Assembly: GCA_003252535.1 (NCBI GenBank)
Contig: QKDN01000020.1
Location: forward strand, 1-64,000
From: Campylobacterota bacterium
GTDB taxonomy: Bacteria > Campylobacterota > Campylobacteria > Campylobacterales > Sulfurovaceae
Reading direction: 5' to 3'
DNA length: 64,000 bases
The notes under the pieces were generated by a model. The model was not told the origin of the DNA, ran no database searches, and saw nothing but the letters and a program-made list of their open reading frames with translations. Positions 1 through 64,000 of the stretch are shown piece by piece. The translations under genes were made by a program, and so were the position numbers. How positions within the stretch are numbered: position 1 is the first letter of the stretch; each line of letters opens with the position of its first letter.

Positions 1-9
1 GGGTATATT

Positions 10-252
10 TTGGATTATAAAGAATTGGTCAGAAACATAAGAAAAGCGGGACTATCTAATAATGAGTTTGCATCGCTCTTAAAGATGTCTCCGAACTCTA
101 TCGCAAATCTTAGACAAAAAGATAGTGTCCCAAAATATCTTGCAATCATTGCAAAACTTATTGGGGAGATGAAAGAGCAAAAAGTAGAGTTCAAATTTTT
201 ATTTGATGATTTAAATATCCAACCTTACCGAAAAAAGAAAGATTATTTTTGA
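10..252 (+). CDS. small helix-turn-helix DNA-binding protein
   Basis: An 80-aa protein whose first 45 residues read as a Cro/XRE-type helix-turn-helix (LSNNEFASLLKMSPNSIANL), followed by a charged tail ending in KKKDYF. The start used is TTG at 10, but upstream sequence is missing, so the true start could lie to the left. It runs into the MT-A70 gene 50 bp downstream on the same strand and may regulate or be cotranscribed with it. Small HTH proteins beside methyltransferases are typical of phage and transposon cargo. The DNA-binding role is inferred from the motif only; the operator is unknown. Confidence 0.6.
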   Translation: MDYKELVRNIRKAGLSNNEFASLLKMSPNSIANLRQKDSVPKYLAIIAKLIGEMKEQKVEFKFLFDDLNIQPYRKKKDYF

Positions 253-302
253 TAAGTGGCTACCCTTATAAAGACATACAAAAGAATAATGAAGGAGAAG
301 AC

Positions 303-932
303 ATGACCGCTAAAATGAATATGGAAAATCCACTGTTCAACTTTGATGAGAATATGTTTGGAAAGTATGACACAATTGTAGTTGATCCACCGTGGAATCA
401 AGGAAAAACTGGACTGCGTAAAAGTAGACCAAATCAAACCAAAGTACTCGACTATTCAACTTTGTCAAAAGAAGAATTGATGCAATTGCCTATCAACGAA
501 CTTGGAAAAGAAAATGCTTTTTTGTTCCTGTGGGCAACAAATAGTAAAGACAAGAAAACCAAAGAACCAATATTGAAAATGGCATTTGATCTGATGGAGC
601 ATTGGGGATATGAGTTCTATACAATGATTACATGGGATAAAAAAACAGGGCCTTGCCCATTTGGTCCTTTCCAAATTGTAACAGAACATATACTTTTTGG
701 ATACAAGGGGAAGTGTTCTTTTAAGAAAGATAAACTTGGATACATGAAAAATATCTTTACGGAATCCGCCAAGGCTCATAGTGTAAAACCCCAATCATTT
801 TATGATGCAATAGCAGAATTTACCGAAGGAGAACGCCTAGATATTTTTTCTCGACAAAATAGAGAAGGTTATAATGGATGGGGAAACGAACATGGAAAAT
901 TAGATATTGATACCCAAAAAGCTGTATCCTAA
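303..932 (+). CDS. MT-A70 family adenine methyltransferase
   Basis: A 209-aa SAM-dependent N6-adenine methyltransferase of the MT-A70 (Ime4/METTL3-like) superfamily, which in bacteria occurs mainly on phages and mobile elements and is thought to modify DNA. The catalytic motif DPPW is at residues 28-31, after a strand KYDTIVV, and LFLWATNSKD follows as the next core segment. ATG at 303 is chosen because GGAGAAG lies just upstream; an in-frame TTG at 249 lacks such a site. There is no partner restriction enzyme next to it, so it looks like an orphan modification enzyme, perhaps for host DNA marking or anti-restriction. The family call is firm; the target sequence is unknown. Confidence 0.85.
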   Translation: MTAKMNMENPLFNFDENMFGKYDTIVVDPPWNQGKTGLRKSRPNQTKVLDYSTLSKEELMQLPINELGKENAFLFLWATNSKDKKTKEPILKMAFDLMEHWGYEFYTMITWDKKTGPCPFGPFQIVTEHILFGYKGKCSFKKDKLGYMKNIFTESAKAHSVKPQSFYDAIAEFTEGERLDIFSRQNREGYNGWGNEHGKLDIDTQKAVS

Positions 933-954
933 GCCATGGTGAATCTGAACTAGA

Positions 955-1626
955 TCAAAAATCCCCCACCTGCAAATAGTTATCCCTCAATAGCCGCTCC
1001 ATCTGCTCGCTGCTGAGCCCCAGGTCGGCGAGGTACTTGTTGATATTCTCTCTCCTGCATCTGTTATAGGACTGGACTATTTTCGTCTCAAATGCCGTTT
1101 TTGGAGCGTTTATATCGATGGGGCTCAGCTGACTATCCCTAATGGTGTCAAACGCCTTATATCCCCTGTTCTTGATCTTGTAGACGGTGATCTGAATACT
1201 CGAATCACCTACAGGCTTCATGTGGAACAGCCTGGCTCGATACTGGTCATGCTCGACGAGTCGTTTCATCGTGTCATAGACCTTGCTGTCCATCTTTGCG
1301 GCAAGCTTCTCCATTGTACGGATAACCCACTCCTGGGACATCTGCTGCACCGTTTTGTTCTTCCCACTGAACCCCAGCTTCGACTTGTTCCATTTGCTCT
1401 CGGCGACAAGCAGTTCCCGGATCACGCCATCCTTCTCTTTGTAGTAGAGTCCGTCAATTCCGTTACGGCCTATCTCCCCCTCCACCTGAGTCCACCCTGC
1501 ACTCGTGTAGAAGTAGTGCATGACACACTCGGCGCTGGCTCCATTGACGATGTTGAGAAGAGGCTGGAGGCTCTTGGCATAGGATATGTTGAAAAGAACG
1601 AATAAAGCTATCAGTACATTCTTCAA
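955..1626 (-). CDS. secreted PD-(D/E)XK-like nuclease (putative)
   Basis: A 223-aa protein with an N-terminal signal peptide (MKNVLIALFVLFNISYA). Residues 56-78 read GIDGLYYKEKDG, then ELLVAESKW, giving D58 ... E76-x-K78 on adjacent strands, which is the catalytic pattern of the PD-(D/E)XK nuclease fold. I infer an exported or periplasmic nuclease; no closer family is recognised. It starts with TTG directly after the stop codon of the Excalibur gene, so the two are translationally coupled and probably act together. Excalibur domains often accompany extracellular thermonucleases, which supports the call. The alternative is a non-catalytic exported protein that carries the motif by chance. Confidence 0.55.
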   Translation of the reverse strand: MKNVLIALFVLFNISYAKSLQPLLNIVNGASAECVMHYFYTSAGWTQVEGEIGRNGIDGLYYKEKDGVIRELLVAESKWNKSKLGFSGKNKTVQQMSQEWVIRTMEKLAAKMDSKVYDTMKRLVEHDQYRARLFHMKPVGDSSIQITVYKIKNRGYKAFDTIRDSQLSPIDINAPKTAFETKIVQSYNRCRRENINKYLADLGLSSEQMERLLRDNYLQVGDF

Positions 1627-1875
1627 TTACTTACCGTTCTTCTTTCGCCATCTCTCGCAATTGCTCGTACCGTAGCCGGAACCGCCGACCAGACATTCGC
1701 AAGCTTCGCCGTCCCGATCTTTGTCCAGGCTTTTGTACCCTTTCTTTTTGGCATCATAGTACTTTTGCGCCTGGCTTTGGCTGTTAAACTGCTTGCAACT
1801 CGTTCGCGCTTCTATAGAGGAAGTCAACGCAATGATCGTGATAAAACCGAATAGGATCGAACCGGATAATTTCAT
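1627..1875 (-). CDS. Excalibur calcium-binding domain protein, exported
   Basis: An 82-aa protein with a signal peptide (cleavage near SSIEA) and one Excalibur domain, including the calcium-binding loop DKDRDGEACECL (DxDxDGxxCE) and paired cysteines. Excalibur domains sit at the end of secreted nucleases and wall proteins in many bacteria; here the domain is a separate gene joined to the putative nuclease downstream. The IS element ends 6 bp before the ATG, so the native promoter and ribosome binding site were displaced. The IS end now supplies a purine-rich AGGGGGGAC about 7 nt from the start. Confidence 0.8.
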   Translation of the reverse strand: MKLSGSILFGFITIIALTSSIEARTSCKQFNSQSQAQKYYDAKKKGYKSLDKDRDGEACECLVGGSGYGTSNCERWRKKNGK

Positions 1876-1880
1876 ATTTA

Positions 1881-1902
1881 GTCCCCCCTGAAAAACCCAT
1901 CA
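1881..1902 (+). repeat. IS left inverted repeat
   Basis: The sequence begins GTCCCCCCTGAAAAACCCAT and matches the reverse complement of 3401-3422 at 19 of 22 positions. It marks the left tip of the IS and, read on the minus strand, forms the new leader of the Excalibur gene. Confidence 0.85.
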
Positions 1903-1906
1903 GGGA

Positions 1907-3301
1907 TCAGGTCTGACCGATTCTAATACCACAATCCTGACATAATCTCCAGAGTAGTAGATGAAGTTCGGTATATTTTTTCCTTCGATCTGCTTTTACT
2001 GAGGCTAATGCACTGATCAGGAGCGCTGTTTTTAGAGCTAAATGATAGACTAAGAAGAGGTTCATCCACTTCCTGAGATTGAATGCCGCTGCTGCAAGCA
2101 GCAGATTGATCTCATCTCCGATGAAGCCTTTGAGATAGTTCCTTGATAATCTGTGATCTGCTTTGAGATGTCCAATGATCGGTTCTATGGCTGCTCGTCT
2201 TTTGAACTTCTTTCGTTTTTGTTCCTTTTGATACTTCGTATCCCGTTTAAGCGGTGTGCCCGGGATGCATATCTGGATACCGTCCACCTCTTTCCTGCCC
2301 CTGTATCCCCTGTCGCATATCGCTTCTATGATCGGTTTGGTTCTGTGTCTGGAAGCTGAAGAGAGGGCAGCTTTGAGTGTTTTGGAGTCGTGTTCGTTCT
2401 TTTCATGGGCACTGACCCCTACAATGATACCGCTCTCTTTTGTGGTGACGATGGAAGCCTTGGTACCGTACTCATATTTTTTATGCTCTTTTCCCTTGGC
2501 TATCGCATAGATATGGGGTTCATGCAGGGAGTATATCTTCCCTTTATCTTTTTGTTTCTGGTCTACCACTTTATGAAACAGTGCAAAGGTCTCCTTATAC
2601 TTTTCAAGCTGTTCGGTTGAGAGCTTTCTTGAAATATCCCGGATCAGTATCCCTACAATCGTCTCCAGGCGTTTCATTGCTGCTTTGGCTTTTTTGATCT
2701 TTTTGGGATGTCTGAAGAACCGCAGTGAGATACGGTGTCCTTTGATCTCTTTAACGAATGTCCGTCTTAACTGTATACCCTCTCCCTTTGCGATCCTATG
2801 GAGGTGATGGATCATCCTGATAGCCAGTTTACCATCAGTGGGGTAAGTGATGTTCTTCTCCTGCACGGTTGTATCAACGATCACCGCTTTCTCTTCACTT
2901 ACTTTCCCATGCAGCCCTACACTCATACCGAATATCTTCTCTACTCCCTCTTTACCGATCCGTTGCCTGAACTTCACGAGCTCTGTACTGTCACACGGAA
3001 GTGCGGGAACATACTCGCTCATCCCGCAGAAGTATTGGTAGTAGGGATTTCGTTTCCATTGCAGCACAACATTCTCATCACTCAGGTTCTCAAGCTGTTT
3101 CAACAAAAGAAGTCCTACCATCATTCGTATAGGTTTAGCCGGTCTTCCCTCATTGGAGTAATACTTTACAAACATCTCATTGAATTGTTCCCACTCAATT
3201 GTATCAGCCAAAGCAATAAGCGGATCATTACTATCAAGCATATCTCGAAGTGGTGAATGAAAAAGGTTCAGTTGATTGTTTTTAGAGGTTTTTGGAAGCA
3301 T
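1907..3301 (-). CDS. IS5-family-like DDE transposase
   Basis: A 464-aa transposase that fills the IS. It has an N-terminal DUF772-type region (FVKYYSNEGRPAKPIRMMVG, then a YQYFCG segment) and a DDE catalytic domain with acidic residues in VDTTVQEKN, ICDRGYRGR and AAIEPIIGHLK. A basic patch (KRKKFKRR) precedes the last motif. No frameshift or premature stop is visible, so it should be active. The exact IS5 subgroup needs a comparison with ISfinder entries. Confidence 0.9.
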   Translation of the reverse strand: MLPKTSKNNQLNLFHSPLRDMLDSNDPLIALADTIEWEQFNEMFVKYYSNEGRPAKPIRMMVGLLLLKQLENLSDENVVLQWKRNPYYQYFCGMSEYVPALPCDSTELVKFRQRIGKEGVEKIFGMSVGLHGKVSEEKAVIVDTTVQEKNITYPTDGKLAIRMIHHLHRIAKGEGIQLRRTFVKEIKGHRISLRFFRHPKKIKKAKAAMKRLETIVGILIRDISRKLSTEQLEKYKETFALFHKVVDQKQKDKGKIYSLHEPHIYAIAKGKEHKKYEYGTKASIVTTKESGIIVGVSAHEKNEHDSKTLKAALSSASRHRTKPIIEAICDRGYRGRKEVDGIQICIPGTPLKRDTKYQKEQKRKKFKRRAAIEPIIGHLKADHRLSRNYLKGFIGDEINLLLAAAAFNLRKWMNLFLVYHLALKTALLISALASVKADRRKKYTELHLLLWRLCQDCGIRIGQT

Positions 3302-3400
3302 TTATTATCTTATTTCGACCGAAAAACGGTCTATATTCTGATGGTTTCTGGTCGAAATTATACCTTTGTTTGGCTTCTTAAGTGCCTAAAATAGGGGGAT

Positions 3401-3422
3401 TGGTGGGTTTTTCTGGGGCGAC
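3401..3422 (-). repeat. IS right inverted repeat
   Basis: Read on the minus strand it begins GTCGCCCCAGAAAAACCCAC, pairing with the left repeat. TATTTA follows at 3423-3428, matching the bases left of the other end. Confidence 0.85.
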
Positions 3423-3500
3423 TATTTAGCCCTTTGTGTCTGAAGTGATTAGGCTAGAGTAGCATAAATTTGTCATTTTTCAATGGCTTTTTTCATGGGA

Positions 3501-3686
3501 TCATCTAATTTCAAATTCCTTTTGCATCTCCCTGGCCTTTTTGCAGGTATCCTCGCTGAGCCGGACGATCTCATCGTACGCCAAACCTTTCATCACCGTC
3601 TTGTAAAGGTTCGGCTTGTCCTTTTCCCAGTTATATAATGTCTTTGCATCAATACCCAAAAATATCGCAATATCCCTTTTCGTCAT
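3501..3686 (-). CDS. small HTH regulator
   Basis: A 61-aa protein. Its first 25 residues form a helix-turn-helix (KRDIAIFLGIDAKTLYNWEK) of the kind used by phage and mobile-element regulators. AAGG lies 6 nt before the ATG. It is transcribed away from the lipoprotein gene at 3852, and the spacer between them carries inverted ATTTCCACAC repeats that could be its operator. The function is inferred from the fold only. Confidence 0.6.
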   Translation of the reverse strand: MTKRDIAIFLGIDAKTLYNWEKDKPNLYKTVMKGLAYDEIVRLSEDTCKKAREMQKEFEIR

Positions 3687-3742
3687 AGTCAGCCTTTTTG
3701 ACTAACTCTACTCATTCCATCGTTACAATACAACAATGGAAT

Positions 3743-3825
3743 ATTTCCACACAAGAAGACATAATTAAGGAATTATTCTATACAATCGGTAATATTTCCA
3801 TCCTATTGATAAAAAGTGTGGAAAT
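3743..3825. promoter_or_regulatory. inverted repeats in divergent promoter region
   Basis: ATTTCCACAC at 3743-3752 is repeated in reverse complement as GTGTGGAAAT at 3816-3825. A third related copy, TATTTCCA, lies near 3793-3800. The repeats sit between the divergent HTH gene and the lipoprotein gene, with a TATAAT at 3833-3838 beside the last copy. This suggests an operator bound by the neighbouring HTH protein; there is no direct proof. Confidence 0.4.
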
Positions 3826-3851
3826 CAAATTATATAATGGGGCAAAAACAC

Positions 3852-4619
3852 ATGAAACGCACAACCATACTGCTATCTTCCATCATCGCCAGTATCATCC
3901 TGCAAGGCTGCGGCAGCGATAAACCCTCTGAGATTGTAGAGAAATATATCGGGGCATGGAATGACGGAAATATCGAAGAGATTTCGGAATATGCAAGCAA
4001 TGAGTTGGTCCACGAAATCCAGGTCAATATCGATAACTGTATCAGTAATTCGAAAGATAATGAAATAAGCGAAAAATACAAAGCGTATAAAGAGGAAGTC
4101 CGTACCGCCTGGAAGGATTACAACCCGATCGATAACAACCCCGCCCTCGGCGAAAAGAAGGATGAGTTCTTCGAAAAGACCAATACGATCATCGACGATA
4201 AGTCTTTGACCAAAGAACAGAGAACGGAACAATGCGGGATAGTACTGCTCGGATATCTGGGTAATGCCGACGAGGTGAAAAAAAAGCTCAGCCCTACCGC
4301 ATACCGCGCTTTTGCCTATGTCTCTTTCAGTAAACTACTGAATTTGAAGGGTATCTATACGGGCAGCGAAAAAGGGTTCTACAAGCAGATAATCCTCGAA
4401 GAGATCAAAGAGAAAGGGGATGCCGGCGCCAAAAAAGAATGTCTGACGAACTTCTTCAAACCCGGAGATATCAAGAATTTCAATATCGTCGAGACGAAGG
4501 AAATATCACCCGAAAAACAGCTGTTCAATGTTGAACTGGTAAAAAGTCAAGAGAGTGAAAAGAAGGTCATTGGTGTCGAGCTGATCAACAAAGAATGGCG
4601 TGTAGTATCGGCACGCTAG
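3852..4619 (+). CDS. lipoprotein of unknown function
   Basis: A 255-aa lipoprotein. The start at 3852 gives a short basic N-terminus and the lipobox LQGC, so the mature protein is membrane-anchored. After the cysteine comes SDKPSEIVEKYIGAWNDGNI, a helix resembling the opening of the NTF2-like DUF4878 lipoprotein family, then a long charged helical region. The C-terminal part (FNVELVKSQ...VIGVELINKEWRVV) also looks like a DUF4878-type sheet, so it may hold two such domains. In-frame alternatives at 3816 and 3837 would put extra residues before the signal. It is cargo of the accessory block and its role is unknown. Confidence 0.6.
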   Translation: MKRTTILLSSIIASIILQGCGSDKPSEIVEKYIGAWNDGNIEEISEYASNELVHEIQVNIDNCISNSKDNEISEKYKAYKEEVRTAWKDYNPIDNNPALGEKKDEFFEKTNTIIDDKSLTKEQRTEQCGIVLLGYLGNADEVKKKLSPTAYRAFAYVSFSKLLNLKGIYTGSEKGFYKQIILEEIKEKGDAGAKKECLTNFFKPGDIKNFNIVETKEISPEKQLFNVELVKSQESEKKVIGVELINKEWRVVSAR

Positions 4620-4625
4620 AGGGTC

Positions 4626-4652
4626 GCCGCTACGATCCGGCGGCTTTCCGTT
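4626..4652 (+). terminator. hairpin after lipoprotein gene
   Basis: GCCGC (4626-4630) pairs with GCGGC (4640-4644) across the loop TACGATCCG. A pyrimidine-rich TTTCCGTTTCC follows. It begins 6 nt after the lipoprotein stop codon. It is a plausible but short intrinsic terminator. Confidence 0.45.
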
Positions 4653-4790
4653 TCCTAAGTATGTAGCTATCGATACCGTGATCAATCATCTTGCCACCTC
4701 AGGACTATTCGTATTTATGGGCTTGAAGTGTGAATGGATTTCATAAGAATTACCGGGAAGATATTATCCGAATTTTGAGGGTATGTGTGG

Positions 4791-5948
4791 ATGAATCAAA
4801 ATAGTAAATATCTCAATAGGATCGAACACTTAAGTGCTCAGCAGATCGAGGAACTCAAGTCTGAGTACTATTCAAGTGTACCCATTGCGGATATCCTCGA
4901 TAAATATAAGATCAATGTATCTCCAATGAACCTCTGGAAGACTTTCCCTCTCGTAAGTACTCCGCAAAAACAGTGCAAATACTGTGCTTCTGTTATGTAT
5001 GAGGTATCACTGAGCCGGTCTCGCGTCCATAGGAATGAATACCTATGCACAAGATGCTCACACCATGAAAGCCCTTATGGGTGTAGTTGCAAACAATGCC
5101 TGAGGGAAAAGGCACAACAAAAAGAGCAGCAACTCATTGAGCAATCTCTAATGGGCAATGAGCATAGAAAGGCAGTGACGCAGATAAGAGAGTATCCCGG
5201 TGCTCCCTCGCTTGATATGCTCTCACTCAGGGAGAAAGCCTATCTGGGAGCCTTGCTTAGAACCTCTCTCCATCATGACCACCTTTTACTCGATCTTCAA
5301 AGCATCTCATTTCACAATACGGCTCCAACATACAGATATACAAGGATGATAGTTGATACACTGCTTGAAAGAAATATCATCACCCCATACAGACTTGACG
5401 ATCATGAAGACAAACTCATCCTGAATAGATATATTCACGGATCACTCTATGATATCTGCATTAGTGATGATACTCTCGATAAGAGACAAATGATTGTATC
5501 ACTGATGTATCCCGATGAGACGGATCAAAAGGATCAGGCTGCTGAACTTTTTAGAGAGGTCAACAGCTATGATGCAGTGAACTACTTGATGAAGAAAGTG
5601 CAACAGTTCAATCTGAAACGATTTGATCCGGGCGAACGGTACATTGCCCTGTTCTCATATATCCTTCAGTCCTACTCTCTGGGGCAACTGTTAAACTTCA
5701 TCTACCTGACGATCAAGAATCAGGCTGCATATACGGCTCGCAACCGTTATGGTCTTATATCGTTAGAAAATGAAATATTCAATCAGATTTCAAAGCGATT
5801 TGAGAAAGCTCGATCCGAGAATTGGAAAGTAACTAATTACAACCGCTCCTGGGAGGGAGAGCAAAGTGCACTCTCCAGGCTTGTGAGTCATAATCTACTT
5901 GGTGTGGGAGAGAGGGCCTTTTATCAAGTGATAAAGGGTTCCTTCTAA
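4791..5948 (+). CDS. zinc-ribbon protein of unknown function
   Basis: A 385-aa protein with no recognised family. Residues 1-45 are helical (HLSAQQIEELKSEYYSS...), suggesting an HTH-like start. A zinc ribbon follows with CKYC, then YLCTRC, then CSCKQC. The remaining 280 residues are mainly helical, with a segment rich in Leu and Tyr (LFSYILQSYSLGQLLNFIYL) and a terminal SRLVSHNLLGVGERAFYQV. ATG 4791 is preferred because GAGGG at 4777-4781 is well spaced; GTG at 4785 is also in frame. I considered a TnsD/TniQ target selector because of the zinc ribbon and the transposon setting, but the rest does not resemble TniQ. Nucleic-acid binding is a guess. Confidence 0.55.
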   Translation: MNQNSKYLNRIEHLSAQQIEELKSEYYSSVPIADILDKYKINVSPMNLWKTFPLVSTPQKQCKYCASVMYEVSLSRSRVHRNEYLCTRCSHHESPYGCSCKQCLREKAQQKEQQLIEQSLMGNEHRKAVTQIREYPGAPSLDMLSLREKAYLGALLRTSLHHDHLLLDLQSISFHNTAPTYRYTRMIVDTLLERNIITPYRLDDHEDKLILNRYIHGSLYDICISDDTLDKRQMIVSLMYPDETDQKDQAAELFREVNSYDAVNYLMKKVQQFNLKRFDPGERYIALFSYILQSYSLGQLLNFIYLTIKNQAAYTARNRYGLISLENEIFNQISKRFEKARSENWKVTNYNRSWEGEQSALSRLVSHNLLGVGERAFYQVIKGSF

Positions 5949-5952
5949 AAAA

Positions 5953-6828
5953 CTATGGGCGATCCTGCTCTCGTTGTATGAATTTATTGAGATAGTAGAT
6001 ATCCCCTTCACAATAAACTGCTAATTTAGGCATCTTCGACAGAGCATAGATGAAAAATTCTTGCGTTGCTTCATTGGCTTTTTCCAAGGCAGCTTCATGG
6101 AATGTAATCCCCCATCTTGTTTTTTTCTTACCGCTTTTATATGTATTGTCATCTTTTGCCAGTTCCGTATGAGTAGGAGTACCATCTTTACATTCATGTG
6201 GTAAACTCCATGATACAGCACCGCTAATTAAACCATTCTTGACTAGTTTAATAGCTTCTTTTTGTCCATCTTTTCCCCAAAAAATTGGAACAGGTACATC
6301 TTTTAAGGATGAATATTTAACATTCATTAATTCTATATAATTGGAATGTGAATAAAAATCTTGAATAATATGAATAATCTGACCAAGTGTAAAAGCAGCT
6401 TCTTCATAATTACCATATCGAGCATCTTTCTGAGCTTTTATAAAAAGTTGATTGAGGTATTCTACACTTCCTTTAATTACACAATTATCAAAATGTGTTT
6501 CAGAGTCGAAAGCATGAAAAGAGAAGTCCTGAAAGTATTGAGCCCTTAACATTGCTTTTTTACAAATGGTATTTGGAAGTGTATCTATATGGACTCCAGG
6601 GTTAAATTTTATATTCCTACCGCTATGGATTATCTTCATCTTTTGCACATCATTGGATTCAACTATTTGATCAACTTTTTCTTGAATATTAGTCATAGTA
6701 GATGCTTTTTCAAAATCAGATTGATTCTTTGTTGTTTTAGGAGTATCATCATTAGCGAATAAAATTGAAGAATTCACTAATAGTAGGCAACATAGAGACA
6801 CTACACGCAAATTTGTTGATAAAAACAT
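5953..6828 (-). CDS. exported Het-C-like / zinc phospholipase-like protein
   Basis: A 291-aa protein with a signal peptide (VVSLCCLLLVNSSILFA). The central segment LGQIIHIIQDFYSHSNYIEL has the spaced H...D..SHS pattern of Het-C-type proteins, which share a helical metal-binding core with zinc-dependent phospholipases C. Further histidines (FHAFDSETHFDNC, LPHECKD, ITFHEAALEKANE) could complete a metal site. AAAGGA precedes the ATG. The gene is strikingly AT-rich next to its neighbours. It is likely secreted cargo that acts on membranes or other cells. The family assignment is moderately sure; the catalytic activity is not. Confidence 0.55.
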   Translation of the reverse strand: MFLSTNLRVVSLCCLLLVNSSILFANDDTPKTTKNQSDFEKASTMTNIQEKVDQIVESNDVQKMKIIHSGRNIKFNPGVHIDTLPNTICKKAMLRAQYFQDFSFHAFDSETHFDNCVIKGSVEYLNQLFIKAQKDARYGNYEEAAFTLGQIIHIIQDFYSHSNYIELMNVKYSSLKDVPVPIFWGKDGQKEAIKLVKNGLISGAVSWSLPHECKDGTPTHTELAKDDNTYKSGKKKTRWGITFHEAALEKANEATQEFFIYALSKMPKLAVYCEGDIYYLNKFIQREQDRP

Positions 6829-6934
6829 CTTATATCCTTTTTGTATTTTTAATATAAATTATAAATTTAAAGTTTTAAATTATTGCTTTAGTACTAATAA
6901 CAAGACTAGTAGAAAATTTTTACAAAAAAACTTT

Positions 6935-8623
6935 TCACTCATTTCCGCACCTCTTCACCAACGATTCAATATATGAATTCATGTGATGATCTTCTCCTCT
7001 ATGGTTGAACAATATATACCCCTCAACGGGGAAAGTTACACGGTCTTTATTCTGGTTTGAAAACACTCCCTCGTTCTTACGAGTATCCTTGATTATGCAA
7101 TGCAAAAGGTCTTCATCCAGCTTAACATCCCTATAAAACGCAATTCCCTTATAACTCTCACTGCTCCAATACCTCTCGATATCCAAAATATAGAGATATT
7201 TCCCATTCAATAGTATTTCACAAACAAGAAGCTGTCTCGGTCGCTTATTGATTGTTGCCCATGAATACTCTCCTCCACCCTCTAGCTCACAAAACTGTAC
7301 TTCGCGTGCCCTTAAACAATCATTGTTCAAAAAGAACCTATCCACCTTTAAGAGGTCAATAGCATCGATGATACTTTTCATCACACTATCAATAGGGTAC
7401 TCACTTCGATCAGGACGAAAATCCACCCCACTGACATTTTCTGATTCCACTTGCCCCGTGAGTTCTGAAGCTGCTGCCGAGATTGCTTCTGTTTGCTCCT
7501 TGGCAATATATTGAGTAGTGGCATTGCTCCTTGTACTTGATCTTTTAGACTGAGTGCGAACTTTATCAATTCCTCTGATATCAATCCTTGCCTTGATATA
7601 CTTTATCCCTGCCCTCGTTCCTGCATCAATACTATTGTTTAACTCGACATCATGATTGATAGGGTCTGTATTAGGCAGAGTCTTCTTATACTCCTTCTCA
7701 GGCTTATCCGCTTGATCAACCACTTTCTCCTCGTTTGTAAGCACTATCACATCATTATCATCAGGCAATGAATAAGAATCGATCGTAGATACCCAAAAGA
7801 CTCTATCATTTTTGGTGTGTACTCCAGAGGCTGAAATGGAAAATGTGCTTGGATGGTAAGGGAACATGGCTGGAATCTTATAGTCGATACCATGCAGAGA
7901 TAGAGTCGTATCAGAGTTAATGATATTGGATCTGATTTTTGAAACATTTTCTCTAGTCATATTATTACAAGCCAGATAGGCAAGAAATACACTTGTACTA
8001 GCCCTATGATTCTTCTCTAGTCCTATCACATACTCGTATTCATCAGATATGCCTGATTCACTCAGATGTTCTGGTAATATATCTTCATCTACATTAGAAT
8101 AGCTTAGTAACTCTTCAAGAATTGTATGTGTCTCAGGAACATAAGTTGAAACAAATATCTCTAAGGAAGGGATCAACACTATTTGCCCATTTGTAGTCAC
8201 GAATCCCGTATAAGAGGCTAAAAACTCATGCCTCCCTCTATTATACTCCATAAGAGGTATCACAGCTTTATTCTCTGCCCCTTTCGATCGATCTTGCACA
8301 AGGCACATGATCTGAGCCTTGCTAGAGTTCAAATTGAATGAACGCCTCGATTTATAGACAAATCCTTCCTTGACGCTCTCTACTCGATCGTAAAGCAGTT
8401 TTTGATTCTTCCAAACACTATCTATCCGCAACGCAAGCAGATAGGCTATACGCACCTCAATAGTGAGTGCCTGATTGGTGTTGATATTCTCCAAGACCAC
8501 TTGAACTAAAAAGCCCGTTGCATGGACGGACGGATTCTTTCTCATCAACCCATACCACTTCACTACATATTCTTTATCATCCATCGGGAGTGACGGTATA
8601 CTAAATGTTTCTTCTTTTTCCAT
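6935..8623 (-). CDS. tnsE: TnsE-like Tn7 transposition protein
   Basis: A 562-aa protein resembling Tn7 TnsE in length and layout. The N-terminal domain contains KWYGLMRKNPSVHATGFLVQ. A variable linker rich in charged residues follows, and then a C-terminal domain with LLVCEILLNGKYLYILDIER and a terminal HRGEDHH segment, comparable to the HRG..H segment I recall in TnsE. In Tn7, TnsE directs insertion into conjugating plasmids and lagging-strand DNA and contacts the sliding clamp. The ATG lies only 51 bp from the transposon tip, reads inward, and has no clear ribosome binding site. No tnsA, tnsB, tnsC or tnsD gene is in the window. The call comes from memory of the family and needs an HMM check. 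Confidence 0.68.
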   Translation of the reverse strand: MEKEETFSIPSLPMDDKEYVVKWYGLMRKNPSVHATGFLVQVVLENINTNQALTIEVRIAYLLALRIDSVWKNQKLLYDRVESVKEGFVYKSRRSFNLNSSKAQIMCLVQDRSKGAENKAVIPLMEYNRGRHEFLASYTGFVTTNGQIVLIPSLEIFVSTYVPETHTILEELLSYSNVDEDILPEHLSESGISDEYEYVIGLEKNHRASTSVFLAYLACNNMTRENVSKIRSNIINSDTTLSLHGIDYKIPAMFPYHPSTFSISASGVHTKNDRVFWVSTIDSYSLPDDNDVIVLTNEEKVVDQADKPEKEYKKTLPNTDPINHDVELNNSIDAGTRAGIKYIKARIDIRGIDKVRTQSKRSSTRSNATTQYIAKEQTEAISAAASELTGQVESENVSGVDFRPDRSEYPIDSVMKSIIDAIDLLKVDRFFLNNDCLRAREVQFCELEGGGEYSWATINKRPRQLLVCEILLNGKYLYILDIERYWSSESYKGIAFYRDVKLDEDLLHCIIKDTRKNEGVFSNQNKDRVTFPVEGYILFNHRGEDHHMNSYIESLVKRCGNE

Positions 8624-8628
8624 ATCCG

Positions 8629-8674
8629 TTTATCACTATTAATTGGAATTTATCATTTTTAGTTGGAAGTGACA
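8629..8674 (-). repeat. Tn7-like transposon terminus with tandem TnsB-type sites
   Basis: Read on the minus strand the element begins TGTCAC, followed by two abutting 20-bp repeats, TTCCAACTAAAAATGATAAA (8668-8649) and TTCCAATTAATAGTGATAAA (8648-8629), which differ at three positions. Terminal TGT and abutting sites of about 20 bp match the right end of Tn7-like elements, where TnsB binds. The comM reading frame is lost exactly at this TGT. The tip is therefore at 8674, with host DNA from 8675. The opposite end is outside the window. Confidence 0.75.
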
Positions 8675-9619
8675 TCCACCGCCGAATATCGAAGCACTCG
8701 TGGCGGTATGGTGTGGAGACCTGATGGGACGGGCAGCGCTGAAATCTGCCTTCGCGCCGCTGAGGAACTGGTGCTTGGCTATCGAGAGTATCTCTTCTTC
8801 GCTCAGGGGAGGGAGGATGTCGCGTAGCCTCTTGGCGATCATGCTCTTGCCGCAGCCGGGGTTCCCCTCCATCATGAAGTTGTGCATCCCTGCGGCCGCT
8901 ATCAGGGAGGCTCTCTTGGCGATCCCCTGCCCCTTGACATCGCCGAAATCGCTCGGGTAACTCGACTCGTGGTAGTACGGTGTGCTGCCCACCTCGACTC
9001 TCCTGGCCTTGTAGTCGAACGAACTGCTGTGCTCTTCGAAGCTCTTGCTCCCCATCAGCTCTATCGCCCGTGTCAGGTCCTCCACGGCGATGAAGGAGAC
9101 CCCGGCGATATGGCCGAGATGGGCTATCGCCTCTTTGGGGACGATGGCACGTTTGATCAGCCCCTGCTCCTTGAGCGAGAGGATGAGGGGAAAGAGCATC
9201 GAGCTGCTCTTGATCCGCCCGTCGAGCCCCAGCTCCCCGAATACGAAGAGCCCCTCCTCGTCGATCACCCCCTTGTACAGGGCGATCAGCAGCGCGATGG
9301 GGAGATCGAAGTGGGTACCGCTCTTGTGGGGGATATCGCTCGGAGAGAGATTGATCGTGATCTTGAGCGGAGGGAAGATGAAGCCGTTGGTCAGCAGGGC
9401 GGACTTGACCCGCTCTCTGGCCTCCTGTATGTCGCTCCCTGCCAGCCCCACGACCGCAAATCCGGGCAATCCCCTCGTAAAGGTCGCCTCCACCTCTATC
9501 ACCCGGGCTACCGCCCCCTCCAGCGTGGCGCAGTGGAGGCGGTTGACGATGCTTTTGTCCGGTGTGATCAGAGTATCCTGTTGTGTCTGTGTCGTTTCAT
9601 CTGTGATATGCTTTTCCAT
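8639..9619 (-). pseudogene. comM: comM (YifB) interrupted by the transposon, 5' part
   Basis: The first 315 codons of a ComM/YifB Mg-chelatase-like AAA+ helicase, which promotes branch migration during natural transformation. The usual length is about 500. The YifB N-terminal domain (TRGLPGFAVVGLAGSDIQEARERV; INLSPSDIPHKSGTHFDL) and the Walker A motif (EGNPGCGKSMIAKR) are present. The match ends after RSPHHTATSASIFGGG, just before the Walker B region, where the frame enters the transposon tip at 8674 and stops after eleven foreign residues at 8639. The remainder must lie beyond the other end of the element. The N-terminus carries about 25 residues more than usual. The fragment is probably non-functional. 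Confidence 0.85.
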
Positions 9620-9820
9620 ACCCTATCATAGCGACAAGATATCACAATGCAAAATAGAATTTCATTTTGACACCAAATTTGATCCATTTCGATCATGATA
9701 TTCACATCTGATCTTGCCGGAACCTTCAGAAATGCTCAAAATCACGATCTGAAAATATCCAAAAACAAGTTCATTATCAAAATCGGGTTATAATTGACAA
9801 TAAGGCTATGGAGTATTTCA

Positions 9821-11110
9821 TTGGAAAAGAGATTCAAATATTTGCACCTCCTTCTCGATCACGTCGACGGAGCGTTCGGAGCGTTCTATACGACGATGCT
9901 TGCGGATGAGAAGCTCTCTATCTTCTTTGAGAGCGATGCACAGATCATCCGACTGATAGAGAAACAGAAAGAGTATTTTGCGGCATCCCTCACCATGTCG
10001 GTCGCAAAGATCAAGAGCACCTATATCAAGCTCGGTGAGCTTCACTACAGGCTCAACATCCCCTACATAGATTTCATCAAAGGTACCGATATCCTCCAGG
10101 AACATTTCCTGATCGACAGCCAGAAGTACACGAACTCTATCGAGATCATGAGTGATATTTTCGGATACTTCAAGATCATGAAGGCATTCACCGCCAAGGG
10201 GTATCTCAACGGCATGATCGCCGAGGACAAAAAAGATATCGAGTCCTTCTTCGAGCAGGCGACGCGTGGCGGCGAAACCTATATGCCCAGGAATATCATC
10301 TTCGAGAAGATCGAATGGCTCCAGACCCTGCTCATCTGCATCGAAAAAGACGAAGAGCTCGATCCTCAGAAAGCCGCTTTGCTGCTGGACAACCCGGCAA
10401 AGGAGATCAGCTTCCTCCCCAGGGAGAAACAGGTATTTTTCCTCGACCTCGAAAAAAGGATCTATCTCAATACCGAAAACCTCTTCTATTTTCTCAAAAA
10501 AGGCGACTATGTAGAGATACTGCCGCTCTATACCTCCCTGCTCAATATCTACAAACTCACCCTGATGATGAGCAATGCCATCACGATAGAGTATGCCAGC
10601 AGGATCATCGAGGAGATGAAGCTCGACTCCCTCACACGACTCTACCGCAAGGATATGTTCGAGGAGCTCCTCCGGAAAGAGATAGCGTTCGCGAACAGGG
10701 ATTCCGACTACGGATTCTGTATCACCTATATCGACCTGGATGACTTCAAACATATCAACGACAGCTTCGGGCACTACAGCGGAGACAAGGTGATCGAACA
10801 CCTCGGGCAGGTGATACGGGAGAACATCAGGGCTTCAGATATAGGTTTCCGCATCGGCGGGGATGAGTTCGCTGTCATCTTCAAGCAGGCCGACCTGGAG
10901 GATGCCAGACATATATGCGAAAGGATACACGGGAAGTTCGCATCCTATGAATTCACCTTCACCCCCGATATCAAATTCCGCGTAGGGCTGAGCATGGGTA
11001 TCATCCGATACACCCTGCACGATACGAACAACATCCCGGAGATACTCGAACGGGTAGACAACAAACTCTACGAAGCGAAAAACAGCGGGAAAAACAGGAT
11101 AGCTATATGA
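9821..11110 (+). CDS. globin-coupled diguanylate cyclase
   Basis: A 429-aa sensor enzyme that makes cyclic di-GMP. Residues 1-150 fit a globin-coupled sensor domain: the segment KLGELHYRLNIPYIDFIKG matches the F-helix of such globins, with H75 as the likely haem ligand, so oxygen or NO would be the signal. A helical linker leads to a GGDEF domain with intact RIGGDEFAVIF. RASD lies five residues before GGDEF and is the RxxD inhibitory site. The start is TTG at 9821, because GGAG at 9810-9813 is well spaced; TTG 9794 is possible. No EAL domain is present. The gene stands alone, upstream of the two-component system. Confidence 0.8.
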   Translation: MEKRFKYLHLLLDHVDGAFGAFYTTMLADEKLSIFFESDAQIIRLIEKQKEYFAASLTMSVAKIKSTYIKLGELHYRLNIPYIDFIKGTDILQEHFLIDSQKYTNSIEIMSDIFGYFKIMKAFTAKGYLNGMIAEDKKDIESFFEQATRGGETYMPRNIIFEKIEWLQTLLICIEKDEELDPQKAALLLDNPAKEISFLPREKQVFFLDLEKRIYLNTENLFYFLKKGDYVEILPLYTSLLNIYKLTLMMSNAITIEYASRIIEEMKLDSLTRLYRKDMFEELLRKEIAFANRDSDYGFCITYIDLDDFKHINDSFGHYSGDKVIEHLGQVIRENIRASDIGFRIGGDEFAVIFKQADLEDARHICERIHGKFASYEFTFTPDIKFRVGLSMGIIRYTLHDTNNIPEILERVDNKLYEAKNSGKNRIAI

Positions 11111-11173
11111 GCAAGAATCTTACATCAGTACATCGAAAATAATGTTCACATCCAAAAACAGTGAAAGAAAAGA

Positions 11174-11842
11174 ATGAAAAAGACGATACTACTCCTCGAA
11201 GATGACCGCCAGCTCAACGACACCGTGTGCCAGTTCCTCGAATATCACGGTTATGCCATCTACCAGGTCTATGACGGCTATGAGGCCGAAGAGATCGTCT
11301 ATGAGCGGCACATCGATATGATGCTCCTCGATATCAGGGTTCCTCGTCTGGATGGTTTTGCATTCTTGAAAAAGCTTCGGGATGAGGGGAGTGTCATCCC
11401 GGCTATCTATATCTCTTCGCTCAACAGTGTCGAGGATGTCACCAAAGGCTTTGCGATCGGGTGCGAGGACTATATACGCAAACCTTTTGCCCTCAAAGAG
11501 CTCCTGGTACGGATCGAGTCGCTCCTCTCCCGTCATCACGGGGCGCAAAAGAGTACGGTAGGGATCAGTGACGGCGTGGTGTTCGATCTGAGGAGTCTCG
11601 CTCTTCACAAGGATGGCTCCCCCGTAGCGCTGAGGACAAAGGAGCTCAAACTCCTTCGGCTCTTTCTACAGCGGCAGGGCGAGCTTCTGGACTATCAGGC
11701 TATCTATGAAGCGTTGTGGGAATATGACGAAGAGCCCAGCAGCGCGAGCCTGAGAACCTATATCAAATCCCTCCGCGCCGCCATCGGCAAGGAAAAGATC
11801 GTCACGGTCAAGAACATAGGATACCGTTTTGCTCAGGAGTGA
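11174..11842 (+). CDS. OmpR/PhoB-type response regulator
   Basis: A 222-aa DNA-binding response regulator. The receiver domain has the acidic pocket LLLEDD and the phosphoacceptor in MMLLDIRVPR, plus the conserved Lys in YIRKPF. A winged-helix output domain follows (LRTKELKLLRLFL ... LRTYIKSLRAAIG ... NIGYRF). It overlaps the kinase gene by 14 bp, so the pair is cotranscribed. It likely controls the efflux operon that follows on the same strand. The signal is unknown. Confidence 0.9.
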   Translation: MKKTILLLEDDRQLNDTVCQFLEYHGYAIYQVYDGYEAEEIVYERHIDMMLLDIRVPRLDGFAFLKKLRDEGSVIPAIYISSLNSVEDVTKGFAIGCEDYIRKPFALKELLVRIESLLSRHHGAQKSTVGISDGVVFDLRSLALHKDGSPVALRTKELKLLRLFLQRQGELLDYQAIYEALWEYDEEPSSASLRTYIKSLRAAIGKEKIVTVKNIGYRFAQE

Positions 11843-12986
11843 GAAAAAAAGCTTCCTGCGCTTCCTGCTGATCTATCTGGGGTCGACCTTTCTGCTCTTT
11901 TTCATATCGATAGCCGTTTTCTACCACTATCAAAAGCACCAGATACTCGATCAGCAGATGCAGAGCCTGCGCAGCAAGGCAGACACCCTCAAATCCCATC
12001 TGAGGCTACTGCACGAGAGCTACGAGTCGCCCCTGGCTTACCCGGAGATAGCGGGCTATGACTCGGCGATCTACGATCTGGAGAGGCGGTATATCTTCGG
12101 CACTTTCCCTTCGGCCCCTTCGCTTGAGCATCTCACGGACAGTGATGATCTTCATTACTATATCGCCCCGGTCGAGCCCTATTATCTGGGTGCGGCCTAT
12201 CTGCTGGTAGCCAAACCCGTCGATCATGCCCCCATACAGCATCTCCAAAAGACCATCGTCTGGTTCATGGTGATCGCGGGGATAGCTTTCAGCGCGCTGG
12301 GGATATTCCTGGGGAGGCTATTCGTGGCGCCGATGAGAGAATCGATCACGACGATGAACCGGTTCATCCAGGATACGACGCATGAGCTCAACACGCCCAT
12401 CAGTACCATACTTGCCAATATAGAGATGCTGGAGACATTCGGCAAATGCAAAGGGCAGGAGCTCAAAAGGATCGAGATCGCATCCAGGACACTCAGCAGG
12501 ATATACGACGACCTCACCTATCTCAATCTCAATCACCGATACTACCGCGATATTCGTCCTCTCGATCTCTCCGCATTGCTCCGTGACAGGATACTCTATT
12601 TCGACAATATGGCGAGAGCCAAAAGTATCCGCTTCGATCTGATGATAGAGCCCGGTATCGAGATAGCTGTCGATCACAGCGACGCGGTACGGCTGATCGA
12701 CAACCTGATCGCCAATGCGGTCAAATACAACAGGCAAAACGGTACCGTCACGATAACCCTCACCCCCGAATACCTGAGGATCAGGGACTCGGGGATAGGG
12801 ATAGCAAGGGAGAAGATCGATACGATATTCGACAGATTTGCCAGAGGAGACAGTGCAGAAGGAGGCTTTGGGATCGGTCTGCACATCGTCCGTCGGATCA
12901 CCGAAGATTATCGTTTCGGACTGCAACTCGAATCAAATCCAAATCAGGGAACGGAGGTAACGATCAGATGGTCAAAAGAGTCCTGA
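11829..12986 (+). CDS. sensor histidine kinase
   Basis: A 385-aa membrane kinase paired with the preceding regulator. There are two transmembrane helices (about residues 10-30 and 140-160) around a small periplasmic domain. The dimerisation helix has the phosphoacceptor histidine in DTTHELNTPI, and the ATPase domain has N (DNLIANAVKYN), G1 (IRDSGIGI) and G2 (GGFGIGLHIV) boxes. The start is TTG inside the regulator gene, with AGGAT upstream. The 3' end overlaps the cytochrome gene by 19 bp. Confidence 0.9.
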   Translation: MLRSEKKSFLRFLLIYLGSTFLLFFISIAVFYHYQKHQILDQQMQSLRSKADTLKSHLRLLHESYESPLAYPEIAGYDSAIYDLERRYIFGTFPSAPSLEHLTDSDDLHYYIAPVEPYYLGAAYLLVAKPVDHAPIQHLQKTIVWFMVIAGIAFSALGIFLGRLFVAPMRESITTMNRFIQDTTHELNTPISTILANIEMLETFGKCKGQELKRIEIASRTLSRIYDDLTYLNLNHRYYRDIRPLDLSALLRDRILYFDNMARAKSIRFDLMIEPGIEIAVDHSDAVRLIDNLIANAVKYNRQNGTVTITLTPEYLRIRDSGIGIAREKIDTIFDRFARGDSAEGGFGIGLHIVRRITEDYRFGLQLESNPNQGTEVTIRWSKES

Positions 12987-13333
12987 GCATAGCGATCCTG
13001 TTCGTCGCAGCGGCGGCGGACGATGGAGTGTCACTTAGAGAAAATTGCCTGGCATGCCACGAGCGGCAGAAGATCCCCAGCGAGCTGATCTATCGCCGCT
13101 ATCTTGCGACCTACAGTCTCAAAAGCAAGATGCAGCAGGCGATCGTGAACTACCTGAACGATCCGAAGCAGCAAAACTCTATCATGCCTTTGCAGTTTTT
13201 TCTGAAGTTTCCCATGAAAGAGCGATCGACCTTCAGTACAGAAGAACTCCGGAGAGATACCGATGCCTTCCTCGATCATTTCGACATCAAAAAGAAGCTC
13301 AGACACCAAAAGGATACGAAAGTCCATCTTTAG
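12968..13333 (+). CDS. small exported monohaem cytochrome c
   Basis: A 121-aa protein with a signal peptide (MVKRVLSIAILFVAAAA) and one haem-binding motif, CLACH at residues 27-31. The rest is helical and basic, without a clear distal methionine region beyond IMPLQFFLKFPM. It overlaps the kinase gene and precedes the efflux genes, so it belongs to the same operon. It could serve as a redox input to the two-component system or be a periplasmic electron carrier. Its partner is unknown. Confidence 0.75.
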   Translation: MVKRVLSIAILFVAAAADDGVSLRENCLACHERQKIPSELIYRRYLATYSLKSKMQQAIVNYLNDPKQQNSIMPLQFFLKFPMKERSTFSTEELRRDTDAFLDHFDIKKKLRHQKDTKVHL

Positions 13334-13368
13334 TCCATATTGGGACTGTATACTCTTGTTTATTTCAA

Positions 13369-13499
13369 GGGCATCTCCAAAATCTATACCCATACTCAAA
13401 AGCAAATGTGACAAGCCATGCGCCAAACCCATGAAATGGGCGCTTGCGTTCGCATGGTGCAGGAGCATTTGTCTCTTGCGTGGGTTTTTGGAGGTGCCC
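13369..13499 (+). mobile_element. MITE-like palindromic element, copy A
   Basis: A 131-bp near-palindrome without coding capacity. It starts GGGCATCTCCAAAA and ends in the reverse complement form TTTTTGGAGGTGCCC. It is flanked by TCAA on both sides (13365-13368 and 13500-13503), a 4-bp target duplication. The core holds the shared stem with CCATGCGCC ... GCGCTTGCGTTCGCATGG. It lies 15 bp before the tolC-like start codon and splits the cytochrome gene from the efflux genes. Confidence 0.8.
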
Positions 13500-13514
13500 T
13501 CAAGAGGATAGAGA

Positions 13515-14807
13515 ATGTATCGTATCGTTTTTGTCATTTTCCTCTCCCTGCCGCTCTATAGCGCAACGATGGGAGAACTCGTCGATATCGCGTTGCACAA
13601 GAGCCGCATCGTCAAGGAGAGCAACAATCAGATCGAGCTCGCCGAGCTCCAGTACAAAGAGAACATTGCCAGACAGTACGGCTCGCTCGACCTGAGCGCC
13701 GACTATACCCACTATAACATCCCACGGACGCTCGCCCCGCTCACCCCTACCGTCATCAGCTCCAAAACGCCTGTCACAACGACCAAAGACATCTACAGCG
13801 GGGGTGTCCTCTATACCCTGCCACTGTTTACGGGATTTGCCCATACGGAGGATATTGCCATCGGGAGCCTCTCCAAAACGATAGCCCAAATGAGAGCAAG
13901 GATCAACAAGGAACAGCTGGTCTACAATATCAAATCCCTCTACCTGAGCATACTCTCGCAGCAGAAGGCGCTCAAAGCACAGCGGAGCTACAGCAAAGCG
14001 CTCGAAAAGCTGGCGGCATTGATCGAAGAGGAAGTGAATCTCGGCAAAAAAGCCCCGTTGGACCTCCTCAAGGTCAAATCCGATCTCGAGTCCTCGAAGT
14101 CCAGGGAGATGCTTTTCGAGTCCATGGCAAATATCTCCAAAGCCTCGCTGGCGGCCCTCGTGGGGATCAAAGAGATCAAAAGTATCTCCCCCGTATCGAT
14201 CCGCATCACCAAGCCCCGCTACAACCTCAAGACACTTTTGCGTGACAGCGCCGAACTTGCCAGGATCAGGATAGAAGATATCGCGATCGACAAAGCAGAA
14301 CGCGCCGTCAAGAAAAGCAGAGCATCGAAACTTCCCCAGGTCAATCTCGCCGGGTACATCGGGAAGAACTACGGCGAGGACGAGACGCTCCACACCATGG
14401 ATGACGAGACGCTGTGGCAGGTGGGGGTCAATGTCAAATGGAATATCGTCGATTTCGGACGGAGCGACCTGACGACGCAAAGAGCCAAGATCGCCAAAAT
14501 GGATGCGATCGACCGCAAAGAACAGGCGCTGCTCGATCTCCAAAAATCAGTGATCGAGGGGATGGAGAATGCCAAACTCCAGTATCAGGTATACCATCAG
14601 TACCTCGCCCAGTACCAATTGCTCCGAAAGAGTGAAGAGATAGAGCAGGTGCGCTACGACAACGGCGTCTCCACGATCAACGATCTGCTCGCGCTCAAGG
14701 GGCAGACCCAGATACTCAGGGCTCAGTTGATCCAGAGCCGGTACGACTACCAGAAGAGCATCTATTTTATCCGTTATATCATGGAATCAGGAGTGAAAAA
14801 TGACTAA
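13515..14807 (+). CDS. TolC-family outer membrane efflux protein
   Basis: A 430-aa outer membrane channel subunit of a tripartite efflux pump. It has a signal peptide (MYRIVFVIFLSLPLYSATM) and two OEP repeats of long helices with barrel strands: the first ends near residue 215 (LAALVGIKEIKSISPV), the second covers RIEDIAIDKAERAVKKSRASKLPQ onwards. GAGG precedes the ATG, just downstream of MITE copy A. It overlaps the adaptor gene by 8 bp. The substrate is unknown. Confidence 0.88.
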   Translation: MYRIVFVIFLSLPLYSATMGELVDIALHKSRIVKESNNQIELAELQYKENIARQYGSLDLSADYTHYNIPRTLAPLTPTVISSKTPVTTTKDIYSGGVLYTLPLFTGFAHTEDIAIGSLSKTIAQMRARINKEQLVYNIKSLYLSILSQQKALKAQRSYSKALEKLAALIEEEVNLGKKAPLDLLKVKSDLESSKSREMLFESMANISKASLAALVGIKEIKSISPVSIRITKPRYNLKTLLRDSAELARIRIEDIAIDKAERAVKKSRASKLPQVNLAGYIGKNYGEDETLHTMDDETLWQVGVNVKWNIVDFGRSDLTTQRAKIAKMDAIDRKEQALLDLQKSVIEGMENAKLQYQVYHQYLAQYQLLRKSEEIEQVRYDNGVSTINDLLALKGQTQILRAQLIQSRYDYQKSIYFIRYIMESGVKND

Positions 14808-15897
14808 AAAACGAATCTCACTGCTCATCGCGGTCATCATCGTCGCGCTGATCGTCATCAAGGCCAAAGGGCTTCTCTCCCAGAGGGTCGCAGAGATCAG
14901 CGACACGCCCCTGCCGCTTCGTCAAAGCACCGCCGTCACCCTCGTCCACCCCGTGAACGGTACTCTCTCACGATACCGGAGCTTCCTCGCGCAGATCGAA
15001 GCCCGAAAGAGCATAGCGCTCTCTACGAAACTCGCGGGTTATATCGACTCTATCGATGTGAAAGAGGCCCAAAAGGTACGCAAGGGTGATCGGCTCCTCC
15101 ATATCGACGATACCGAACTCCGCAGTTCGATAGAGGCTCTTGAGGTCTCTCTGGCACAGCAGACGGAGGAGCTGGAGCTTGCCCGGAATATCTATGAGCG
15201 CAACAAAAAGCTCTACGGCATCGGGGGACTCGCCAAAGAGCAGCTCGACCTCTCATCCATCGCAGTGAAAGCGAAACAGAGCATCGTCTCCGGTACAAAA
15301 AGCAGGATCGTTCAGTTGCAAAACCAGCTGGAGTATCTCGATATCAAAGCCCCTTTCGATGGTGTGGTGACACAGATAGATATGCGCCAGGGCGATCTGG
15401 CAGTGGCAGGCAAAAGTATCGTACGGCTTGCGACCGAAGAGAAAAAACTCCTCTTTAGTTACCCTGCCAAAGGAAGCGATATAGCCATAGGACAAAAAGT
15501 CCTCTATGACAAAAAAGAGATAGGGAGGATCGTCAATCTCTATCCGAACGCTTCGCGCGATCTGGCACAGGCGGAGATAGAGCTCTCCACTGATCTGCAA
15601 CTCCCTATCCAGAGCCATATCACCGTAGAGATCGTCACCCGTCAGGCTCACGGCTGCATCATTCCCAACCAAAGTATCGTCCACAAAAAGGATGGCAACT
15701 ACCTCATGATCTACCAAGAGAAGAAGTTCCTCCCCTACAAAGTCGATCTGCTCTTTGGGAACGAACGCGAAAGCCTCGTGAGATCGTGCCCGAACGGTCT
15801 GCCGATAGCCTCGGGGAGCGAAACGAAACTGAGCGAGCTCCCATCTCTGGGCGAGGTATACATAGAAGGAGAGGCCGATGTCCCGACCGCACTATAA
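14800..15897 (+). CDS. RND efflux periplasmic adaptor (HlyD/AcrA type)
   Basis: A 365-aa membrane fusion protein. The N-terminal anchor helix is SLLIAVIIVALIVIKAKG. The lipoyl half-motifs are AGYIDSIDVKEAQKVRKGDRL and LDIKAPFDGVVTQIDMRQGD, separated by a coiled-coil hairpin. Beta-barrel and membrane-proximal domains follow. It links the inner membrane pump (next gene, 20-bp overlap) to the TolC-like channel. Confidence 0.9.
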   Translation: MTKKRISLLIAVIIVALIVIKAKGLLSQRVAEISDTPLPLRQSTAVTLVHPVNGTLSRYRSFLAQIEARKSIALSTKLAGYIDSIDVKEAQKVRKGDRLLHIDDTELRSSIEALEVSLAQQTEELELARNIYERNKKLYGIGGLAKEQLDLSSIAVKAKQSIVSGTKSRIVQLQNQLEYLDIKAPFDGVVTQIDMRQGDLAVAGKSIVRLATEEKKLLFSYPAKGSDIAIGQKVLYDKKEIGRIVNLYPNASRDLAQAEIELSTDLQLPIQSHITVEIVTRQAHGCIIPNQSIVHKKDGNYLMIYQEKKFLPYKVDLLFGNERESLVRSCPNGLPIASGSETKLSELPSLGEVYIEGEADVPTAL

Positions 15898-18800
15898 GTG
15901 GCTTGAGCGGCTTCTGGGGAAGCCCTATATCATCCTGTCGTTCCTTGCGCTCTTCGTCTTCGCAGGGATCATGGGGTTCGGGAAGATACACCAGAACCTC
16001 TTCCCCAATTCCAATTACCCCGAGGTCGCCATCGTCATCACCCAAAAGGGGGCATCGGCCAAAAGCATCGCGGGGAATGTCGCCGTGATCGTGGAGGAGG
16101 AGCTCTATACCCTTGATGAGATCAGACGGGCATACTCCAATACTATCGACGAAGTGACCGTCATCCGAGCGGAGTTCGACTACTCCAGGGATGTCGATAC
16201 CGCGGTCAACGATGTCACCAACGCGCTGGCAAAGATCCGCGCCAGACTCCCCAAAGATATCCTCGAACCGCAGATCATCAAGGTCACCCAGACGACGGCT
16301 CCCATCATGGTCGTAGCCCTCTCCGCCAAAAACGGGAACATCCCTATGGAAGATATCCGCGATCTCGCAAGCGATGAGATCAAACACAAACTCCTCAAGA
16401 CCACGGGGGTAGCCAATGTGGATATCTTCGGCGGGTACGCCAAAGAGCTCCAGATCATCATCGATAAAAAGAGACTCGACACCCTCGGGCTCTCTCTGGC
16501 TCAGGTGACAGGCGCGCTTCAGAAGAGCAACCAGGATTATGCCATCGGTTTCGTGACCTCTCCGACCGACCGCTATCTGCTCACATCCAAGGGGAAAAGG
16601 GAACAGGCCGATACGATCGCCGCCATCCCCGTAGCTCCAGGGGTCAAGCTCTCCGATATAGCCCAAATCCACTTCGGACACTACGAGAACAACGCCCTCT
16701 ACTACGGGAACGGCAAAAAAGCGATAGCGTTGGCGATCCAGCGTTCATCAAGCGCCGATGTCGTCACGACGATACGCAAATGCGATGAGACGATCGCAAA
16801 GCTCGAAAAGAGATACCCCGAACTCGAATTTGCCGTATCGGACACCCAGAAAGAGACGATCGTACAGAGTACGCGAAATATGTTCGAGGGGCTGCGGGAT
16901 GCTATCGTGATGTCGACCATCATCGTCTTCCTGTTCCTGGCAAGTTTCAGACAGATACTCGTCGTGCTGGGGACGATCCCCCTGGTCTACGCCTCTACCA
17001 TAGCGCTGATGTGGCTTGTCGGGATCGAGTTCAATGTCGTGACCCTCACGGCGATCATACTCGCACTCGGGTTACTGCTCGATGATACGGTCGTCGTGAT
17101 GGAAAATATCGAAAGGCACTACAGGGAGCTGGGCAAACCTATCCAAAACGCCGTGATCGAAGGGACAAAAGAGGTGATGTTCGCCGACCTGAGCGGTACG
17201 ATCACCACCATGATAGCCCTCGCGCCGATGCTCTTCGTCGGCGGATACCCCCAGACGGTCTTCGCGCCGCTCGTGGGGACGCTGCTTCTGGCACTTCTCG
17301 CCTCCTATGTCATCTCGATCGTCGCCGTACCGCTCCTCTCTCTGAAGATACTGACGATCAAGACCAAGTGGATACTGATCCTCGAAGAGAGGTTTCACCG
17401 TCTCAGTCAGTATGTCAACGAACAGATCGCCGAAGGGTTCACTCTCCTCGTCCGCAATGCGCTCCGGTCAAAAAAGATCGGTATACTCTATTTTGTGATC
17501 CTTATCGGTCTCTTCATCATCTCTGTCAGAGTGGTGATGCCCACGGTCGGGAAAGAGCTGATGCCCCCTATGGATACGGGAGCGGTCAATATCAGGATCA
17601 CCATGGAGAGCAATCTGCCGGTAGAAAAGAGCGAAAATGTCCTGCAGAGGGTCAATACTATCATCTCGGCAAAAGAGAAGTTCCTCCGCTCTTCGGCAAT
17701 GATCGGGAGCGAAGCGGGAGTGGTGAGCATAGGCAGCGGCAGCGGGATCGATCAGATCGCTATCGTCGCTACCTATGTCGACAGGTACCAGAGACAGAAG
17801 GATATCTGGCAGATCGCCGCACAGCTGCGCAGTGAGATAGAGAAGATACCCGGCATCAGGTATATAGATATCTCCCCGTACGGCGCTACGGCGCTCGCTA
17901 GCATCCGGGCGAATATCGATGTGATGCTCAGCGCGTCGTCGCCGCAGAGACTTCAGGAGGCCGGAGAGAAGATCGAAAAAGCGATGCGAGCGACCAAAGG
18001 GATCGTCTCCGTATCCAAAACATGGAATACGGCAAAAAGCGTCTATGATCTGGAGATAGACGAGATGCTCGCGCTCGAATACGGAGTGAGCAAAGCCGAT
18101 ATCGCCGCACAGATGCAGACGATCCTTCGCGGTCTGCCTGTCGCCACATTCCCCAGACTCAACAGTGCGGAGTATACCGTCCGCGTATGGGTACCCTCGG
18201 GAGAGATAGCGTCGGTGCATGAGCTCTCCGATATGCTGATAGAGACTCCCAAAGGGAAGATACCCCTTGGGAAGATCGCCGGGATCAGAGAGATCAAAGA
18301 GCCCACGATGATCACCAGGGAGGGGCTGGAGTATACGCTCGAAATCTACGGCAACAGGGAGAAAAGTGCCATATCCCATATCATGGACGATCTGGAGTCA
18401 CAGCTGGCGAAGGTCGACCTGCCCGATGATATCGAGCTGGAGCAGGTGGGAGATATCAAGCAGTTCCTCGCATCGGCGCAGCGGATGGTCGGGGCTATCG
18501 CCGTCGCCGTGGTCTTGATATTCTTCACCCTGGTCGTGATGTTCAGCAGTGTCAAGATCGCGCTGATGATCATCTTCTCCATCCCGCTGACACTGATCGG
18601 GGCTTCGTGGACGATGCTCGCGTTCGGATACCACACCTCGATGCCTGCGATGATGGGGTTCATCCTCCTCTCCGGGGTCATCGTCAACAATGCGATACTC
18701 CTGATCCACTTTGCCATCGAACGGATGGAGGCAGGGCTCGATAAATACGACGCCATGATGGAATCGATCAAGATCAGGACACGCCCCGTCCTGATGACCG

Positions 18801-18970
18801 CTTTTTCGGTCTCGGTGGGGATGCTCCCCGTCGCCCAGGGGGCAGCGATCGGACTGGAGAGGCTCGCACCCCTTGGGGCAGTAGCGATAGGAGGGCTTAT
18901 CATAGGGACGCTGATGACGCTGGTCTTCATCCCCATCGTCTTCGTCTGGACGACGAGAGAGCGGTCATAG
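15878..18970 (+). CDS. RND-family efflux permease (AcrB/HAE1 type)
   Basis: A 1030-aa inner membrane proton-driven pump of full family length. There are twelve expected transmembrane helices in two halves. TM4 carries the proton-relay aspartates in LGLLLDDTVVVMENIERHY, and the second half has LSGVIVNNAILLIHF. The large periplasmic loops sit at about residues 35-330 and 560-860. The aspartate pair and overall form favour drug or organic substrates (HAE type) over the metal-pumping HME type. It is the last gene of a run of six overlapping or adjacent genes from 11174. Confidence 0.92.
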   Translation: MSRPHYKWLERLLGKPYIILSFLALFVFAGIMGFGKIHQNLFPNSNYPEVAIVITQKGASAKSIAGNVAVIVEEELYTLDEIRRAYSNTIDEVTVIRAEFDYSRDVDTAVNDVTNALAKIRARLPKDILEPQIIKVTQTTAPIMVVALSAKNGNIPMEDIRDLASDEIKHKLLKTTGVANVDIFGGYAKELQIIIDKKRLDTLGLSLAQVTGALQKSNQDYAIGFVTSPTDRYLLTSKGKREQADTIAAIPVAPGVKLSDIAQIHFGHYENNALYYGNGKKAIALAIQRSSSADVVTTIRKCDETIAKLEKRYPELEFAVSDTQKETIVQSTRNMFEGLRDAIVMSTIIVFLFLASFRQILVVLGTIPLVYASTIALMWLVGIEFNVVTLTAIILALGLLLDDTVVVMENIERHYRELGKPIQNAVIEGTKEVMFADLSGTITTMIALAPMLFVGGYPQTVFAPLVGTLLLALLASYVISIVAVPLLSLKILTIKTKWILILEERFHRLSQYVNEQIAEGFTLLVRNALRSKKIGILYFVILIGLFIISVRVVMPTVGKELMPPMDTGAVNIRITMESNLPVEKSENVLQRVNTIISAKEKFLRSSAMIGSEAGVVSIGSGSGIDQIAIVATYVDRYQRQKDIWQIAAQLRSEIEKIPGIRYIDISPYGATALASIRANIDVMLSASSPQRLQEAGEKIEKAMRATKGIVSVSKTWNTAKSVYDLEIDEMLALEYGVSKADIAAQMQTILRGLPVATFPRLNSAEYTVRVWVPSGEIASVHELSDMLIETPKGKIPLGKIAGIREIKEPTMITREGLEYTLEIYGNREKSAISHIMDDLESQLAKVDLPDDIELEQVGDIKQFLASAQRMVGAIAVAVVLIFFTLVVMFSSVKIALMIIFSIPLTLIGASWTMLAFGYHTSMPAMMGFILLSGVIVNNAILLIHFAIERMEAGLDKYDAMMESIKIRTRPVLMTAFSVSVGMLPVAQGAAIGLERLAPLGAVAIGGLIIGTLMTLVFIPIVFVWTTRERS

Positions 18971-18972
18971 TC

Positions 18973-19632
18973 TCACAGGAAGCACTCTTCGAGCTTCGCC
19001 CTGTCGACGATATGGATATTGCCGTGCGGATCGCTTTGGATGATCTTTTCCTCTTTGAGTTTTTTAAGATTGCGTGAGAATGTTTCGGGGGTGATATTGA
19101 GGATTTTGGATATCTCGTTCTTGCTCTTTTGATTGATGAGTTCTCCATTCTCATAGATGAACTTTGCGATCTTTGCTTTGGCGTCGAGAGTGAGGTGGGT
19201 CGAGAGAAGACTCTCCAGTTCGACCACCCGCTGCGTGAGCGACTTGATAAAGAGAAGCATGAACTGCGGATCGGTGAAGAAGCGGGCTTTGAATCTGGCA
19301 TAATCGACCAGCAGAATTCTGGATTCCCTCATTGCCATGCAGCTTGAAGGGAAAGCGATCTCTTCAAGGTTTGCAAGCTGGGCGATCATCGAAGTCTGGC
19401 TGATCTCCCTGAGGATGATCTCGTTGCCATTCGTGTTATACTTGCATATCTTGACCGCACCCTCTATGAGGATATGCAAAAAGACCGGTTCATCCCCCTG
19501 GTAGAAGACTATGTTCTCTTTTTGATAGGTTCTGACCGTTGCTATAGAGAGCAGATATTCCCAATCTTCCGAATTCATACCCCTAAAGAAAGTATGATCG
19601 CGTAGACGTGTCAAAAGTGTCTCTCTCGTCAT
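18973..19632 (-). CDS. Crp/Fnr-family regulator
   Basis: A 219-aa regulator with a cyclic-nucleotide-binding fold (FYQGDEPVFLHILIEGAVKI) and a C-terminal winged helix (KSKNEISKILNITPETFSRNLKKLKEE). The ETFSRNLKKL recognition helix resembles that of Fnr/NnrR/HcpR-like proteins. No FNR-type cysteine cluster is seen at the N-terminus. ATG at 19632 has GGAGG five bases upstream; the longer open frame is rejected. It follows hcp by 31 bp on the same strand, so it probably controls hcp in response to NO or hydroxylamine stress and regulates itself. Confidence 0.85.
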   Translation of the reverse strand: MTRETLLTRLRDHTFFRGMNSEDWEYLLSIATVRTYQKENIVFYQGDEPVFLHILIEGAVKICKYNTNGNEIILREISQTSMIAQLANLEEIAFPSSCMAMRESRILLVDYARFKARFFTDPQFMLLFIKSLTQRVVELESLLSTHLTLDAKAKIAKFIYENGELINQKSKNEISKILNITPETFSRNLKKLKEEKIIQSDPHGNIHIVDRAKLEECFL

Positions 19633-19663
19633 AGCGCCTCCGTATAAGCTGCGCTCATATACA

Positions 19664-20977
19664 TTATCGGAGCAAAGTTTCCAAATCTTCTCTGGCATCT
19701 CCAGTAAGATGGAGATTGAAGTTCTCTGCGAGGAAATTATAGATATCCTCATTGACGAACTGCGGCGGTTTCGGTCCGAGATAGATATCCTTGATCCCCA
19801 GCGAAAAGAGCGCGAGGAGGATAATGACCGCTTTTTGCTCCATCCAGCTGAGCACTATCGAGACGGGAAGGTCGTTGATCGGGGTATCGAGCGCTTCGCT
19901 GACCGCCTTTGCGATCTCTACTGCGCCGTTGCTGTCATTGCATTGACCGAGGTCGAGGTATCTCGGTATGCCCGTCCCCTCTATCTCGCCGAAATCAATA
20001 TCGTTGAACCGGAATTTCCCGCAGCTCGATGTGATGATCACGCAATCCTCTGGCAATGCCTCTGCCATCTCCCTGTAGTACTCTCCGCCTTTGCCCGGAG
20101 CGTCGCACCCTGCGATGACGAAGAACTTCCTGATCTTCCCCTGTGCCACAGCATCGAGGATCTGCGGCGCGAGTGTCAGGATGGTCTTGTAGTGATGCCC
20201 TGTCGTGAGGGTGAGGTCTTCATGCAGCTTACTATCCTCACATTCGAGTGTCTTCGCTATGAGCGGTTCGAAATCGTCATTGATGATCGGCGTACCTCCC
20301 TCGATACCTACGATCTTGTAGGTGAAGACCCTGTCGAGATAGTCGGCATTTTTCTTTGGCGGGATGATACAGTTGGTATTGACTACGAAAGTACCGTTGA
20401 ACCTCTTCATCAGGTCGACCTGATCGAACCACGCTTTCCCCACATTCCCTTTGAGGTGGGGATATTTGCGAAGTTCGGGATATCCGTGTGCAGGGAGCAT
20501 CTCGGAATGCGTATAGATATTGATCCCTTTGTTCTCAGTAGCGATGAGGAGCTTTTCGAGCATCTCCAGGTTGTGTCCGCTGACGACGATCGCTTTGCCC
20601 TCGACGTTGTTCTGCGATACCGTTACGGGAGTCGGGATACCGAACTTGCCCGTGTGGGCATTGGAGAGTCTGTCCATCACCTCTACCCCTGCACTCCCTA
20701 CTTTCATCAGCTGGGCTATATGATCATCGAAGTTGAAGTTGACATTGGTCAGTGTGAAATAGAGGGTTTCATTGATCACATCGTCGATATTCTTTGTCTC
20801 ATTTGGAGCAAGCTCATTGAGGTGTTCCCTGTAGGCACTGAGTCCCTTGAGACCGAATATCATGATATCCTGTAGTCTGGCAAGGTTCTCATCCTTGCCG
20901 CATGTTCCTACTGTAGCCCCTGTACTGCCGCAGCCATTGGGTGTCGACATCTCACATTGATAACAAAACATACTCAT
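19664..20977 (-). CDS. hcp: hybrid-cluster protein (hydroxylamine reductase)
   Basis: A 437-aa iron-sulfur enzyme that reduces hydroxylamine or NO under anaerobic stress. The N-terminal cluster motif is FCYQCEMSTPNGCGSTGATV. Hybrid-cluster ligands appear as GHNLEML, CIIPPK, GCDAPG and TSSCGKFRFN. The length is shorter than the class with a long N-terminal insert, which fits class III-type proteins of anaerobes. ATG 20977 has AAGGA seven bases upstream; the open frame begins further up at 21112. A Fnr-like palindrome lies in the promoter. Confidence 0.92.
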   Translation of the reverse strand: MSMFCYQCEMSTPNGCGSTGATVGTCGKDENLARLQDIMIFGLKGLSAYREHLNELAPNETKNIDDVINETLYFTLTNVNFNFDDHIAQLMKVGSAGVEVMDRLSNAHTGKFGIPTPVTVSQNNVEGKAIVVSGHNLEMLEKLLIATENKGINIYTHSEMLPAHGYPELRKYPHLKGNVGKAWFDQVDLMKRFNGTFVVNTNCIIPPKKNADYLDRVFTYKIVGIEGGTPIINDDFEPLIAKTLECEDSKLHEDLTLTTGHHYKTILTLAPQILDAVAQGKIRKFFVIAGCDAPGKGGEYYREMAEALPEDCVIITSSCGKFRFNDIDFGEIEGTGIPRYLDLGQCNDSNGAVEIAKAVSEALDTPINDLPVSIVLSWMEQKAVIILLALFSLGIKDIYLGPKPPQFVNEDIYNFLAENFNLHLTGDAREDLETLLR

Positions 20978-21034
20978 ATGCATTTCCTTGATAAATAATT
21001 TTCGAAAGTGTATGAAGATATGGGATGGAATGCA

Positions 21035-21048
21035 TTGATATATGTCAA
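21035..21048. promoter_or_regulatory. Fnr/HcpR-like operator upstream of hcp
   Basis: TTGATATATGTCAA is a 14-bp palindrome of the TTGAY-N4-RTCAA type bound by Crp/Fnr-family regulators. If the minus-strand TACACT at 21012-21007 is the -10 element, the palindrome is centred about 41 bp before the start of transcription, the usual class II activator position. The neighbouring Crp/Fnr gene is the obvious candidate ligand. Confidence 0.65.
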
Positions 21049-21173
21049 AGATACTGTGAGAGAAGCAACAAATATATCGTGTGGGAAATATGTGGGGTAA
21101 AACAGAAATCAAATGTGCTTGATTTGCTTCAAAGTTCGTATTTTAGGGATTTAAAAAGGATTTGTGATTTGAG

Positions 21174-21261
21174 TGGCCGGGAGAGGGGGATTCGAACCCC
21201 CGGAAGTGTTACCTTCGCCGGTTTTCAAGACCGGTGTATTCAACCGCTCTACCATCTCCCG
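21174..21261 (-). tRNA. tRNA-Ser (UGA)
   Basis: An 88-nt tRNA. Acceptor CGGGAGA pairs with TCTCCCG, then discriminator G and an encoded CCA. The anticodon loop CTTGAAA gives UGA. A long variable arm and a T-arm GGGGGTTCGAATCCCCC confirm a class II tRNA. It is the last of four tRNA genes read leftward. Confidence 0.95.
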
Positions 21262-21387
21262 TGAGATGTAGGATGGAATATTATCTTAAAAAAGATAAAA
21301 ACATCTTTAATGTTCGTTGCAAAGCAACAGCTTTAGTGAGATGAATTGAAAATGGACTTTGTTCATTTTCAAGAAGACCTCAATAAT

Positions 21388-21461
21388 TGGAGGTGCCACC
21401 CGGATTTGAACCGGGGATAGCAGCTTTGCAGGCTGCGGCCTTACCGCTTGGCGATGGCACC
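21388..21461 (-). tRNA. tRNA-Cys (GCA)
   Basis: A 74-nt tRNA including the encoded CCA. The acceptor starts GGTGCCA and pairs with TGGCACC. The loop CTGCAAA gives anticodon GCA. The T-loop is GGTTCAAATCC. Confidence 0.95.
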
Positions 21462-21471
21462 GTATTTTTGG

Positions 21472-21558
21472 TGGTGCCCGGAGCCGGACTCGAACCGGCA
21501 CAGCTGCAATAGCCGGGGGATTTTAAGTCCCCTGTGTCTACCATTTCACCATCCGGGC
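21472..21558 (-). tRNA. tRNA-Leu (UAA)
   Basis: An 87-nt class II tRNA with encoded CCA. Acceptor GCCCGGA pairs with TCCGGGC. The anticodon loop contains TAA within GGGGACTTAAAATCCCC. A long variable arm is present. It lies 10 bp from tRNA-Cys. Confidence 0.95.
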
Positions 21559-21651
21559 CTAAGCACCACGTTTATATATTATTCAAATTTTATGAACTAC
21601 TAAATCACTCGACATTCGAAAAATTTAGTGGATTTTTAAAATCGAAAGTTA

Positions 21652-21726
21652 TGGAGCGGGCGAAGGGATTCGAACCCTCGACCCTAACCTTGGCAAGGTT
21701 ATGCTCTACCCCTGAGCTACGCCCGC
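21652..21726 (-). tRNA. tRNA-Gly (GCC)
   Basis: A 75-nt tRNA with encoded CCA. The acceptor starts GCGGGCG and the anticodon loop TTGCCAA gives GCC. It is the first gene of the tRNA operon, about 35 nt from the predicted start of transcription. Confidence 0.95.
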
Positions 21727-21766
21727 GTCCAACCGAATCTTACTGTTCAAGTAAAATTGGAATGTG

Positions 21767-21795
21767 ATTATAGCCAAAAAAAAATTGGATGTAAA
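21767..21795 (-). promoter_or_regulatory. sigma-70 promoter of the tRNA operon
   Basis: On the minus strand, TTTACA (21795-21790) and a perfect TATAAT (21772-21767) are separated by 17 bp. They are followed by the Gly, Leu, Cys and Ser tRNA genes. The clear -35 box is stronger than is usual in this phylum. Confidence 0.75.
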
Positions 21796-21884
21796 GGGTT
21801 TTTGTGATTTTTTTGAAAAAAAATTAATTTTTCAATTCGAAAGTGATATAATCTATTAAATTATCAAATACAAAAGGTAAAAAT

Positions 21885-23573
21885 ATGAGAAGTAATGAGA
21901 TCAAAGAGGGGTTCAGCAGAGCCCCTCACAGAAGCTTGCTCCGTGCAACGGGTGTCAAAGAAGATGATTTCGGCAAACCGTTCATCGGTGTCGCCAACTC
22001 TTTCATCGAGATCATTCCGGGGCATTTTTTCCTTGATCAGGTATCAAAGCTCATCAAGGATGAGATCAGAAAGAACGGCTGCGTGCCGTTCGAGTTCAAC
22101 ACCATCGGCGTCGACGACGGTATCGCAATGGGGCATGACGGGATGCTCTACTCGCTCCCCAGCCGCGAGCTCATCGCCAGCTCTGTAGAGACGGTGATGA
22201 ACGCCCACAAGCTCGATGCGATGATCGCCATCCCTAACTGTGACAAGATCGTCCCGGGGATGATCATGGGTGCGCTCCGGGTCAATGTGCCGACGGTATT
22301 CGTCTCCGGCGGTCCGATGAAGAAGGGGCATACCAAGGACGGTACCCCTATCGACCTCGCTACGGCATTCGAAGCAGTAGGGAAGCATGAGACGGGTGAG
22401 ATCAGCGACGAGGAGCTCTACGATATCGAATGCAACGCCTGCCCGGGTGCAGGTAGCTGCTCAGGGATGTTTACAGCCAACTCGATGAACACCCTCATGG
22501 AGGCGATGGGTATCGCGCTCCCCGGCAACGGCACCATCCCTGCGCTCACACCAGAGCGAGAGGAGCTCTACAGGGCGGCAGCGCGCCGTATCTGCGATAT
22601 CGCCAAGATGGAGCAGGCGGAGCGCGAGAAGTTCAATCTTCGCAATATCCTCAACGAGAACGCGGTCAGGAACGCCTTCGCCGTCGATATGGCGATGGGC
22701 GGCAGCTCGAACACCGTCCTTCACATGCTCGCTATCGCGAAGGAAGCAGAAGTCGACTTCAACCTCGAGGATATCAACACCATCTCCAAGAGGGTCTCGC
22801 ATATCGCCAAAATATCTCCGTCGCTCTCTACCGTCCACATGGAAGATATCAACCGTGCAGGTGGCGTCAGCGCGGTCATGCACGAGATGAGCAAGAGAGG
22901 CGAGGACATTCTCGCTGACAACCTTACGATCACGGGTGAAAGTCTCAAAGAGCGTATCGCAAGCGCCGAGATCACCGATACCAACATCATCCATACTATC
23001 GACAATCCTTACTCACTGGTAGGCGGTCTGGCGATCCTCTACGGCAACCTCGCCGAGCAGGGTGCAGTCATCAAGACTGCCGGTATCACCGGTGACAGAG
23101 TATTCACAGGGACTGCGGTCTGCTTCAACTCTCAGGATGAAGCGATCAAAGGGATCATCCACGGCAAGGTCAAGGCAGGCAATGTCGTCGTCATCCGCTA
23201 CGAAGGGCCAAAAGGTGGTCCGGGTATGCAGGAGATGCTCAGCCCTACCAGTCTCATCATGGGTATGGGTCTCGGCGATAAGGTCGCGCTCATCACCGAC
23301 GGAAGATTCTCGGGCGCTACCAGGGGTGCGAGTATCGGCCACGTCAGCCCGGAAGCTGCCGAGGGTGGGCTCATCGGCCTCCTCGAGGACGGTGATGAGA
23401 TATTCATCGATGTCGACAACTATATCCTCGAAGCAAAACTTTCGTTCGAAGAGATCGCGGAGCGGAGAGACAGGTTCAAGCCCATCGTCAAACCATTAAA
23501 AAGCAAGTGGCTCAGACAATACAGGGCGCTCGTCACCAACGCTAGCAGCGGTGCGGTACTCGAAGCCGAGTAG
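21885..23573 (+). CDS. ilvD: dihydroxy-acid dehydratase
   Basis: A 562-aa iron-sulfur enzyme converting dihydroxy-acids to 2-keto acids in valine and isoleucine synthesis. Cluster cysteines appear in [11 protein letters not shown] and [18 protein letters not shown], both family signatures, and [21 protein letters not shown] marks the C-terminal domain. Full length. AAAGGTAAAAAT precedes the ATG. It is monocistronic between the tRNAs and a convergent wall hydrolase. Confidence 0.97.
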
Positions 23574-23581
23574 CAAAGCAC

Positions 23582-23611
23582 TCCCTTCTCCCGTATCTTC
23601 TTCGGGTGAAG
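23582..23611 (+). terminator. hairpin downstream of ilvD
   Basis: CCTTCTCCCG pairs with CGGGTGAAGG, with one internal T-T mismatch and the loop TATCTTCTT, a few bases after the ilvD stop. No clear T tract follows, so it may act weakly or in the opposite direction. Confidence 0.35.
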
Positions 23612-23752
23612 GAACTCTCTCTGATCTTTTCAGAGTGGCGGATCGTTTTTCACCGTCCACTCTATCTTCCTGTCAGCGATACTATACGATCTTGTGATTT
23701 GATATTCGAAAGTTTTTTTGGGGGAATCAGGCCCTGTGAGGACCTGAGGGAA

Positions 23753-26700
23753 TTACATGTTGACGCGTCTTGCCCATTTGAAGCGCTCAGCATAAAATCC
23801 TGAGTTGAGACTGTTGATAGTGACACGCCTTCTGGCACTGCTGGCGTGGATGAAGTTCCCGTTGCCGATATAGATACCTACATGGTTGACATACCCTCTT
23901 CTGCTTCTTGAGGTATCGAAGAAGATCAGGTCACCCGGTTTGAGATCGCTCTTTGCAACATATTTCCCTACCCTTGACTGAGAAATAGCCGTACGCGGGA
24001 GACAGACACCGTTCTTTTTACATACATACCCGACGAAACCGGAACAGTCGAAATTGTTCGGGCCCGATGCGCCGTAGACATATCGCTTGCCAAGATGCTT
24101 CTGGGCAAATTTCGGCAATGCTTTTTGTTTGGAATTACTTCCAAGTGATTCCATAAAACTGAAGAAGCTCTTTTTCGTTTTCTTCGGAGCATCATCCCCT
24201 GTGACCCTTGTCCTCGAATCGTCGATCACTATCCTTCTTCTTTTTCTTATCTTGTTCTCTTCATCCGTCCCTCTGTGCGTTCTTGCGTAGCGTGTCGTAC
24301 CCGGAAGTGTGATGAACTTGCCGATTCTCAGGTCTTTGTTCGATTTGATATTGTTGAGCTTTTTGAGCTTGTCTACGGTTGTGTTATTCTTTCTGGCTAT
24401 CTCGTAAAGCGAATCGCCTTTTTTGATCTTGTGGACATTCTGTCCGTTCGATGCAGTTGGCTCTGTAGTCTTCTTTTTCTTGGTTCTTTCAGTATCATCT
24501 TCGTTTGAAGCTATCCTTGTTTTCTTCTTTATTTTCATCAGATCATCAAAGTCTGTCAGGTCTTCCTCTTCGATGCTGCCGTCGTGTGAATAGGTATTGG
24601 TCGGTACCTGCAATACCCTTCCCAGGGTAAGTGTCTCACCCTTTTTCAGATCGTTGAACTGTCTCACTTCGGCAACCGTTGTCTTGTGCTTTCTTGCGAT
24701 GCTGAAGAGAGTATCCCCACCCTTGATCTCATATTCTGCGATCATGTTTTTGGGGTAGTAGGTATACATAGGGACTCTCAGGGTACTGCCCGGCTCCAGT
24801 ACATCACCCTCTACAAGGCCGTTCACCTGACGCACTTCTCTGATCGTAGTGTGATGCTTTCTGGCGATCGTGAAGAGGGTATCACCGGCTTCTATCGTAT
24901 AGTCGGTGTACTCGACCCCTCTCTCTTCGGCTCTTTTAACCCTGCCGTTATCTGCGACTGTCTGGGTATTCGCAGTGGTATTGGTATCTGTCGTACTGCT
25001 CTCTTCGTTCAACAGTGACGCGATCTTGAGTTCACCTTTGGTGCTTTTGGCAGGAGGCTCGGTGATTTTTGTATTGGCAGCTTTAATCTTTGCGAGCTCC
25101 TCAGCCTTTTTCTTCTCTTCTGCAAGTCTCGCTTCCTGGAAGGCCTTTGCCTTGGCTATTGCTTCCTCTTTGATCCTGGCGAGTCTCTCCTCTTCGGCCT
25201 TTTGGGCGAGCTCCTCCTGTTTTTTGAGAGCTTCTGCTTTTGCCAGTTCTTCCTGTTTTTTAAGTTCTACGGCTTTTTGTACTGCTGCGAGTTCTTCCTG
25301 CTTTTTGAGCTCTTCTGCTTTGGCTTTGGCTATTTTCTCTTCTTCGAGCTTCTTCGCCTCTGCTGCTTTGGCAGCCTCTTCAGCCTCGACCTTTGCAACT
25401 CTTTCTGCTTCGGCTTTCTTCGCCATCTCTTCTTTTTTGAGAGCTTCAGCTTTTGCCAGCTCTTCCTGCTTTTTAAGCTCTTCTGCTTTGGCTTTGGCTA
25501 TTTTCTCTTCTTCGAGCTTCTTCGCCTCTGCTGCTTTGGCGGCCTCTTCAGCTTCGATCTTTGCAACTCTTTCTGCTTCGGCTTTCTTCGCCATCTCTTC
25601 TTTTTTGAGAGCTTCAGCTTTTGCCAGCTCTTCCTGCTTTTTAAGCTCCTCGGCTTTTTGTGCTGCTGCGAGTTCTTCCTGCTTTTTGAGCTTTTCTTCT
25701 TTGGCTTTCGCTATTTTCTCTTCTTCGAGCTTCTTCGCCTCTGCTGCTTTGGCGGCCTCTTCAGCTTCGATCTTTGCAAGTCTCTCTTCTTCTGCTTTTT
25801 TGGCTAGGGTATCTCTGCGTTTGATCTCATCTTCTCGAGCTTTGATTATTCTCTCTTCTTCGGAATTTTTTGTCTCTTCTTTTTTATCGGTTGCTTTCTC
25901 TTCCAGTACGGATGCGATAGTCAGTTTTTTATTTTCATTACTGTTCTCAGATGTTGTATTCGTCGCACTTACTACTTTTTCATCATTCTCCTGAACCTGC
26001 GTAGGGATTCTCAAAAGTGTTCCCACTTTGAGCGACTGTCCTTTGACAAGTTCATTGGCTTTTCGTATCGCATCGATATCTGCGTCGTATTTTTTTGCGA
26101 TTTTCTGGAGCGTGTCGCCATTCTTGATGATGTGGTTCTCGATAATGTCCGAAGGGTAGTAAGTGTGGAGGGGCACTTTGATCGTACGTCCTACCGAAAG
26201 GACTTCACCCGGCTGCAATCCGTTCACATCCCTGATCTCCTGGGTGGTCGTGTAGTGCTTGCGCGCTATTGCCAGCAGAGTATCACCGCCTGCGATCGTA
26301 TATTCGGCGATTTTATCGCTTTTGACACTGATCCCTTTTTTGATCGATGCGATCTGCTCTTTTTTCTGCTCTTTTGTGAATATCTCCGAAGGGACTTTGA
26401 TCGTCTCACCTATACCGAGAGTATGGCCTTTTTCGAACTCGTTGATCTTTCTGATCTGCTCGGCGGTCGTACTGTATTTTCTGGCGATCTTTTCGAGCGT
26501 ATCCCCTTTGGCTATCGTATGGTCCTTGATGGTATCGGCAGGGAAATAGGTATTGACAGGAACCTTCAGGATCTGACCGACATTGATGACCGTTCCGGGT
26601 TCGAATCCGTTGACATCACGTATCTCCTGTGTCGTCGTGTAGTGCTTTCTGGCGATCTTCAGAAGCGTATCGCCGCTCTCTACGGCATACGGTACGGTCT

Positions 26701-26827
26701 TCCCTTTGTATTTCAGTGCTATTTCACTGGTAGCTTCTTCATCTAGTTGGATATCGGATATTTGAGTGGCGTTAGAATATGATGAGATAAATGCTAAATT
26801 GAATAAAATTGTGTAAATTCTTCTCAT
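23753..26827 (-). CDS. exported LysM-repeat NlpC/P60 peptidoglycan hydrolase
   Basis: A 1024-aa exported protein. After a signal peptide there are four LysM domains (about residues 45-280), a long Ala/Glu/Lys coiled coil (about 310-600), three more LysM domains (about 640-850) and a C-terminal NlpC/P60 peptidase. Catalytic Cys is in NNFDCSGFVGYV and His in YVNHVGIYIG, with a third polar residue in NFIHASSA. It likely binds the wall and cuts stem peptides during growth or division. Seven LysM domains and a coiled coil of about 290 residues are unusually many. The coiled coil is encoded by 168-bp repeats. Confidence 0.9.
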   Translation of the reverse strand: MRRIYTILFNLAFISSYSNATQISDIQLDEEATSEIALKYKGKTVPYAVESGDTLLKIARKHYTTTQEIRDVNGFEPGTVINVGQILKVPVNTYFPADTIKDHTIAKGDTLEKIARKYSTTAEQIRKINEFEKGHTLGIGETIKVPSEIFTKEQKKEQIASIKKGISVKSDKIAEYTIAGGDTLLAIARKHYTTTQEIRDVNGLQPGEVLSVGRTIKVPLHTYYPSDIIENHIIKNGDTLQKIAKKYDADIDAIRKANELVKGQSLKVGTLLRIPTQVQENDEKVVSATNTTSENSNENKKLTIASVLEEKATDKKEETKNSEEERIIKAREDEIKRRDTLAKKAEEERLAKIEAEEAAKAAEAKKLEEEKIAKAKEEKLKKQEELAAAQKAEELKKQEELAKAEALKKEEMAKKAEAERVAKIEAEEAAKAAEAKKLEEEKIAKAKAEELKKQEELAKAEALKKEEMAKKAEAERVAKVEAEEAAKAAEAKKLEEEKIAKAKAEELKKQEELAAVQKAVELKKQEELAKAEALKKQEELAQKAEEERLARIKEEAIAKAKAFQEARLAEEKKKAEELAKIKAANTKITEPPAKSTKGELKIASLLNEESSTTDTNTTANTQTVADNGRVKRAEERGVEYTDYTIEAGDTLFTIARKHHTTIREVRQVNGLVEGDVLEPGSTLRVPMYTYYPKNMIAEYEIKGGDTLFSIARKHKTTVAEVRQFNDLKKGETLTLGRVLQVPTNTYSHDGSIEEEDLTDFDDLMKIKKKTRIASNEDDTERTKKKKTTEPTASNGQNVHKIKKGDSLYEIARKNNTTVDKLKKLNNIKSNKDLRIGKFITLPGTTRYARTHRGTDEENKIRKRRRIVIDDSRTRVTGDDAPKKTKKSFFSFMESLGSNSKQKALPKFAQKHLGKRYVYGASGPNNFDCSGFVGYVCKKNGVCLPRTAISQSRVGKYVAKSDLKPGDLIFFDTSRSRRGYVNHVGIYIGNGNFIHASSARRRVTINSLNSGFYAERFKWARRVNM
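25253..25754 (-). repeat. 168-bp tandem repeats within the coiled-coil coding region
   Basis: Near-identical DNA repeats with a 168-bp period (56 codons), for example CGCCATCTCTTC at 25421 and again at 25589. Flanking partial copies carry an extra short block around CTGCTGCGAGTTC. They encode the KAEELKKQEELAKAEALKKE-type heptads. The repeats could change in number by recombination without breaking the frame. Confidence 0.8.
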
Positions 26828-26967
26828 TAGTTCCCTTTTTTGGATTAATCGACCGTTGCCCCTTGGCTAAAAAATGACGATTTATTACAATATATATTCT
26901 ATCCAACCTCTATTAACAAACCATAAACAATTTCTTTCGAAAAAGTAAACAGTTTGTTTGATTACAA

Positions 26968-28638
26968 CTAACAATTTTTGATGATGCTATCAGCCACCCT
27001 GAGGGCGTTTGCGTAGAGTGTCCAGGTATAGGGGACACTCCCCCCGGTAGGGATGAAACTCGCATCGACCACATAAAGATTTGCAAGGTCATGAGAGCGG
27101 CAGTTTCTGTCGAGACAGGAGCGTTTCGGATCGTCGCCGAAGCGGCATCCACCAGCTATCAGATTCTGTGGTGGCAGCGTGCTGATGGAGCTTGAGATAT
27201 CTCTCGCTCCCATCTCGGCGAGGAGCTGTTCACACTGTTTTGCTGTCTCTTTGGCTATTTTCATATCATGCGGATGCTGATAGAGACGCATCTTTCCCAC
27301 ATTCATACCGTATCTGTCCCTGCGTCCGGTATCGAGGGTGATAAAGCACGCATCGGTAGGGAGCCAGTCGTTGAATATCTCGTAGCGCACTGTCTTGGTA
27401 TCAAAAAAACGATCTTTGAGCTTTTTACCGAGAGCTTCACCCCACAGCAGCTTCTCCTCTGAGCCTGCGGTTTTGATCGCACGGGCGATGATGTTCTGGT
27501 GTTCGAACATGAACTCGACCAGTCCCCCTTTGCTTTTTTTCCCCAGCCAGTCGCTTCGGATATACCAGTCGAGGATGGAACGGTTCACGAAAAGCCCCCG
27601 CTGCATGAATGCATCGAACTCTTTCGCGTCGAAATCCTCCCGATGCAGTACCCCCTGCCCTGCTCCCCCTGAGGAGAAGATCAGATTTTTCCCGAGCTCG
27701 CCGCTGCTGTTGGCAAGACCGTCAGGGTGATATCTGTTCGCAGAATTGAGCAGCAGCCTCACGCTCTCATGGGCCTGTGCCGCGACGATGACGATATCGG
27801 CTTCAAGTTCGAACTCTTTCATCGTGAGCGTGTCTACAGCGATCACACCGGTCACTCTTGTCCGGTTGGAGAGAATTTTTTTCACATGGGTATTGCTGAG
27901 AAGTGAAAGATTGCCCGTGGCAAGTGCAGGGATGAGGAAAGCTTCGCGTGAACTCCCTTTGGCACCGGAGCTGCATCCGTAACTGCCGCAGTAGTTGGAG
28001 TAGTAGCACGATCTCCTCTCCCCTCGGTCCTGCGACAGTATCGCCCTGGGGGTAATAAGCGGCGTGATCCCAAGCTCACGACAGCTTCGGTCAAAGAGTG
28101 CCGTGACACTGTTCTCCCTTGTGGGTGGCTGTGGGAAATCACGGCTGCTCCTGTGACCGAGATGCGGATGGAGCTGTGCCCTTCCTGATATCCCTGCAAG
28201 CTCTTCTGCCAAAGTATAATAAGGCTCCAGTTCGTCGTAATCTATCGGCCAGTCGACGATATTGGCCCCGTCTATCGTACCGTAGGCACTGAGCAGCCTG
28301 AAGTCATCCGGGTGCATCCGATGGAACATACCGCTCATGAAATTGGAAGAGCCTCCGACGATATTGCCGTTCCAGAAGCTCCATCCCGATTCGTAGGTAG
28401 GTGTCTCTGTCCATTCCCCCCTCTCATACTGCTCGATGGTATGGAACTCCCCGAAAAGCGACGGAGTGACAATATCCCTGCGGCAGTAGGCTATCTCATC
28501 CTTGCTGAACTCTTCACGCCGGATGAGTCTCCCCTTCTCGAGCACTGCCACCCTGAAGCCAGCATCAGCAAGGCTGTAGGCTGCGGCTCCTCCGCTGGCC
28601 CCGGAACCTACAATGATGATATCGAATCTTTTTTTCAC
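26968..28638 (-). CDS. GMC-family FAD oxidoreductase (gluconate dehydrogenase-like large subunit)
   Basis: A 556-aa flavoprotein. The N-terminal FAD fold is IIIVGSGASGGAAAYSLADAG, with a second dinucleotide segment NIVGGSSNFMSGMFHR, and the C-terminal GMC domain ends NLYVVDASFIPTGGSVPYTW. The family oxidises sugar acids or alcohols. Its start overlaps the stop of the small-subunit gene by 4 bp. In Campylobacter a similar two-gene pair is a periplasmic gluconate dehydrogenase; the substrate here is not certain. Confidence 0.82.
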   Translation of the reverse strand: MKKRFDIIIVGSGASGGAAAYSLADAGFRVAVLEKGRLIRREEFSKDEIAYCRRDIVTPSLFGEFHTIEQYERGEWTETPTYESGWSFWNGNIVGGSSNFMSGMFHRMHPDDFRLLSAYGTIDGANIVDWPIDYDELEPYYTLAEELAGISGRAQLHPHLGHRSSRDFPQPPTRENSVTALFDRSCRELGITPLITPRAILSQDRGERRSCYYSNYCGSYGCSSGAKGSSREAFLIPALATGNLSLLSNTHVKKILSNRTRVTGVIAVDTLTMKEFELEADIVIVAAQAHESVRLLLNSANRYHPDGLANSSGELGKNLIFSSGGAGQGVLHREDFDAKEFDAFMQRGLFVNRSILDWYIRSDWLGKKSKGGLVEFMFEHQNIIARAIKTAGSEEKLLWGEALGKKLKDRFFDTKTVRYEIFNDWLPTDACFITLDTGRRDRYGMNVGKMRLYQHPHDMKIAKETAKQCEQLLAEMGARDISSSISTLPPQNLIAGGCRFGDDPKRSCLDRNCRSHDLANLYVVDASFIPTGGSVPYTWTLYANALRVADSIIKNC

Positions 28639-29129
28639 GAGAAGATATATCTCTCTTTGGGCTGGGGATACGATGTAGGTTCACCCAGGGCTCTCCATGC
28701 AATGCTGCCGGTATTGACACCGTATACTGGGTCCCCCAGCATCCCTTCAAGGGTGAGTATCATGATGCGGCTGAGCCACCGTGAGCCGAATCCCTCCTCT
28801 TCGTACATCCGAAGCATCTTTTCCATTTTCACATGGTCATATGTGAATAACTTTTCCCCTTCTCTCTCAAGCAGCTTCTGTGCACCCTCTATCACGAATG
28901 CCCTGATATCCCTGTCGTAGGTGTGATGATAGATAGTCGATTCGAGAAAATCGGTAAGATTGTTGATATTTACGAGGTTGGTCGCAAGTGGCGGTGCGAT
29001 ATGATGCTGTACTTTCTGGAGAGTTCTGTAGATATTTTGAGAAAGCTGCCTGGGGGGCTGACTGACAGGCTGTGCCAAAAGCCAGCCTGTAGTCGACAAA
29101 GAGAGTACCAGGAAGTCTCTTCGTTTCAT
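28635..29129 (-). CDS. gluconate 2-dehydrogenase subunit 3-like protein, Tat signal
   Basis: A 164-aa small subunit. The start MKRRDFLVLSLSTTGWLLA is a twin-arginine signal, which could carry the folded flavoprotein partner across the membrane. The rest (ALLP-like helices, YEEEGFGSRWLSRIMIL ... YPQPKERY) fits the subunit 3 family. An in-frame ATG three codons upstream exists. It follows pyrE by 18 bp on the same strand, so it may be cotranscribed with the pyrE operon. Confidence 0.75.
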   Translation of the reverse strand: MKRRDFLVLSLSTTGWLLAQPVSQPPRQLSQNIYRTLQKVQHHIAPPLATNLVNINNLTDFLESTIYHHTYDRDIRAFVIEGAQKLLEREGEKLFTYDHVKMEKMLRMYEEEGFGSRWLSRIMILTLEGMLGDPVYGVNTGSIAWRALGEPTSYPQPKERYIFS

Positions 29130-29147
29130 GTGAAACATTTTTGAGGG

Positions 29148-29753
29148 TCAGCTTCTGCTTCCGGGCTTCACCGCTTCGCTTCCTGCTTTGCACATAGGGC
29201 AGTTGGCAGGCTCATACATCTCAAATTCGAAATCGCCCAATGCGAAGAAGGGGACACCCTCTTTGAGCTTGCATTCGCTCTTACGCTCCATATCGGAACC
29301 TGCCCTCTGGCAGAAACCCCTGTTGGCGAGCGCTGCGAAGGCTACGACATTGGCCCCGAGAGACTCCATGACCACGGTAGCTTCCATCGCCGAGCCGCCG
29401 GTAGTGATGATATCTTCGCAAACAAGGATGTTTTCACCCTCGCTCACCTCGAATCCTCTGCGAAGCTCCATTTTCCCCTCTTTGCGCTCGACAAATATGG
29501 ACCGGACACCGAGTGCACGGGCCAGTTCGTATCCTGCAAGGACACCGCCGAGTGCCGGAGCGCATACTGTATCTACTTTGATACCGCTCTTCCGGATCTC
29601 TTCGGCCAGTGCATCGGCGAGGATCGCTGCCCTTTTGGGATCTTCGAGCACTTTGGCGCTCTGGAGGTAACGGTTGGAGTGGTTGCCGCTGCTGAGGATG
29701 AAATGCCCCTCAAGAAGTGCGCCGGCCTCTTTGTAGTGCTGTTCGATATTCAT
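29148..29753 (-). CDS. pyrE: orotate phosphoribosyltransferase
   Basis: A 201-aa enzyme of pyrimidine synthesis that joins orotate to PRPP. The PRPP-binding loop is [16 protein letters not shown], and the substrate region is [18 protein letters not shown]. The C-terminal [18 protein letters not shown] resembles a small zinc knuckle seen in related enzymes. One base separates it from frr. Confidence 0.95.
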
Positions 29754-29754
29754 T

Positions 29755-30312
29755 TTAAACCTTCAGGATATCGGCTTCTTTTGCCTTGAATGTCTCGTCG
29801 ATCTTTGCAGTGTACTCGTCGGTGATCTTTTGCACCATATCAAGACCTTTTTTCATATCATCTTCGCTGATAGACTTCTCTTTTTCGAGGGCTTTGACCT
29901 CGTCATTGCTGTCTTTTCTGATGTTTCTCACAGCGACTTTCGCCTTCTCGGTCATCGCTTTGGCCTGCTTGACGACCTCCTGTCTCTGATCGCTTGTCAT
30001 CGCAGGGAAGAAGAGCTTGACCACGTTCCCGTCGTTGTTCGGGTTGACGCCGATATTAGCCTCCTGGATCGCCTTTTCGATAGGACCGAGCATATTTTTT
30101 TCCCATGGAGTGATAGCGATCGTAGTAGCGTCTGTAGCGATCACATTCCCTACCTGGTTGAGCGCGGTCGGTGTACCGTAATAGTTGACCTTGATGTGGT
30201 CTACGATATTGGTCGTAACCTTACCGGTACGAAGTGTGGAAAAATCTCTTTTGAGCGCGTCTATGCTCTTGTGCATATGCTCTTTTGTATCTTCATAGAT
30301 GGCATTTAGCAT
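29755..30312 (-). CDS. frr: ribosome recycling factor
   Basis: A 185-aa protein that splits post-termination ribosomes with EF-G. The family hallmark helices are [20 protein letters not shown] and [22 protein letters not shown] 30312 is chosen because GAGGAG is 8 nt upstream; the longer frame from 30369 has no such site. It is the middle gene of secG-frr-pyrE, an order typical of this phylum. Confidence 0.95.
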
Positions 30313-30495
30313 TTCATATACTCCTCGAATTTGTATTGGACTTCTTTCAAACCTGCAAGGTAAGTGCAATGCTCCGAAAGAGGCTTTGCAAGAAGACTTT
30401 TGGGCATAATATTACCCTCTTTTTCCTAAAATATGGAAAATCTGCATTCGTAATGGAATGAATGATAAGTTGTTGTAATGATTTATAGAGAGTGT

Positions 30496-30516
30496 GAAGC
30501 AGGGTATGCCTGCTTC
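30496..30516 (-). terminator. hairpin between secG and frr
   Basis: GAAGCAGG and CCTGCTTC form an 8-bp stem with a 5-nt loop, starting about 15 bp after the secG stop. It lacks a T tract, so it may be an attenuator or an mRNA-stabilising stem within the 218-bp gap. Confidence 0.4.
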
Positions 30517-30530
30517 GGAATGGGAGAGGA

Positions 30531-31148
30531 TCAGTTGCTTGCGTTGGTTTCGGCAGCTGTAGTATTGGTCTCTTCTGCTGCAACAGGAGTTTCACTCTCC
30601 GGCTGCGCAGGAGTCGTAGTGTTCTCTTCGCTCTGCGGTGCTGCCTCAGGCTTCTCTTCGGCAGCAGGTGCTTCGGTCGTGTTCGCTTCGACTTTGGTGA
30701 TATTCACATCCGCTGCGACAGGAGCATCCGTCACAATCTGTGTCGGCTTATCCGATGTTGCTGTCACTGTTTGATCGCCTACTTTTGCGGTCACTGTAGC
30801 CGCCGGGATCTCACGTGTCGTCGGAGGAGTAGGAGCTGTCGGAGCGCTTGGCGCAGCCTCTGCCGGTTTCTCAGCGGACGAAGGAACGACTGACTGGATC
30901 TTGTCGGCTACCGTTTTGCTGTTCTCCTGAGTATAGATATATCCGAGGACAAGCGTGTTGACGATGAAAAGAAGCGCCAGTGTGAAAGTGATCTTGGCAA
31001 GAGCACCCATCGGACCTTTGGCTCCAAATAGAGATTCGTTACTCCCGCTGTACGCACCCAGACCGATGCTCGAGCTTTTTTGGAGCAGTACGGTGATCGT
31101 GATGGCGATAGCAAGCACGATCTGTACGATTAAAAGTGTTGATGTCAT
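30531..31148 (-). CDS. secG: preprotein translocase subunit SecG with long acidic tail
   Basis: The first 75 residues are SecG: two transmembrane helices (LLIVQIVLAIAITITVLLQ; LAKITFTLALLFIVNTLVLGYIY) around the conserved GLGAYSGSNESLFG loop. About 130 residues of Ala, Pro, Thr and Glu-rich low-complexity sequence follow, ending AAETNASN. SecG is usually 70-110 residues, so the tail is exceptional. It is likely disordered and may come from slippage of GCA/GAA-type codons. It is the first gene of the operon. Confidence 0.88.
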   Translation of the reverse strand: MTSTLLIVQIVLAIAITITVLLQKSSSIGLGAYSGSNESLFGAKGPMGALAKITFTLALLFIVNTLVLGYIYTQENSKTVADKIQSVVPSSAEKPAEAAPSAPTAPTPPTTREIPAATVTAKVGDQTVTATSDKPTQIVTDAPVAADVNITKVEANTTEAPAAEEKPEAAPQSEENTTTPAQPESETPVAAEETNTTAAETNASN

Positions 31149-31232
31149 AAAAGTCCCTCTTTCAAAACCTTATTTGGGTATAATTTTTGCGATTATAGCC
31201 AAAAAGTAATGAATCCCCGATAAAGAGTACCA

Positions 31233-31958
31233 ATGAGAGTCGCAAGTGAGTTTTCACGCTTTGCCAACCAATACAACAGCTACAACATCATCCAGCAACA
31301 GGTCGCCAGAAAACTCGTCTCAATGCTCCCGGCAAAAGAATATTCTCATATCCTCGACCTCGGCTGTGGCAGGGGAGAGGTCTATAACAACCTGGTAGAC
31401 CAGGATATTATTTTTGAAAGCTTCCACGGTATCGATATCTCTGCCGGCATGCTTGAACTTCATCCCAAAGACCCCAGAGTATCACTTACCGAAGCCAGCT
31501 TCGATACCCCGCATCTGCCGGAGAGCTCTGCCAGGTACGACCTGGTACTCTCGGCATCTGCACTGCAATGGAGCAGCGACCTTGATCTCCCCCTCACTGC
31601 TATCTCATCGATCGGCTCCCCTGCCCTGCTCGCCATCTTCACATCGGGTACCTTCAGGACACTCCATGCAACGGCGGGAATCATCTCTCCGATCTACACC
31701 GACGAGTACCTGAGGAGAAAGATCGAAGAGCGTTTCGGTGCAAATTTCGATATCGGCTTTGAGACCGTAGAATACAAGCTCGTGTTCGATTCGACCCTCG
31801 GAATGCTCCGCTATATCAAGAAAAGCGGCACCAGCGGCGGAGAACGATATATGCGGTACAGGGAAACAAAGAGACTCCTGGATGTGTATCCTCTGGACTA
31901 TTTGGAGTTTGAAGTTCTTTTTGTCAAAGCGATTCCAAAATATTTGAAAAGTTTATGA
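31233..31958 (+). CDS. BioC-like SAM-dependent methyltransferase
   Basis: A 241-aa class I methyltransferase. The opening FSRFANQYNSYNIIQQQVARKL is the BioC pattern, followed by the SAM motif ILDLGCGRGEVYNNL and LVLSASALQW, also typical of BioC. BioC methylates malonyl-ACP to start biotin synthesis. No other bio gene is adjacent, so the call rests on the sequence. The gene shares a divergent region with secG. Confidence 0.68.
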   Translation: MRVASEFSRFANQYNSYNIIQQQVARKLVSMLPAKEYSHILDLGCGRGEVYNNLVDQDIIFESFHGIDISAGMLELHPKDPRVSLTEASFDTPHLPESSARYDLVLSASALQWSSDLDLPLTAISSIGSPALLAIFTSGTFRTLHATAGIISPIYTDEYLRRKIEERFGANFDIGFETVEYKLVFDSTLGMLRYIKKSGTSGGERYMRYRETKRLLDVYPLDYLEFEVLFVKAIPKYLKSL

Positions 31959-32000
31959 TATACTATTTGACTTCAAAATCAAAAACTAAGGACATCTTCT

Positions 32001-32813
32001 ATGACATGGTACAAAAAGGGGATCATCTCACTCGCCGGCTTATCGCTCCTCTCCACGCACTCTTATGCCGAACATATCTGGGTAGGACTCTACTCCAAGG
32101 GTAAGAGCGGCAAGAAGTACGAACAGACTGTCGTCAGCAGGGAATCCGTCGTCGATATGGGCCTGGCTATCGAAGAGGAGTGGGGCCGCGGTAACTTTTT
32201 GACCGATCTCCAGCAGGGATCACGCACATGGATGGCAGTCTTTGCCAAAGAAAAGGACAGCGGCTACACCGCACAGTCATTCACCCACTCCAGCAACTGG
32301 CACAAGTTCGAGAAGGTAGTCGCCAAAAAGAGAGCCCAGGGGTATGGTATCATCGATATCGAATACGGTGACGGCGAATGGGTCGGTATCTTTGCCAAGG
32401 GCGATTCCGTGGGTGAACAGACCTATACGGAAGACAAATCATGGGACGACTTCAAGGAACGTGTCTCATCGATGTGGAAGAGCGGCTACAAGCTCAGACA
32501 GATGGAGGCCGGCAGCGGCAAATGGGTGGGTATATTCGACAAGAGCGCCGAGCAATTCAGCCAGAGCATCACCACCCGTGACGAATGGAGCGCTATGCAG
32601 CAGGTGATCAGAAGCCGCTGGGACGAAGGATATCATCTCGCCATGCTCGAATACGGCGAAGGGCAGTGGTTCGCACTCTTTGAAAAAGAGCCGAACTGGG
32701 GTGCCGAAGCATACAACGGAATGTACGGCTGGGAACGCTTCAGAGCCTCACTGGCCGACTACTGGAAAGATGGGTACAATATCGTCAATATCGCCAGCGG
32801 GTGGAATGATTAA
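32001..32813 (+). CDS. exported Trp-rich repeat protein
   Basis: A 270-aa protein with a signal peptide (cleavage after SYA). The mature part is five or six repeats of about 45 residues, each with W-x-x-G-Y-x-I, an acidic turn and G-x-W-V-x-I-F-x-K (for example YGIIDIEYGDGEWVGIFAKG). It resembles the beta-rich DUF7477-like repeats seen at the C-terminus of some eukaryotic kinases, so a propeller or sandwich is likely. It may bind a ligand in the periplasm. AAGGA precedes the ATG. The function is unknown. Confidence 0.6.
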   Translation: MTWYKKGIISLAGLSLLSTHSYAEHIWVGLYSKGKSGKKYEQTVVSRESVVDMGLAIEEEWGRGNFLTDLQQGSRTWMAVFAKEKDSGYTAQSFTHSSNWHKFEKVVAKKRAQGYGIIDIEYGDGEWVGIFAKGDSVGEQTYTEDKSWDDFKERVSSMWKSGYKLRQMEAGSGKWVGIFDKSAEQFSQSITTRDEWSAMQQVIRSRWDEGYHLAMLEYGEGQWFALFEKEPNWGAEAYNGMYGWERFRASLADYWKDGYNIVNIASGWND

Positions 32814-32843
32814 GTACTCTTTATGATACAATAACGCACCAAA

Positions 32844-32973
32844 GAGCACCTCAAAAATCCGCTCCAAAAGCGAGTACTCCTGCGCCATGCGAACGCAAGC
32901 GCCCTTTTTCAAGGGTTTTGCGCATGGCTTGTCGCACTTGCTTTCAGGATGCTGTATGTATTTAGAAGTGCCC
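32844..32973 (-). mobile_element. MITE-like palindromic element, copy C
   Basis: A 130-bp copy in the opposite orientation to A and B. It runs from GAGCACCTC to AAGTGCCC and is flanked by CAAA on both sides (32840-32843 and 32974-32977). The core stem CTGCGCCATGCGAACGCAAG is the reverse complement of that in copies A and B. It ends 21 bp before the folE start codon. Confidence 0.75.
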
Positions 32974-32994
32974 CAAAACAACAATGGATGCGTT

Positions 32995-33573
32995 ATGAAC
33001 AAAGACCAAGAGCTTGAACTTGCAGTTACAAAAATCCTCGAACTCCTAGGAGAAGACCCAAAAAGAGAAGGGCTTCTCAAAACTCCATCGCGTGTCGCGA
33101 AATCACTTCAATTCCTTACGGAAGGGTATACACAGGACCCAAAAGAGGTGCTTAACCAGGCACTTTTCAGCAGCAGCAACGATGAGATGGTCGTCGTGAG
33201 GGATATCGAATTCTACTCGATGTGCGAGCACCATATCCTCCCCATCATCGGCCGCGTCCATGTAGCCTATATCCCCGACGGCAAAGTCGTGGGTCTTTCC
33301 AAGATACCCCGTATCGTCGATATCTTCGCCAGGAGACTCCAGATCCAGGAGCAGCTCACAGAACAGATAGCCGATGCCATCAGCGATACGATCAAACCGA
33401 AAGGTGTAGCTGTCGTGGTCCATGCCAGACATATGTGTATGGAGATGAGGGGGGTTCAGAAGATCAACTCAACTACCGTGAGTTCGGCTCTGAGAGGACT
33501 TTTCAAAAGCGATCAGAGGACAAGAAGCGAATTCTATAATATCATCAATACTCCCGCCCCTTCAAACTTTTAG
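32995..33573 (+). CDS. folE: GTP cyclohydrolase I
   Basis: A 192-aa zinc enzyme making dihydroneopterin triphosphate for folate or related pterins. The zinc ligands are in [13 protein letters not shown] and [11 protein letters not shown], and the active site is in [17 protein letters not shown]. The ATG at 32995 is used. The open frame extends upstream to 32887, but that part is MITE copy C, so the extension is not real. The promoter must lie in or upstream of the MITE. Confidence 0.96.
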
Positions 33574-33617
33574 GCGGGACTATGTTCCGTATCGGGAGAT
33601 ATGGAACAAGCTGTAGA

Positions 33618-34013
33618 TCAATAGCAGTTAGCGTATCCGATCGCATCGACCGTGATAGTTTCTACACCTACTACACTATAAGAGTAACCTTCATAGATAT
33701 ACCCGCCATCAGAATCGATCCTGTAGCTTCCGCCGTCATTGTCATAGAAGTTGATCGACTCACCGCTGATACCATAATCACCGTAATGAGTTCCGTTATA
33801 ATTGTCGTATACATATGCTATACCATCACAGAAATCGATCCTTGAGCCGCTGTAATCTATAAGGGCATACCCATCAAGACTGTAGATACTGATATAGTTA
33901 CCTGTAGTTGTCGTTGTCGTTCCACCTGAAGTACTGCTTGTCGTTCCGCCTGTACAACCATTCATTGCAAAAACCGCTGCTCCTGCCAAGAGTATCGCGT
34001 TAAGCTTTTTCAT
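33618..34013 (-). CDS. small Gly/Tyr/Ser-rich lipoprotein
   Basis: A 131-aa lipoprotein with lipobox AMNGC, a Thr/Ser/Gly linker, then a Tyr/Gly/Asp-rich beta domain (YSLDGYALIDYSGSRIDFCDG ...). Two further cysteines could form a disulfide. AGGAG precedes the ATG. No family is recognised. It stands alone between folE and the nifS operon. Confidence 0.6.
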   Translation of the reverse strand: MKKLNAILLAGAAVFAMNGCTGGTTSSTSGGTTTTTTGNYISIYSLDGYALIDYSGSRIDFCDGIAYVYDNYNGTHYGDYGISGESINFYDNDGGSYRIDSDGGYIYEGYSYSVVGVETITVDAIGYANCY

Positions 34014-34142
34014 TCTATCTCCTTTATTAACCCTGAAGTTATATTTATATTCTACTATTTAAAGCGGATCAATGTCAAGTTTTCTCCACGATTCCGCCCT
34101 TTGACCCCATAATTGTCCTTCGTCAAACTTCGTTAAAAGAAA

Positions 34143-35461
<1,319 letters not shown>

Positions 35462-35502
35462 GAAATAAATACTATATAATCAATAACTCTAAAGGAAATA
35501 CA

Positions 35503-36471
35503 ATGGGAATGGATAGCCTAATCGGCGGTACTATCTGGGATGAGTACAGCCAAAAAGTAACTGAACTGATGAACAACCCGCAAAACATGGGTGAGATCAC
35601 CGAAGAGCAGGCTGAAGCGATGGGCGCGAAGCTCATCGTAGCCGATTTCGGAGCAGAGAGCTGTGGTGATGCTGTACGCCTCTACTGGGCAGTAGACCCC
35701 AAGAGCGATATCATCCTCGAATCGAAGTTCAAGAGCTTCGGATGCGGTACGGCGATCGCCAGCTCCGATACGATGGCAGAGCTCTGCAAGGGCAAAACCG
35801 TAGATGAAGCGGTCAAGATCACCAATATCGATGTGGAAAAAGCAATGCGCGACACGCCCGATGTCCCTGCCGTACCGCCTCAGAAGATGCACTGCTCGGT
35901 CATGGCCTACGATGTCATCAAGAAAGCGGCAGCGCAGTACAAAGGTGTCGATGTAGACTCTTTCGAAGAAGAGATCATTGTCTGTGAATGTGCGAGAGTA
36001 TCGCTCTCTACGCTCAAAGAGGTGATCCGCATCAACGATCTCACCACTATCGAACAGATCGTTGACTATACCAAGGCAGGCGCCTTCTGTAAGTCCTGTA
36101 TCCGCCCTGGCGGTCATGAGGCCAAAGATATCTACCTCGTCGATCTCCTCGAAGAGTACGAAAAAGAGAAAATGGCAAAGGCAGCCGACGCATCGCTCAG
36201 CGGCAATATAGCATTCGCCGATATGACCATCGTCCAGAAGATCAAAGCGGTCGACAAAGTGATCGATGACAATATCAGAGCGATGCTCATCATGGACGGC
36301 GGCAATATCGAAATCCTCGATATCAAAGAGAACGGCGGCTATATCGATATCTATATCAGATACCTCGGCGCATGCAGCGGTTGTGCGAGCTCTAGTACCG
36401 GAACACTCTTTGCGATAGAGAATATCCTCAGAGAGAAGCTCGATCAGAATATCAGGGTTCTTCCGATCTAA
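35503..36471 (+). CDS. nifU: NifU iron-sulfur scaffold protein
   Basis: A 322-aa three-domain scaffold. The N-terminal IscU-like domain has cysteines in AESCGDAV, FGCGTAIA and KMHCSVMA. The central BFD-like [2Fe-2S] domain has VCECARVS and FCKSCIRPGG. The C-terminal Nfu domain has GACSGCASS. It builds clusters with NifS and delivers them to proteins such as Hcp and IlvD. Full length and intact. Confidence 0.96.
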   Translation: MGMDSLIGGTIWDEYSQKVTELMNNPQNMGEITEEQAEAMGAKLIVADFGAESCGDAVRLYWAVDPKSDIILESKFKSFGCGTAIASSDTMAELCKGKTVDEAVKITNIDVEKAMRDTPDVPAVPPQKMHCSVMAYDVIKKAAAQYKGVDVDSFEEEIIVCECARVSLSTLKEVIRINDLTTIEQIVDYTKAGAFCKSCIRPGGHEAKDIYLVDLLEEYEKEKMAKAADASLSGNIAFADMTIVQKIKAVDKVIDDNIRAMLIMDGGNIEILDIKENGGYIDIYIRYLGACSGCASSSTGTLFAIENILREKLDQNIRVLPI

Positions 36472-36479
36472 TTTAACGC

Positions 36480-36500
36480 GGGTGCGTAACACGCACCCTT
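36480..36500 (+). terminator. terminator after nifU
   Basis: GGGTGCGT and ACGCACCC form an 8-bp stem with loop AAC, starting 9 bp after the stop, followed by TTGTATAAT. The stem is strong and the T tract weak. Confidence 0.6.
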
Positions 36501-36525
36501 GTATAATCAAAATATTGCATTATGC

Positions 36526-36611
36526 GTAGGTTCGATTTCATCGAACACTATTCCATAAATACGGAAATTTTTCAGATCTCAGCCAACTTCGTTCGATGAA
36601 ATCGAACCTAC
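36526..36611. repeat. inverted REP pair (BIME-like)
   Basis: A 21-bp sequence at 36526-36546 (GTAGGTTCGATTTCATCGAA then C) recurs as its exact reverse complement at 36591-36611, 44 bp apart. Each arm is itself a small hairpin (GTTCGAT/ATCGAAC) preceded by GTAG, the hallmark of REP sequences moved by RAYT transposases. It sits between nifU and the convergent small membrane protein gene. Confidence 0.7.
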
Positions 36612-36629
36612 AGATAGTAAATCTTTCTT

Positions 36630-36851
36630 CTATTTTAATCTTTTAATCAATCTGACTATCCCTCTGAATACCAATACTACGATATAGATCGTCAGAGTAA
36701 AGATGAGTGGATGGATCGCTCCAAGCCCATAGGCTCCCGCATGGGGAAGCGCTGCGGCGTGATCGAGCGGATGGCTTGTCCATTCTTTGAAGTGCATTCC
36801 TATTGCCAGGAACAGGAAAATACCTGTGAAGATCAATATCTCTTTTTTCAT
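36630..36851 (-). CDS. small two-helix membrane protein
   Basis: A 73-aa protein with transmembrane segments ILIFTGIFLFLAIGMHF and IHPLIFTLTIYIVVLVFRGIV and a basic C-terminus (RLIKRLK). The loop HPLDHAAALPHAGAYG has three histidines. No family is recognised. It is monocistronic. Confidence 0.6.
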   Translation of the reverse strand: MKKEILIFTGIFLFLAIGMHFKEWTSHPLDHAAALPHAGAYGLGAIHPLIFTLTIYIVVLVFRGIVRLIKRLK

Positions 36852-36905
36852 CTGATTGTTACCCCATTTTATTTTTAGACAATATTACCAAATAATTATT
36901 ATAAT

Positions 36906-37235
36906 CTATACTACTATTTTGAGTAGTTTGGCATACTCTCTGGGTATTTCGAACGGCTTTCCGTCCAAATAATTCTCGGCCATTTTGGTGATCCATGTTC
37001 GTGATGTCTCTATTTCGTAGAATTTCACTTCGGTTGCATCACTGTTGACTTCATAACGCCCGATATCTACTTTCAATGCTTCTTTTTCCCCCTCAAGCAT
37101 GATCTCGAGATGGATCTTTTTGGATTTGGTATCAAGATTGAATCGCAACATCTTTCCGTACTCCCTGATTTTGTAATTGGCGAACGCTTTGAACGCGCTA
37201 CTGAAAAGGATCGACCTTTTCGAACCAAGCTGCAT
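36906..37235 (-). CDS. conserved small protein of unknown function
   Basis: A 109-aa soluble protein with an apparent alternating beta pattern (KIHLEIMLEGEKEALKVDIGRYEV). It opens directly at the stop of the LysR gene (TAGTGATG arrangement), so it is coupled to it. ATG 37235 is preferred over GTG 37238. It may be a LysR-operon accessory; no family is recognised. Confidence 0.55.
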   Translation of the reverse strand: MQLGSKRSILFSSAFKAFANYKIREYGKMLRFNLDTKSKKIHLEIMLEGEKEALKVDIGRYEVNSDATEVKFYEIETSRTWITKMAENYLDGKPFEIPREYAKLLKIVV

Positions 37236-37237
37236 CA

Positions 37238-38131
37238 CTATCTTGCTGCAAGCATCTGGGTGATCATACTTCTGGCAAAATAGGAGAACTTCTCAAAAAG
37301 ACCACTATGGTATTTGTCCTTGTGATAGATCATCAGGAAGCTCCTTTTACACTCGAAGTTGCGTATATCCACTTTGTGGAGCAGATTCTTCTCAAGCTCG
37401 GTCGCCACGGCTATCTTCGATATGCATGTCAGGCAGTGGTTGTTCATCAATATACTTTTGATCGATTCGGTATGTCCGAGCTCGAGGAAGATGTTCAGCG
37501 GCGGTGTCTTGTCCTTGATATAGTCGAGGAAGACCTCCCGCGTCCCGCTCCCCTCCTCTCTGAGCACCCACTTCCTCTTTGCCAGAGAATCTATATAATA
37601 GGTTTCGTTCAGCGAGGGATCGGCTGTCACGACGATGAGCTCATCGACCCCTATTTTTTCCGAAAGTATCTCGGGATCGGTCACAATACCTTCGATGAAA
37701 CCGATATCGATCGCCCCCTCCTTGATGAGCTCCACTATCTCTTTGCTGTTCCCCTCTTTGAGCGATATCTTCACCTCCGGGTAATTATGCATATAATTGC
37801 AGATGATCGGCGGCATGAGGTAGTCTACGATCGTCGTGCTCGCCCCTACCCTGATCAGACCCTTGTTAATAGAGTTCTTGAATTCATACTCTATATCGGA
37901 GAGTTTTTTGTAGATCGGTATGATCTCCTTGTGAAATGCCCGCCCCACTTCGTTGAGTATGAGCTTTTTATTGATCCTGTCAAAGAGCGGTTTACCGAGG
38001 ATATTCTCCAGTTCCTTGATCGACATCGATACAGCCGACTGGCTCAGCTCCATATCTTTGGCTACTTTTGTCAGGTGGCTTGACTTGACGACATTAAGAA
38101 AGATTTCCAATTGACGAAGTGTTAGTTTCAT
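37238..38131 (-). CDS. LysR-family regulator (YeiE-like)
   Basis: A 297-aa LysR regulator. The N-terminal winged HTH is TLRQLEIFLNVVKSSHLTKVAKDMELSQSAVSMSI (two pieces of one domain), and the effector domain has IRVGASTTIVDYLMPPII and a hinge region. It is divergent from the yeiH-like gene, and YeiE/YeiH pairing is known in enterobacteria, so it probably controls that exporter. The AT-rich spacer contains TTGAATTTTTTCAA at 38236-38249. Confidence 0.85.
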   Translation of the reverse strand: MKLTLRQLEIFLNVVKSSHLTKVAKDMELSQSAVSMSIKELENILGKPLFDRINKKLILNEVGRAFHKEIIPIYKKLSDIEYEFKNSINKGLIRVGASTTIVDYLMPPIICNYMHNYPEVKISLKEGNSKEIVELIKEGAIDIGFIEGIVTDPEILSEKIGVDELIVVTADPSLNETYYIDSLAKRKWVLREEGSGTREVFLDYIKDKTPPLNIFLELGHTESIKSILMNNHCLTCISKIAVATELEKNLLHKVDIRNFECKRSFLMIYHKDKYHSGLFEKFSYFARSMITQMLAAR

Positions 38132-38271
38132 GACCGATACTCACATTACATAATTTCTGATTATTTTGTTCAATAATCTTGATTTGTAAATCATATCAAA
38201 AAAATAGTATAATTTCCAAATAATAATCAAAATTATTGAATTTTTTCAAAGTCCACAACAAAAGGAAATCC

Positions 38272-39375
38272 ATGCCTTTCTCTCCGGAAAAAAGAAAAGA
38301 TACCATCTCAGGGATCATTTTCGTTGCTATTATCGCTGCAGGTGCGACCTATATCGCTTCACTTGCCCCAGTTCAGTCACTCGGTCTTTCACCGCTTGTT
38401 ATCGGTATAGTCATCGGTATATTTTACGCCAATACTCTCCATAACCATATCCCGGCCCCCTGGGAAAGCGGTATCACCTTCTCAGGCAAGAAGATCCTCC
38501 GTTTTGCTATCGTCTTTTACGGTTTCAGGATCACATTCCAGCAAATAGCCGACGTAGGTATCGAAGGCTTTCTTGTCTCTCTTATCATGCTCAGTTCTAC
38601 GTTCATTCTCGGTACATGGGTCGGTCAGAAGATGTTCGGCATGGACAGGGATACTTCCATGCTCAGCGCTTCGGGTGCATCGGTGTGCGGTGCGGCAGCG
38701 GTACTCGCTACAGAGCCTGTCCTCAAGGCAGAAGAGCACAAAGCTGCTATTGCAGTATCGATGGTCGTCCTCTTCGGTACTATTTCGATGTTCCTCTATC
38801 CTGTACTCTACGCAGTGATCATCGAACCTGCTACAGGATGGCTCCATATGGACCCGCAGGCTTTCGGTATCTATGTAGGCGGTACCATCCATGAGGTCGC
38901 ACAGGTCGTAGCCGTCCCCGCTTCTATCCCGGGTGCCAGTGAAGAGATGGCGAACGCTGCCGTGATCGTCAAGATGACAAGGGTCATTATGATCGCCCCT
39001 ATGCTTATTGTACTTGGTGTGTATCTTAGTTACACACAAAGAAATAACGGGACAGAGAACTCTGACGGTATCAAACTTGTTATCCCTTGGTTTGCCGTTT
39101 ATTTCATCGCTATGGCCGGTGTCAACTCCCTGATCCTGAGCTATACCTCTACTGCGCCGGAAGCTATCGCAGCCTCAATAAACGGGGCTATCGGTATAGT
39201 CAACGAGATAGACACTTTCCTCCTTACCATGGCAATGACTGCACTAGGTATGGGGACAAGGTTTGCCAAGTTCAAAGGACTGGGTATGGCACCCGTTTAC
39301 AGTGCCCTGATCATGTTCATCTGGCTTGTTGTCGGGGGCTTTGCAGTAGTGCAGATCATCACCAAAGTACTGTAG
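38272..39375 (+). CDS. YeiH-family (UPF0324) membrane transporter
   Basis: A 367-aa protein with about ten transmembrane helices. Family marks are LGLSPLVIGIVIGIFYANT, SGASVCGAAAVLATEPVL and YVGGTIHEVAQVVA. YeiH proteins are putative sulfate or anion exporters and are common in sulfur-metabolising bacteria. ATG 38272 has AAAGGA upstream; the frame from 38236 is rejected. It is divergent from the LysR gene. Confidence 0.88.
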   Translation: MPFSPEKRKDTISGIIFVAIIAAGATYIASLAPVQSLGLSPLVIGIVIGIFYANTLHNHIPAPWESGITFSGKKILRFAIVFYGFRITFQQIADVGIEGFLVSLIMLSSTFILGTWVGQKMFGMDRDTSMLSASGASVCGAAAVLATEPVLKAEEHKAAIAVSMVVLFGTISMFLYPVLYAVIIEPATGWLHMDPQAFGIYVGGTIHEVAQVVAVPASIPGASEEMANAAVIVKMTRVIMIAPMLIVLGVYLSYTQRNNGTENSDGIKLVIPWFAVYFIAMAGVNSLILSYTSTAPEAIAASINGAIGIVNEIDTFLLTMAMTALGMGTRFAKFKGLGMAPVYSALIMFIWLVVGGFAVVQIITKVL

Positions 39376-39492
39376 TTCCGGACTTTTGATAACAAAACAT
39401 TAACAAATTGTTAATAAAGTCAAAATATCCTTGACAAGCACAAATATTATTTGATATAATTACAGCATCAAAACAAATTTAGGAGTTTTAAA

Positions 39493-40176
39493 ATGAAAAA
39501 AATCGTTCTTTCAGCAGCAGCTGTTTTCGCTATGAGTTCATTCGCAGTAGCGGGTGGTGACATCGCTCCAGTAGTTGAGCCAGTAGTAGAAGTACCAGCG
39601 GTAATCGATGATTCAGGTTTCTACATCGGTGCATTCTATGGTTTCCACAGTCTTGAAGGTACTGACAATTCTGTTGCAACTGCACCAGTAGATACTGCTG
39701 AGACTAACACACTTGGTCTAATGGCTGGTTACAAATTCAACTCTTACGTAGCAGTTGAGGGTAGATATCAAATGCAAGTAACTGATCCAACATGGTCAGG
39801 CGACAGCTTCGCTGATGATACTGATGATGTAGATGGTGAAGTTGCATCATGGGCTGTATATGTTAAGCCAATGTACCCAGTAACAAACGAGCTTGATGTA
39901 TACGCACTTATCGGTTATGCTTCAACAACTTACACATTCAAAAATGCTGACAACCTTGCTGCACTTACTGCTTTTGCAAGTGTTGATGATGAAATCGTTG
40001 CTGAAGGCTTCTCATGGGGTATCGGTGCTTCATACGAAGTTATGGAAAACCTATCTGTATTCGTAGACTACACTACTCTTTACGATGACAGTGCAGCAGA
40101 GTTCAACGGTGTTGAAAATGCGAACATCGACGTTCTCGTTACTTCAATCAACGCTGGTGTAAGCTACAAGTTCTAA
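39493..40176 (+). CDS. outer membrane beta-barrel protein
   Basis: A 227-aa protein with a signal peptide (cleavage after AVAGG region) and an eight-strand OmpA/Opa-like barrel: GFYIGAFYGFHSLEG at the start and INAGVSYKF with terminal Phe at the end. The acidic loop DSFADDTDDVDGE may be external. Its codon choice (GCT, GTA, CTT) differs from neighbours and fits high expression. AGGAG precedes the ATG and a terminator follows. Confidence 0.85.
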   Translation: MKKIVLSAAAVFAMSSFAVAGGDIAPVVEPVVEVPAVIDDSGFYIGAFYGFHSLEGTDNSVATAPVDTAETNTLGLMAGYKFNSYVAVEGRYQMQVTDPTWSGDSFADDTDDVDGEVASWAVYVKPMYPVTNELDVYALIGYASTTYTFKNADNLAALTAFASVDDEIVAEGFSWGIGASYEVMENLSVFVDYTTLYDDSAAEFNGVENANIDVLVTSINAGVSYKF

Positions 40177-40183
40177 TACCACA

Positions 40184-40205
40184 CTACCTGGCTTCGGCCT
40201 GGTAG
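40184..40205 (+). terminator. terminator after the beta-barrel gene
   Basis: CTACCTGGC-TTCG-GCCTGGTAG forms a stem with a single T-T mismatch and a stable TTCG loop, 7 bp after the stop. A T-rich tract follows (CTATTCTTTTATTTT). Confidence 0.7.
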
Positions 40206-40284
40206 ACCTATTCTTTTATTTTCCCCTTTTTCACATTTTTTCTTTATGTAAATTCTTTTTTATCATAACTATTCTGGAGTACCC

Positions 40285-42039
40285 TTGAAAATCAGATTCT
40301 TAATGGTATATTTGATCATATCATCTATACGTCTACTGGCCGATACCATCTCAGTGGAAGCTATCTCGGAAAACATCAAAAGCACCGTCGACACCAAGGT
40401 CAAAAGCTCCTACAAAGAGATCATAAAAAGTCTCTATACGAGCAATAACTTTCAACCATTCTGGGTAGGCGGCAACAACGACAAAAAGCTCAGTCAGCTT
40501 ATCAATGCCCTCAATGATCCCCTCTACAACTACAAAGAGAAGGATATGGGACGAAAAAACCTGAAACAGCTCTTTTTTCTCCTCGACAACAACCAGATCG
40601 ATACACAAAAAAAGACGGAAGTCTATGCCAGGCTCGATCTGCTCCTTACCAACAGTTTTGTCTCTTTGGTCGATTTCATCGTAGTCGGAGATGTCGACTG
40701 GAATCTCGTCAAACGCAAAATGGAAGCGCTCAAGTCGAGTGACGATATCGCAGCAAAATGGGAATTTACATCCAAATCGTTCCCAGACAGAACCAAGCTC
40801 TACCAGGCAGCATCAGGCAGCGATATCATCCCTTACCTCAATAGTCTTATCCCGATGGAGAACAGATACAGGAAACTCGTCGACATACTCAAAGACTACA
40901 AGACTATGGAGAAGTTTCCCCAGATCGACTACACCAATGAAGTCTACCAGTTAGGAGACAGCGATGGCGATATCAAAGATATCAAGATGCGACTCCAGAT
41001 CAGTGGCGACTTCCCGAAAAACGGTGAGATCAGCAGAAAGTTCGACCAGGACCTCTACAATGCCGTCATCAAATACCAGAAAAGATACAACCTCGAAGTC
41101 AGCGGCAAGATAGACAAAGTGATGGTCTACTATCTCAACCTCCCGATCAAAGCGAATATCCAACAGACCATCGTCAACCTGGACAAATGCAAACTCTATC
41201 CAAAAAGCTATGAGAATGAATATGTAGAGGTCAATATCCCCGACTTCAACCTGAGATATTACCGCAACGGCTCACTTCTTTACAAAAGTGGCGTAGTAGT
41301 GGGCAGGATCGACAGACCGACGCCGATATTTGACCATCACATCACCCAGATGGTACTCAACCCTACCTGGACCATACCGGACAACCTGATCAAAAGAGAC
41401 CTTATCAAAGCGATCAAAGAACATCCGGAATACCTCAAAGAGAAGAACATCCATGCTTATCTGGGAGACAAAGAGGTCGATATCAGCAGCAGCGACCTCG
41501 AAGGGTATGAAGTGGGCAGCTCCAAAAAGGTACCCTACAGATTCGTACAGTTTCCCGGTGATGACAATGCCCTCGGGCGTATCAAGTTCGTATTCCCGAA
41601 CAAATACGATGTCTATCTTCACGACACCGACAACAAATCGCTCCTCGAGCACAGATACAAGATATACAGCTCGGGATGTATGAGACTCGACAAACCGTTC
41701 GATCTGATGAATATACTCCTTTCCCGGACCAATGGCAGTTATTCACAGTCTAAGATAGATCAGATACTCGCTACCATGCAGCCGACCACGATCTCCCTCT
41801 CCAATCCTATACCGATACACCTCGTATATTTCACGGTGTATAAGGAAGATGGTCTGGCATATTTCAGAAACGATATCTATCTCTACGACAAGATGATCTG
41901 GGAATCAAGCGCAGGGCAGAAGAAGAGCTACTTCAAACTCCCGTCCAAAAGATTCATAGATGTGAACAGAAACGGGCAATCCACTCAGGATGAACCGAAG
42001 AAAAAAGGACTTATCCAGTCACTTATGGATTCATTTTGA
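40285..42039 (+). CDS. L,D-transpeptidase (YcbB-like)
   Basis: A 584-aa periplasmic peptidoglycan crosslinking enzyme. It has a signal peptide, a helical N-terminal domain, a PG_binding_1 segment ([21 protein letters not shown]) near residue 230, and a YkuD catalytic domain with the motif [20 protein letters not shown] then CMRL, holding catalytic H and C. The insertion of a long capping loop is typical of the YcbB type. The start is TTG 40285 with TGGAG upstream. It converges with ruvC, whose stop overlaps by a few bases. Confidence 0.9.
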
Positions 42040-42519
42040 TCCTTTTCCTCTGAATTTCACCCTTTGGACATGTGTTATGGCTACGGCCATAGCATCTGTA
42101 ATATCCAGGGGTTTGATCTCTTTTTTTATCCCCAGAAACCTCTTGACCATGAATGCCACCTGTTCCTTGGTTGCCTTGCCATTGCCTGTAAGCGCCTTCT
42201 TGATCTGAAGCGGTGTATACTCAGCAAAAAATCCGACACTTTGCAATACTTTCAGTGACAGAGCGCCACGAAACTGTGCCAGTTTGAGTACCGTCTTTGG
42301 ATTGAAAGCATAAAAAATATCCTCGATCGCCACTTCATCTATCTCATGGGAAGCAAATATCGTATCCAATCCGTAAGTTAATTCTAATATTTGTTCCTGG
42401 AGTGAATCTTTTTTGATTTTAAGCAATCCCGCTTCGACAAGTGAATAGTTTTTCCCATCAAAAAAGAGTATGCAATACCCTAAATTACGGCTTCCTGGGT
42501 CTATACCTAATATTTTCAT
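42031..42519 (-). CDS. ruvC: Holliday junction resolvase RuvC
   Basis: A 162-aa endonuclease that resolves recombination junctions with RuvAB. The first catalytic Asp is in [16 protein letters not shown], the Glu in [11 protein letters not shown], and the C-terminal Asp pair in [13 protein letters not shown]. It is divergent from dnaA, across oriC1. Confidence 0.96.
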
Positions 42520-42690
42520 TCACACCTTTGTTCACATGGTGAATAAAAAAATTCACCGCTTGTTTCTAGCCGTATATTAGCTAATTTTTGCTAAAATCCA
42601 TAAAGTTATTCACATTAAGAAATTAAATCACCTTTATTTAATATGTGATTGAAGAGTTTGAATCTATCAAATTATTTAAAAAGAGATAAA
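42520..42690. other. oriC, upstream part (oriC1)
   Basis: AT-rich gap between ruvC and dnaA with DnaA boxes: TTATTCACA at 42606-42614 (exact consensus), TTGTTCACA at 42528-42536, and on the minus strand TTATTCACC at 42546-42538. A weaker ATTCACC follows. The dnaA promoter must also lie here. Together with 44029-44195 this gives the bipartite origin known in Helicobacter and relatives. Confidence 0.8.
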
Positions 42691-44028
42691 ATGAATGTCG
42701 GCCAAAAAGTTTTGGAACTGTTAAAAAGAGAAATTCCTCAAATTGACTACGAAAGATATATAAAAAATCTTGTTTTTGACGAAGAAATGTCAAGAAGCAA
42801 TATTATCTACTACACTGCCCCTAACATGCTCGCAGCAAAATGGATCAAAACAAAGTACAAAGAGAAAATAGCACATCTTTTCGAACTCCAGAACGGGATC
42901 AAACCCGATGTCGATATCATCGTGGGCAAAGCTAAGAACATCGCGGCAAGTGTACATCAGCAAAATGACCATAAAGTCCATGCCAATACCAAAAGTACGA
43001 AACTCAACCCTTCATTCACATTCGAAAGTTTCATTGTAGGGGACTCCAACCAGTTCGCCTATACCACATCCAAAAGCGCGGCCGAAAAACCCGGAGAACA
43101 GTACAACCCGCTCTTTATCTACGGCGGGGTAGGGCTGGGCAAGACACACCTGTTACAGGCTATAGGCAACTACCACCTTGGTCAGGGGAAAACGGTCATC
43201 TACACGACCCTTGAACAGTTCATGAACTCTTTCACATCCCACCTTCGAAGCCAGACAATGGACAGGTTCCGTGAAAAGTTCCGTGAATGTGACCTGCTGC
43301 TGATCGACGATATCCAGTTTCTCAGCCGTAAAGAGCAGACGCAGGAAGAGTTCTTTCACACTTTCAATGAGCTCCACAATGCCAAAAAGCAGATCGTCAT
43401 GACCTCGGACAGGCAGCCCAACAAGATCGCCGGCCTCGTTGACAGGCTCAAAAGCCGCTTCGAGTGGGGTCTCATGGCAGATATCCAGCCTCCTGGTCTC
43501 GAGACCAAGATCGCCATCATCCAGAAAAAATGTGAACTTGACGGTATCAGACTCGAAAAAGATATCATCAACTATATCGCCACCCATATGGGAGACAATA
43601 TCCGTGAGATCGAGGGAACCATCATCAAGCTCAATGCCCTCAGCTCCATGCTCAACCAGCCCATCACGATGGAGTTCACCAAGAACGCGATCAAAGACCA
43701 GCTCAAAGAGAAAAAAGAGAGCGTCACCATCGACGATATCATCAAGATCGTCTCGAGGGAACTCAATGTCAAACCAAGCGATATCAAATCGAACAAGAGA
43801 CACAAGAACGTGGTCAATGCCAGAAGGATCGTGATCTACCTCGCAAGGAACCTCACACCCAACTCTATGCCGCAGATCGCGCTCTATTTCGGTATGAAAG
43901 ATCACTCTGCCATCAGCCACACGATGAAGAAGATCAACGAGATCATCGAAAACGACGAAAACTTCAAAGTACAGCTTGAAGAACTCTCAAACAAAGTAAA
44001 TACCGACACCGGCGACGATTACAATTAA
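42691..44028 (+). CDS. dnaA: replication initiator DnaA
   Basis: A 445-aa AAA+ initiator that binds DnaA boxes and melts the origin. The domains are I (residues 1-75), a short linker, the AAA+ core with Walker A (YGGVGLGKTHLLQAIG) and Walker B (LLLIDDIQFL), and the domain IV DNA-binding helices ending in FGMKDHSAISHTMKKI. ATG 42691 gives the standard N-terminus MNVGQKVLELLKRE; the frame from 42649 is longer than usual. Confidence 0.97.
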   Translation: MNVGQKVLELLKREIPQIDYERYIKNLVFDEEMSRSNIIYYTAPNMLAAKWIKTKYKEKIAHLFELQNGIKPDVDIIVGKAKNIAASVHQQNDHKVHANTKSTKLNPSFTFESFIVGDSNQFAYTTSKSAAEKPGEQYNPLFIYGGVGLGKTHLLQAIGNYHLGQGKTVIYTTLEQFMNSFTSHLRSQTMDRFREKFRECDLLLIDDIQFLSRKEQTQEEFFHTFNELHNAKKQIVMTSDRQPNKIAGLVDRLKSRFEWGLMADIQPPGLETKIAIIQKKCELDGIRLEKDIINYIATHMGDNIREIEGTIIKLNALSSMLNQPITMEFTKNAIKDQLKEKKESVTIDDIIKIVSRELNVKPSDIKSNKRHKNVVNARRIVIYLARNLTPNSMPQIALYFGMKDHSAISHTMKKINEIIENDENFKVQLEELSNKVNTDTGDDYN

Positions 44029-44195
44029 AATTGATCAAAAAAAAGATATAATTTTGACTGTGAACAAATGTGAATAATCCAATAACGAAGAACAATTGAC
44101 AAAAGCCCTGAAATCAGCCGTTTGAGAGCTTTTTTCACAGATTCATCGCATACTACTATTATCTACTACTTATTTGTAAAATATAAGGAGAATAA
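44029..44195. other. oriC, downstream part (oriC2)
   Basis: Gap between dnaA and dnaN with minus-strand boxes TTGTTCACA (44067-44059) and TTATTCACA (44077-44069, exact consensus) only 1 bp apart, and a plus-strand TTTTTCACA at 44131-44139. Very AT-rich tracts (ATACTACTATTATCTACTAC) follow and are a candidate unwinding element. Confidence 0.75.
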
Positions 44196-45263
44196 ATGAA
44201 AATCAGGATGAGCAAGCAGATCATCGAACAGATTCTGATCAATCTGCAACCTTTCTTGGAAAAGAAAGATGCCAGCCAGATCACATCACATATCTACTTT
44301 TCTGCCCAGAACGATAAATGCATTATCAAAGCGACAGATATGGAGATCGGTCTGGAGATAGTCACCGGCAACATTATGATCGACCATCCCGGTTCATGTA
44401 CCGTCAACGGTAAAAAACTCCTTGATATCATCAGGATCATGAAAGACGATGAGATCACCCTCGAACTGCTTGAAAATTCGCTCACCGTAAAACAGAAGAA
44501 ATCAAAATTTAAACTCCCGACGTTTGATTCGGGTGCATTTCCCAAGTTCCCTGTGATAGACAACAAACCGCAGATCACCCTTGATTCTCTCAAACTGATC
44601 CAAAGCCTGAAAAAAATATCTCTCGCTATCGATACCAACAATCCGAAATACGAACTTAACGGTGCACTGATCAATATCAGGAACAATGCGACCGATCTTG
44701 TAGGTACCGATACAAGAAGACTTGCCATCACTACGATCGAGAACGAGAATAACACAGAGCTCTCGCTGATCATCCCGAAAAAAGCGATCCTTGAGATACA
44801 AAAGCTCTTTTTGGACAAGATCACCATCTATTACGATGAAACAAATATCATTATCCAGAATAACGATTACTACTTCTACTCAAGACTTATCAGCGGAAGA
44901 TACCCTGATTACCAGAGGATCATTCCAGCAAATATCAAACACAATATCACCCTCCCAAAAAAAGAGATGATCGATGCGATCAAAATGATCACTACCATCT
45001 CTCAGGATATCAAGATGGAGATATACAACGACAGAATTCTCTTCCATTCGCTCAGTTCAGACAATGTCGAGGCCAAAACGGAACTCGAGATCAATACGCC
45101 GCTCGAGAACAAATTCACACTCAACTTCAACAGCAGATACCTGCTTGATTTCATCTCCCAGGTAGACAGCGGGACTTTTACGCTGGGACTGAATGAAGAG
45201 AACCTTCCATTTGTCGTCAAAGACGGCAATTTCATGACCATTATCATGCCAATCGTAATATAA
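44196..45263 (+). CDS. dnaN: DNA polymerase III beta clamp
   Basis: A 355-aa sliding clamp. It has three clamp domains, with [13 protein letters not shown] in domain 1, [11 protein letters not shown] in domain 2 and [12 protein letters not shown] plus the terminal MPIVI in domain 3. AAGGAG precedes the ATG. It follows dnaA and is a potential partner of the TnsE-like protein. Confidence 0.96.
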
Positions 45264-45283
45264 AACACATAGAAAGACAGAGA

Positions 45284-46900
45284 ATGACAAAATACATATT
45301 TGTGACGGGTGGAGTACTCAGTTCACTCGGTAAAGGGATCACAGCGGCCAGTATAGGTACTCTTCTAAGCCATTCGGGATACAGGGTTGGGGTACTCAAG
45401 CTTGACCCATACATCAACGTAGACCCGGGGACTATGAGCCCGCTCGAACATGGAGAGGTTTTCGTCACAAAGGACGGTGCGGAAACAGACCTTGACCTTG
45501 GACACTACGAAAGGTTCCTCGATACATCCCTGACAAAGAACAACAACTTCACAACAGGACAGGTCTACCAGACCGTCATCGAAAATGAAAGAAAGGGTAA
45601 ATACCTCGGCAAAACCATCCAGGTAGTTCCCCATATCGTAGACGAGATCAAAGAACGTATCGTCAGGGCAGGTGAGGGGAGAGATATCCTTATCGTAGAG
45701 CTTGGAGGTACAACAGGAGATATCGAAGGTCTTCCGTTCCTTGAGTCGATCAGACAGATGAAACACGAGCTCGGACGCGAGCAGGTGATGAACATCCATG
45801 TAACGCTCCTCCCCTACATCAAGGCGGCAGGAGAGCTCAAGACCAAACCGACGCAGCACTCCGTCCAGGAACTCCGCCGTATCGGTATTGCTCCCCACAT
45901 GCTGATCCTCAGGGCAGAACAGCCGGTACCCAAAGACCTCAAGCGAAAGATCGCCTACAACTGCGATGTCGACGAAGAAAATGTCATAGATGCGATCGAT
46001 GCCTTTACTATCTACCGTGTCCCTATGAACTTCCTTGCGCAGGATATCCTCACGCCGATCGCCAGACAGCTCGGACTCGACGAGCTCAAGCCCAATATGG
46101 AAGAGTGGAACGACCTGGTCAAAAAGATCGTCAAGCCTTCAGGAAGAGTAACGATCGCATTCGTCGGCAAATACCTCGACCTCAAAGAGTCGTACAAATC
46201 GCTCACCGAAGCGCTCATCCACTCCGGAGCACACCTCGATGTAGAGGTCAATATCAGGTGGGTCGACAGCGAGAAGGTCGAAGACGACGGCGCGCAGAAG
46301 TATCTCCAGGACTGTAACGGTATCCTTGTCGCGGGAGGTTTCGGCTCGAGAGGTGTCGAAGGGAAGATCGAAGCGATCAGGTATGCCAGGGAGCAGAAGA
46401 TACCGTTCCTCGGTATCTGCCTGGGTATGCAGCTCTCGATGATCGAGTTCGCCAGAAATGTACTCGGGATCAAGGATGCCAACTCGGTCGAGTTCGATCC
46501 GGATACCAAGAACCCGCTCATCTATCTCATTGACCAGTTCATCGATGCGAGCGGGGCACAGCAGATCCGTACCTCTACCTCTCCGATGGGAGGTACGCTG
46601 AGACTGGGCGAGTACGAGTGCCATACCAAACCGGGATCGAACCTCTGCAAAGCATACGACAGCAGTATCATCTACGAGAGACACAGACACAGATACGAAG
46701 CAAACCCTGCCTACAGGGAGCAGCTCGAAGCCAACGGCATGGAGATCACGGGTGAATCGCACGGACTCATCGAAGCGGTCGAGGTCAAAGACCACCCATG
46801 GTTCCTCGGTGTCCAGTTCCATCCCGAGTTCACCTCGAGACTTCAGAACCCGAATCCATCCATCATGGCATTTGTCAAAGCCTCAATAGCACACCAATAA
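45284..46900 (+). CDS. pyrG: CTP synthase
   Basis: A 538-aa amidotransferase making CTP from UTP. The synthetase domain opens [20 protein letters not shown]. The glutaminase domain has the nucleophile in [12 protein letters not shown] and the His-Glu pair in [10 protein letters not shown]. Full length. It lies 20 bp after dnaN. Confidence 0.97.
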
Positions 46901-46925
46901 GACTCCTTTTTTGGAGTCCTTCCTT

Positions 46926-48518
46926 ATGAACTACCCCAAACTCAAATTAGCTGATATAGAAAAAATACTCGAAGAGAGATTTGCCCAGGAAGGATTTCTC
47001 TCCCTCAGGGACCTTCCCCGACCCTCGACCCTCAAGGATATGGAAAAAGCGACCTCGAGGATAGCCCGGGCGGTCAGGAACGGAGAGAAAATAGTCCTGA
47101 TCGGTGACTATGATGTCGACGGTGTGGTATCGACGACACTGATGACACTCTTTTTCGATGCGATCGGCGTACAGCTCAAAACCATTATCCCCAACAGATT
47201 TCATCACGGTTATGGTCTGAGTCCGAAGCTTATCGATGAGATCAGGGGATATAACCTGGCTATTACGGTTGATAACGGGATCAGTGCGACCGAAGCAGCG
47301 AAGATGTGCAGGGAGGAGGGGATCGAGCTCATCATCACCGATCACCACCTCCCGCCGCCGGAACTCCCTCATGCCCATGCGATCGTCAACCAGAAACAAA
47401 AAGAGTGCACCTTCCCCTACGAAGAGATATGCGGCGCACAGATCGCATGGTACCTGATCGCTTCACTGAGGAGCGAACTTGGATGCGATATCGATATCAA
47501 AGGGTATCTCGACCTCGTATCTCTTGCGGTGATCGCCGATATGATGCCGCTCAAGCATATCAACAGGGCGATGGTGATAGCGGGGCTTGCACAGCTATCA
47601 CGGAGCAGCAGACCTGCTTTCAAAGCATTCCGGGAACATATTTCAAAAGAGATTGTCTCTGCCGACGATGTGGCGTTCTTCCTTGCCCCTATGCTCAACA
47701 GTGCCGGGAGGCTCGAGGATGCATCCTATGCCCTGAAGTTCCTCCTCAGTCCCAATATCTACGAGGCGAGGGCGAACCTGGGGAAACTGCTCGAACTCAA
47801 CGACGAGAGGAAGCATATCGAGCAGACCATCACAGCCGAAGCTCTTGGCAGGGTAGAGGAGAGCGAGAGGCTGATCCTTGTACATGGGGAAGAGTGGCAC
47901 GAGGGGGTGCTGGGGATCGTAGCGGCGAGGGTCTCGCAGCAGTACAACAAACCTGTCATCGTCCTGACCAGGAGTGAAGAGGGTCTCTACAAAGGGAGCG
48001 GCAGGAGCTTCGGGGCGTGCGATCTTTTCGATGTGACAAGCGATGCGAGGGAGCTTCTGACGAAGTTCGGTGGTCACAAGGCGGCTATAGGTCTCTCCAT
48101 ATACGAGGAGAATCTCCCGGCGTTCAGAACGATGCTTCAGAGCTCGTACGACAGCAGGGGATATGAGGAGAGGTATTTCGACGCCGATATACTCGGTGAG
48201 ATGGAATTCGCGGATATCTCTTTCGAGCTTACCTCACTGCTGCAAAGATACGAGCCTTACGGACAGGAGAACCAGAGACCGAAATTCATCTCCAGGTCGG
48301 TACGTATCATACAGGTCGATACCATGGGGAAGAACGGCGAACATCTGCGCTATATCTTCGAGCAGGAGGGGACCCGATTCGTGGGTGTCCAGTTCAAGGC
48401 GGCAGCTCTCTACGGGAGCGGTGACGAGGTCGATATCGTCTACCGTGTCAACGAAAATAGCTTTCGGGGCGAAGTGACACTGCAACTTTTTATAGAGAAT
48501 ATCAATATTTTTGATTAG
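46926..48518 (+). CDS. recJ: single-strand DNA exonuclease RecJ
   Basis: A 530-aa 5'-3' exonuclease of recombination and mismatch repair. DHH motifs are present: LIGDYDVDGVVST, AITVDNGISA and ITDHHLPP, then the DHHA1 part GRSFGACDLFDV ... KFGGHKAAIGLS and an OB-fold tail. ATG 46926 has GGAG upstream; TTG 46911 is possible. It follows pyrG by 25 bp. Confidence 0.95.
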   Translation: MNYPKLKLADIEKILEERFAQEGFLSLRDLPRPSTLKDMEKATSRIARAVRNGEKIVLIGDYDVDGVVSTTLMTLFFDAIGVQLKTIIPNRFHHGYGLSPKLIDEIRGYNLAITVDNGISATEAAKMCREEGIELIITDHHLPPPELPHAHAIVNQKQKECTFPYEEICGAQIAWYLIASLRSELGCDIDIKGYLDLVSLAVIADMMPLKHINRAMVIAGLAQLSRSSRPAFKAFREHISKEIVSADDVAFFLAPMLNSAGRLEDASYALKFLLSPNIYEARANLGKLLELNDERKHIEQTITAEALGRVEESERLILVHGEEWHEGVLGIVAARVSQQYNKPVIVLTRSEEGLYKGSGRSFGACDLFDVTSDARELLTKFGGHKAAIGLSIYEENLPAFRTMLQSSYDSRGYEERYFDADILGEMEFADISFELTSLLQRYEPYGQENQRPKFISRSVRIIQVDTMGKNGEHLRYIFEQEGTRFVGVQFKAAALYGSGDEVDIVYRVNENSFRGEVTLQLFIENINIFD

Positions 48519-48604
48519 AGATATAAAAAAATCAGATTTCAATTATCTTATATTTATTTTTTTTCGTGTAAAATTGGCTTTCAATGACTCATAAAGGAGA
48601 AATT

Positions 48605-50065
48605 TTGGACAAGAAGATGTTGAAAGAGCATATGGAACTCATCGATGCTCATTTTAGAGAAGAGGGTATCTCTCGTCGTGATGCAATCAAAATGTTCGGT
48701 ATCGGAGGCGCTGCGGCGCTTATGGCTACCCCAACTGCGGAAGCAGTAGCGGCTACGAGCAGCAAGAAAGCGAAGATCGTCATCGTCGGTGGCGGTCTGG
48801 CAGGTATGTCTACAGCTGCAAGACTTACCAGAGCACTTGAAAACCCGGATATTACGGTGATCGAGCCAAATGAATTTTCTACATCATACCAGCCGGGTCA
48901 AACGCTCGTAGGTGCAGGTATATGGACGAATGAGGATACACTGTACAAGAGAGATGATTTCATCCCGGAGGGGACGACTATCATCAAAGAGAAAGCCGTA
49001 GAGTTTGATCCTGAGAACAACAAGCTCAAAACAGAGAGCGGCAAAGAGGTATCGTATGACTACCTCGTCATCGCAGCAGGTCTCAAGCTTGACTTTTCAC
49101 AGATAGAAGGTCTTGGAATCGGCGAGACGATCACATCGAGAGGTGACGATACGGCCGTCAGAAAAGTGGTCGGCAAGAACGGTATCACTTCTATCTACTT
49201 CGCGAACGGTGCAACCGATACATGGACAGAGATGCAGAAATTCGTTGCCGATGCAAAGAGCGGTAAGAAAGTCAAAGGTATCTTCACCGATCCTCACACA
49301 CCTATCAAGTGTGGTGGCGCGCCCAAAAAGATCATGTACCTGACCGATGCCAGACTCAGAGAAGCAGGTGCCAGAGCCAATGCAGACCTTACGTTCTATC
49401 CGAACGGCGGCAAGATGTTCGGTGTACCTGAATACCACGAAGCGATCAAGAACCAGTTCGAAGCCAGAGATATGAAGTGGAACTACAGACACAATCTTAT
49501 CGGTGTAGACCCTGAGAAAAAGATCGCCAAGTTCAAAAGACACTGGGAAGAGAAAGGTACATGGGACGAAGATCTTGAAGAGTTCTCAACGGTCAAAAAA
49601 AGCGTCATCGTAGAGAAAGAGTTCGACTTTATCCATATTTCACCTCCGATGGTAGCGGCTGAAGAGATCGCCAAGTCTCCTGTCGGTTCAGATAAAGGAT
49701 GGGTACCTGTCGACAAAGAGACACTCCAGCATGTCAAGTATCCCAATGTATTCTCACTTGGTGATATCGCAGCCGTACCGATGGGTAAAACAGGCGGAAG
49801 TGCGAGAAAGCAGTACAAAGTCGTCGTAGACAATATCGTCGCGATGATGGAAGGGAAAGCGCTTGAGGCAAAATACGGCGGATATACGGTATGTCCTCTT
49901 ATCACCAGTATCGGTACGGTCATGCTCGCAGAGTTCGACTGGTCGAAAAAACCGACCCCTTCGTTCCCACTCGACCCAAGACAGGAGAGATGGATCTGGT
50001 GGCTTCTCAAGGTCTACGCACTCAAGCCAATGACACAAATCGGTATGCTTTCGGGCAGAGCGTAA
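48605..50065 (+). CDS. Tat-exported sulfide:quinone oxidoreductase-like flavoprotein
   Basis: A 486-aa FAD enzyme. The segments IKCGGAPKKIMYLTD and CPLITSIGTVMLAEFDW match the SQR family, nearest the type II/eukaryotic form, and the only two cysteines (C236, C430) are the redox pair. Unlike usual SQRs it has an N-terminal twin-arginine signal (ISRRDAIKMFGIGGAAALMA), placing it in the periplasm or on the outer face of the membrane. The Rossmann motif is VIVGGGLAGMST. TTG 48605 is chosen because AAAGGAG lies just upstream; ATG 48584 is in frame but has no such site. The next gene is a cytochrome c. Confidence 0.8.
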   Translation: MDKKMLKEHMELIDAHFREEGISRRDAIKMFGIGGAAALMATPTAEAVAATSSKKAKIVIVGGGLAGMSTAARLTRALENPDITVIEPNEFSTSYQPGQTLVGAGIWTNEDTLYKRDDFIPEGTTIIKEKAVEFDPENNKLKTESGKEVSYDYLVIAAGLKLDFSQIEGLGIGETITSRGDDTAVRKVVGKNGITSIYFANGATDTWTEMQKFVADAKSGKKVKGIFTDPHTPIKCGGAPKKIMYLTDARLREAGARANADLTFYPNGGKMFGVPEYHEAIKNQFEARDMKWNYRHNLIGVDPEKKIAKFKRHWEEKGTWDEDLEEFSTVKKSVIVEKEFDFIHISPPMVAAEEIAKSPVGSDKGWVPVDKETLQHVKYPNVFSLGDIAAVPMGKTGGSARKQYKVVVDNIVAMMEGKALEAKYGGYTVCPLITSIGTVMLAEFDWSKKPTPSFPLDPRQERWIWWLLKVYALKPMTQIGMLSGRA

Positions 50066-50089
50066 GCAAATAGAAGAAAGGAAAAGAAT

Positions 50090-50713
50090 ATGAAAAAAAC
50101 AAGTACTATAATCCTATCAGCAGCTGCACTATTTGCATTGAACGGATGTGGCAATGACACTCCAAGCTCACCGGATCCAAAGACATACTCCAAAGCGCCT
50201 CAGGCTGTCTACGAAACCGCATGTGCATCATGCCACGGTGCAAAAGGCGAGGGGAGCGACAAGGTCGCTGCGATCAATACCAAGCAGTCAGGAGAACTCG
50301 AACTTGACCTCTACGATGTCAAGAACGGTGTAATAGCTCCGGATGTAGCCGAGCACAATATGAAAGGTCTCGCTGCAAAAGGTCTTGATTACGATCCCAA
50401 AGCGATGGCAGATTTCATGGACAAAACGTTCTTCAATACAGACGCTCTGAAAACTCCGCCGGCACCTGAGCCAGCTCCGGAACCTGCACCGGCAGAGCCT
50501 GCAGCTTCACCAGAGGCTACACCTGCTCCGGCAGAAGCGCCTGCTGCTGAAAACGCTCCGGCAGCCGAACCGGCTGCACCGGCAGAGCCTGCGGTTCCTG
50601 CGACAGAGACACCGGCTACACCCGAACCTGTAAAAGCACCTGAGGCTACTACAGAGGTACCGGCACCGGTAGAAGCTCCCACGCCGGTAGATGCTCCGGC
50701 ACCCGCGAACTGA
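50090..50713 (+). CDS. cytochrome c lipoprotein with Ala/Pro/Glu-rich tail
   Basis: A 207-aa lipoprotein (lipobox LNGC, cysteine 20) with one c-type haem motif, CASCH at 45-49, and a small class I cytochrome domain to about residue 115. The last 90 residues are Pro-Ala-Glu repeats (PAPEPAPEPAPAEP), probably a disordered spacer reaching through the wall. It is 24 bp after the SQR gene, so it is the likely electron acceptor. The tail resembles that of SecG in composition. Confidence 0.8.
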   Translation: MKKTSTIILSAAALFALNGCGNDTPSSPDPKTYSKAPQAVYETACASCHGAKGEGSDKVAAINTKQSGELELDLYDVKNGVIAPDVAEHNMKGLAAKGLDYDPKAMADFMDKTFFNTDALKTPPAPEPAPEPAPAEPAASPEATPAPAEAPAAENAPAAEPAAPAEPAVPATETPATPEPVKAPEATTEVPAPVEAPTPVDAPAPAN

Positions 50714-50725
50714 TTTCCCTCCAGG

Positions 50726-50747
50726 CAGAGCCTTTCGGGCTCTGTTT
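50726..50747 (+). terminator. terminator of the SQR-cytochrome operon
   Basis: CAGAGCC (50726-50732) pairs with GGCTCTG (50738-50744) across a TTTCG loop, followed by TTTATC, 12 bp after the stop. Confidence 0.7.
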
Positions 50748-50899
50748 ATCAACTTCCCATCAACATCTTCAAATTATTTGTAAAAAATATTTGTTTCGAA
50801 ATATATTTTCGATACACTGCTTTTGTTTGTCTGTAGTGTCTGCCGGTATTCACGTTCGAGACAGGTCGGACAGTATAAAATGATCCAAAAGGATGTGAA

Positions 50900-51838
50900 A
50901 TGAAGAATAGAGTGATTACAGGTTTTTTGGTCTTATTCGGATTTGGGATGGTACTGGGTGGATGCGATGCCCAGAATACCGGTGCCCCGGCACCCGGTAC
51001 GACACACTATACGGAGACCAACACAACAAGTACGAGCAGTGACTCCACTGAATTGACCTCACAGCTTGTCATCGATACTTCCAACAGTGAGGCAGTAGGT
51101 GCGACGATCTTCGAATCAAGCGATCTGACCGTCCCTTTTCTTACTTCAGAATACAGCGATATCACGACAGCTGTCGCAAAACCGCTTGAAAAAATAGCGA
51201 TGAAGTATAAGAAGAGCATGAGTTCAAAAAGCAATATGATAGGAGAAAGCGGCAGCGATGGGTGTACCGGAGGGGGGTCGATGAGCTATACCGACGACGG
51301 CTCCTACAGGGTGGTCACCTATTCGGGATGCAAAGAGTCGGATTACACCGTCAACGGCAAAATAGCCCTTTCGTACGACTATACCGTAGGTGATCACAAC
51401 TATACCTTCACCAACTACAGTATCACGGGGGATTTCGGCTACTACAAAGTCAGCAGCGCGACACTCACCCTCACAAGTACCGTTTTCGAATATACCGCCA
51501 CCGGGACGAGTTCCATCGACGGGGATACAGCGGAGTTCAACAACTACAGCTATAAAATGACGGGAATCTCCTCCGCCTCGATGTCTCTCTCGATCAACGG
51601 CACTGTCAAAAGGGGATGCCTCGGGAAATGGGTAACGATCACTACCACCAGCCCGATATTGATGAACAGCTCCTATTCATGCCCGATTGATGGTGATATC
51701 ACAGTAGCCGGGAACGGTACGAGTCTCAAAATGATCTTCAATACCGATATGACCATCTCGCTCTATCTTGACAATGTGATCATACAGGAATACGAGAACT
51801 GCGATGAGATCCCCATCTATACAGGAATCTGCAGCTAG
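50900..51838 (+). CDS. Ser/Thr-rich lipoprotein of unknown function
   Basis: A 312-aa lipoprotein with lipobox LGGC and a Thr/Ser linker. The mature part is a beta-rich domain dense in Ser, Thr and Tyr (GGSMSYTDDGSYRVVTYSG; YTFTNYSITGDFGYYKV). Cysteine pairs near CTGGG/SGCKE and at the C-terminus may form disulfides. AAGGATG precedes the ATG. No family is recognised; it is probably surface-exposed. Confidence 0.55.
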   Translation: MKNRVITGFLVLFGFGMVLGGCDAQNTGAPAPGTTHYTETNTTSTSSDSTELTSQLVIDTSNSEAVGATIFESSDLTVPFLTSEYSDITTAVAKPLEKIAMKYKKSMSSKSNMIGESGSDGCTGGGSMSYTDDGSYRVVTYSGCKESDYTVNGKIALSYDYTVGDHNYTFTNYSITGDFGYYKVSSATLTLTSTVFEYTATGTSSIDGDTAEFNNYSYKMTGISSASMSLSINGTVKRGCLGKWVTITTTSPILMNSSYSCPIDGDITVAGNGTSLKMIFNTDMTISLYLDNVIIQEYENCDEIPIYTGICS

Positions 51839-52123
51839 TACCATACCTGGCCCTCTGCCCGGCAGAAGGCCGTGATCAAACTCCCCTATCTCTGCGATAA
51901 TACACCTTGCTGCCGTAGCAGTGCAGCACCATACCCCAAACAGCAGTTTCGAAGAGCCGGTTCCTGGAGAGGAGCCGTCGATGGTACAGAAGAGTGGCAA
52001 CAGGTATAACGATTAGGAAAAAAATCTGTTATAATCGATGGTAAAGATCGGAAAAAACCGGAGAGACTGTTGCGCTCTGGAGAGCGTTGTATAATAATCA
52101 CAAAATAGAAAGAGGAAACTGCT
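51839..52123. other. 285-bp gene-free gap with hairpin and promoter-like boxes
   Basis: A stem GGCCCTCTGCC/GGCAGAAGGCC starts near 51849 and may end the lipoprotein transcript. TATAAT occurs at 52030-52035 and again at 52090-52095, the second 28 bp before the next gene, with AGAGGAAACTG as ribosome binding site. I see no coding sequence. Confidence 0.4.
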
Positions 52124-54436
52124 ATGGCATTACATACGAATATAAACGATACCTACCTTCCCGAAGATGTTTCACCCTCCAATATACTGACAACATTCTA
52201 TGAATCATATGTTTTGATACCGAATCTCGGCCCTCTGCTCTATACCCGGCTCTATCGTGAGCTTGAAGCGCTGGTGGACGACTTTGCCGCATCCCTGAGC
52301 ACATTCGACAGGCTCAGGGACTATCTGAACAAATACGGAGAACTTCCCACCTCTCCACTGCTCAACCACACGAGAGATGACATCGTCATGAAAAATCCCG
52401 TAGAGAGCGTACTGGAGAAGGTACAGGGAAGCCTCGCTACGACCGTGGAGCATGCAGTCGTATCGGGTACGGTGCGTTCGGTAGCTACGGTCGCTTCGAA
52501 GACTGCGACGGATACCACCCGGGAACAAAAGGATGCCGCCTACCAGAAAATACTGAGTGAATTTTCCGCCGGGAACAAGGTCATGAACTCCCTGACATCG
52601 GCGGGTCTCCTTTTCAGCAATGATCTCATCGCCTCGCGAACTTTCATCAAAAAAAGCGATTCGCAGAAGATCGAGGCGATGGTCAAAGTGCTCGTCCCCA
52701 CTGCTTCCACCCCTTCGGTGTGGGCAGAGAAGATCACCGACAAGCTGCTGAGCGAGAAAAACCAGCCGCTGCTCTCCAAATACAAGAGCAAGCTCCTGCC
52801 GCTGATTGATACACGGCTCAAAGGTTTCCTGAAGACCTACAGGATAGAGGACATCAAAAAACACACCATCGTCACCGAGAGCTGTGAATGGGCGTTCCTG
52901 CGCAAGGAGAAGATCACTCTCGAGCTCAACAAACCGTTTTTCAGGGGACCACTCAATGTCAACAGCGTCTCACCAAACAGCAGGCTCAAGATATCCGACA
53001 GTTTCGAGACGGTCAGGACCTCTGCGGACTACACCCTCTCCCAGAGCGGCGATACCCTCAAAGAGTACAGTAGTATCACCTCGGAGATCAAGAACCAGAT
53101 GGGTACGCTCTTCGACTACGGTTCGGGGCTGGGACACAGTATGAGCTCGCAGGGGTATTCGCAGGAGGATATGAAGAGTCTCAAGCGTACCCGCGTCGAA
53201 TCGGCACTGCGCGAGATATCCGATCGCAACAGCGCCTATTCCCTCTCTTCCGTGACGACCTCTTCTTCGGTGCAGAGGGAATACACCACCAAAGGGAAGG
53301 ATGAGAAGTTCGCCACGAGCGAGCTGGAGTTCGAAGTGTTCACCCCCGTCCATGTCACCCATTCGCTCGAGGATATCGGCGCGGTATGGTGCCCCCGCAT
53401 CGTCAACCCGTTCGGCGCCCTGCGCCATACCCTCGATGAGTATTACCACAATGTCTATTCGGACTATGTCCTGGAGAATTTTGTCGTTGATCCTGTCCAG
53501 CCGATCGAAACCTTCGAAGATGTAGGAAGGGTCACCAAAAGCACTCCAGACGGCAAGAAAAACGATAAAACCTACAGTCATACCGTTACATTCACCCTGA
53601 CACCGACCGAGAGGGACGACGGCTATTTCTTCGGAGACGATATCCGCCTGGATTTCAAACAGGAGACTGGGTGGGAAGTCGATGAGTTCGAGTCTGACGA
53701 CTACTGGATGCGTACAGACAGTATCGTCAGGCTCGACAGCGGGGATGTGGAGGTCAATCTCTCATACAGGACTGATGCCAGCTGGTGGTGTAACGATCCC
53801 GACTGGCACCGTGTGGATGTCTCCATCGACAAGTACAAATATACCGATGCCTTCAGGCAGGAGCTGGCGCAGTACAAGCACACTACCGAAAAGCTCAACC
53901 CGGCGCGCAAAAGAGCGGTCAGGGCACAGGCGAGGAAATATGCCTCCCTCAAGAGTGAAGAGCTGATAAGGAAATACGAGAAGAACAGCGAGATGCTCAG
54001 GGAGTTCGCGTTCACCGGGTTGATGAAGAAGATGTTCAGGGCCGATATCGGCGATCACCGCTGGTCGTACTACAGGGGGATCATCGAACGGTGTATCGAC
54101 TGGAACAAAAGCCGGTTCGACCTCGAACCGTGCGAGATCGAAGGGCTCTATGAGACCGTCCTCTCGCCGTACCACTTTCTCAATGTCAACGCGCTCCGCT
54201 TCTTCCTGGCGCTCAACAGGGGCGCGGAGGATATCTTCTTCGATACGATGAAAAATATCGTCGATGATGAGTGGAAAGAGCTCTTCGCTACGGTCAAGAG
54301 CTACATCGATGAGCAGAGAGAAGCCTTTGGCAGCCTTTCAGAGGAGGGGAGGGTAATAGACAGCTATGACTCCGAACTGGTCCTCGGAAGACACCTCGAG
54401 GCGATACTGAGCAGACAAGAGTTCGTAGAGCGATGA
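52124..54436 (+). CDS. 770-aa protein of unknown function
   Basis: A 770-aa protein with no recognised family, no signal peptide and no membrane helix. The N-terminal 250 residues are helical (LYRELEALVDDFAASLSTFDRLRD). The middle (residues about 270-600) is beta-rich and Ser/Thr-rich, with aromatic-acidic blocks (DDYWMRTDS, WWCNDPDWH). The C-terminal 150 residues are again helical and charged. Its stop overlaps the phosphatase start by ATGA, so the two are cotranslated and probably work as a pair. The form resembles a large assembly or surface-layer protein, but nothing proves it. Confidence 0.7.
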   Translation: MALHTNINDTYLPEDVSPSNILTTFYESYVLIPNLGPLLYTRLYRELEALVDDFAASLSTFDRLRDYLNKYGELPTSPLLNHTRDDIVMKNPVESVLEKVQGSLATTVEHAVVSGTVRSVATVASKTATDTTREQKDAAYQKILSEFSAGNKVMNSLTSAGLLFSNDLIASRTFIKKSDSQKIEAMVKVLVPTASTPSVWAEKITDKLLSEKNQPLLSKYKSKLLPLIDTRLKGFLKTYRIEDIKKHTIVTESCEWAFLRKEKITLELNKPFFRGPLNVNSVSPNSRLKISDSFETVRTSADYTLSQSGDTLKEYSSITSEIKNQMGTLFDYGSGLGHSMSSQGYSQEDMKSLKRTRVESALREISDRNSAYSLSSVTTSSSVQREYTTKGKDEKFATSELEFEVFTPVHVTHSLEDIGAVWCPRIVNPFGALRHTLDEYYHNVYSDYVLENFVVDPVQPIETFEDVGRVTKSTPDGKKNDKTYSHTVTFTLTPTERDDGYFFGDDIRLDFKQETGWEVDEFESDDYWMRTDSIVRLDSGDVEVNLSYRTDASWWCNDPDWHRVDVSIDKYKYTDAFRQELAQYKHTTEKLNPARKRAVRAQARKYASLKSEELIRKYEKNSEMLREFAFTGLMKKMFRADIGDHRWSYYRGIIERCIDWNKSRFDLEPCEIEGLYETVLSPYHFLNVNALRFFLALNRGAEDIFFDTMKNIVDDEWKELFATVKSYIDEQREAFGSLSEEGRVIDSYDSELVLGRHLEAILSRQEFVER

Positions 54437-56337
54437 AAAACCTCACCAGGCCGATAGCGGAGACGGAGCCCACACCGCTCACACCGGGTGACGGCATCAT
54501 ATACGAGGCGACCAGGACGCTCAAAGCGGTACGGTATCCCAACAGGCTTGAAGACATAGCCGTCATGGGCAAGAAGAGGGACTGGCAGCGCTCTTTCCTC
54601 CTGCGGCCCAAATACGGCGGCAAATTCCTCTTCCTCCTCTACCCGAAAGGGGAGATAACCCCGCAGAGCGTTCTGATGCGGGAGCTCTCTTTCGTTTCGT
54701 TCAACAGTCCCCCCGAAGTACTCGATATGACCATACCGCCGGGTATGCGTGACTTCTACGAATGGGAGTGGAGGGTCGTCAAGCTCGGAGCAGTGGCTGA
54801 CGAAGAGGAGTACGAGGCATCGGATATGGACGAAAGTTCCGATGGACTGATGACACCCCTCGAGGGGATGGAGCTTGTGAAAAGGGCGAAAGAGGAACTT
54901 TCGCTGAGCACACTGATCTATGATACCCGGAGCGTGCTGAGCGGGGAGATATCGTTCGAAGAGGAGCGCCGCAGTACGGGCGCGAAGATGGTGCTGTGGT
55001 CATGCCACCAGCCCTACGAATCAAAAGAGGGCAAAGGGGCGGTCAAAGAGGCAACCCCGGCGATACTCTCCTACTATAAGGAGATATTGGATAAATTCTC
55101 CCCCCACATGGTCTGCATGCTGGGTGACAGCGTCTATTCCGACGGGACGGGTGCGTTGAACTTCGTCTCGCAGGTCTACAGCCAGAGCGGATGGAACACG
55201 CTCCCTTCGCTCCGTGACGACCTCCTCTCCCTCTACCGCCTCAATTACCGCTACCATTGGGGTTTTGACACGTTACGGTCGGTGATGGGGCGTTATCCCC
55301 ATATGGGGATGTGGGACGACCACGAGATACGCGACGGGTACGGCAGCGACGAGAAGGACTTTTCGGATATCAACAGGACTATCAAGGAGATCGCCAGCAA
55401 GGCTGCGCAGGAGTATCTTTTCAGTTTCAGCCCGAAGCTCAGAAGCGAGAGCAGTTCGGACATCACGGTTGACAATCACCAGGTCTATACCAACCGTTCA
55501 ATCGCATTCTTCGCTTTTGACGGGAGGAACAGCCGGGAGTACGGCGAAGACCTTCCGCTTCCTATCGTCGACATGAGTATTGTGGCAACAGTCTTATTCG
55601 GTTTGATTCCGACTGCGATGCGCGTTCCGGTTGTGGGGCTCGAAAATGCTTCTATCTATATGAAGCTTACCCAGGAGATCGCAGACCTCTACCGCCGCCA
55701 CAACCCGGGGCAGATCATCTCCGATGCACAGCTCAGGGACTTCGAGAAGTTCTGCAACACCCTCAAGAGCGCTCCCGAGGTCAAATACCTTCTGATGGGG
55801 AACTCCGTACCGTTCATCTATATCCTCGATTTCGTGGAGACCATCGCCGCGGAAGCGGCCATTACGGCTACGGAGATAGGGAGAGAGATGCGCGACGATA
55901 TCAGGGACAGCTGGCACTCTCCGGCCAACCGTGTGCAGCTGGCAAAACTGATCGATATTCTCCGCGATCTCCACCACGCCAGGGAGGATATAGAGATCAT
56001 CAACCTCTCGGGGGATATCCATATTTCCAACGCCTTTACTTTCCAGCCCCATGGTTTCAGGAAGCCTCTGTTCCAGATCACTTCATCGGCTTTTACCAAC
56101 GATCCACCCGGTGAAGAGATGCTGATGAGTATCATTACCGCCGACGGCCCGCTCGATGCGGGTACAGAGTCGGAGGATTTTGGCAGGATAAAGCGGCTAT
56201 GGCACGAAGGGAAGAAACAGAACTTCCTTACGATCGAAGCGGACGCCGAAAAGATCGTCCTTTCTCTGCACGTGTACGATTCGGATGACAAGAGACTCAC
56301 CATCGTACCGGGACAGGGGTATACGCTCCGGGAGTAA
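54433..56337 (+). CDS. PhoD-like metallophosphatase without signal peptide
   Basis: A 634-aa protein. Residues 1-180 form an N-terminal domain of unknown type. The rest is a PhoD-superfamily calcineurin-like phosphatase with MVLWSCHQPY, CMLGDSVYSDG, GMWDDHEIRDGYG, LMGNSVPF and INLSGDIHISNAF, covering the metal ligands. Classical PhoD enzymes are Tat-exported phosphodiesterases; this one shows no signal peptide, so it may act in the cytoplasm or leave with its partner. It overlaps the 770-aa gene by 4 bp. Confidence 0.8.
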   Translation: MKNLTRPIAETEPTPLTPGDGIIYEATRTLKAVRYPNRLEDIAVMGKKRDWQRSFLLRPKYGGKFLFLLYPKGEITPQSVLMRELSFVSFNSPPEVLDMTIPPGMRDFYEWEWRVVKLGAVADEEEYEASDMDESSDGLMTPLEGMELVKRAKEELSLSTLIYDTRSVLSGEISFEEERRSTGAKMVLWSCHQPYESKEGKGAVKEATPAILSYYKEILDKFSPHMVCMLGDSVYSDGTGALNFVSQVYSQSGWNTLPSLRDDLLSLYRLNYRYHWGFDTLRSVMGRYPHMGMWDDHEIRDGYGSDEKDFSDINRTIKEIASKAAQEYLFSFSPKLRSESSSDITVDNHQVYTNRSIAFFAFDGRNSREYGEDLPLPIVDMSIVATVLFGLIPTAMRVPVVGLENASIYMKLTQEIADLYRRHNPGQIISDAQLRDFEKFCNTLKSAPEVKYLLMGNSVPFIYILDFVETIAAEAAITATEIGREMRDDIRDSWHSPANRVQLAKLIDILRDLHHAREDIEIINLSGDIHISNAFTFQPHGFRKPLFQITSSAFTNDPPGEEMLMSIITADGPLDAGTESEDFGRIKRLWHEGKKQNFLTIEADAEKIVLSLHVYDSDDKRLTIVPGQGYTLRE

Positions 56338-56432
56338 CACTTTCCCGGTTCTCTCCCCGATGATCCCCCGTGCTAATAATCAAAACCACAAAAATATGAT
56401 ACACTCGTTTATTGGTTTAGAAGGAGAACAGC

Positions 56433-57893
56433 ATGGAAATATTGAAGATAATTATCGCTTTTTCGCTCATTGCTGCCACGTCGGTGATGGGCGGGGAGAG
56501 CAGGGAGGAGAACTTCAGTGCCACTTCGGAGCTCTATGAGAAGATGCTATCGGGGGAGCCTGACCTTGCCAAGCTGACCCTCTTTTTCCGCAGTATGCCC
56601 AAGGGGGGAGACCTCCACCACCACTACGACGGGAGCATCTATGCCGAGACCTACCTCGAATGGGTCGAAAAGAAGGGGTGGTATATCGACGAGTGTACGC
56701 TGCGTATCGTCAAAGAGCGCAACAGCAGCGACGGGTGCAGACACCTCAACCACTCCGAGCTTCTCGGGGACTACGCGCTCTACCGCAAGGCGCTCGCCCA
56801 CTGGTCGATCCTCGACTATGCCACTTTCTCCAATATCCCCCGGGACAGCCACTTCTTCAATACCTTCGGCTACTTCGCGCCCATCTACGACGCCTATATG
56901 GCCGAGGGGCTTCAGATCATCAAAAAGCGCGCAAGGCGGGAGAATATCAGCTATATCGAATCGATCCTCGCCCGTCCCGGTGTCTGGTATACCGAATACT
57001 TCGATGCGAAGAGGATAGAAGAGCTCAATGCCGCTTTGCGCGGTGCAGGCTCACAGGAGAAGGTCGATGCGATACTCGACACTATCACCGCAGAGCTTTC
57101 GAGGGATGAGCGGTTCGAAAAAAGCGTTGCAAGCTTTGTCGCGAAGGTGGAGAAGGCCCACGAGGGGATCGACGAGAGCGATTTCCTGATGCGGTACCAG
57201 ACATTCGCCGTGAGGGTCTTCCCGCCGCTTCAGGTCTATATGGAGCTGCTCAGCAGCCATGAGGCCGCCGAGAGGTCACCCTTCATCGTCGGGGTCAATA
57301 TCGTCGCGCCTGAGAACAACCCCACCGCACTGCGTGACTACAGGCTCCATATGAGGATGTACAACTACCTGCTGCGCCACTATCCCAAGGTCCACCGTGC
57401 GCTTCATGCAGGGGAGCTGGCGCTGGGGACGGTGCGGCCGGAGGAGTTGACGTTCCATATGGAAGATGCAGTCGATATCGCCGGGGCGCACAGGATAGGG
57501 CACGGGGTGGACCTCCCCTACGAGCTGGATGCCACCAGGCTGCTCGGCAAGCTCAAACAGCGTTCTGCCATCGAGATCAACTTTACCAGCAACGATTTCA
57601 TCCTCGGTGTGAAGGGGAATACCCACCCCTATACGATCTATGCCGACTACGGGGTGCCGCTGGTGATATCGACCGACGATTCGGGCGTATCGCGCAACGA
57701 TCTCACCAGTCAGTATGTGCTCCTCGCGAAGGATTACAAACCGGATTACAAGCATATCAAGGAGTATGTCTATAATTCGATCCGCTATTCGTTCCTTGAG
57801 AGCAGAGAGAAGGAGAGGCTCATAAAACAGCTCGATGTAAAGTTCGAGCTGTTTGAAAAGCATATGGCAAAGTTCTCCGCAGCCCTCAGGTGA
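56433..57893 (+). CDS. exported adenosine deaminase-like enzyme
   Basis: A 486-aa metal hydrolase of the adenosine deaminase family, ADGF-like in having a signal peptide (IIIAFSLIAATSVMG). The zinc motif is GGDLHHHYDGS, with LHAGELALG, AHRIGHGVDL and ISTDDSGVSR holding the further ligands and catalytic residues. It probably removes amino groups from extracellular nucleosides or a related compound. It follows the phosphatase by 95 bp. The substrate is not certain. Confidence 0.82.
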   Translation: MEILKIIIAFSLIAATSVMGGESREENFSATSELYEKMLSGEPDLAKLTLFFRSMPKGGDLHHHYDGSIYAETYLEWVEKKGWYIDECTLRIVKERNSSDGCRHLNHSELLGDYALYRKALAHWSILDYATFSNIPRDSHFFNTFGYFAPIYDAYMAEGLQIIKKRARRENISYIESILARPGVWYTEYFDAKRIEELNAALRGAGSQEKVDAILDTITAELSRDERFEKSVASFVAKVEKAHEGIDESDFLMRYQTFAVRVFPPLQVYMELLSSHEAAERSPFIVGVNIVAPENNPTALRDYRLHMRMYNYLLRHYPKVHRALHAGELALGTVRPEELTFHMEDAVDIAGAHRIGHGVDLPYELDATRLLGKLKQRSAIEINFTSNDFILGVKGNTHPYTIYADYGVPLVISTDDSGVSRNDLTSQYVLLAKDYKPDYKHIKEYVYNSIRYSFLESREKERLIKQLDVKFELFEKHMAKFSAALR

Positions 57894-58001
57894 GGGGAAG
57901 AGAATAGCCTGTTGCTTCCTGCTTACCCTTCTTGAGAGGCTCAGACCAGCGGGAGGATTTGTCCTCGAAAAGGAGGGGAGGCAGGAAGTCGCTTTTTCGT
58001 T

Positions 58002-58133
58002 TGGGCATCTCTAAAAACTATACCCATACTCAAAAACAAATGCGACAAGCCATGCGCCAAACCCTTGAAAAGGGCGCTTGCGTTCGCATGGCGCAGGAGT
58101 GTTTGTATTTTGAGTGGGTTTTTAGAGATGCCC
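58002..58133 (+). mobile_element. MITE-like palindromic element, copy B
   Basis: A 132-bp near-perfect palindrome. The 16-bp terminal repeat GGGCATCTCTAAAAAC is exact at both ends, and GTTT flanks it on both sides (57998-58001 and 58134-58137). The inner stem GCCATGCG/CGCATGGC spans 58049-58092, with a CCCTT/AAGGG hairpin inside. It is the best preserved copy. It fills most of the 303-bp gap before the antiporter gene. Confidence 0.85.
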
Positions 58134-58196
58134 GTTTGTCTATTTTCTATACAGCCATTGCGGATAATCTCTGCTGATAGAGATTATAATTCGTGA

Positions 58197-59807
58197 ATGG
58201 AAACTCTACTTTTAGCGATCTTCGCGACCATTTTTTTGGCAACCCTGCTCAATATCGTCTTCAGGCGGTATAATATCTCCCATATCCTCGGCTATATCTT
58301 CACCGGGACGATCATCAGCTATATCTTCGATTTCAATACCGTTCGAATCGATTCGCTCAATATGATCGCCGAGTTCGGTATCGTCTTCCTGATGTTCACC
58401 ATTGGGCTGGAGCTGAGCATCGAGAAGATCAAGAAGATGAAAGAAACCCTCCTCATCAACGGCGCTTTGCAGGTGGTGCTGAGCTCGGTTCTTTTTTTCG
58501 TCAGCGCATACTGGGCATTCGGGCTTGATTTCCGCACTTCGCTCATCGTCTCGCTCGCCTTCTCGCTCTCCTCGACGGCGATCGTCCTCCCCTATCTCCA
58601 GGAGTCCAAGGATATCCTCACCCCCTACGGCAAGAAGGTCGTGGGGATACTGATCTTCCAGGACCTTGCAGTGATCCCGATCCTGCTCCTGATGACCTTC
58701 CTCTCGAAGGGTTCGGATATCTCCTTCCTCGAAGTAGGGCTCAAGACGCTCGCAGCGCTCGTGTTCATCATCCTCTTCATCCTCTATATCGGGGACAGGG
58801 TCGTCGAAGCGATACTGCGCTTCGCGGCGTCTACGAGGCTCGAAGAGATATTCCTCGGGGCGATATTCACGATCGTGATAGGGATGGCGGTTCTCACCCA
58901 CGAGATCGGGTTCACCTACTCCCTGGGAGCCTTCATCGCCGGGATACTCATCGCCGACACCAAGTACAATATCAAGGTCGAATCGGACATCCTCAGCTAC
59001 AAGGACCTGCTGCTGAGCGTCTTTTTCTTCAGTGTGGGGACGAAGATCGATATCGTCTACCTCGTCTCCAATTTCCACATCGTCTTCTTCCTCTTCATCC
59101 TCGTTATGGTGATCAAGGGGATAGTGATCTACGCGATCATCCGCAGGAAGAGCGATACCAACACCTCGGTCAAAACCGCCCTTTCCCTCTCCCAGATAGG
59201 TGGGTTCGCCTATGTGGTCTTCGATATGGCGGCGTCGAAAAGCCTCATCAGCCACGAGATCGCCAATCTGCTGATCCTGATCATCTTCCTGACGATGATC
59301 GTCACCCCGTTCCTGCTCAACAATATCTACAAGATATCCTCCTACTTCGAGAAAGAGTTCTACGAGTCGGATGTGATCACCCCGATCGACAGGAAGAACC
59401 ACATCGTCATCGCCGGATTCGCCACCCTCGGACGCGCCGTGGCGAAGGAGCTCCGTGAGAAAGGGATAGACTTTATCATCATCTCCGACAACCTCCAGCA
59501 TGTCCTCCTTGCACGCAGGATCGGTTTCATGGCGTATTTTGGCCACCTTAACAAGCTCCCCGTCATGCATTCGCTCAAGATCGAGGAGAGCGCCAGCATC
59601 ATCCTCACCGTCGCCAGCGAAGCGGAGAAGAGCCTTATCACACATTCAGTACTGGATTACCACCCCGGCGCCAATATCATCGTCAAGGTAGACAACGAAG
59701 AGGAGCGGAGCCATATCGAGGAGATGGGAAATGTCGAGTTCGTCGACTCCAACTACGAACTCTCCTCGAAGCTCGTGGAGCTCTCGGCGAGGCATCTGGA
59801 GAGGTAA
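58197..59807 (+). CDS. Kef-type cation:proton antiporter (CPA2)
   Basis: A 536-aa membrane antiporter with about twelve helices to residue 385 (FGIVFLMFTIGLELSIEKIK; SLAFSLSSTAIVLPYL; FQDLAVIPILLLM; SLGAFIAGILIADT) and a C-terminal RCK/TrkA-N domain (HIVIAGFATLGRAVAKELRE). It likely exchanges potassium or sodium for protons. TATAAT at 58185-58190 is only 6 bp before the ATG and no ribosome binding site is seen, so the mRNA may be leaderless. Confidence 0.88.
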   Translation: METLLLAIFATIFLATLLNIVFRRYNISHILGYIFTGTIISYIFDFNTVRIDSLNMIAEFGIVFLMFTIGLELSIEKIKKMKETLLINGALQVVLSSVLFFVSAYWAFGLDFRTSLIVSLAFSLSSTAIVLPYLQESKDILTPYGKKVVGILIFQDLAVIPILLLMTFLSKGSDISFLEVGLKTLAALVFIILFILYIGDRVVEAILRFAASTRLEEIFLGAIFTIVIGMAVLTHEIGFTYSLGAFIAGILIADTKYNIKVESDILSYKDLLLSVFFFSVGTKIDIVYLVSNFHIVFFLFILVMVIKGIVIYAIIRRKSDTNTSVKTALSLSQIGGFAYVVFDMAASKSLISHEIANLLILIIFLTMIVTPFLLNNIYKISSYFEKEFYESDVITPIDRKNHIVIAGFATLGRAVAKELREKGIDFIIISDNLQHVLLARRIGFMAYFGHLNKLPVMHSLKIEESASIILTVASEAEKSLITHSVLDYHPGANIIVKVDNEEERSHIEEMGNVEFVDSNYELSSKLVELSARHLER

Positions 59808-59857
59808 GGGGACACGAAAGTGCAATAGAATATTTTTGTATTTTTCAGAAGTTGTGT

Positions 59858-59863
59858 TATAAT
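59858..59863 (+). promoter_or_regulatory. promoter of the candidate antisense RNA
   Basis: TATAAT with a weak TTGTAT about 16 bp upstream (59836-59841). A start near 59870 would place the first bases of the RNA on the GCTAGTTGGGACAGG repeat. Confidence 0.5.
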
Positions 59864-59869
59864 ACCGCT

Positions 59870-59910
59870 AGTTGGGACAGGCAGAGAGCTGGAACTCTCT
59901 GCAAGTTTTT
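59870..59910 (+). ncRNA. candidate antisense RNA (type I antitoxin)
   Basis: A predicted RNA of about 40 nt from the promoter at 59858 to an intrinsic terminator. The stem is GCAGAGAG (59881-59888) with CTCTCTGC (59895-59902), loop CTGGAA, then AAGTTTTT. It is fully complementary to the 3' end of the mRNA for the 20-aa peptide on the other strand, including its last codon. The arrangement is that of an antitoxin RNA. It is inferred from sequence only. Confidence 0.5.
59881..59910 (+). terminator. strong intrinsic terminator
   Basis: Eight-base-pair stem GCAGAGAG/CTCTCTGC, six-base loop and a run of five T. It would end the candidate antisense RNA and could also stop transcription from the antiporter gene. 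Confidence 0.8.
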
Positions 59911-59971
59911 AATATGCTTTTGTCACTAATAATAGCAACAAAAGGATAACAATTAGAATGGTGGTTCGCAT
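59909..59971 (-). CDS. 20-aa hydrophobic peptide (candidate type I toxin)
   Basis: The minus strand reads MRTTILIVILLLLLLVTKAY, a single transmembrane segment with charged ends. GAGGAG lies 6 nt before the ATG, a near-ideal ribosome binding site that argues for real translation. A TACTAT box at 60062-60057 could start an mRNA near 60050. That RNA would carry GCTAGTTGG and TGGGACAGG in its leader and the matching CCTGTCCCAACTAGC at its 3' end. Short hydrophobic peptides with such foldback mRNAs and an antisense RNA are type I toxins, as in Hok and the AapA family of Helicobacter. It is too short for ordinary gene finders. Confidence 0.55.
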   Translation of the reverse strand: MRTTILIVILLLLLLVTKAY

Positions 59972-60128
59972 TGTTACTCCTCGTTAAAGGCTGACCCTGT
60001 CCCACCTCACGCCTCACAATGCAATCCCATATCCAATCGCCAACTAGCTTGCAATGATAGTAACGAAAAAATATCGAATTATGAAAAAGTATTTCATATT
60101 GACATATTATAGATCAATCTGGTCATGC

Positions 60129-60866
60129 CTACTTCTTCCCCCTCACAAACACAAACCCAATCACCGCCAGAGCATTGACAAAGACAATGGTGTATCCCGT
60201 GGGGAGGTCGATATAGTAGGATGTGATCAGTGCGGCGGCGGAGGTGAGGATGCCCATGCTCCATGCGAGGGGGAGCTCCCGGAATCGCTTCTGCTCATGG
60301 GCGATAAATGCCGGGGCGATGAGAAGGGCGAAGACGACGAGGACTCCCGCGCTCTGTACCGAGGAGGTGACCACTACGGCGAGGAGGATGAAGAAGAGCA
60401 TCTCTCTGACCGCGCCGCCCGTACGCGGGTAGAGGAGGAACATCACCGCCGAGATGACGGCATAGAGGAGGGCGGATGTGAATATCTCCTCAATGGGTGT
60501 GAATATGATATCGGCGGCGCTGAGCTTCTGGAAGAGTTCCGCACCATTGGGGCTGCTGGCGAGCAGGAGCATGATCGAGGAGGCACCGAGGGCGTAGAGC
60601 ATCCCTATATAGGCCTCTATTGTCCCGACCCTGTGCTGCGCGTAGCTGATGATGAGGGCGCCGAGAACGGCGAAGGAGAGGGTGAGGGGGAGACGGTACG
60701 CCCCCTCCAGGAACCCTATGCTGATCGCCAGCCCCACCGCCGCCATCTGCCCGATCGCCAGATCGGTGAAGATCACCCCCCTGCGGATGATCTCCAGGCC
60801 GAATATCGCGTGGATATAGACCAGCAGTACGACCAGGATGAGCGGGGGGAGAAGTATCTCGATCAT
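60129..60866 (-). CDS. zinc/manganese ABC transporter permease (ZnuB-like)
   Basis: A 245-aa ABC-3 family permease with seven to eight helices, including the segment LEIIRRGVIFTDLAIGQMAAVG typical of metal permeases and GVLVVFALLIAPAFIA near the C-terminus. Its ATG overlaps the binding-protein stop by 4 bp. The family needs a separate ATPase, but none follows: the next 320 bp hold only the candidate toxin locus. Confidence 0.9.
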   Translation of the reverse strand: MIEILLPPLILVVLLVYIHAIFGLEIIRRGVIFTDLAIGQMAAVGLAISIGFLEGAYRLPLTLSFAVLGALIISYAQHRVGTIEAYIGMLYALGASSIMLLLASSPNGAELFQKLSAADIIFTPIEEIFTSALLYAVISAVMFLLYPRTGGAVREMLFFILLAVVVTSSVQSAGVLVVFALLIAPAFIAHEQKRFRELPLAWSMGILTSAAALITSYYIDLPTGYTIVFVNALAVIGFVFVRGKK

Positions 60867-61744
60867 CGGCAGAACGATCCTATCAGGGTGTCATAGAAAC
60901 TCTCCAGCGAGGATGTGCCGCCCATAGAGCCGACATCGTGGGGGAGGGTGAGCACTTTCGCGCCGCTCTTGCCGGCGATGAACTTCGCCGTCTTGTCGGA
61001 GTGGTAGACATCCTGGAGGATGTATCTCACACCTTTGGACTTGATCGTGCCGATCACTTCTACCGTGTGTCTTGAGGTGGGGGCGACGCCGGGGAGCGGT
61101 TCGAGGTTGGCCACCGAGCGGATGCCGTAGGCATGGAGCAGGTAGTTGTAGAGCTCGTGGTACTGGACGACGGTGATCCCTCTGCACGAGGTCATCGCCC
61201 TGTCGTAGCCCCTGATCTTCGCTTCCCATTTTGCTTTGAAAGCGGCGAAATTGGCCTTGTAGAAGCTCTTGTTGGCGCTGTCGAGCTGCGAGAGCTTCAG
61301 CGAGATCACCTGGGCGAGCTTGACGAGGTTGTGGGGGTCGAGGGCATAGTGGGGGTTCCCCTCTGCGTGGACATCTCCCATCGATCTGTCTACGCGGGAG
61401 GGGATATCACGGAGCTTCATATAGCGGCTGAGGTCGAGGTATCCCTCTGCACCCTGCTGTATCCTGCTGTTGCCCGAGTTCTTGAGGAGCGGCGGTATCC
61501 ACCCGATCTCGAGCGACGCGCCGTTGACGATCAGCAGGTCGCTCTGGCGGAGTGAAGCGATGAGCGAAGGTTTGGGGACGACGAAGTGGGGGTCCCAGCT
61601 CCCTTTGGAGAGGGTAGTGACATCGGCCTTGTCCCTGGCGATGGACTTCGTGATCTCGGCTATATAGGGGTAGGCGGCATCGACATGGAGCTTGCCCCAG
61701 AGGAGGTTGGCAAAGAGGGTGGTGAGCAATAGTATCTTTTTCAT
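60863..61744 (-). CDS. zinc ABC transporter substrate-binding protein (ZnuA-like)
   Basis: A 293-aa periplasmic metal-binding protein of cluster A-I. It has a signal peptide, then metal ligands in SWDPHFVVPKP, GNPHYALDPHN and VVQYHELYNYL, and DVGSMGG near the end. It lacks the long His-rich loop found in many ZnuA proteins; the upstream outer membrane protein is His-rich instead. AGGAG precedes the ATG. Confidence 0.9.
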   Translation of the reverse strand: MKKILLLTTLFANLLWGKLHVDAAYPYIAEITKSIARDKADVTTLSKGSWDPHFVVPKPSLIASLRQSDLLIVNGASLEIGWIPPLLKNSGNSRIQQGAEGYLDLSRYMKLRDIPSRVDRSMGDVHAEGNPHYALDPHNLVKLAQVISLKLSQLDSANKSFYKANFAAFKAKWEAKIRGYDRAMTSCRGITVVQYHELYNYLLHAYGIRSVANLEPLPGVAPTSRHTVEVIGTIKSKGVRYILQDVYHSDKTAKFIAGKSGAKVLTLPHDVGSMGGTSSLESFYDTLIGSFCR

Positions 61745-61756
61745 TGTGTCTCCTGA

Positions 61757-63055
61757 TTAAAATGCGTGCGCGGCGTGTGCGCCGATAGTATAGGTGAACT
61801 GGAGGACGATCTCGTCTTTGTTGTTTTTCACGCCGTTCTCGTCGTAGAGCGATTCGTTGTGGTTGTACTGGAGCCTGATGCGGCTCTGCTCGCTCGGGTT
61901 GTACTCCGCCATGACCGATGTGACCGAGATATCGTCGGTGATACCCTGGTCTGTTCCCGCCACTGTCACATCGTTCTGAGTGATGGCGCTGTAGCGTACA
62001 CCCGCCTTGTAGTACCGGTCGAACTGGTAGATCAGCTCGGTGTAGAATCCCCCCTGCTCCTTGGTGATGGAGGGGGTGGCCTGCCAGCCGTCGGCCGCGG
62101 CGTTGGGGATGTATTGGGTACCGTCAAGCTCCCTGTAGAGGTATTCGCTCTGGAGGGTGATGGAGTTGTGGGTAGAGAAGTAGTACTTGTAGGTCAGGTC
62201 GGCCCCGTAGAGGGTGCTGTCCCCTGCGAACGCGTGCGGCTCCTCATCCTCGAGGTGGGCGATGCGGGCTTTCCCTCTGGCCATGCTGACACCTGTGAGC
62301 ACCGTACCTCCACCGAGCTCGAAAGAGCCCTTGATATAGGCGGCGATGAGCGGATCGTCATTGTCCTCCACGCCGTCGAAGTCCTCGGCGGCATTGGCGG
62401 GGGCGAACCCTTCGGTACCGAAGCTCTGCTCGTTCTCTCCCTGGAGCACTTCGACCCCGAACATCACATAGGTGGAGACCGGAGCGACATACTGGAGCTG
62501 TATCCCGGTCTCGCTGAGGCCGTGGTCTCCCAGGAGCGCTTTGTAGACCAGCGGCATATCGCTGAAGTTGTAGGCATGGTGGTGCTTGGAGTTGAGGTAT
62601 CCGAAGTCGCTCTTGAACTTCCCGAGCTTCGCCTTGAGCGAGTAGGGGAGGGATGTGGTGGTGACATGCGCCTCCTCTATCTCGAAATCGTCCTCGCTGA
62701 GATGGAAGATAGCTGAGAGGTCGAAGTAGTTGTCTACCGAGGCAGACATCATAAGTTCGGCATAGTTGAGCTTGAACCCGTCATCGCCTGCGAGCGGGGT
62801 GTGCATATGCCCCTCGTGCGCATCGCCGCCGCCGTGCAGGAGTCCGGGGATCTCGAGGTGGTCGGTTGTATCGGGGTTGTCAAGCTCCTCATGTGAATAA
62901 CCCGCATCGACGATGAGCGATATCTTGGGCATATTGCTTTCGTGTTCGTGTTTGGTCGGCTCTTCGAGCGATTCGAGGGTGGTATGGTCGTGATCGTGCG
63001 TTTCAGCACCGGCTATCAGTGTGCACGCAAGCACAGAAAATAGAATTTTTTTCAT
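61757..63055 (-). CDS. His-rich outer membrane beta-barrel protein, probable zinc porin
   Basis: A 432-aa exported protein. After the signal peptide comes a His/Glu stretch (THDHDHTTLESLEEPTKHEH) and a second (HGGGDAHEGHMHTPL), then beta-barrel strands of aromatic alternation to the terminal FTYTIGAHAAHAF. It precedes znuA by 12 bp, so it probably lets zinc cross the outer membrane or gathers it at the surface. ATG 63055 has AAAGGA upstream. The frame continues up to 63148, but that part is not used. Confidence 0.75.
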   Translation of the reverse strand: MKKILFSVLACTLIAGAETHDHDHTTLESLEEPTKHEHESNMPKISLIVDAGYSHEELDNPDTTDHLEIPGLLHGGGDAHEGHMHTPLAGDDGFKLNYAELMMSASVDNYFDLSAIFHLSEDDFEIEEAHVTTTSLPYSLKAKLGKFKSDFGYLNSKHHHAYNFSDMPLVYKALLGDHGLSETGIQLQYVAPVSTYVMFGVEVLQGENEQSFGTEGFAPANAAEDFDGVEDNDDPLIAAYIKGSFELGGGTVLTGVSMARGKARIAHLEDEEPHAFAGDSTLYGADLTYKYYFSTHNSITLQSEYLYRELDGTQYIPNAAADGWQATPSITKEQGGFYTELIYQFDRYYKAGVRYSAITQNDVTVAGTDQGITDDISVTSVMAEYNPSEQSRIRLQYNHNESLYDENGVKNNKDEIVLQFTYTIGAHAAHAF

Positions 63056-63109
63056 TAGGAATATCCTTTTGTTGTCATAATAATGGTTTATGCGAATCTC
63101 CCATACCTG

Positions 63110-63200
63110 CCGTTCCAAAGATGGCGCTCCTGCGCCATGCAAACGCAAGCGCCCTTTTCAAGGGTTGGGTGCATGGCTTCTCGTGCCCTCTTTGGAACGG
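63110..63200 (-). mobile_element. MITE-related palindrome, copy D (different outer arms)
   Basis: A 91-bp palindrome. Its core CTCCTGCGCCATGC ... AACGCAAGCGCCCTTTTCAA matches copies A-C, but the outer arms are CCGTTCCAAAGA/TCTTTGGAACGG, not GGGCATCTC. No target duplication is visible. It lies about 55 bp before the His-rich porin gene. Confidence 0.65.
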
Positions 63201-63233
63201 ACAAATGGAGAGGTTGTTATATGATGTGAGTAA

Positions 63234-63599
63234 CTACAAAAGGATTGCGGGTGGAGCCCTTGAGGAGAATCCAAGGGGTGGAGCCGGGAGCGGGTACTCA
63301 TTGAGCCCGTGATAGTCGGTAGCTTTTCGTTCTATGGCGGCGGCGAGGGATACCGGCTCGCTGACGATCTGGCTGATCTCGCTGACGAACTCCTGGAGGG
63401 TCGTCTGCGCTGTTTCCATACCGCTCAGAGGAGACTTGGATATCTCGCTGCTGAGGTGCTTCTCGCTTTGGCAGAGGTGGCACTCCTTGACCTCCTTGAG
63501 GAGGTGTTCGGTGTGGGTGAGGGTCGACTGGAACGAAAAGAGGAGCAGGAGGGCAAGTATACCGTGCAGCATGCCCCTCCTGATCCTCTTTTGTCCCAT
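63234..63599 (-). CDS. small exported cysteine protein, DUF2946-like
   Basis: A 121-aa protein with an N-terminal hydrophobic signal (LHGILALLLLFSFQSTLTHT) and the motif ECHLCQSEKHLSS. Short proteins with such a CxxC and His pattern often accompany zinc or copper uptake operons (DUF2946 type). It heads the zinc cluster on the minus strand, under the predicted Zur site. The metal role is inferred from position and motif. Confidence 0.55.
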   Translation of the reverse strand: MGQKRIRRGMLHGILALLLLFSFQSTLTHTEHLLKEVKECHLCQSEKHLSSEISKSPLSGMETAQTTLQEFVSEISQIVSEPVSLAAAIERKATDYHGLNEYPLPAPPLGFSSRAPPAILL

Positions 63600-63619
63600 T
63601 GTTTCCCTCTGTTGTTTTT

Positions 63620-63637
63620 GTGTAATTATAACATTTG
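63620..63637. promoter_or_regulatory. predicted Zur operator and promoter
   Basis: The minus strand reads CAAATGTTATAATTACAC, matching the AAATGTTATAAT half of the enterobacterial Zur box, with imperfect dyad symmetry. It contains a TATAAT about 26 bp before the ATG at 63599. Zinc-dependent repression of the downstream genes is the inference. Confidence 0.5.
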
Positions 63638-63693
63638 AGATGAGTCAGGAGCTTAGAAAACGAGCTCTATGCTCTCAGCTCTCAGCTCTGTGC

Positions 63694-64000
63694 TCACTTC
63701 GTGATCAGCTCTTTGATCCTCACCTTTTTCTTCTCTTTTGTATTCGTCTCTTTGTATCTTTTGACCGTATCGGCGGAGATGGTCCGGAGGGCTTTGGTAT
63801 AGTCCTGCTTGAGCTGGAGGCTGAGGCTCTGCTTCTGTTTGTCGAGGGATGCGATGATATCCCTGCGGAACTCGTCGCGGTTGAAGTGCTCGTCGATATT
63901 GACGACGGCCGTGTCGGTGCCGAACCACATCGCAGCCGCCGCCACGGGGGAGCATACCCACACCAGCGGGCCGCACATCACCCCCGCACCCGCGCCGCTG
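63694..64000 (-). CDS. membrane-associated protein, C-terminal part (runs off the window)
   Basis: About 102 residues of a protein continuing past the right edge. A Gly/Ala hydrophobic stretch (MCGPLVWVCSPVAAAAMWFG) suggests a membrane segment. It is followed by a charged helical region (RDIIASLDKQKQSLSLQLKQDY) and a Lys-rich end (TKEKKKVRIKELITK). No family is recognised from this part. Its stop is 57 bp before the Zur site. Confidence 0.6.
   Translation of the reverse strand, partial: SGAGAGVMCGPLVWVCSPVAAAAMWFGTDTAVVNIDEHFNRDEFRRDIIASLDKQKQSLSLQLKQDYTKALRTISADTVKRYKETNTKEKKKVRIKELITK

Follow-up and report, generated by a model that had tools for sequence, protein, structure and literature searches.

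A divergent tnsE beside the tip of a Tn6022-like transposon in comM of a Campylobacterota bacterium

The sections of Faure et al. 2023 (PMC10293859) that deal with Tn6022-like elements report TnsA, TnsB, TnsC, TniQ, TnsF and TnsE together in comM, with TnsE close to the left end, at a distance from the remaining genes and encoded on the other strand. The same sections give 552 TnsEs in all, identify the TnsF of Tn6022 as an inactive tyrosine recombinase, and map Tn6022 targeting to Walker B. In the part of a review that covers TnsE (PMC11406308), TnsE homologues are described as almost universal in comM-targeting elements and the TnsE of Tn7 as the route to replicating or conjugal DNA, with no mechanistic information on TnsE outside Tn7. 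This layout was also seen by inspection in the Acinetobacter plasmid pA1429c, where tnsE lies about 100 bp inside a TGTCAGTTCC tip and tnsB and tnsC are at the other side.

We analyzed a window of 64,000 nt from a Sulfurovaceae genome of the Campylobacterota (G000:C50:1-64000), which opens at the first base of its contig. The features at its left-hand side, of which the first five are cargo genes of the element, are as follows:

249..932, plus strand: MT-A70-type DNA methyltransferase (Pfam)
1907..3301, minus strand: IS5-family transposase (NF033578, 2.6e-135)
3816..4619, plus strand: 267-aa protein, DUF4878-like below the cut-off (Pfam)
4785..5948, plus strand: 387-aa protein, no family found (Pfam, NCBIfam)
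5953..6828, minus strand: 291-aa protein with a VWA7_N / zinc-dependent phospholipase C-like region (PF25107, 8.8e-13)
6935..8623, minus strand: tnsE (Tn6022-type), intact ORF of 562 aa, first gene inside the left end and reading inward (hhalign, C-terminal fold, homologues)
8629..8674, minus strand: left end, tip TGTCAC followed by the abutting 20-bp TnsB-type sites L1 (8668-8649) and L2 (8648-8629) (matrix scores)
8675..8679, minus strand: 5-bp target-site duplication, GTGGA on this strand (same 5 bp beyond the other tip on contig C21 of the same genome)
8675..9619, minus strand: 5' part of comM (yifB), broken after ...SIFGGG (frame enters the element)

Ends, target duplication and core genes

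On the minus strand, the 5' part of comM, a DNA-uptake gene, ends ...ATATTCGGCGGTGGA and gives way to TGTCACTTCC..., which places the tip of the element at base 8674. The tnsE ATG is at 8623, 51 bp inside this tip. The frame of comM continues into the element and reaches a stop at 8639-8641, 36 bp inside the tip and 15 nt before the tnsE ATG. With a weight matrix derived from the ends of five other elements, L1 scores 22.1 and L2 scores 20.6; L2 ends 5 bp upstream of the tnsE ATG.

A search of the same genome for the ComM family recovered the missing half of the gene at 18043-18672 of contig C21. The tip at 8674 is not a matter of chance, because the element next to this other half ends in an inverted counterpart of the window's end, TGTCATTTCC (identical at 11 of 12 bases), after which the same GTGGA follows. 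When rejoined, the two halves of comM gave one open frame of about 528 codons, reading ...SASIFGGGSREAKIGEVALAHKGILFFDELP... across the junction. The original prediction of a transposon tip in comM, 51 bp before tnsE, was thereby confirmed by the inverted end, the duplication and the restored frame.

The genes tnsA, tnsB, tnsC, tniQ and tnsF lie just before the comM half on C21, all as open frames on the minus strand and reading away from comM. Pfam matches were obtained for TnsA (PF08722, 3.9e-18), TnsB (Mu-transposase C-terminal, PF09299, 9.8e-7), TnsC (TniB, PF05621, 4.7e-63) and the short, 394-aa TniQ (PF06527, 1.6e-20). TnsF is a 487-aa protein with N-terminal zinc fingers and 12 CxxC pairs, whose gene overlaps the end of tniQ and which matched by tblastn (E 1e-26) a gene near tniQ in Acinetobacter pAB3. 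TnsB is present in a single copy in the genome. The cargo at the core-gene end (C21, 550-11173) includes type III restriction-modification genes (mod, res) with a Pycsar cyclase and the membrane effector PycTM between them, along with a DUF4391 protein and an HKD+Snf2 helicase. With no overlap between C50 and C21, the central part of the element is missing from the assembly. The element measures at least 8,674 + 18,040 bp, and the case for joining the two contigs is made by the comM halves, the duplication and the agreement of the two ends.

The gene content and ends agree with those of the Tn6022-like, comM-targeting group: TnsA, TnsB, TnsC, a short TniQ and a TnsF adjoining tniQ are all present, the insertion is in comM with a 5-bp duplication and TG..CA ends, and tnsE is near the left end on the strand opposite the core genes. 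As in Tn6022 and AbaR of Acinetobacter, tnsABC-tniQ-tnsF run from one end, tnsE comes first at the other and reads inward, and the comM insertion is near Walker B. The differences lie in the Campylobacterota host, in sequence (about 20% identity in TnsE, 36% in TnsB), in the tip sites (TTCCAAYTAAAAATGATAAA here) and in the cargo, here type III restriction-modification and Pycsar. With Tn7 (tnsABCDE, glmS) the element shares the TnsABC core, TG tips, repeated TnsB-type sites and a TnsE homologue with the same modelled C-terminal fold. In Tn7, however, tnsE comes last, after tnsABCD, whereas it is at the opposite end here, and TniQ plus TnsF and comM stand in place of TnsD and glmS.

From these sequence comparisons, the window very probably contains the left end of a Tn6022-like (comM-homing) Tn7-type transposon that is complete, with the 562-aa ORF as its TnsE. 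A lone TnsE near a terminus had been considered unusual in the original prediction; for the Tn6022-like family this is wrong, as judged from the sections of PMC10293859 cited above and from the Acinetobacter plasmid copy. A tip-located tnsE is the ordinary layout of this family, here found in Campylobacterota, and the published layout explains its apparent oddness.

Identity of the 562-aa protein

Judged by profile-profile comparison and a modelled C-terminal fold, the 562-aa ORF is a very divergent TnsE. Conventional searches with it gave nothing above noise in Pfam or NCBIfam (E<=1), no sequence match by phmmer against the PDB, and no relative in a scan of the viral_contigs set. PF18623 (Pfam TnsE_C) matched neither the window protein nor any other protein across the whole genome; the positive control, Tn7 TnsE, scored 6.7e-54. 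Sub-cut-off matches to PF18623 were found at the expected place in three of eight members of the TnsE family (best 9.3e-4). A single-sequence search of 98 relatives besides the own genome returned nothing below E 0.0199, and a profile built from eight relatives gave only weak unrelated matches in the PDB.

Homologues were found in plasmids and in a small number of Campylobacterota genomes. The plasmid tblastn returned 113 records, comprising one Aliarcobacter homologue (25.6% identity over 95%, E 1e-29), 111 Acinetobacter records (E 0.3 among the matches listed) and one Proteus record. The 562-aa-type TnsE is carried by 6 of 397 Campylobacterota genomes, the own genome included, where it is the one copy found. 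Eight TnsE proteins of this type could be aligned over their whole length.

For the comparison with Tn7, a profile of 10 sequences of the window's TnsE family was aligned with one of nine Tn7-type TnsEs, a collection begun from Tn7 in an E. coli genome. A Klebsiella plasmid was rejected as the Tn7 source, as it carries a TnsB-TnsC-invertase element without an annotated tnsE. hhalign gave 92.6% probability (E 4.5e-7) over 368 collinear columns, and 90.9% in the reverse direction; the control alignments of TnsF and TnsB reached 0.4% and 0.1%.

The full-length AlphaFold model of the protein had a pLDDT of 34, and the N-terminal part, which in TnsE holds SSB/PriB-like domains, yielded no usable model. 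The C-terminal 163 residues gave a model of moderate confidence (pLDDT 60.8, pTM 0.60). When this model was compared with 350,542 PDB chains by Foldseek, ranks 1-7 were all TnsE (5d17, 5d16, 9d5l), with probabilities of 0.44-0.85 and E-values of 0.15-0.46, none of which is significant alone. VIA-align likewise placed three TnsE entries at the top, with Z of 8.3, 8.1 and 8.0 over 135-142 of the 163 residues; the next unrelated entry had 7.7 over fewer residues.

The lack of any Pfam, NCBIfam or PDB sequence match for the window protein is what would be seen if it were unrelated cargo or a new target selector merely resembling TnsE. We consider this very improbable, as the profile-profile and fold results, with their controls, point to TnsE, and proteins of this type are constantly present with tnsABC-tniQ-tnsF. 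The prediction of a TnsE-like protein as the first inward-reading gene inside a transposon end therefore stands on the ORF, the profile-profile comparison and the C-terminal fold; the proposed HMM check gave no PF18623 match for the window protein itself, and it was the profile-profile comparison and the C-terminal fold that identified TnsE. It is just as hard to sustain that the element is defective or composite and that its lone tip tnsE could be moved only in trans, which was one of two explanations originally offered. The window does lack tnsABC, and orphans of this sort exist, since an Aliarcobacter plasmid carries tnsE about 50 bp from a TGACAT tip and has no TnsB. Against this, C21 carries tnsA, tnsB, tnsC, tniQ and tnsF as open frames, the second end and the same duplication, and TnsB is single-copy, so the defective-element explanation is refuted already at the level of gene content. 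The other explanation, a rearranged layout with the core genes at the far end, was borne out: with the window starting at the contig start, tnsABC, tniQ and the second end were all found on C21 and belong to the same element. The tnsE gene is isolated within the window only.

Campylobacterota relatives and their positions in comM

TnsA, TnsB, TnsC, TniQ, TnsF and a split ComM were detected in all five other Campylobacterota genomes with the 562-aa-type TnsE, and TnsF is present in exactly the same 6 of 397 genomes as this TnsE. These comM-borne Tn7-type elements, from Sulfurimonas, Arcobacter and other Campylobacterota (G437, G361, G355, G370, G201), share the gene set and the same kind of end motif, and the six elements form one clade in the TnsB tree (100/98). 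The element lengths range from 15.7 to 36.1 kb. From the left tip, tnsE is 51 bp away in the own element and 391, 7,875, 10,982, 11,659 and 27,470 bp away in the five relatives, so its place at the tip is not fixed. The constant feature is that tnsE reads toward the core genes.

Several other arrangements were observed among these and related elements. At L033:9986-17890 and L030:6011-13921, tnsE directly abuts tnsF and the cargo is on the left-end side; the tnsF proteins of these two genomes are 99.8% identical, indicating a recently shared core. The Aliarcobacter plasmid pCNAC48 (L015:14918-16749), the only plasmid copy of the 562-aa-type TnsE found in Campylobacterota, carries tnsE with an orphan left end, possibly left by a former insertion into the plasmid; TnsB is absent from this plasmid, and no matching right end was found within the 31.7 kb covered. 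A Methylobacter plasmid (L043, 19292-25306) has a TnsABC-TniQ-TnsF element beside conjugation genes, and tblastn detected no TnsE within the 41.8 kb covered.

At least two positions in comM are used by the Campylobacterota elements. The insertions in G000, G361 and G201 follow ...ASIFGGG, at a distance of exactly 42 nt upstream from the Walker B codons (GILFFDELP). In G355 and G437 it is 161 and 196 nt downstream of Walker B. The left flank of the G370 element is at the G355 place; this element is composite, because its outermost right end is elsewhere and there are two copies of tnsA. The same G370 genome (Arcobacter caeni; L028:17968-20000 into L029:1-44) has a tnsB fragment and two nested right ends, where comM-borne Tn7-type elements have piled up.

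The downstream inserters (three of the five relatives; L022/L023, L026/L038, L028/L039), at about 160-196 nt past Walker B, have TnsF proteins of 386, 390 and 431 aa vs 485 to 487 aa, without the first N-terminal zinc fingers. Retargeting with a shortened TnsF is what the six elements suggest from their sequences. A single TnsF clade of all downstream inserters was unsupported: G370 and G355 group together and G437 is not firmly joined to them. A second comM position is not mentioned in the sections of PMC10293859 that treat Tn6022 targeting, nor elsewhere in the mainly open-access literature searched.

Beyond the homology, gene set, ends, duplication and restored comM observed here, work on Tn7 and Tn6022 suggests that such an element could use two transposition pathways. 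By this analogy, TniQ and TnsF would have guided the element to its place in comM, 42 nt upstream of Walker B. TnsE would be the other target selector and, as it does in Tn7, bring TnsABC to replicating (conjugal plasmid) DNA.

A TnsB-type site in front of tnsE

Each left end of the Campylobacterota elements opens with TGTCAN, after which come two 20-bp sites placed end to end (resembling TTCCAAYTAAAAATGATAAA in the own element); G201 has a degenerate second site. For each element, a weight matrix was trained on the ends of the other five, with only 15 sites per run and the ends defined by the analyst. Every non-end ORF of 100 aa or more was then ranked by the score of its upstream stretch on the left-end strand, and tnsE came first in all five relatives. 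The score of the site directly before tnsE, the number of ORFs ranked, and the number of shuffled tnsE upstream stretches reaching the score per 5,000 are:

G437: 21.4 bits, first of 18 ORFs, 0 shuffles
G361: 18.7 bits, first of 45 ORFs, 0 shuffles
G201: 18.3 bits, first of 31 ORFs, 1 shuffle
G370: 21.2 bits, first of 21 ORFs, 0 shuffles
G355: 5.7 bits, first of 10 ORFs, 121 shuffles

The site in G370 overlaps an upstream start codon that is probably miscalled. For the own element and the Aliarcobacter plasmid, the transposon end itself supplies the two sites that precede tnsE. A second internal TnsB-type site of equal score is present in G201; it is located 5703 bp inside the left tip, before a 186-aa ORF, and is on the opposite strand. 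The matrix gave no strong site in the Acinetobacter pAB3 stretch, where the end motif differs from that of the Campylobacterota elements. The internal sites were also considered as hidden transposon tips, which was rejected: the six preceding bases lack the TG of a tip, and the sites are accordingly not transposon ends.

The site persists in elements whose tnsE is remote from the tip, which suggests that predicted TnsB binding before tnsE may control this gene. Given 15 training sites per run and analyst-defined ends, the result is a strong lead, not proof. No description of a TnsB-type site travelling with tnsE was found in the mainly open-access literature searched. The hint of a different regulation in the original prediction gains some support from this site.

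The main rival to such control is that the site is a relic of an older left end, stranded by the entry of cargo between tnsE and the outer sites and lacking any control function, a serious possibility that we place somewhat below even. Both explanations predict the same orientation of the site. The G437 site, about 320 bp inside the two outer sites, is where a third left-end site might be, and the weak G355 site (5.7 bits) is what the decay of a relic would give. A relic should decay, however, and in all five relatives no more than about 40 bp separate the site from the tnsE ATG, with tnsE 0.4 to 27 kb from the tip; the missing TG tip of the internal sites also argues against an older end.

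If TnsB does bind in front of tnsE, a broader scheme can be drawn, though we regard it as rather unlikely. In comM-homing Tn7-type elements, tnsE would be its own transcription unit under a TnsB operator, tying plasmid jumping to the level of transposase. In the own element this operator would be the transposon end, and TnsE would be made from the comM message, as the frame of comM enters the element and ends 15 nt short of tnsE. Apart from any operator, tnsE may be expressed together with comM in the host, since both genes have the same orientation and 15 nt separate the comM-frame stop from the tnsE start. When 6850-9750 was scanned for promoters, no promoter-like site on the minus strand turned up between the comM start and tnsE.

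The puzzle of the tnsE gene at the tip is answered by the Tn6022 layout, now seen in a Campylobacterota element. Two testable leads are added: a regulatory one, the TnsB-type site before tnsE, and a target-site one, TnsF and the position in comM. The elements with a shortened TnsF at other places in comM would allow target reading by TnsF to be studied in naturally occurring variants. If the operator scheme is true, the plasmid-jumping pathway would be switched by the assembly of the transposon end and by the expression of comM, the gene to which the element homes.

What the first reader, a model, noticed from the sequence alone, without database searches (positions are those of the whole stretch)
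59858..60062. Hidden type I toxin-antitoxin candidate with foldback mRNA
A 20-aa hydrophobic peptide with a GAGGAG ribosome binding site lies opposite a short RNA that has its own TATAAT and a strong terminator. The ends of the peptide mRNA are complementary (GCTAGTTGG and TGGGACAGG against CCTGTCCCAACTAGC), as in toxins held inactive by pairing of the 5' and 3' ends. All parts lie within about 200 bp that otherwise seem empty.
Basis: partly seen in the sequence, partly recalled or inferred. Interest (0 to 1): 0.78.

Follow-up and report, generated by a model that had tools for sequence, protein, structure and literature searches.

The report
Self-poison gene with RNA brake
This 200-base stretch is one of nine copies, in one sulfur-oxidiser-type bacterium, of a tiny poison gene whose messenger RNA folds back on itself and is opposed by an overlapping RNA, and its switch carries the same DNA signal as the bacterium's DNA-repair genes, which suggests that DNA damage turns it on.

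Summary
On the minus strand, 59909-59971 encodes MRTTILIVILLLLLLVTKAY behind GAGGAG. The opposite strand carries TATAAT and a hairpin with a U run. The mRNA ends are complementary (a 9-bp end helix arises in 5 of 20,000 shuffles). The genome holds nine copies. With relatives from two Campylobacterota families I aligned 41 full-length copies: 40 keep an 18-20 aa hydrophobic frame ending K/R-x-Y/F. The end helix, ORF hairpin and 3' hairpin show compensatory changes; the start-codon hairpin is nearly invariant. No Rfam, Pfam or NCBIfam family matches. Anatomy and peptide resemble E. coli ibs/Sib closely, but the antisense RNA appears to stop at about 40 nt instead of covering the ORF.

New beyond the finding: all nine toxin promoters of this genome carry a 21-bp dyad box 44-45 bp upstream of the -10 (some copies weakly). 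The same box, at the same spacing, precedes recA in 20 of 21 related genomes assessed, and precedes ruvA, radA, radC, recQ and comM. It often lies near a gene for a LexA/CI-like S24 regulator. Toxin transcription is therefore probably tied to a DNA-repair regulon, in a phylum whose studied members lack LexA. Toxicity, transcripts and induction are untested.

The parts
60086..60106 (-). recA-type promoter box TATGTCAATATGAAATACTTT, box start 44 bp upstream of the toxin mRNA -10
   Evidence: 16 of 17 specified bases; expected 0.01 in window, 1 found; same box and spacing in toxin copies and recA promoters
60057..60062 (-). toxin mRNA -10 (TACTAT); predicted start about 60049-60050
   Evidence: position conserved in aligned copies; inferred
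60040..60048 (-). mRNA 5' end segment GCTAGTTGG that pairs with the 3' end
   Evidence: columns 3-9 with 199-205, compensatory changes
60012..60022 (-). leader GCATTGTGAGG, can pair with ACAATGC over the start codon
   Evidence: minimum-energy fold; inferred
59995..60005 (-). leader GTGGGACAGGG, alternative partner of the 3' end (CCTGTCCC)
   Evidence: nearly invariant in 41 copies; one A-C mismatch in 9 of them
59977..59982 (-). Shine-Dalgarno GAGGAG
   Evidence: sequence; SD-like AGGA/AAAGG in aligned copies
59946..59977 (-). start-codon hairpin TAACAAT...ATTGTTA
   Evidence: 99.1% of cells paired in 41 copies, mostly invariant, no compensatory pairs
59909..59971 (-). toxin ORF, MRTTILIVILLLLLLVTKAY plus stop
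   Evidence: frame kept in 40 of 41 full-length copies
59917..59944 (-). hairpin inside the ORF
   Evidence: 5 of 8 pairs with changes on both sides
59881..59902 (-). 3' UTR hairpin of the mRNA; on the + strand the antisense RNA hairpin
   Evidence: compensatory changes in 5 of 7 stem pairs, variable loop
59867..59881 (-). mRNA 3' segment CCTGTCCCAACTAGC
   Evidence: pairs with leader
59858..59863 (+). antisense RNA -10 TATAAT (extended -10)
   Evidence: TATAAT in nearly all of 41 copies, most with an ATG-like extension
59867..59910 (+). antisense RNA (antitoxin), about 40-44 nt, complementary to the mRNA 3' UTR and stop codon; ends inferred
   Evidence: hairpin plus U run; cognate duplex stronger than with any paralogue

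Best explanation
A chromosomal type I toxin-antitoxin module built like E. coli ibs/Sib. The minus strand makes a ~185-nt mRNA for a 20-aa membrane peptide. In the full-length mRNA the 3' end pairs with the 5' end and encloses a start-codon hairpin, a hairpin in the ORF and a 3' hairpin, so translation is blocked (pairing shown by conservation, block inferred). The plus strand makes a short RNA from a strong extended -10 promoter. It is fully complementary to the 3' UTR and stop codon, shares its first bases with the mRNA leader, competes for the mRNA 3' end, and probably leads to RNase III cleavage (inferred). Variable hairpin sequence keeps paralogous pairs apart (predicted). Toxin transcription in this genome starts from a promoter with a box shared with recA and other DNA repair genes (shown), probably controlled by a LexA/CI-like self-cleaving regulator, so DNA damage would raise toxin mRNA over antitoxin (inferred). 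The peptide would then act on the inner membrane as Ibs does (inferred from resemblance).
For: Nine copies in the genome; 41 aligned copies, frame kept in 40. Structure: 97.0% of cells paired against 93.9 in shuffles and 36-49 when slid; 57 doubly changed cells against 17.7; with the ORF hairpin on 27 copies 97.9% against 92.4. GU pairs in the end helix: 22 on the mRNA strand, 2 on the antisense strand. Antisense TATAAT conserved. Cognate duplexes strongest in all comparisons. ibsA-E have the same order of elements and the sib 5' end lies 35-40 nt past the stop. Box; regulator S24 domain.
Against: No transcript, toxicity or induction data. Equilibrium folding does not show that trimming the 3' end frees the start codon. 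The U run is short, so the antisense RNA may run on. The mRNA has no intrinsic terminator of its own in the element. The GGGACAG pairing has an A-C mismatch in 9 of 41 copies. Within this genome alone the end-helix covariation is weak (24 of 32 against 21.2; 207 of 10,000). The box is absent from 28 of 41 copies, all in other genomes.
Confidence: 0.85

Rival explanations
1. Same toxin module, but the antisense RNA reads through the short U run and covers the ORF and ribosome site, acting as Sib RNAs do by blocking translation.
For: Sib RNAs start at the same place and extend 42-46 nt upstream of the ibs start. The second subfamily has no U run after the hairpin. The U run here is only 4-5.
Against: TAAAA (U4 on the antisense strand) is invariant past the stop codon in all 41 copies. 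No second terminator at the Sib 3' position is evident in the sequence.
Confidence: 0.3
2. A MITE or REP-like mobile repeat whose inverted ends mimic a foldback.
For: Nine dispersed copies, a 9-bp inverted repeat, tandem copies in a relative.
Against: Conservation extends beyond the inverted repeat into two promoters; a coding frame and internal hairpins are conserved; GU pairs sit on one strand; no hits in viral contigs, plasmids or phages. Target-site duplications were not looked for.
Confidence: 0.04
3. A structured non-coding RNA pair, the short ORF being incidental.
For: pN/pS is only moderately low (0.53-0.79), and RNA structure runs through the ORF.
Against: Whole-codon indels, SD spacing, K/R at -3 and Y/F at -1 in 41 of 41, hydrophobic core in all intact copies; a second subfamily with other RNA sequence keeps the same peptide type.
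Confidence: 0.05
4. The upstream box belongs to a competence or general recombination regulon rather than a DNA-damage response, so the toxin responds to that state.
For: comM, radA and recA are also competence genes (gene roles from general knowledge). The box centre near -48 suits an activator.
Against: ruvA, recQ, a putative DNA-repair radical SAM protein and an S24 self-cleaving-type regulator with the box upstream point to DNA damage.
Confidence: 0.25

Closest known systems
ibs/Sib of E. coli
   Same: 18-20 aa hydrophobic peptide ending in (A)Y; antisense RNA starting 35-40 nt past the stop (about 42 here); start-codon hairpin, ORF hairpin and 3' hairpin enclosed by pairing of the 3' end with the leader; several copies, some in tandem
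   Different: No shared UTR sequence seen and no Rfam Sib hit; antisense RNA predicted at about 40 nt instead of 140; longer leader with the extreme 5' end in the closing helix; K/R near the C-terminus; recA-type promoter box
aapA/IsoA of Helicobacter pylori (PMC6733600, PMC8322730)
   Same: Campylobacterota, several copies, 5'-3' long-distance pairing, hairpins over the start region
   Different: AapA1 is 30 aa with flanking charged parts; IsoA1 forms an extended duplex with the aapA1 mRNA, whereas here the antisense RNA lies on the 3' UTR
txpA/RatA of Bacillus subtilis (PMC4147584)
   Same: Antitoxin overlaps only the 3' end of the toxin mRNA, action by RNase III
   Different: 59-aa toxin, about 75-nt overlap; Gram-positive host
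tisB/IstR-1 of E. coli (PMC7708055)
   Same: Type I membrane toxin made in response to DNA damage (for this locus only inferred)
   Different: 29-aa toxin with charged residues; different antitoxin geometry; an E. coli LexA box (general knowledge) rather than the dyad found here

Membership tests
type I toxin-antitoxin | small hydrophobic peptide ORF under selection | tested here: met
   40 of 41 copies intact
type I toxin-antitoxin | antisense RNA gene complementary to the toxin mRNA with its own promoter | tested here: met
   by sequence only: conserved TATAAT and hairpin
type I toxin-antitoxin | peptide toxic, antisense RNA protective | not testable with these tools
   needs expression
Ibs/Sib | 18-19 aa Ibs-type peptide | tested here: inconclusive
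   Ibs A-E score 11.5-16.8 bits with a profile of these peptides; 0-13 of 2000 composition shuffles but 5-102 of 2000 pattern-preserving shuffles reach that
Ibs/Sib | Sib 5' end 35-40 nt past the ibs stop on the opposite strand | tested here: met
   about 42 nt here
Ibs/Sib | Sib RNA covers the ORF and ribosome site (about 140 nt) | tested here: inconclusive
   conserved U4-5 after the first hairpin suggests about 40 nt, read-through not excluded
Ibs/Sib | match to the Rfam Sib model | tested here: not met
   no Rfam family reaches its gathering score and Sib is not among matches up to E 10
aapA/IsoA | 5'-3' long-distance pairing of the toxin mRNA | tested here: met
aapA/IsoA | 30-aa AapA-type peptide | tested here: not met
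   18-20 aa here; AapA1 length from PMC8309996
MITE | no coding capacity, terminal inverted repeats at the element ends | tested here: not met
   conserved frame and conserved promoters outside the repeats
recA-type regulon of this lineage | box at 44-45 bp from the -10 | tested here: met
   window box and recA boxes
SOS (LexA-controlled) regulon | repressor binds the box and DNA damage induces | not testable with these tools
   S24 regulator present with boxes nearby, binding not shown

The most novel reading that the evidence does not exclude
Sulfurovum- and Sulfurimonas-type Campylobacterota have an undescribed SOS-like regulon (a dyad TATGTCA-N3-TGACATA 44 bp before the -10 of recA, ruvA, radA, radC, recQ, comM and others, with a CI/LexA-type S24 regulator), and an Ibs-like type I toxin family has been recruited into it, at all nine copies of this genome.
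Probability: 0.55. Interest if true: 0.85.

Novelty: new variant of a known kind. Interest (0 to 1): 0.72.

Why it matters
The plan of ibs/Sib recurs here in another phylum with unrelated RNA sequence, so common ancestry can be weighed against convergence. It offers 41 natural copies to test how foldback, start-codon hairpins and variable loops keep paralogous toxin-antitoxin pairs apart. The promoter box makes a direct prediction: DNA damage turns on the toxins and recA through an S24 regulator. Campylobacter and Helicobacter lack LexA (PMC2390758, PMC5665897), so this lineage could show what an SOS-type response looks like in Campylobacterota.

Tried and rejected
Rfam, Pfam and NCBIfam matches: none of value. 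Viral contigs, plasmids, phages: no copies. A 14-base pattern against genome contigs was too short and gave mostly chance hits; of those checked only L104 (Sulfurimonas) was real. Activation by 3' trimming was tested by folding and not supported. GGGACAG:CTGTCCC as the main closing helix was rejected in favour of the 5'-end helix. Papers: no hit for type I toxins together with Sulfurimonas; Arnion 2017 and Fozo 2010 are not held, so whether Ibs homologues in this phylum have been listed before could not be checked.

Full report
OBSERVATION. The minus strand at 59909-59971 reads MRTTILIVILLLLLLVTKAY, preceded by GAGGAG (59977-59982). The plus strand has TATAAT at 59858-59863 and a hairpin with a U run at 59881-59902. 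The mRNA ends GCTAGTTGG (60040-60048) and CCTGTCCCAACTAGC (59867-59881) are complementary. A perfect 9-bp end helix appears in 5 of 20,000 shuffles, and the 187-nt RNA folds with z -5.65. The terminator alone is no better than chance.

COPIES. A DNA search found ten matches, at nine loci, in the genome, and a covariance model found the same nine and no more above threshold. The model found strong copies in eight genomes of the family (12 in G054, with a three-copy tandem array) and in seven genomes of a second family of the order. The one named record is a Sulfurimonas (L104).

CODING. In 41 full-length copies the frame is kept in 40; L003 has a 4-nt deletion. ORF length otherwise varies by whole codons. 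The peptides read M-xxx-IIIVILLLL..TKAY or ..ERLY, with K/R at -3 and Y/F at -1 in every copy. Codons 2-5 are hypervariable. pN/pS is 0.53-0.79, modest, as may be expected where RNA structure also constrains the sequence. Three further copies are plainly broken: G000 C1:49753-50272 (insert with inverted ends), G001:C196 (insert) and G172:C77 (deletion).

RNA STRUCTURE. Named structure on 41 copies: 97.0% of cells paired, shuffles 93.9, slid versions 36-49%; 57 doubly changed cells against 17.7. With the ORF hairpin on 27 copies: 97.9% against 92.4, 13 pairs with changes on both sides. End-helix partners fit their own copy (137 of 164) better than swapped ones (mean 101, maximum 124 in 10,000). 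In G000 alone the signal is weak (207 of 10,000), in G054 strong (1 of 10,000). GU pairs in the end helix lie on the mRNA strand (22 against 2), so the mRNA fold is the selected one. The start-codon hairpin is nearly invariant, so covariation says nothing for or against it. Predicted start-codon accessibility is low in full-length, trimmed and nascent forms alike, so the release step is unknown.

ANTISENSE RNA. TATAAT, mostly with an ATG-type extension, is conserved in nearly all copies, while the toxin -10 is more variable. The hairpin stem covaries and its loop varies. Every antisense RNA pairs better with its own mRNA 3' region than with any paralogue's in G000 and G054, although L001 against L003 is close (-96.8 and -96.2). 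The mechanism (3' UTR duplex, RNase III) is inferred by analogy with RatA (PMC4147584).

COMPARISON WITH IBS/SIB. ibsA-E fetched from E. coli MG1655 show the same order: leader segment, start-codon hairpin, ORF hairpin, 3' hairpin, 3' end pairing back to the leader, and a sib 5' end 35-40 nt past the stop. A profile of these peptides scores Ibs above nearly all composition shuffles but not above all pattern-preserving ones. The module works like ibs/Sib; membership is not claimed, because the Rfam test failed and the antisense length is unresolved.

SECOND SUBFAMILY. A weak model hit led to another family with different RNA sequence, TGCATG...CATGCA ends, an antisense TATAAT-like promoter and peptides such as MRILIIIILLLIIFTIRCW. 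It is found in several genomes including this one (G000:C75:10367-10526, MRVLYIIILLLVILTTQCR) and has no U run after the hairpin. Other Ibs-like ORFs appear at L233 and L235.

PROMOTER BOX. Upstream of the toxin promoter lies TATGTCAATATGAAATACTTT (60086-60106, minus strand; 0.01 expected in the window). All eight aligned copies of this genome carry it, L002, L006 and L007 in weaker form (13 of 17 bases), and so does the broken C1 copy, always 44-45 bp from the -10; L172, L225, L226, L230 and L231 carry it too. The other 28 copies lack it and have -10 hexamers closer to consensus (5.4 against 4.5 matches, p 9e-5). The same box lies upstream of recA in 20 of 21 genomes assessed, with the same 44-bp spacing. 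In six genomes it occurs 16-30 times against 0 for the reversed pattern (a dyad is counted on both strands). Downstream genes include recA, ruvA, radA, radC, recQ and comM and, in this genome, a putative DNA repair radical SAM protein TIGR03916 and REP-associated transposases. A CI-type HTH plus S24 peptidase regulator (G000:C67) is present in nearly all tested genomes, often with a box upstream. Campylobacter and Helicobacter are reported to lack LexA (PMC2390758, PMC5665897); non-canonical LexA proteins were found in Bacteroidetes in 2021 (PMC8565304). Shown: shared box and spacing. Inferred: binding by the S24 protein, DNA damage as the signal, and whether the protein activates or represses (box centre near -48).

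VERDICT. A real, multicopy, type I toxin-antitoxin family of ibs/Sib plan, with a promoter link to DNA repair genes in this genome. Confidence in the module 0.85; in DNA-damage control about 0.55.

Noticed in passing
60086-60106 (-) and upstream of recA in L282-L303: Dyad box TATGTCA-N3-TGACATATTTT 44 bp before the -10 of recA and other DNA repair genes, apparently an SOS-like regulon of this lineage
   Followed up: partly
L358 (G000:C67:82593-82805) and relatives L340-L364: LexA/CI-like regulator with PF00717 S24 domain, AG cleavage-like site and GESM serine; shorter HTH-only paralogues also carry the box
   Followed up: partly
L009 (G000:C1:49400-50700): Toxin copy interrupted near its 3' end by an insert of about 250 bp with inverted ends CTAATAACCCTATRCACT, MITE-like
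   Followed up: partly
L255 (G000:C75:10367-10526), L249-L256: Second Ibs-like subfamily with the same plan but other RNA sequence, present in this genome too
   Followed up: partly
L233 (G304), L235 (G353), L220 (G107:C17): Further Ibs-like ORFs with SD and 3' hairpin in other families; L233 has a terminator-like hairpin with TTTTTTT in its leader
   Followed up: no
L272, L278: REP-associated tyrosine transposase genes with the recA-type box in their promoters
   Followed up: no
L207, L208, L222, L232: Truncated relics of the toxin module, evidence of decay after loss of the frame
   Followed up: partly
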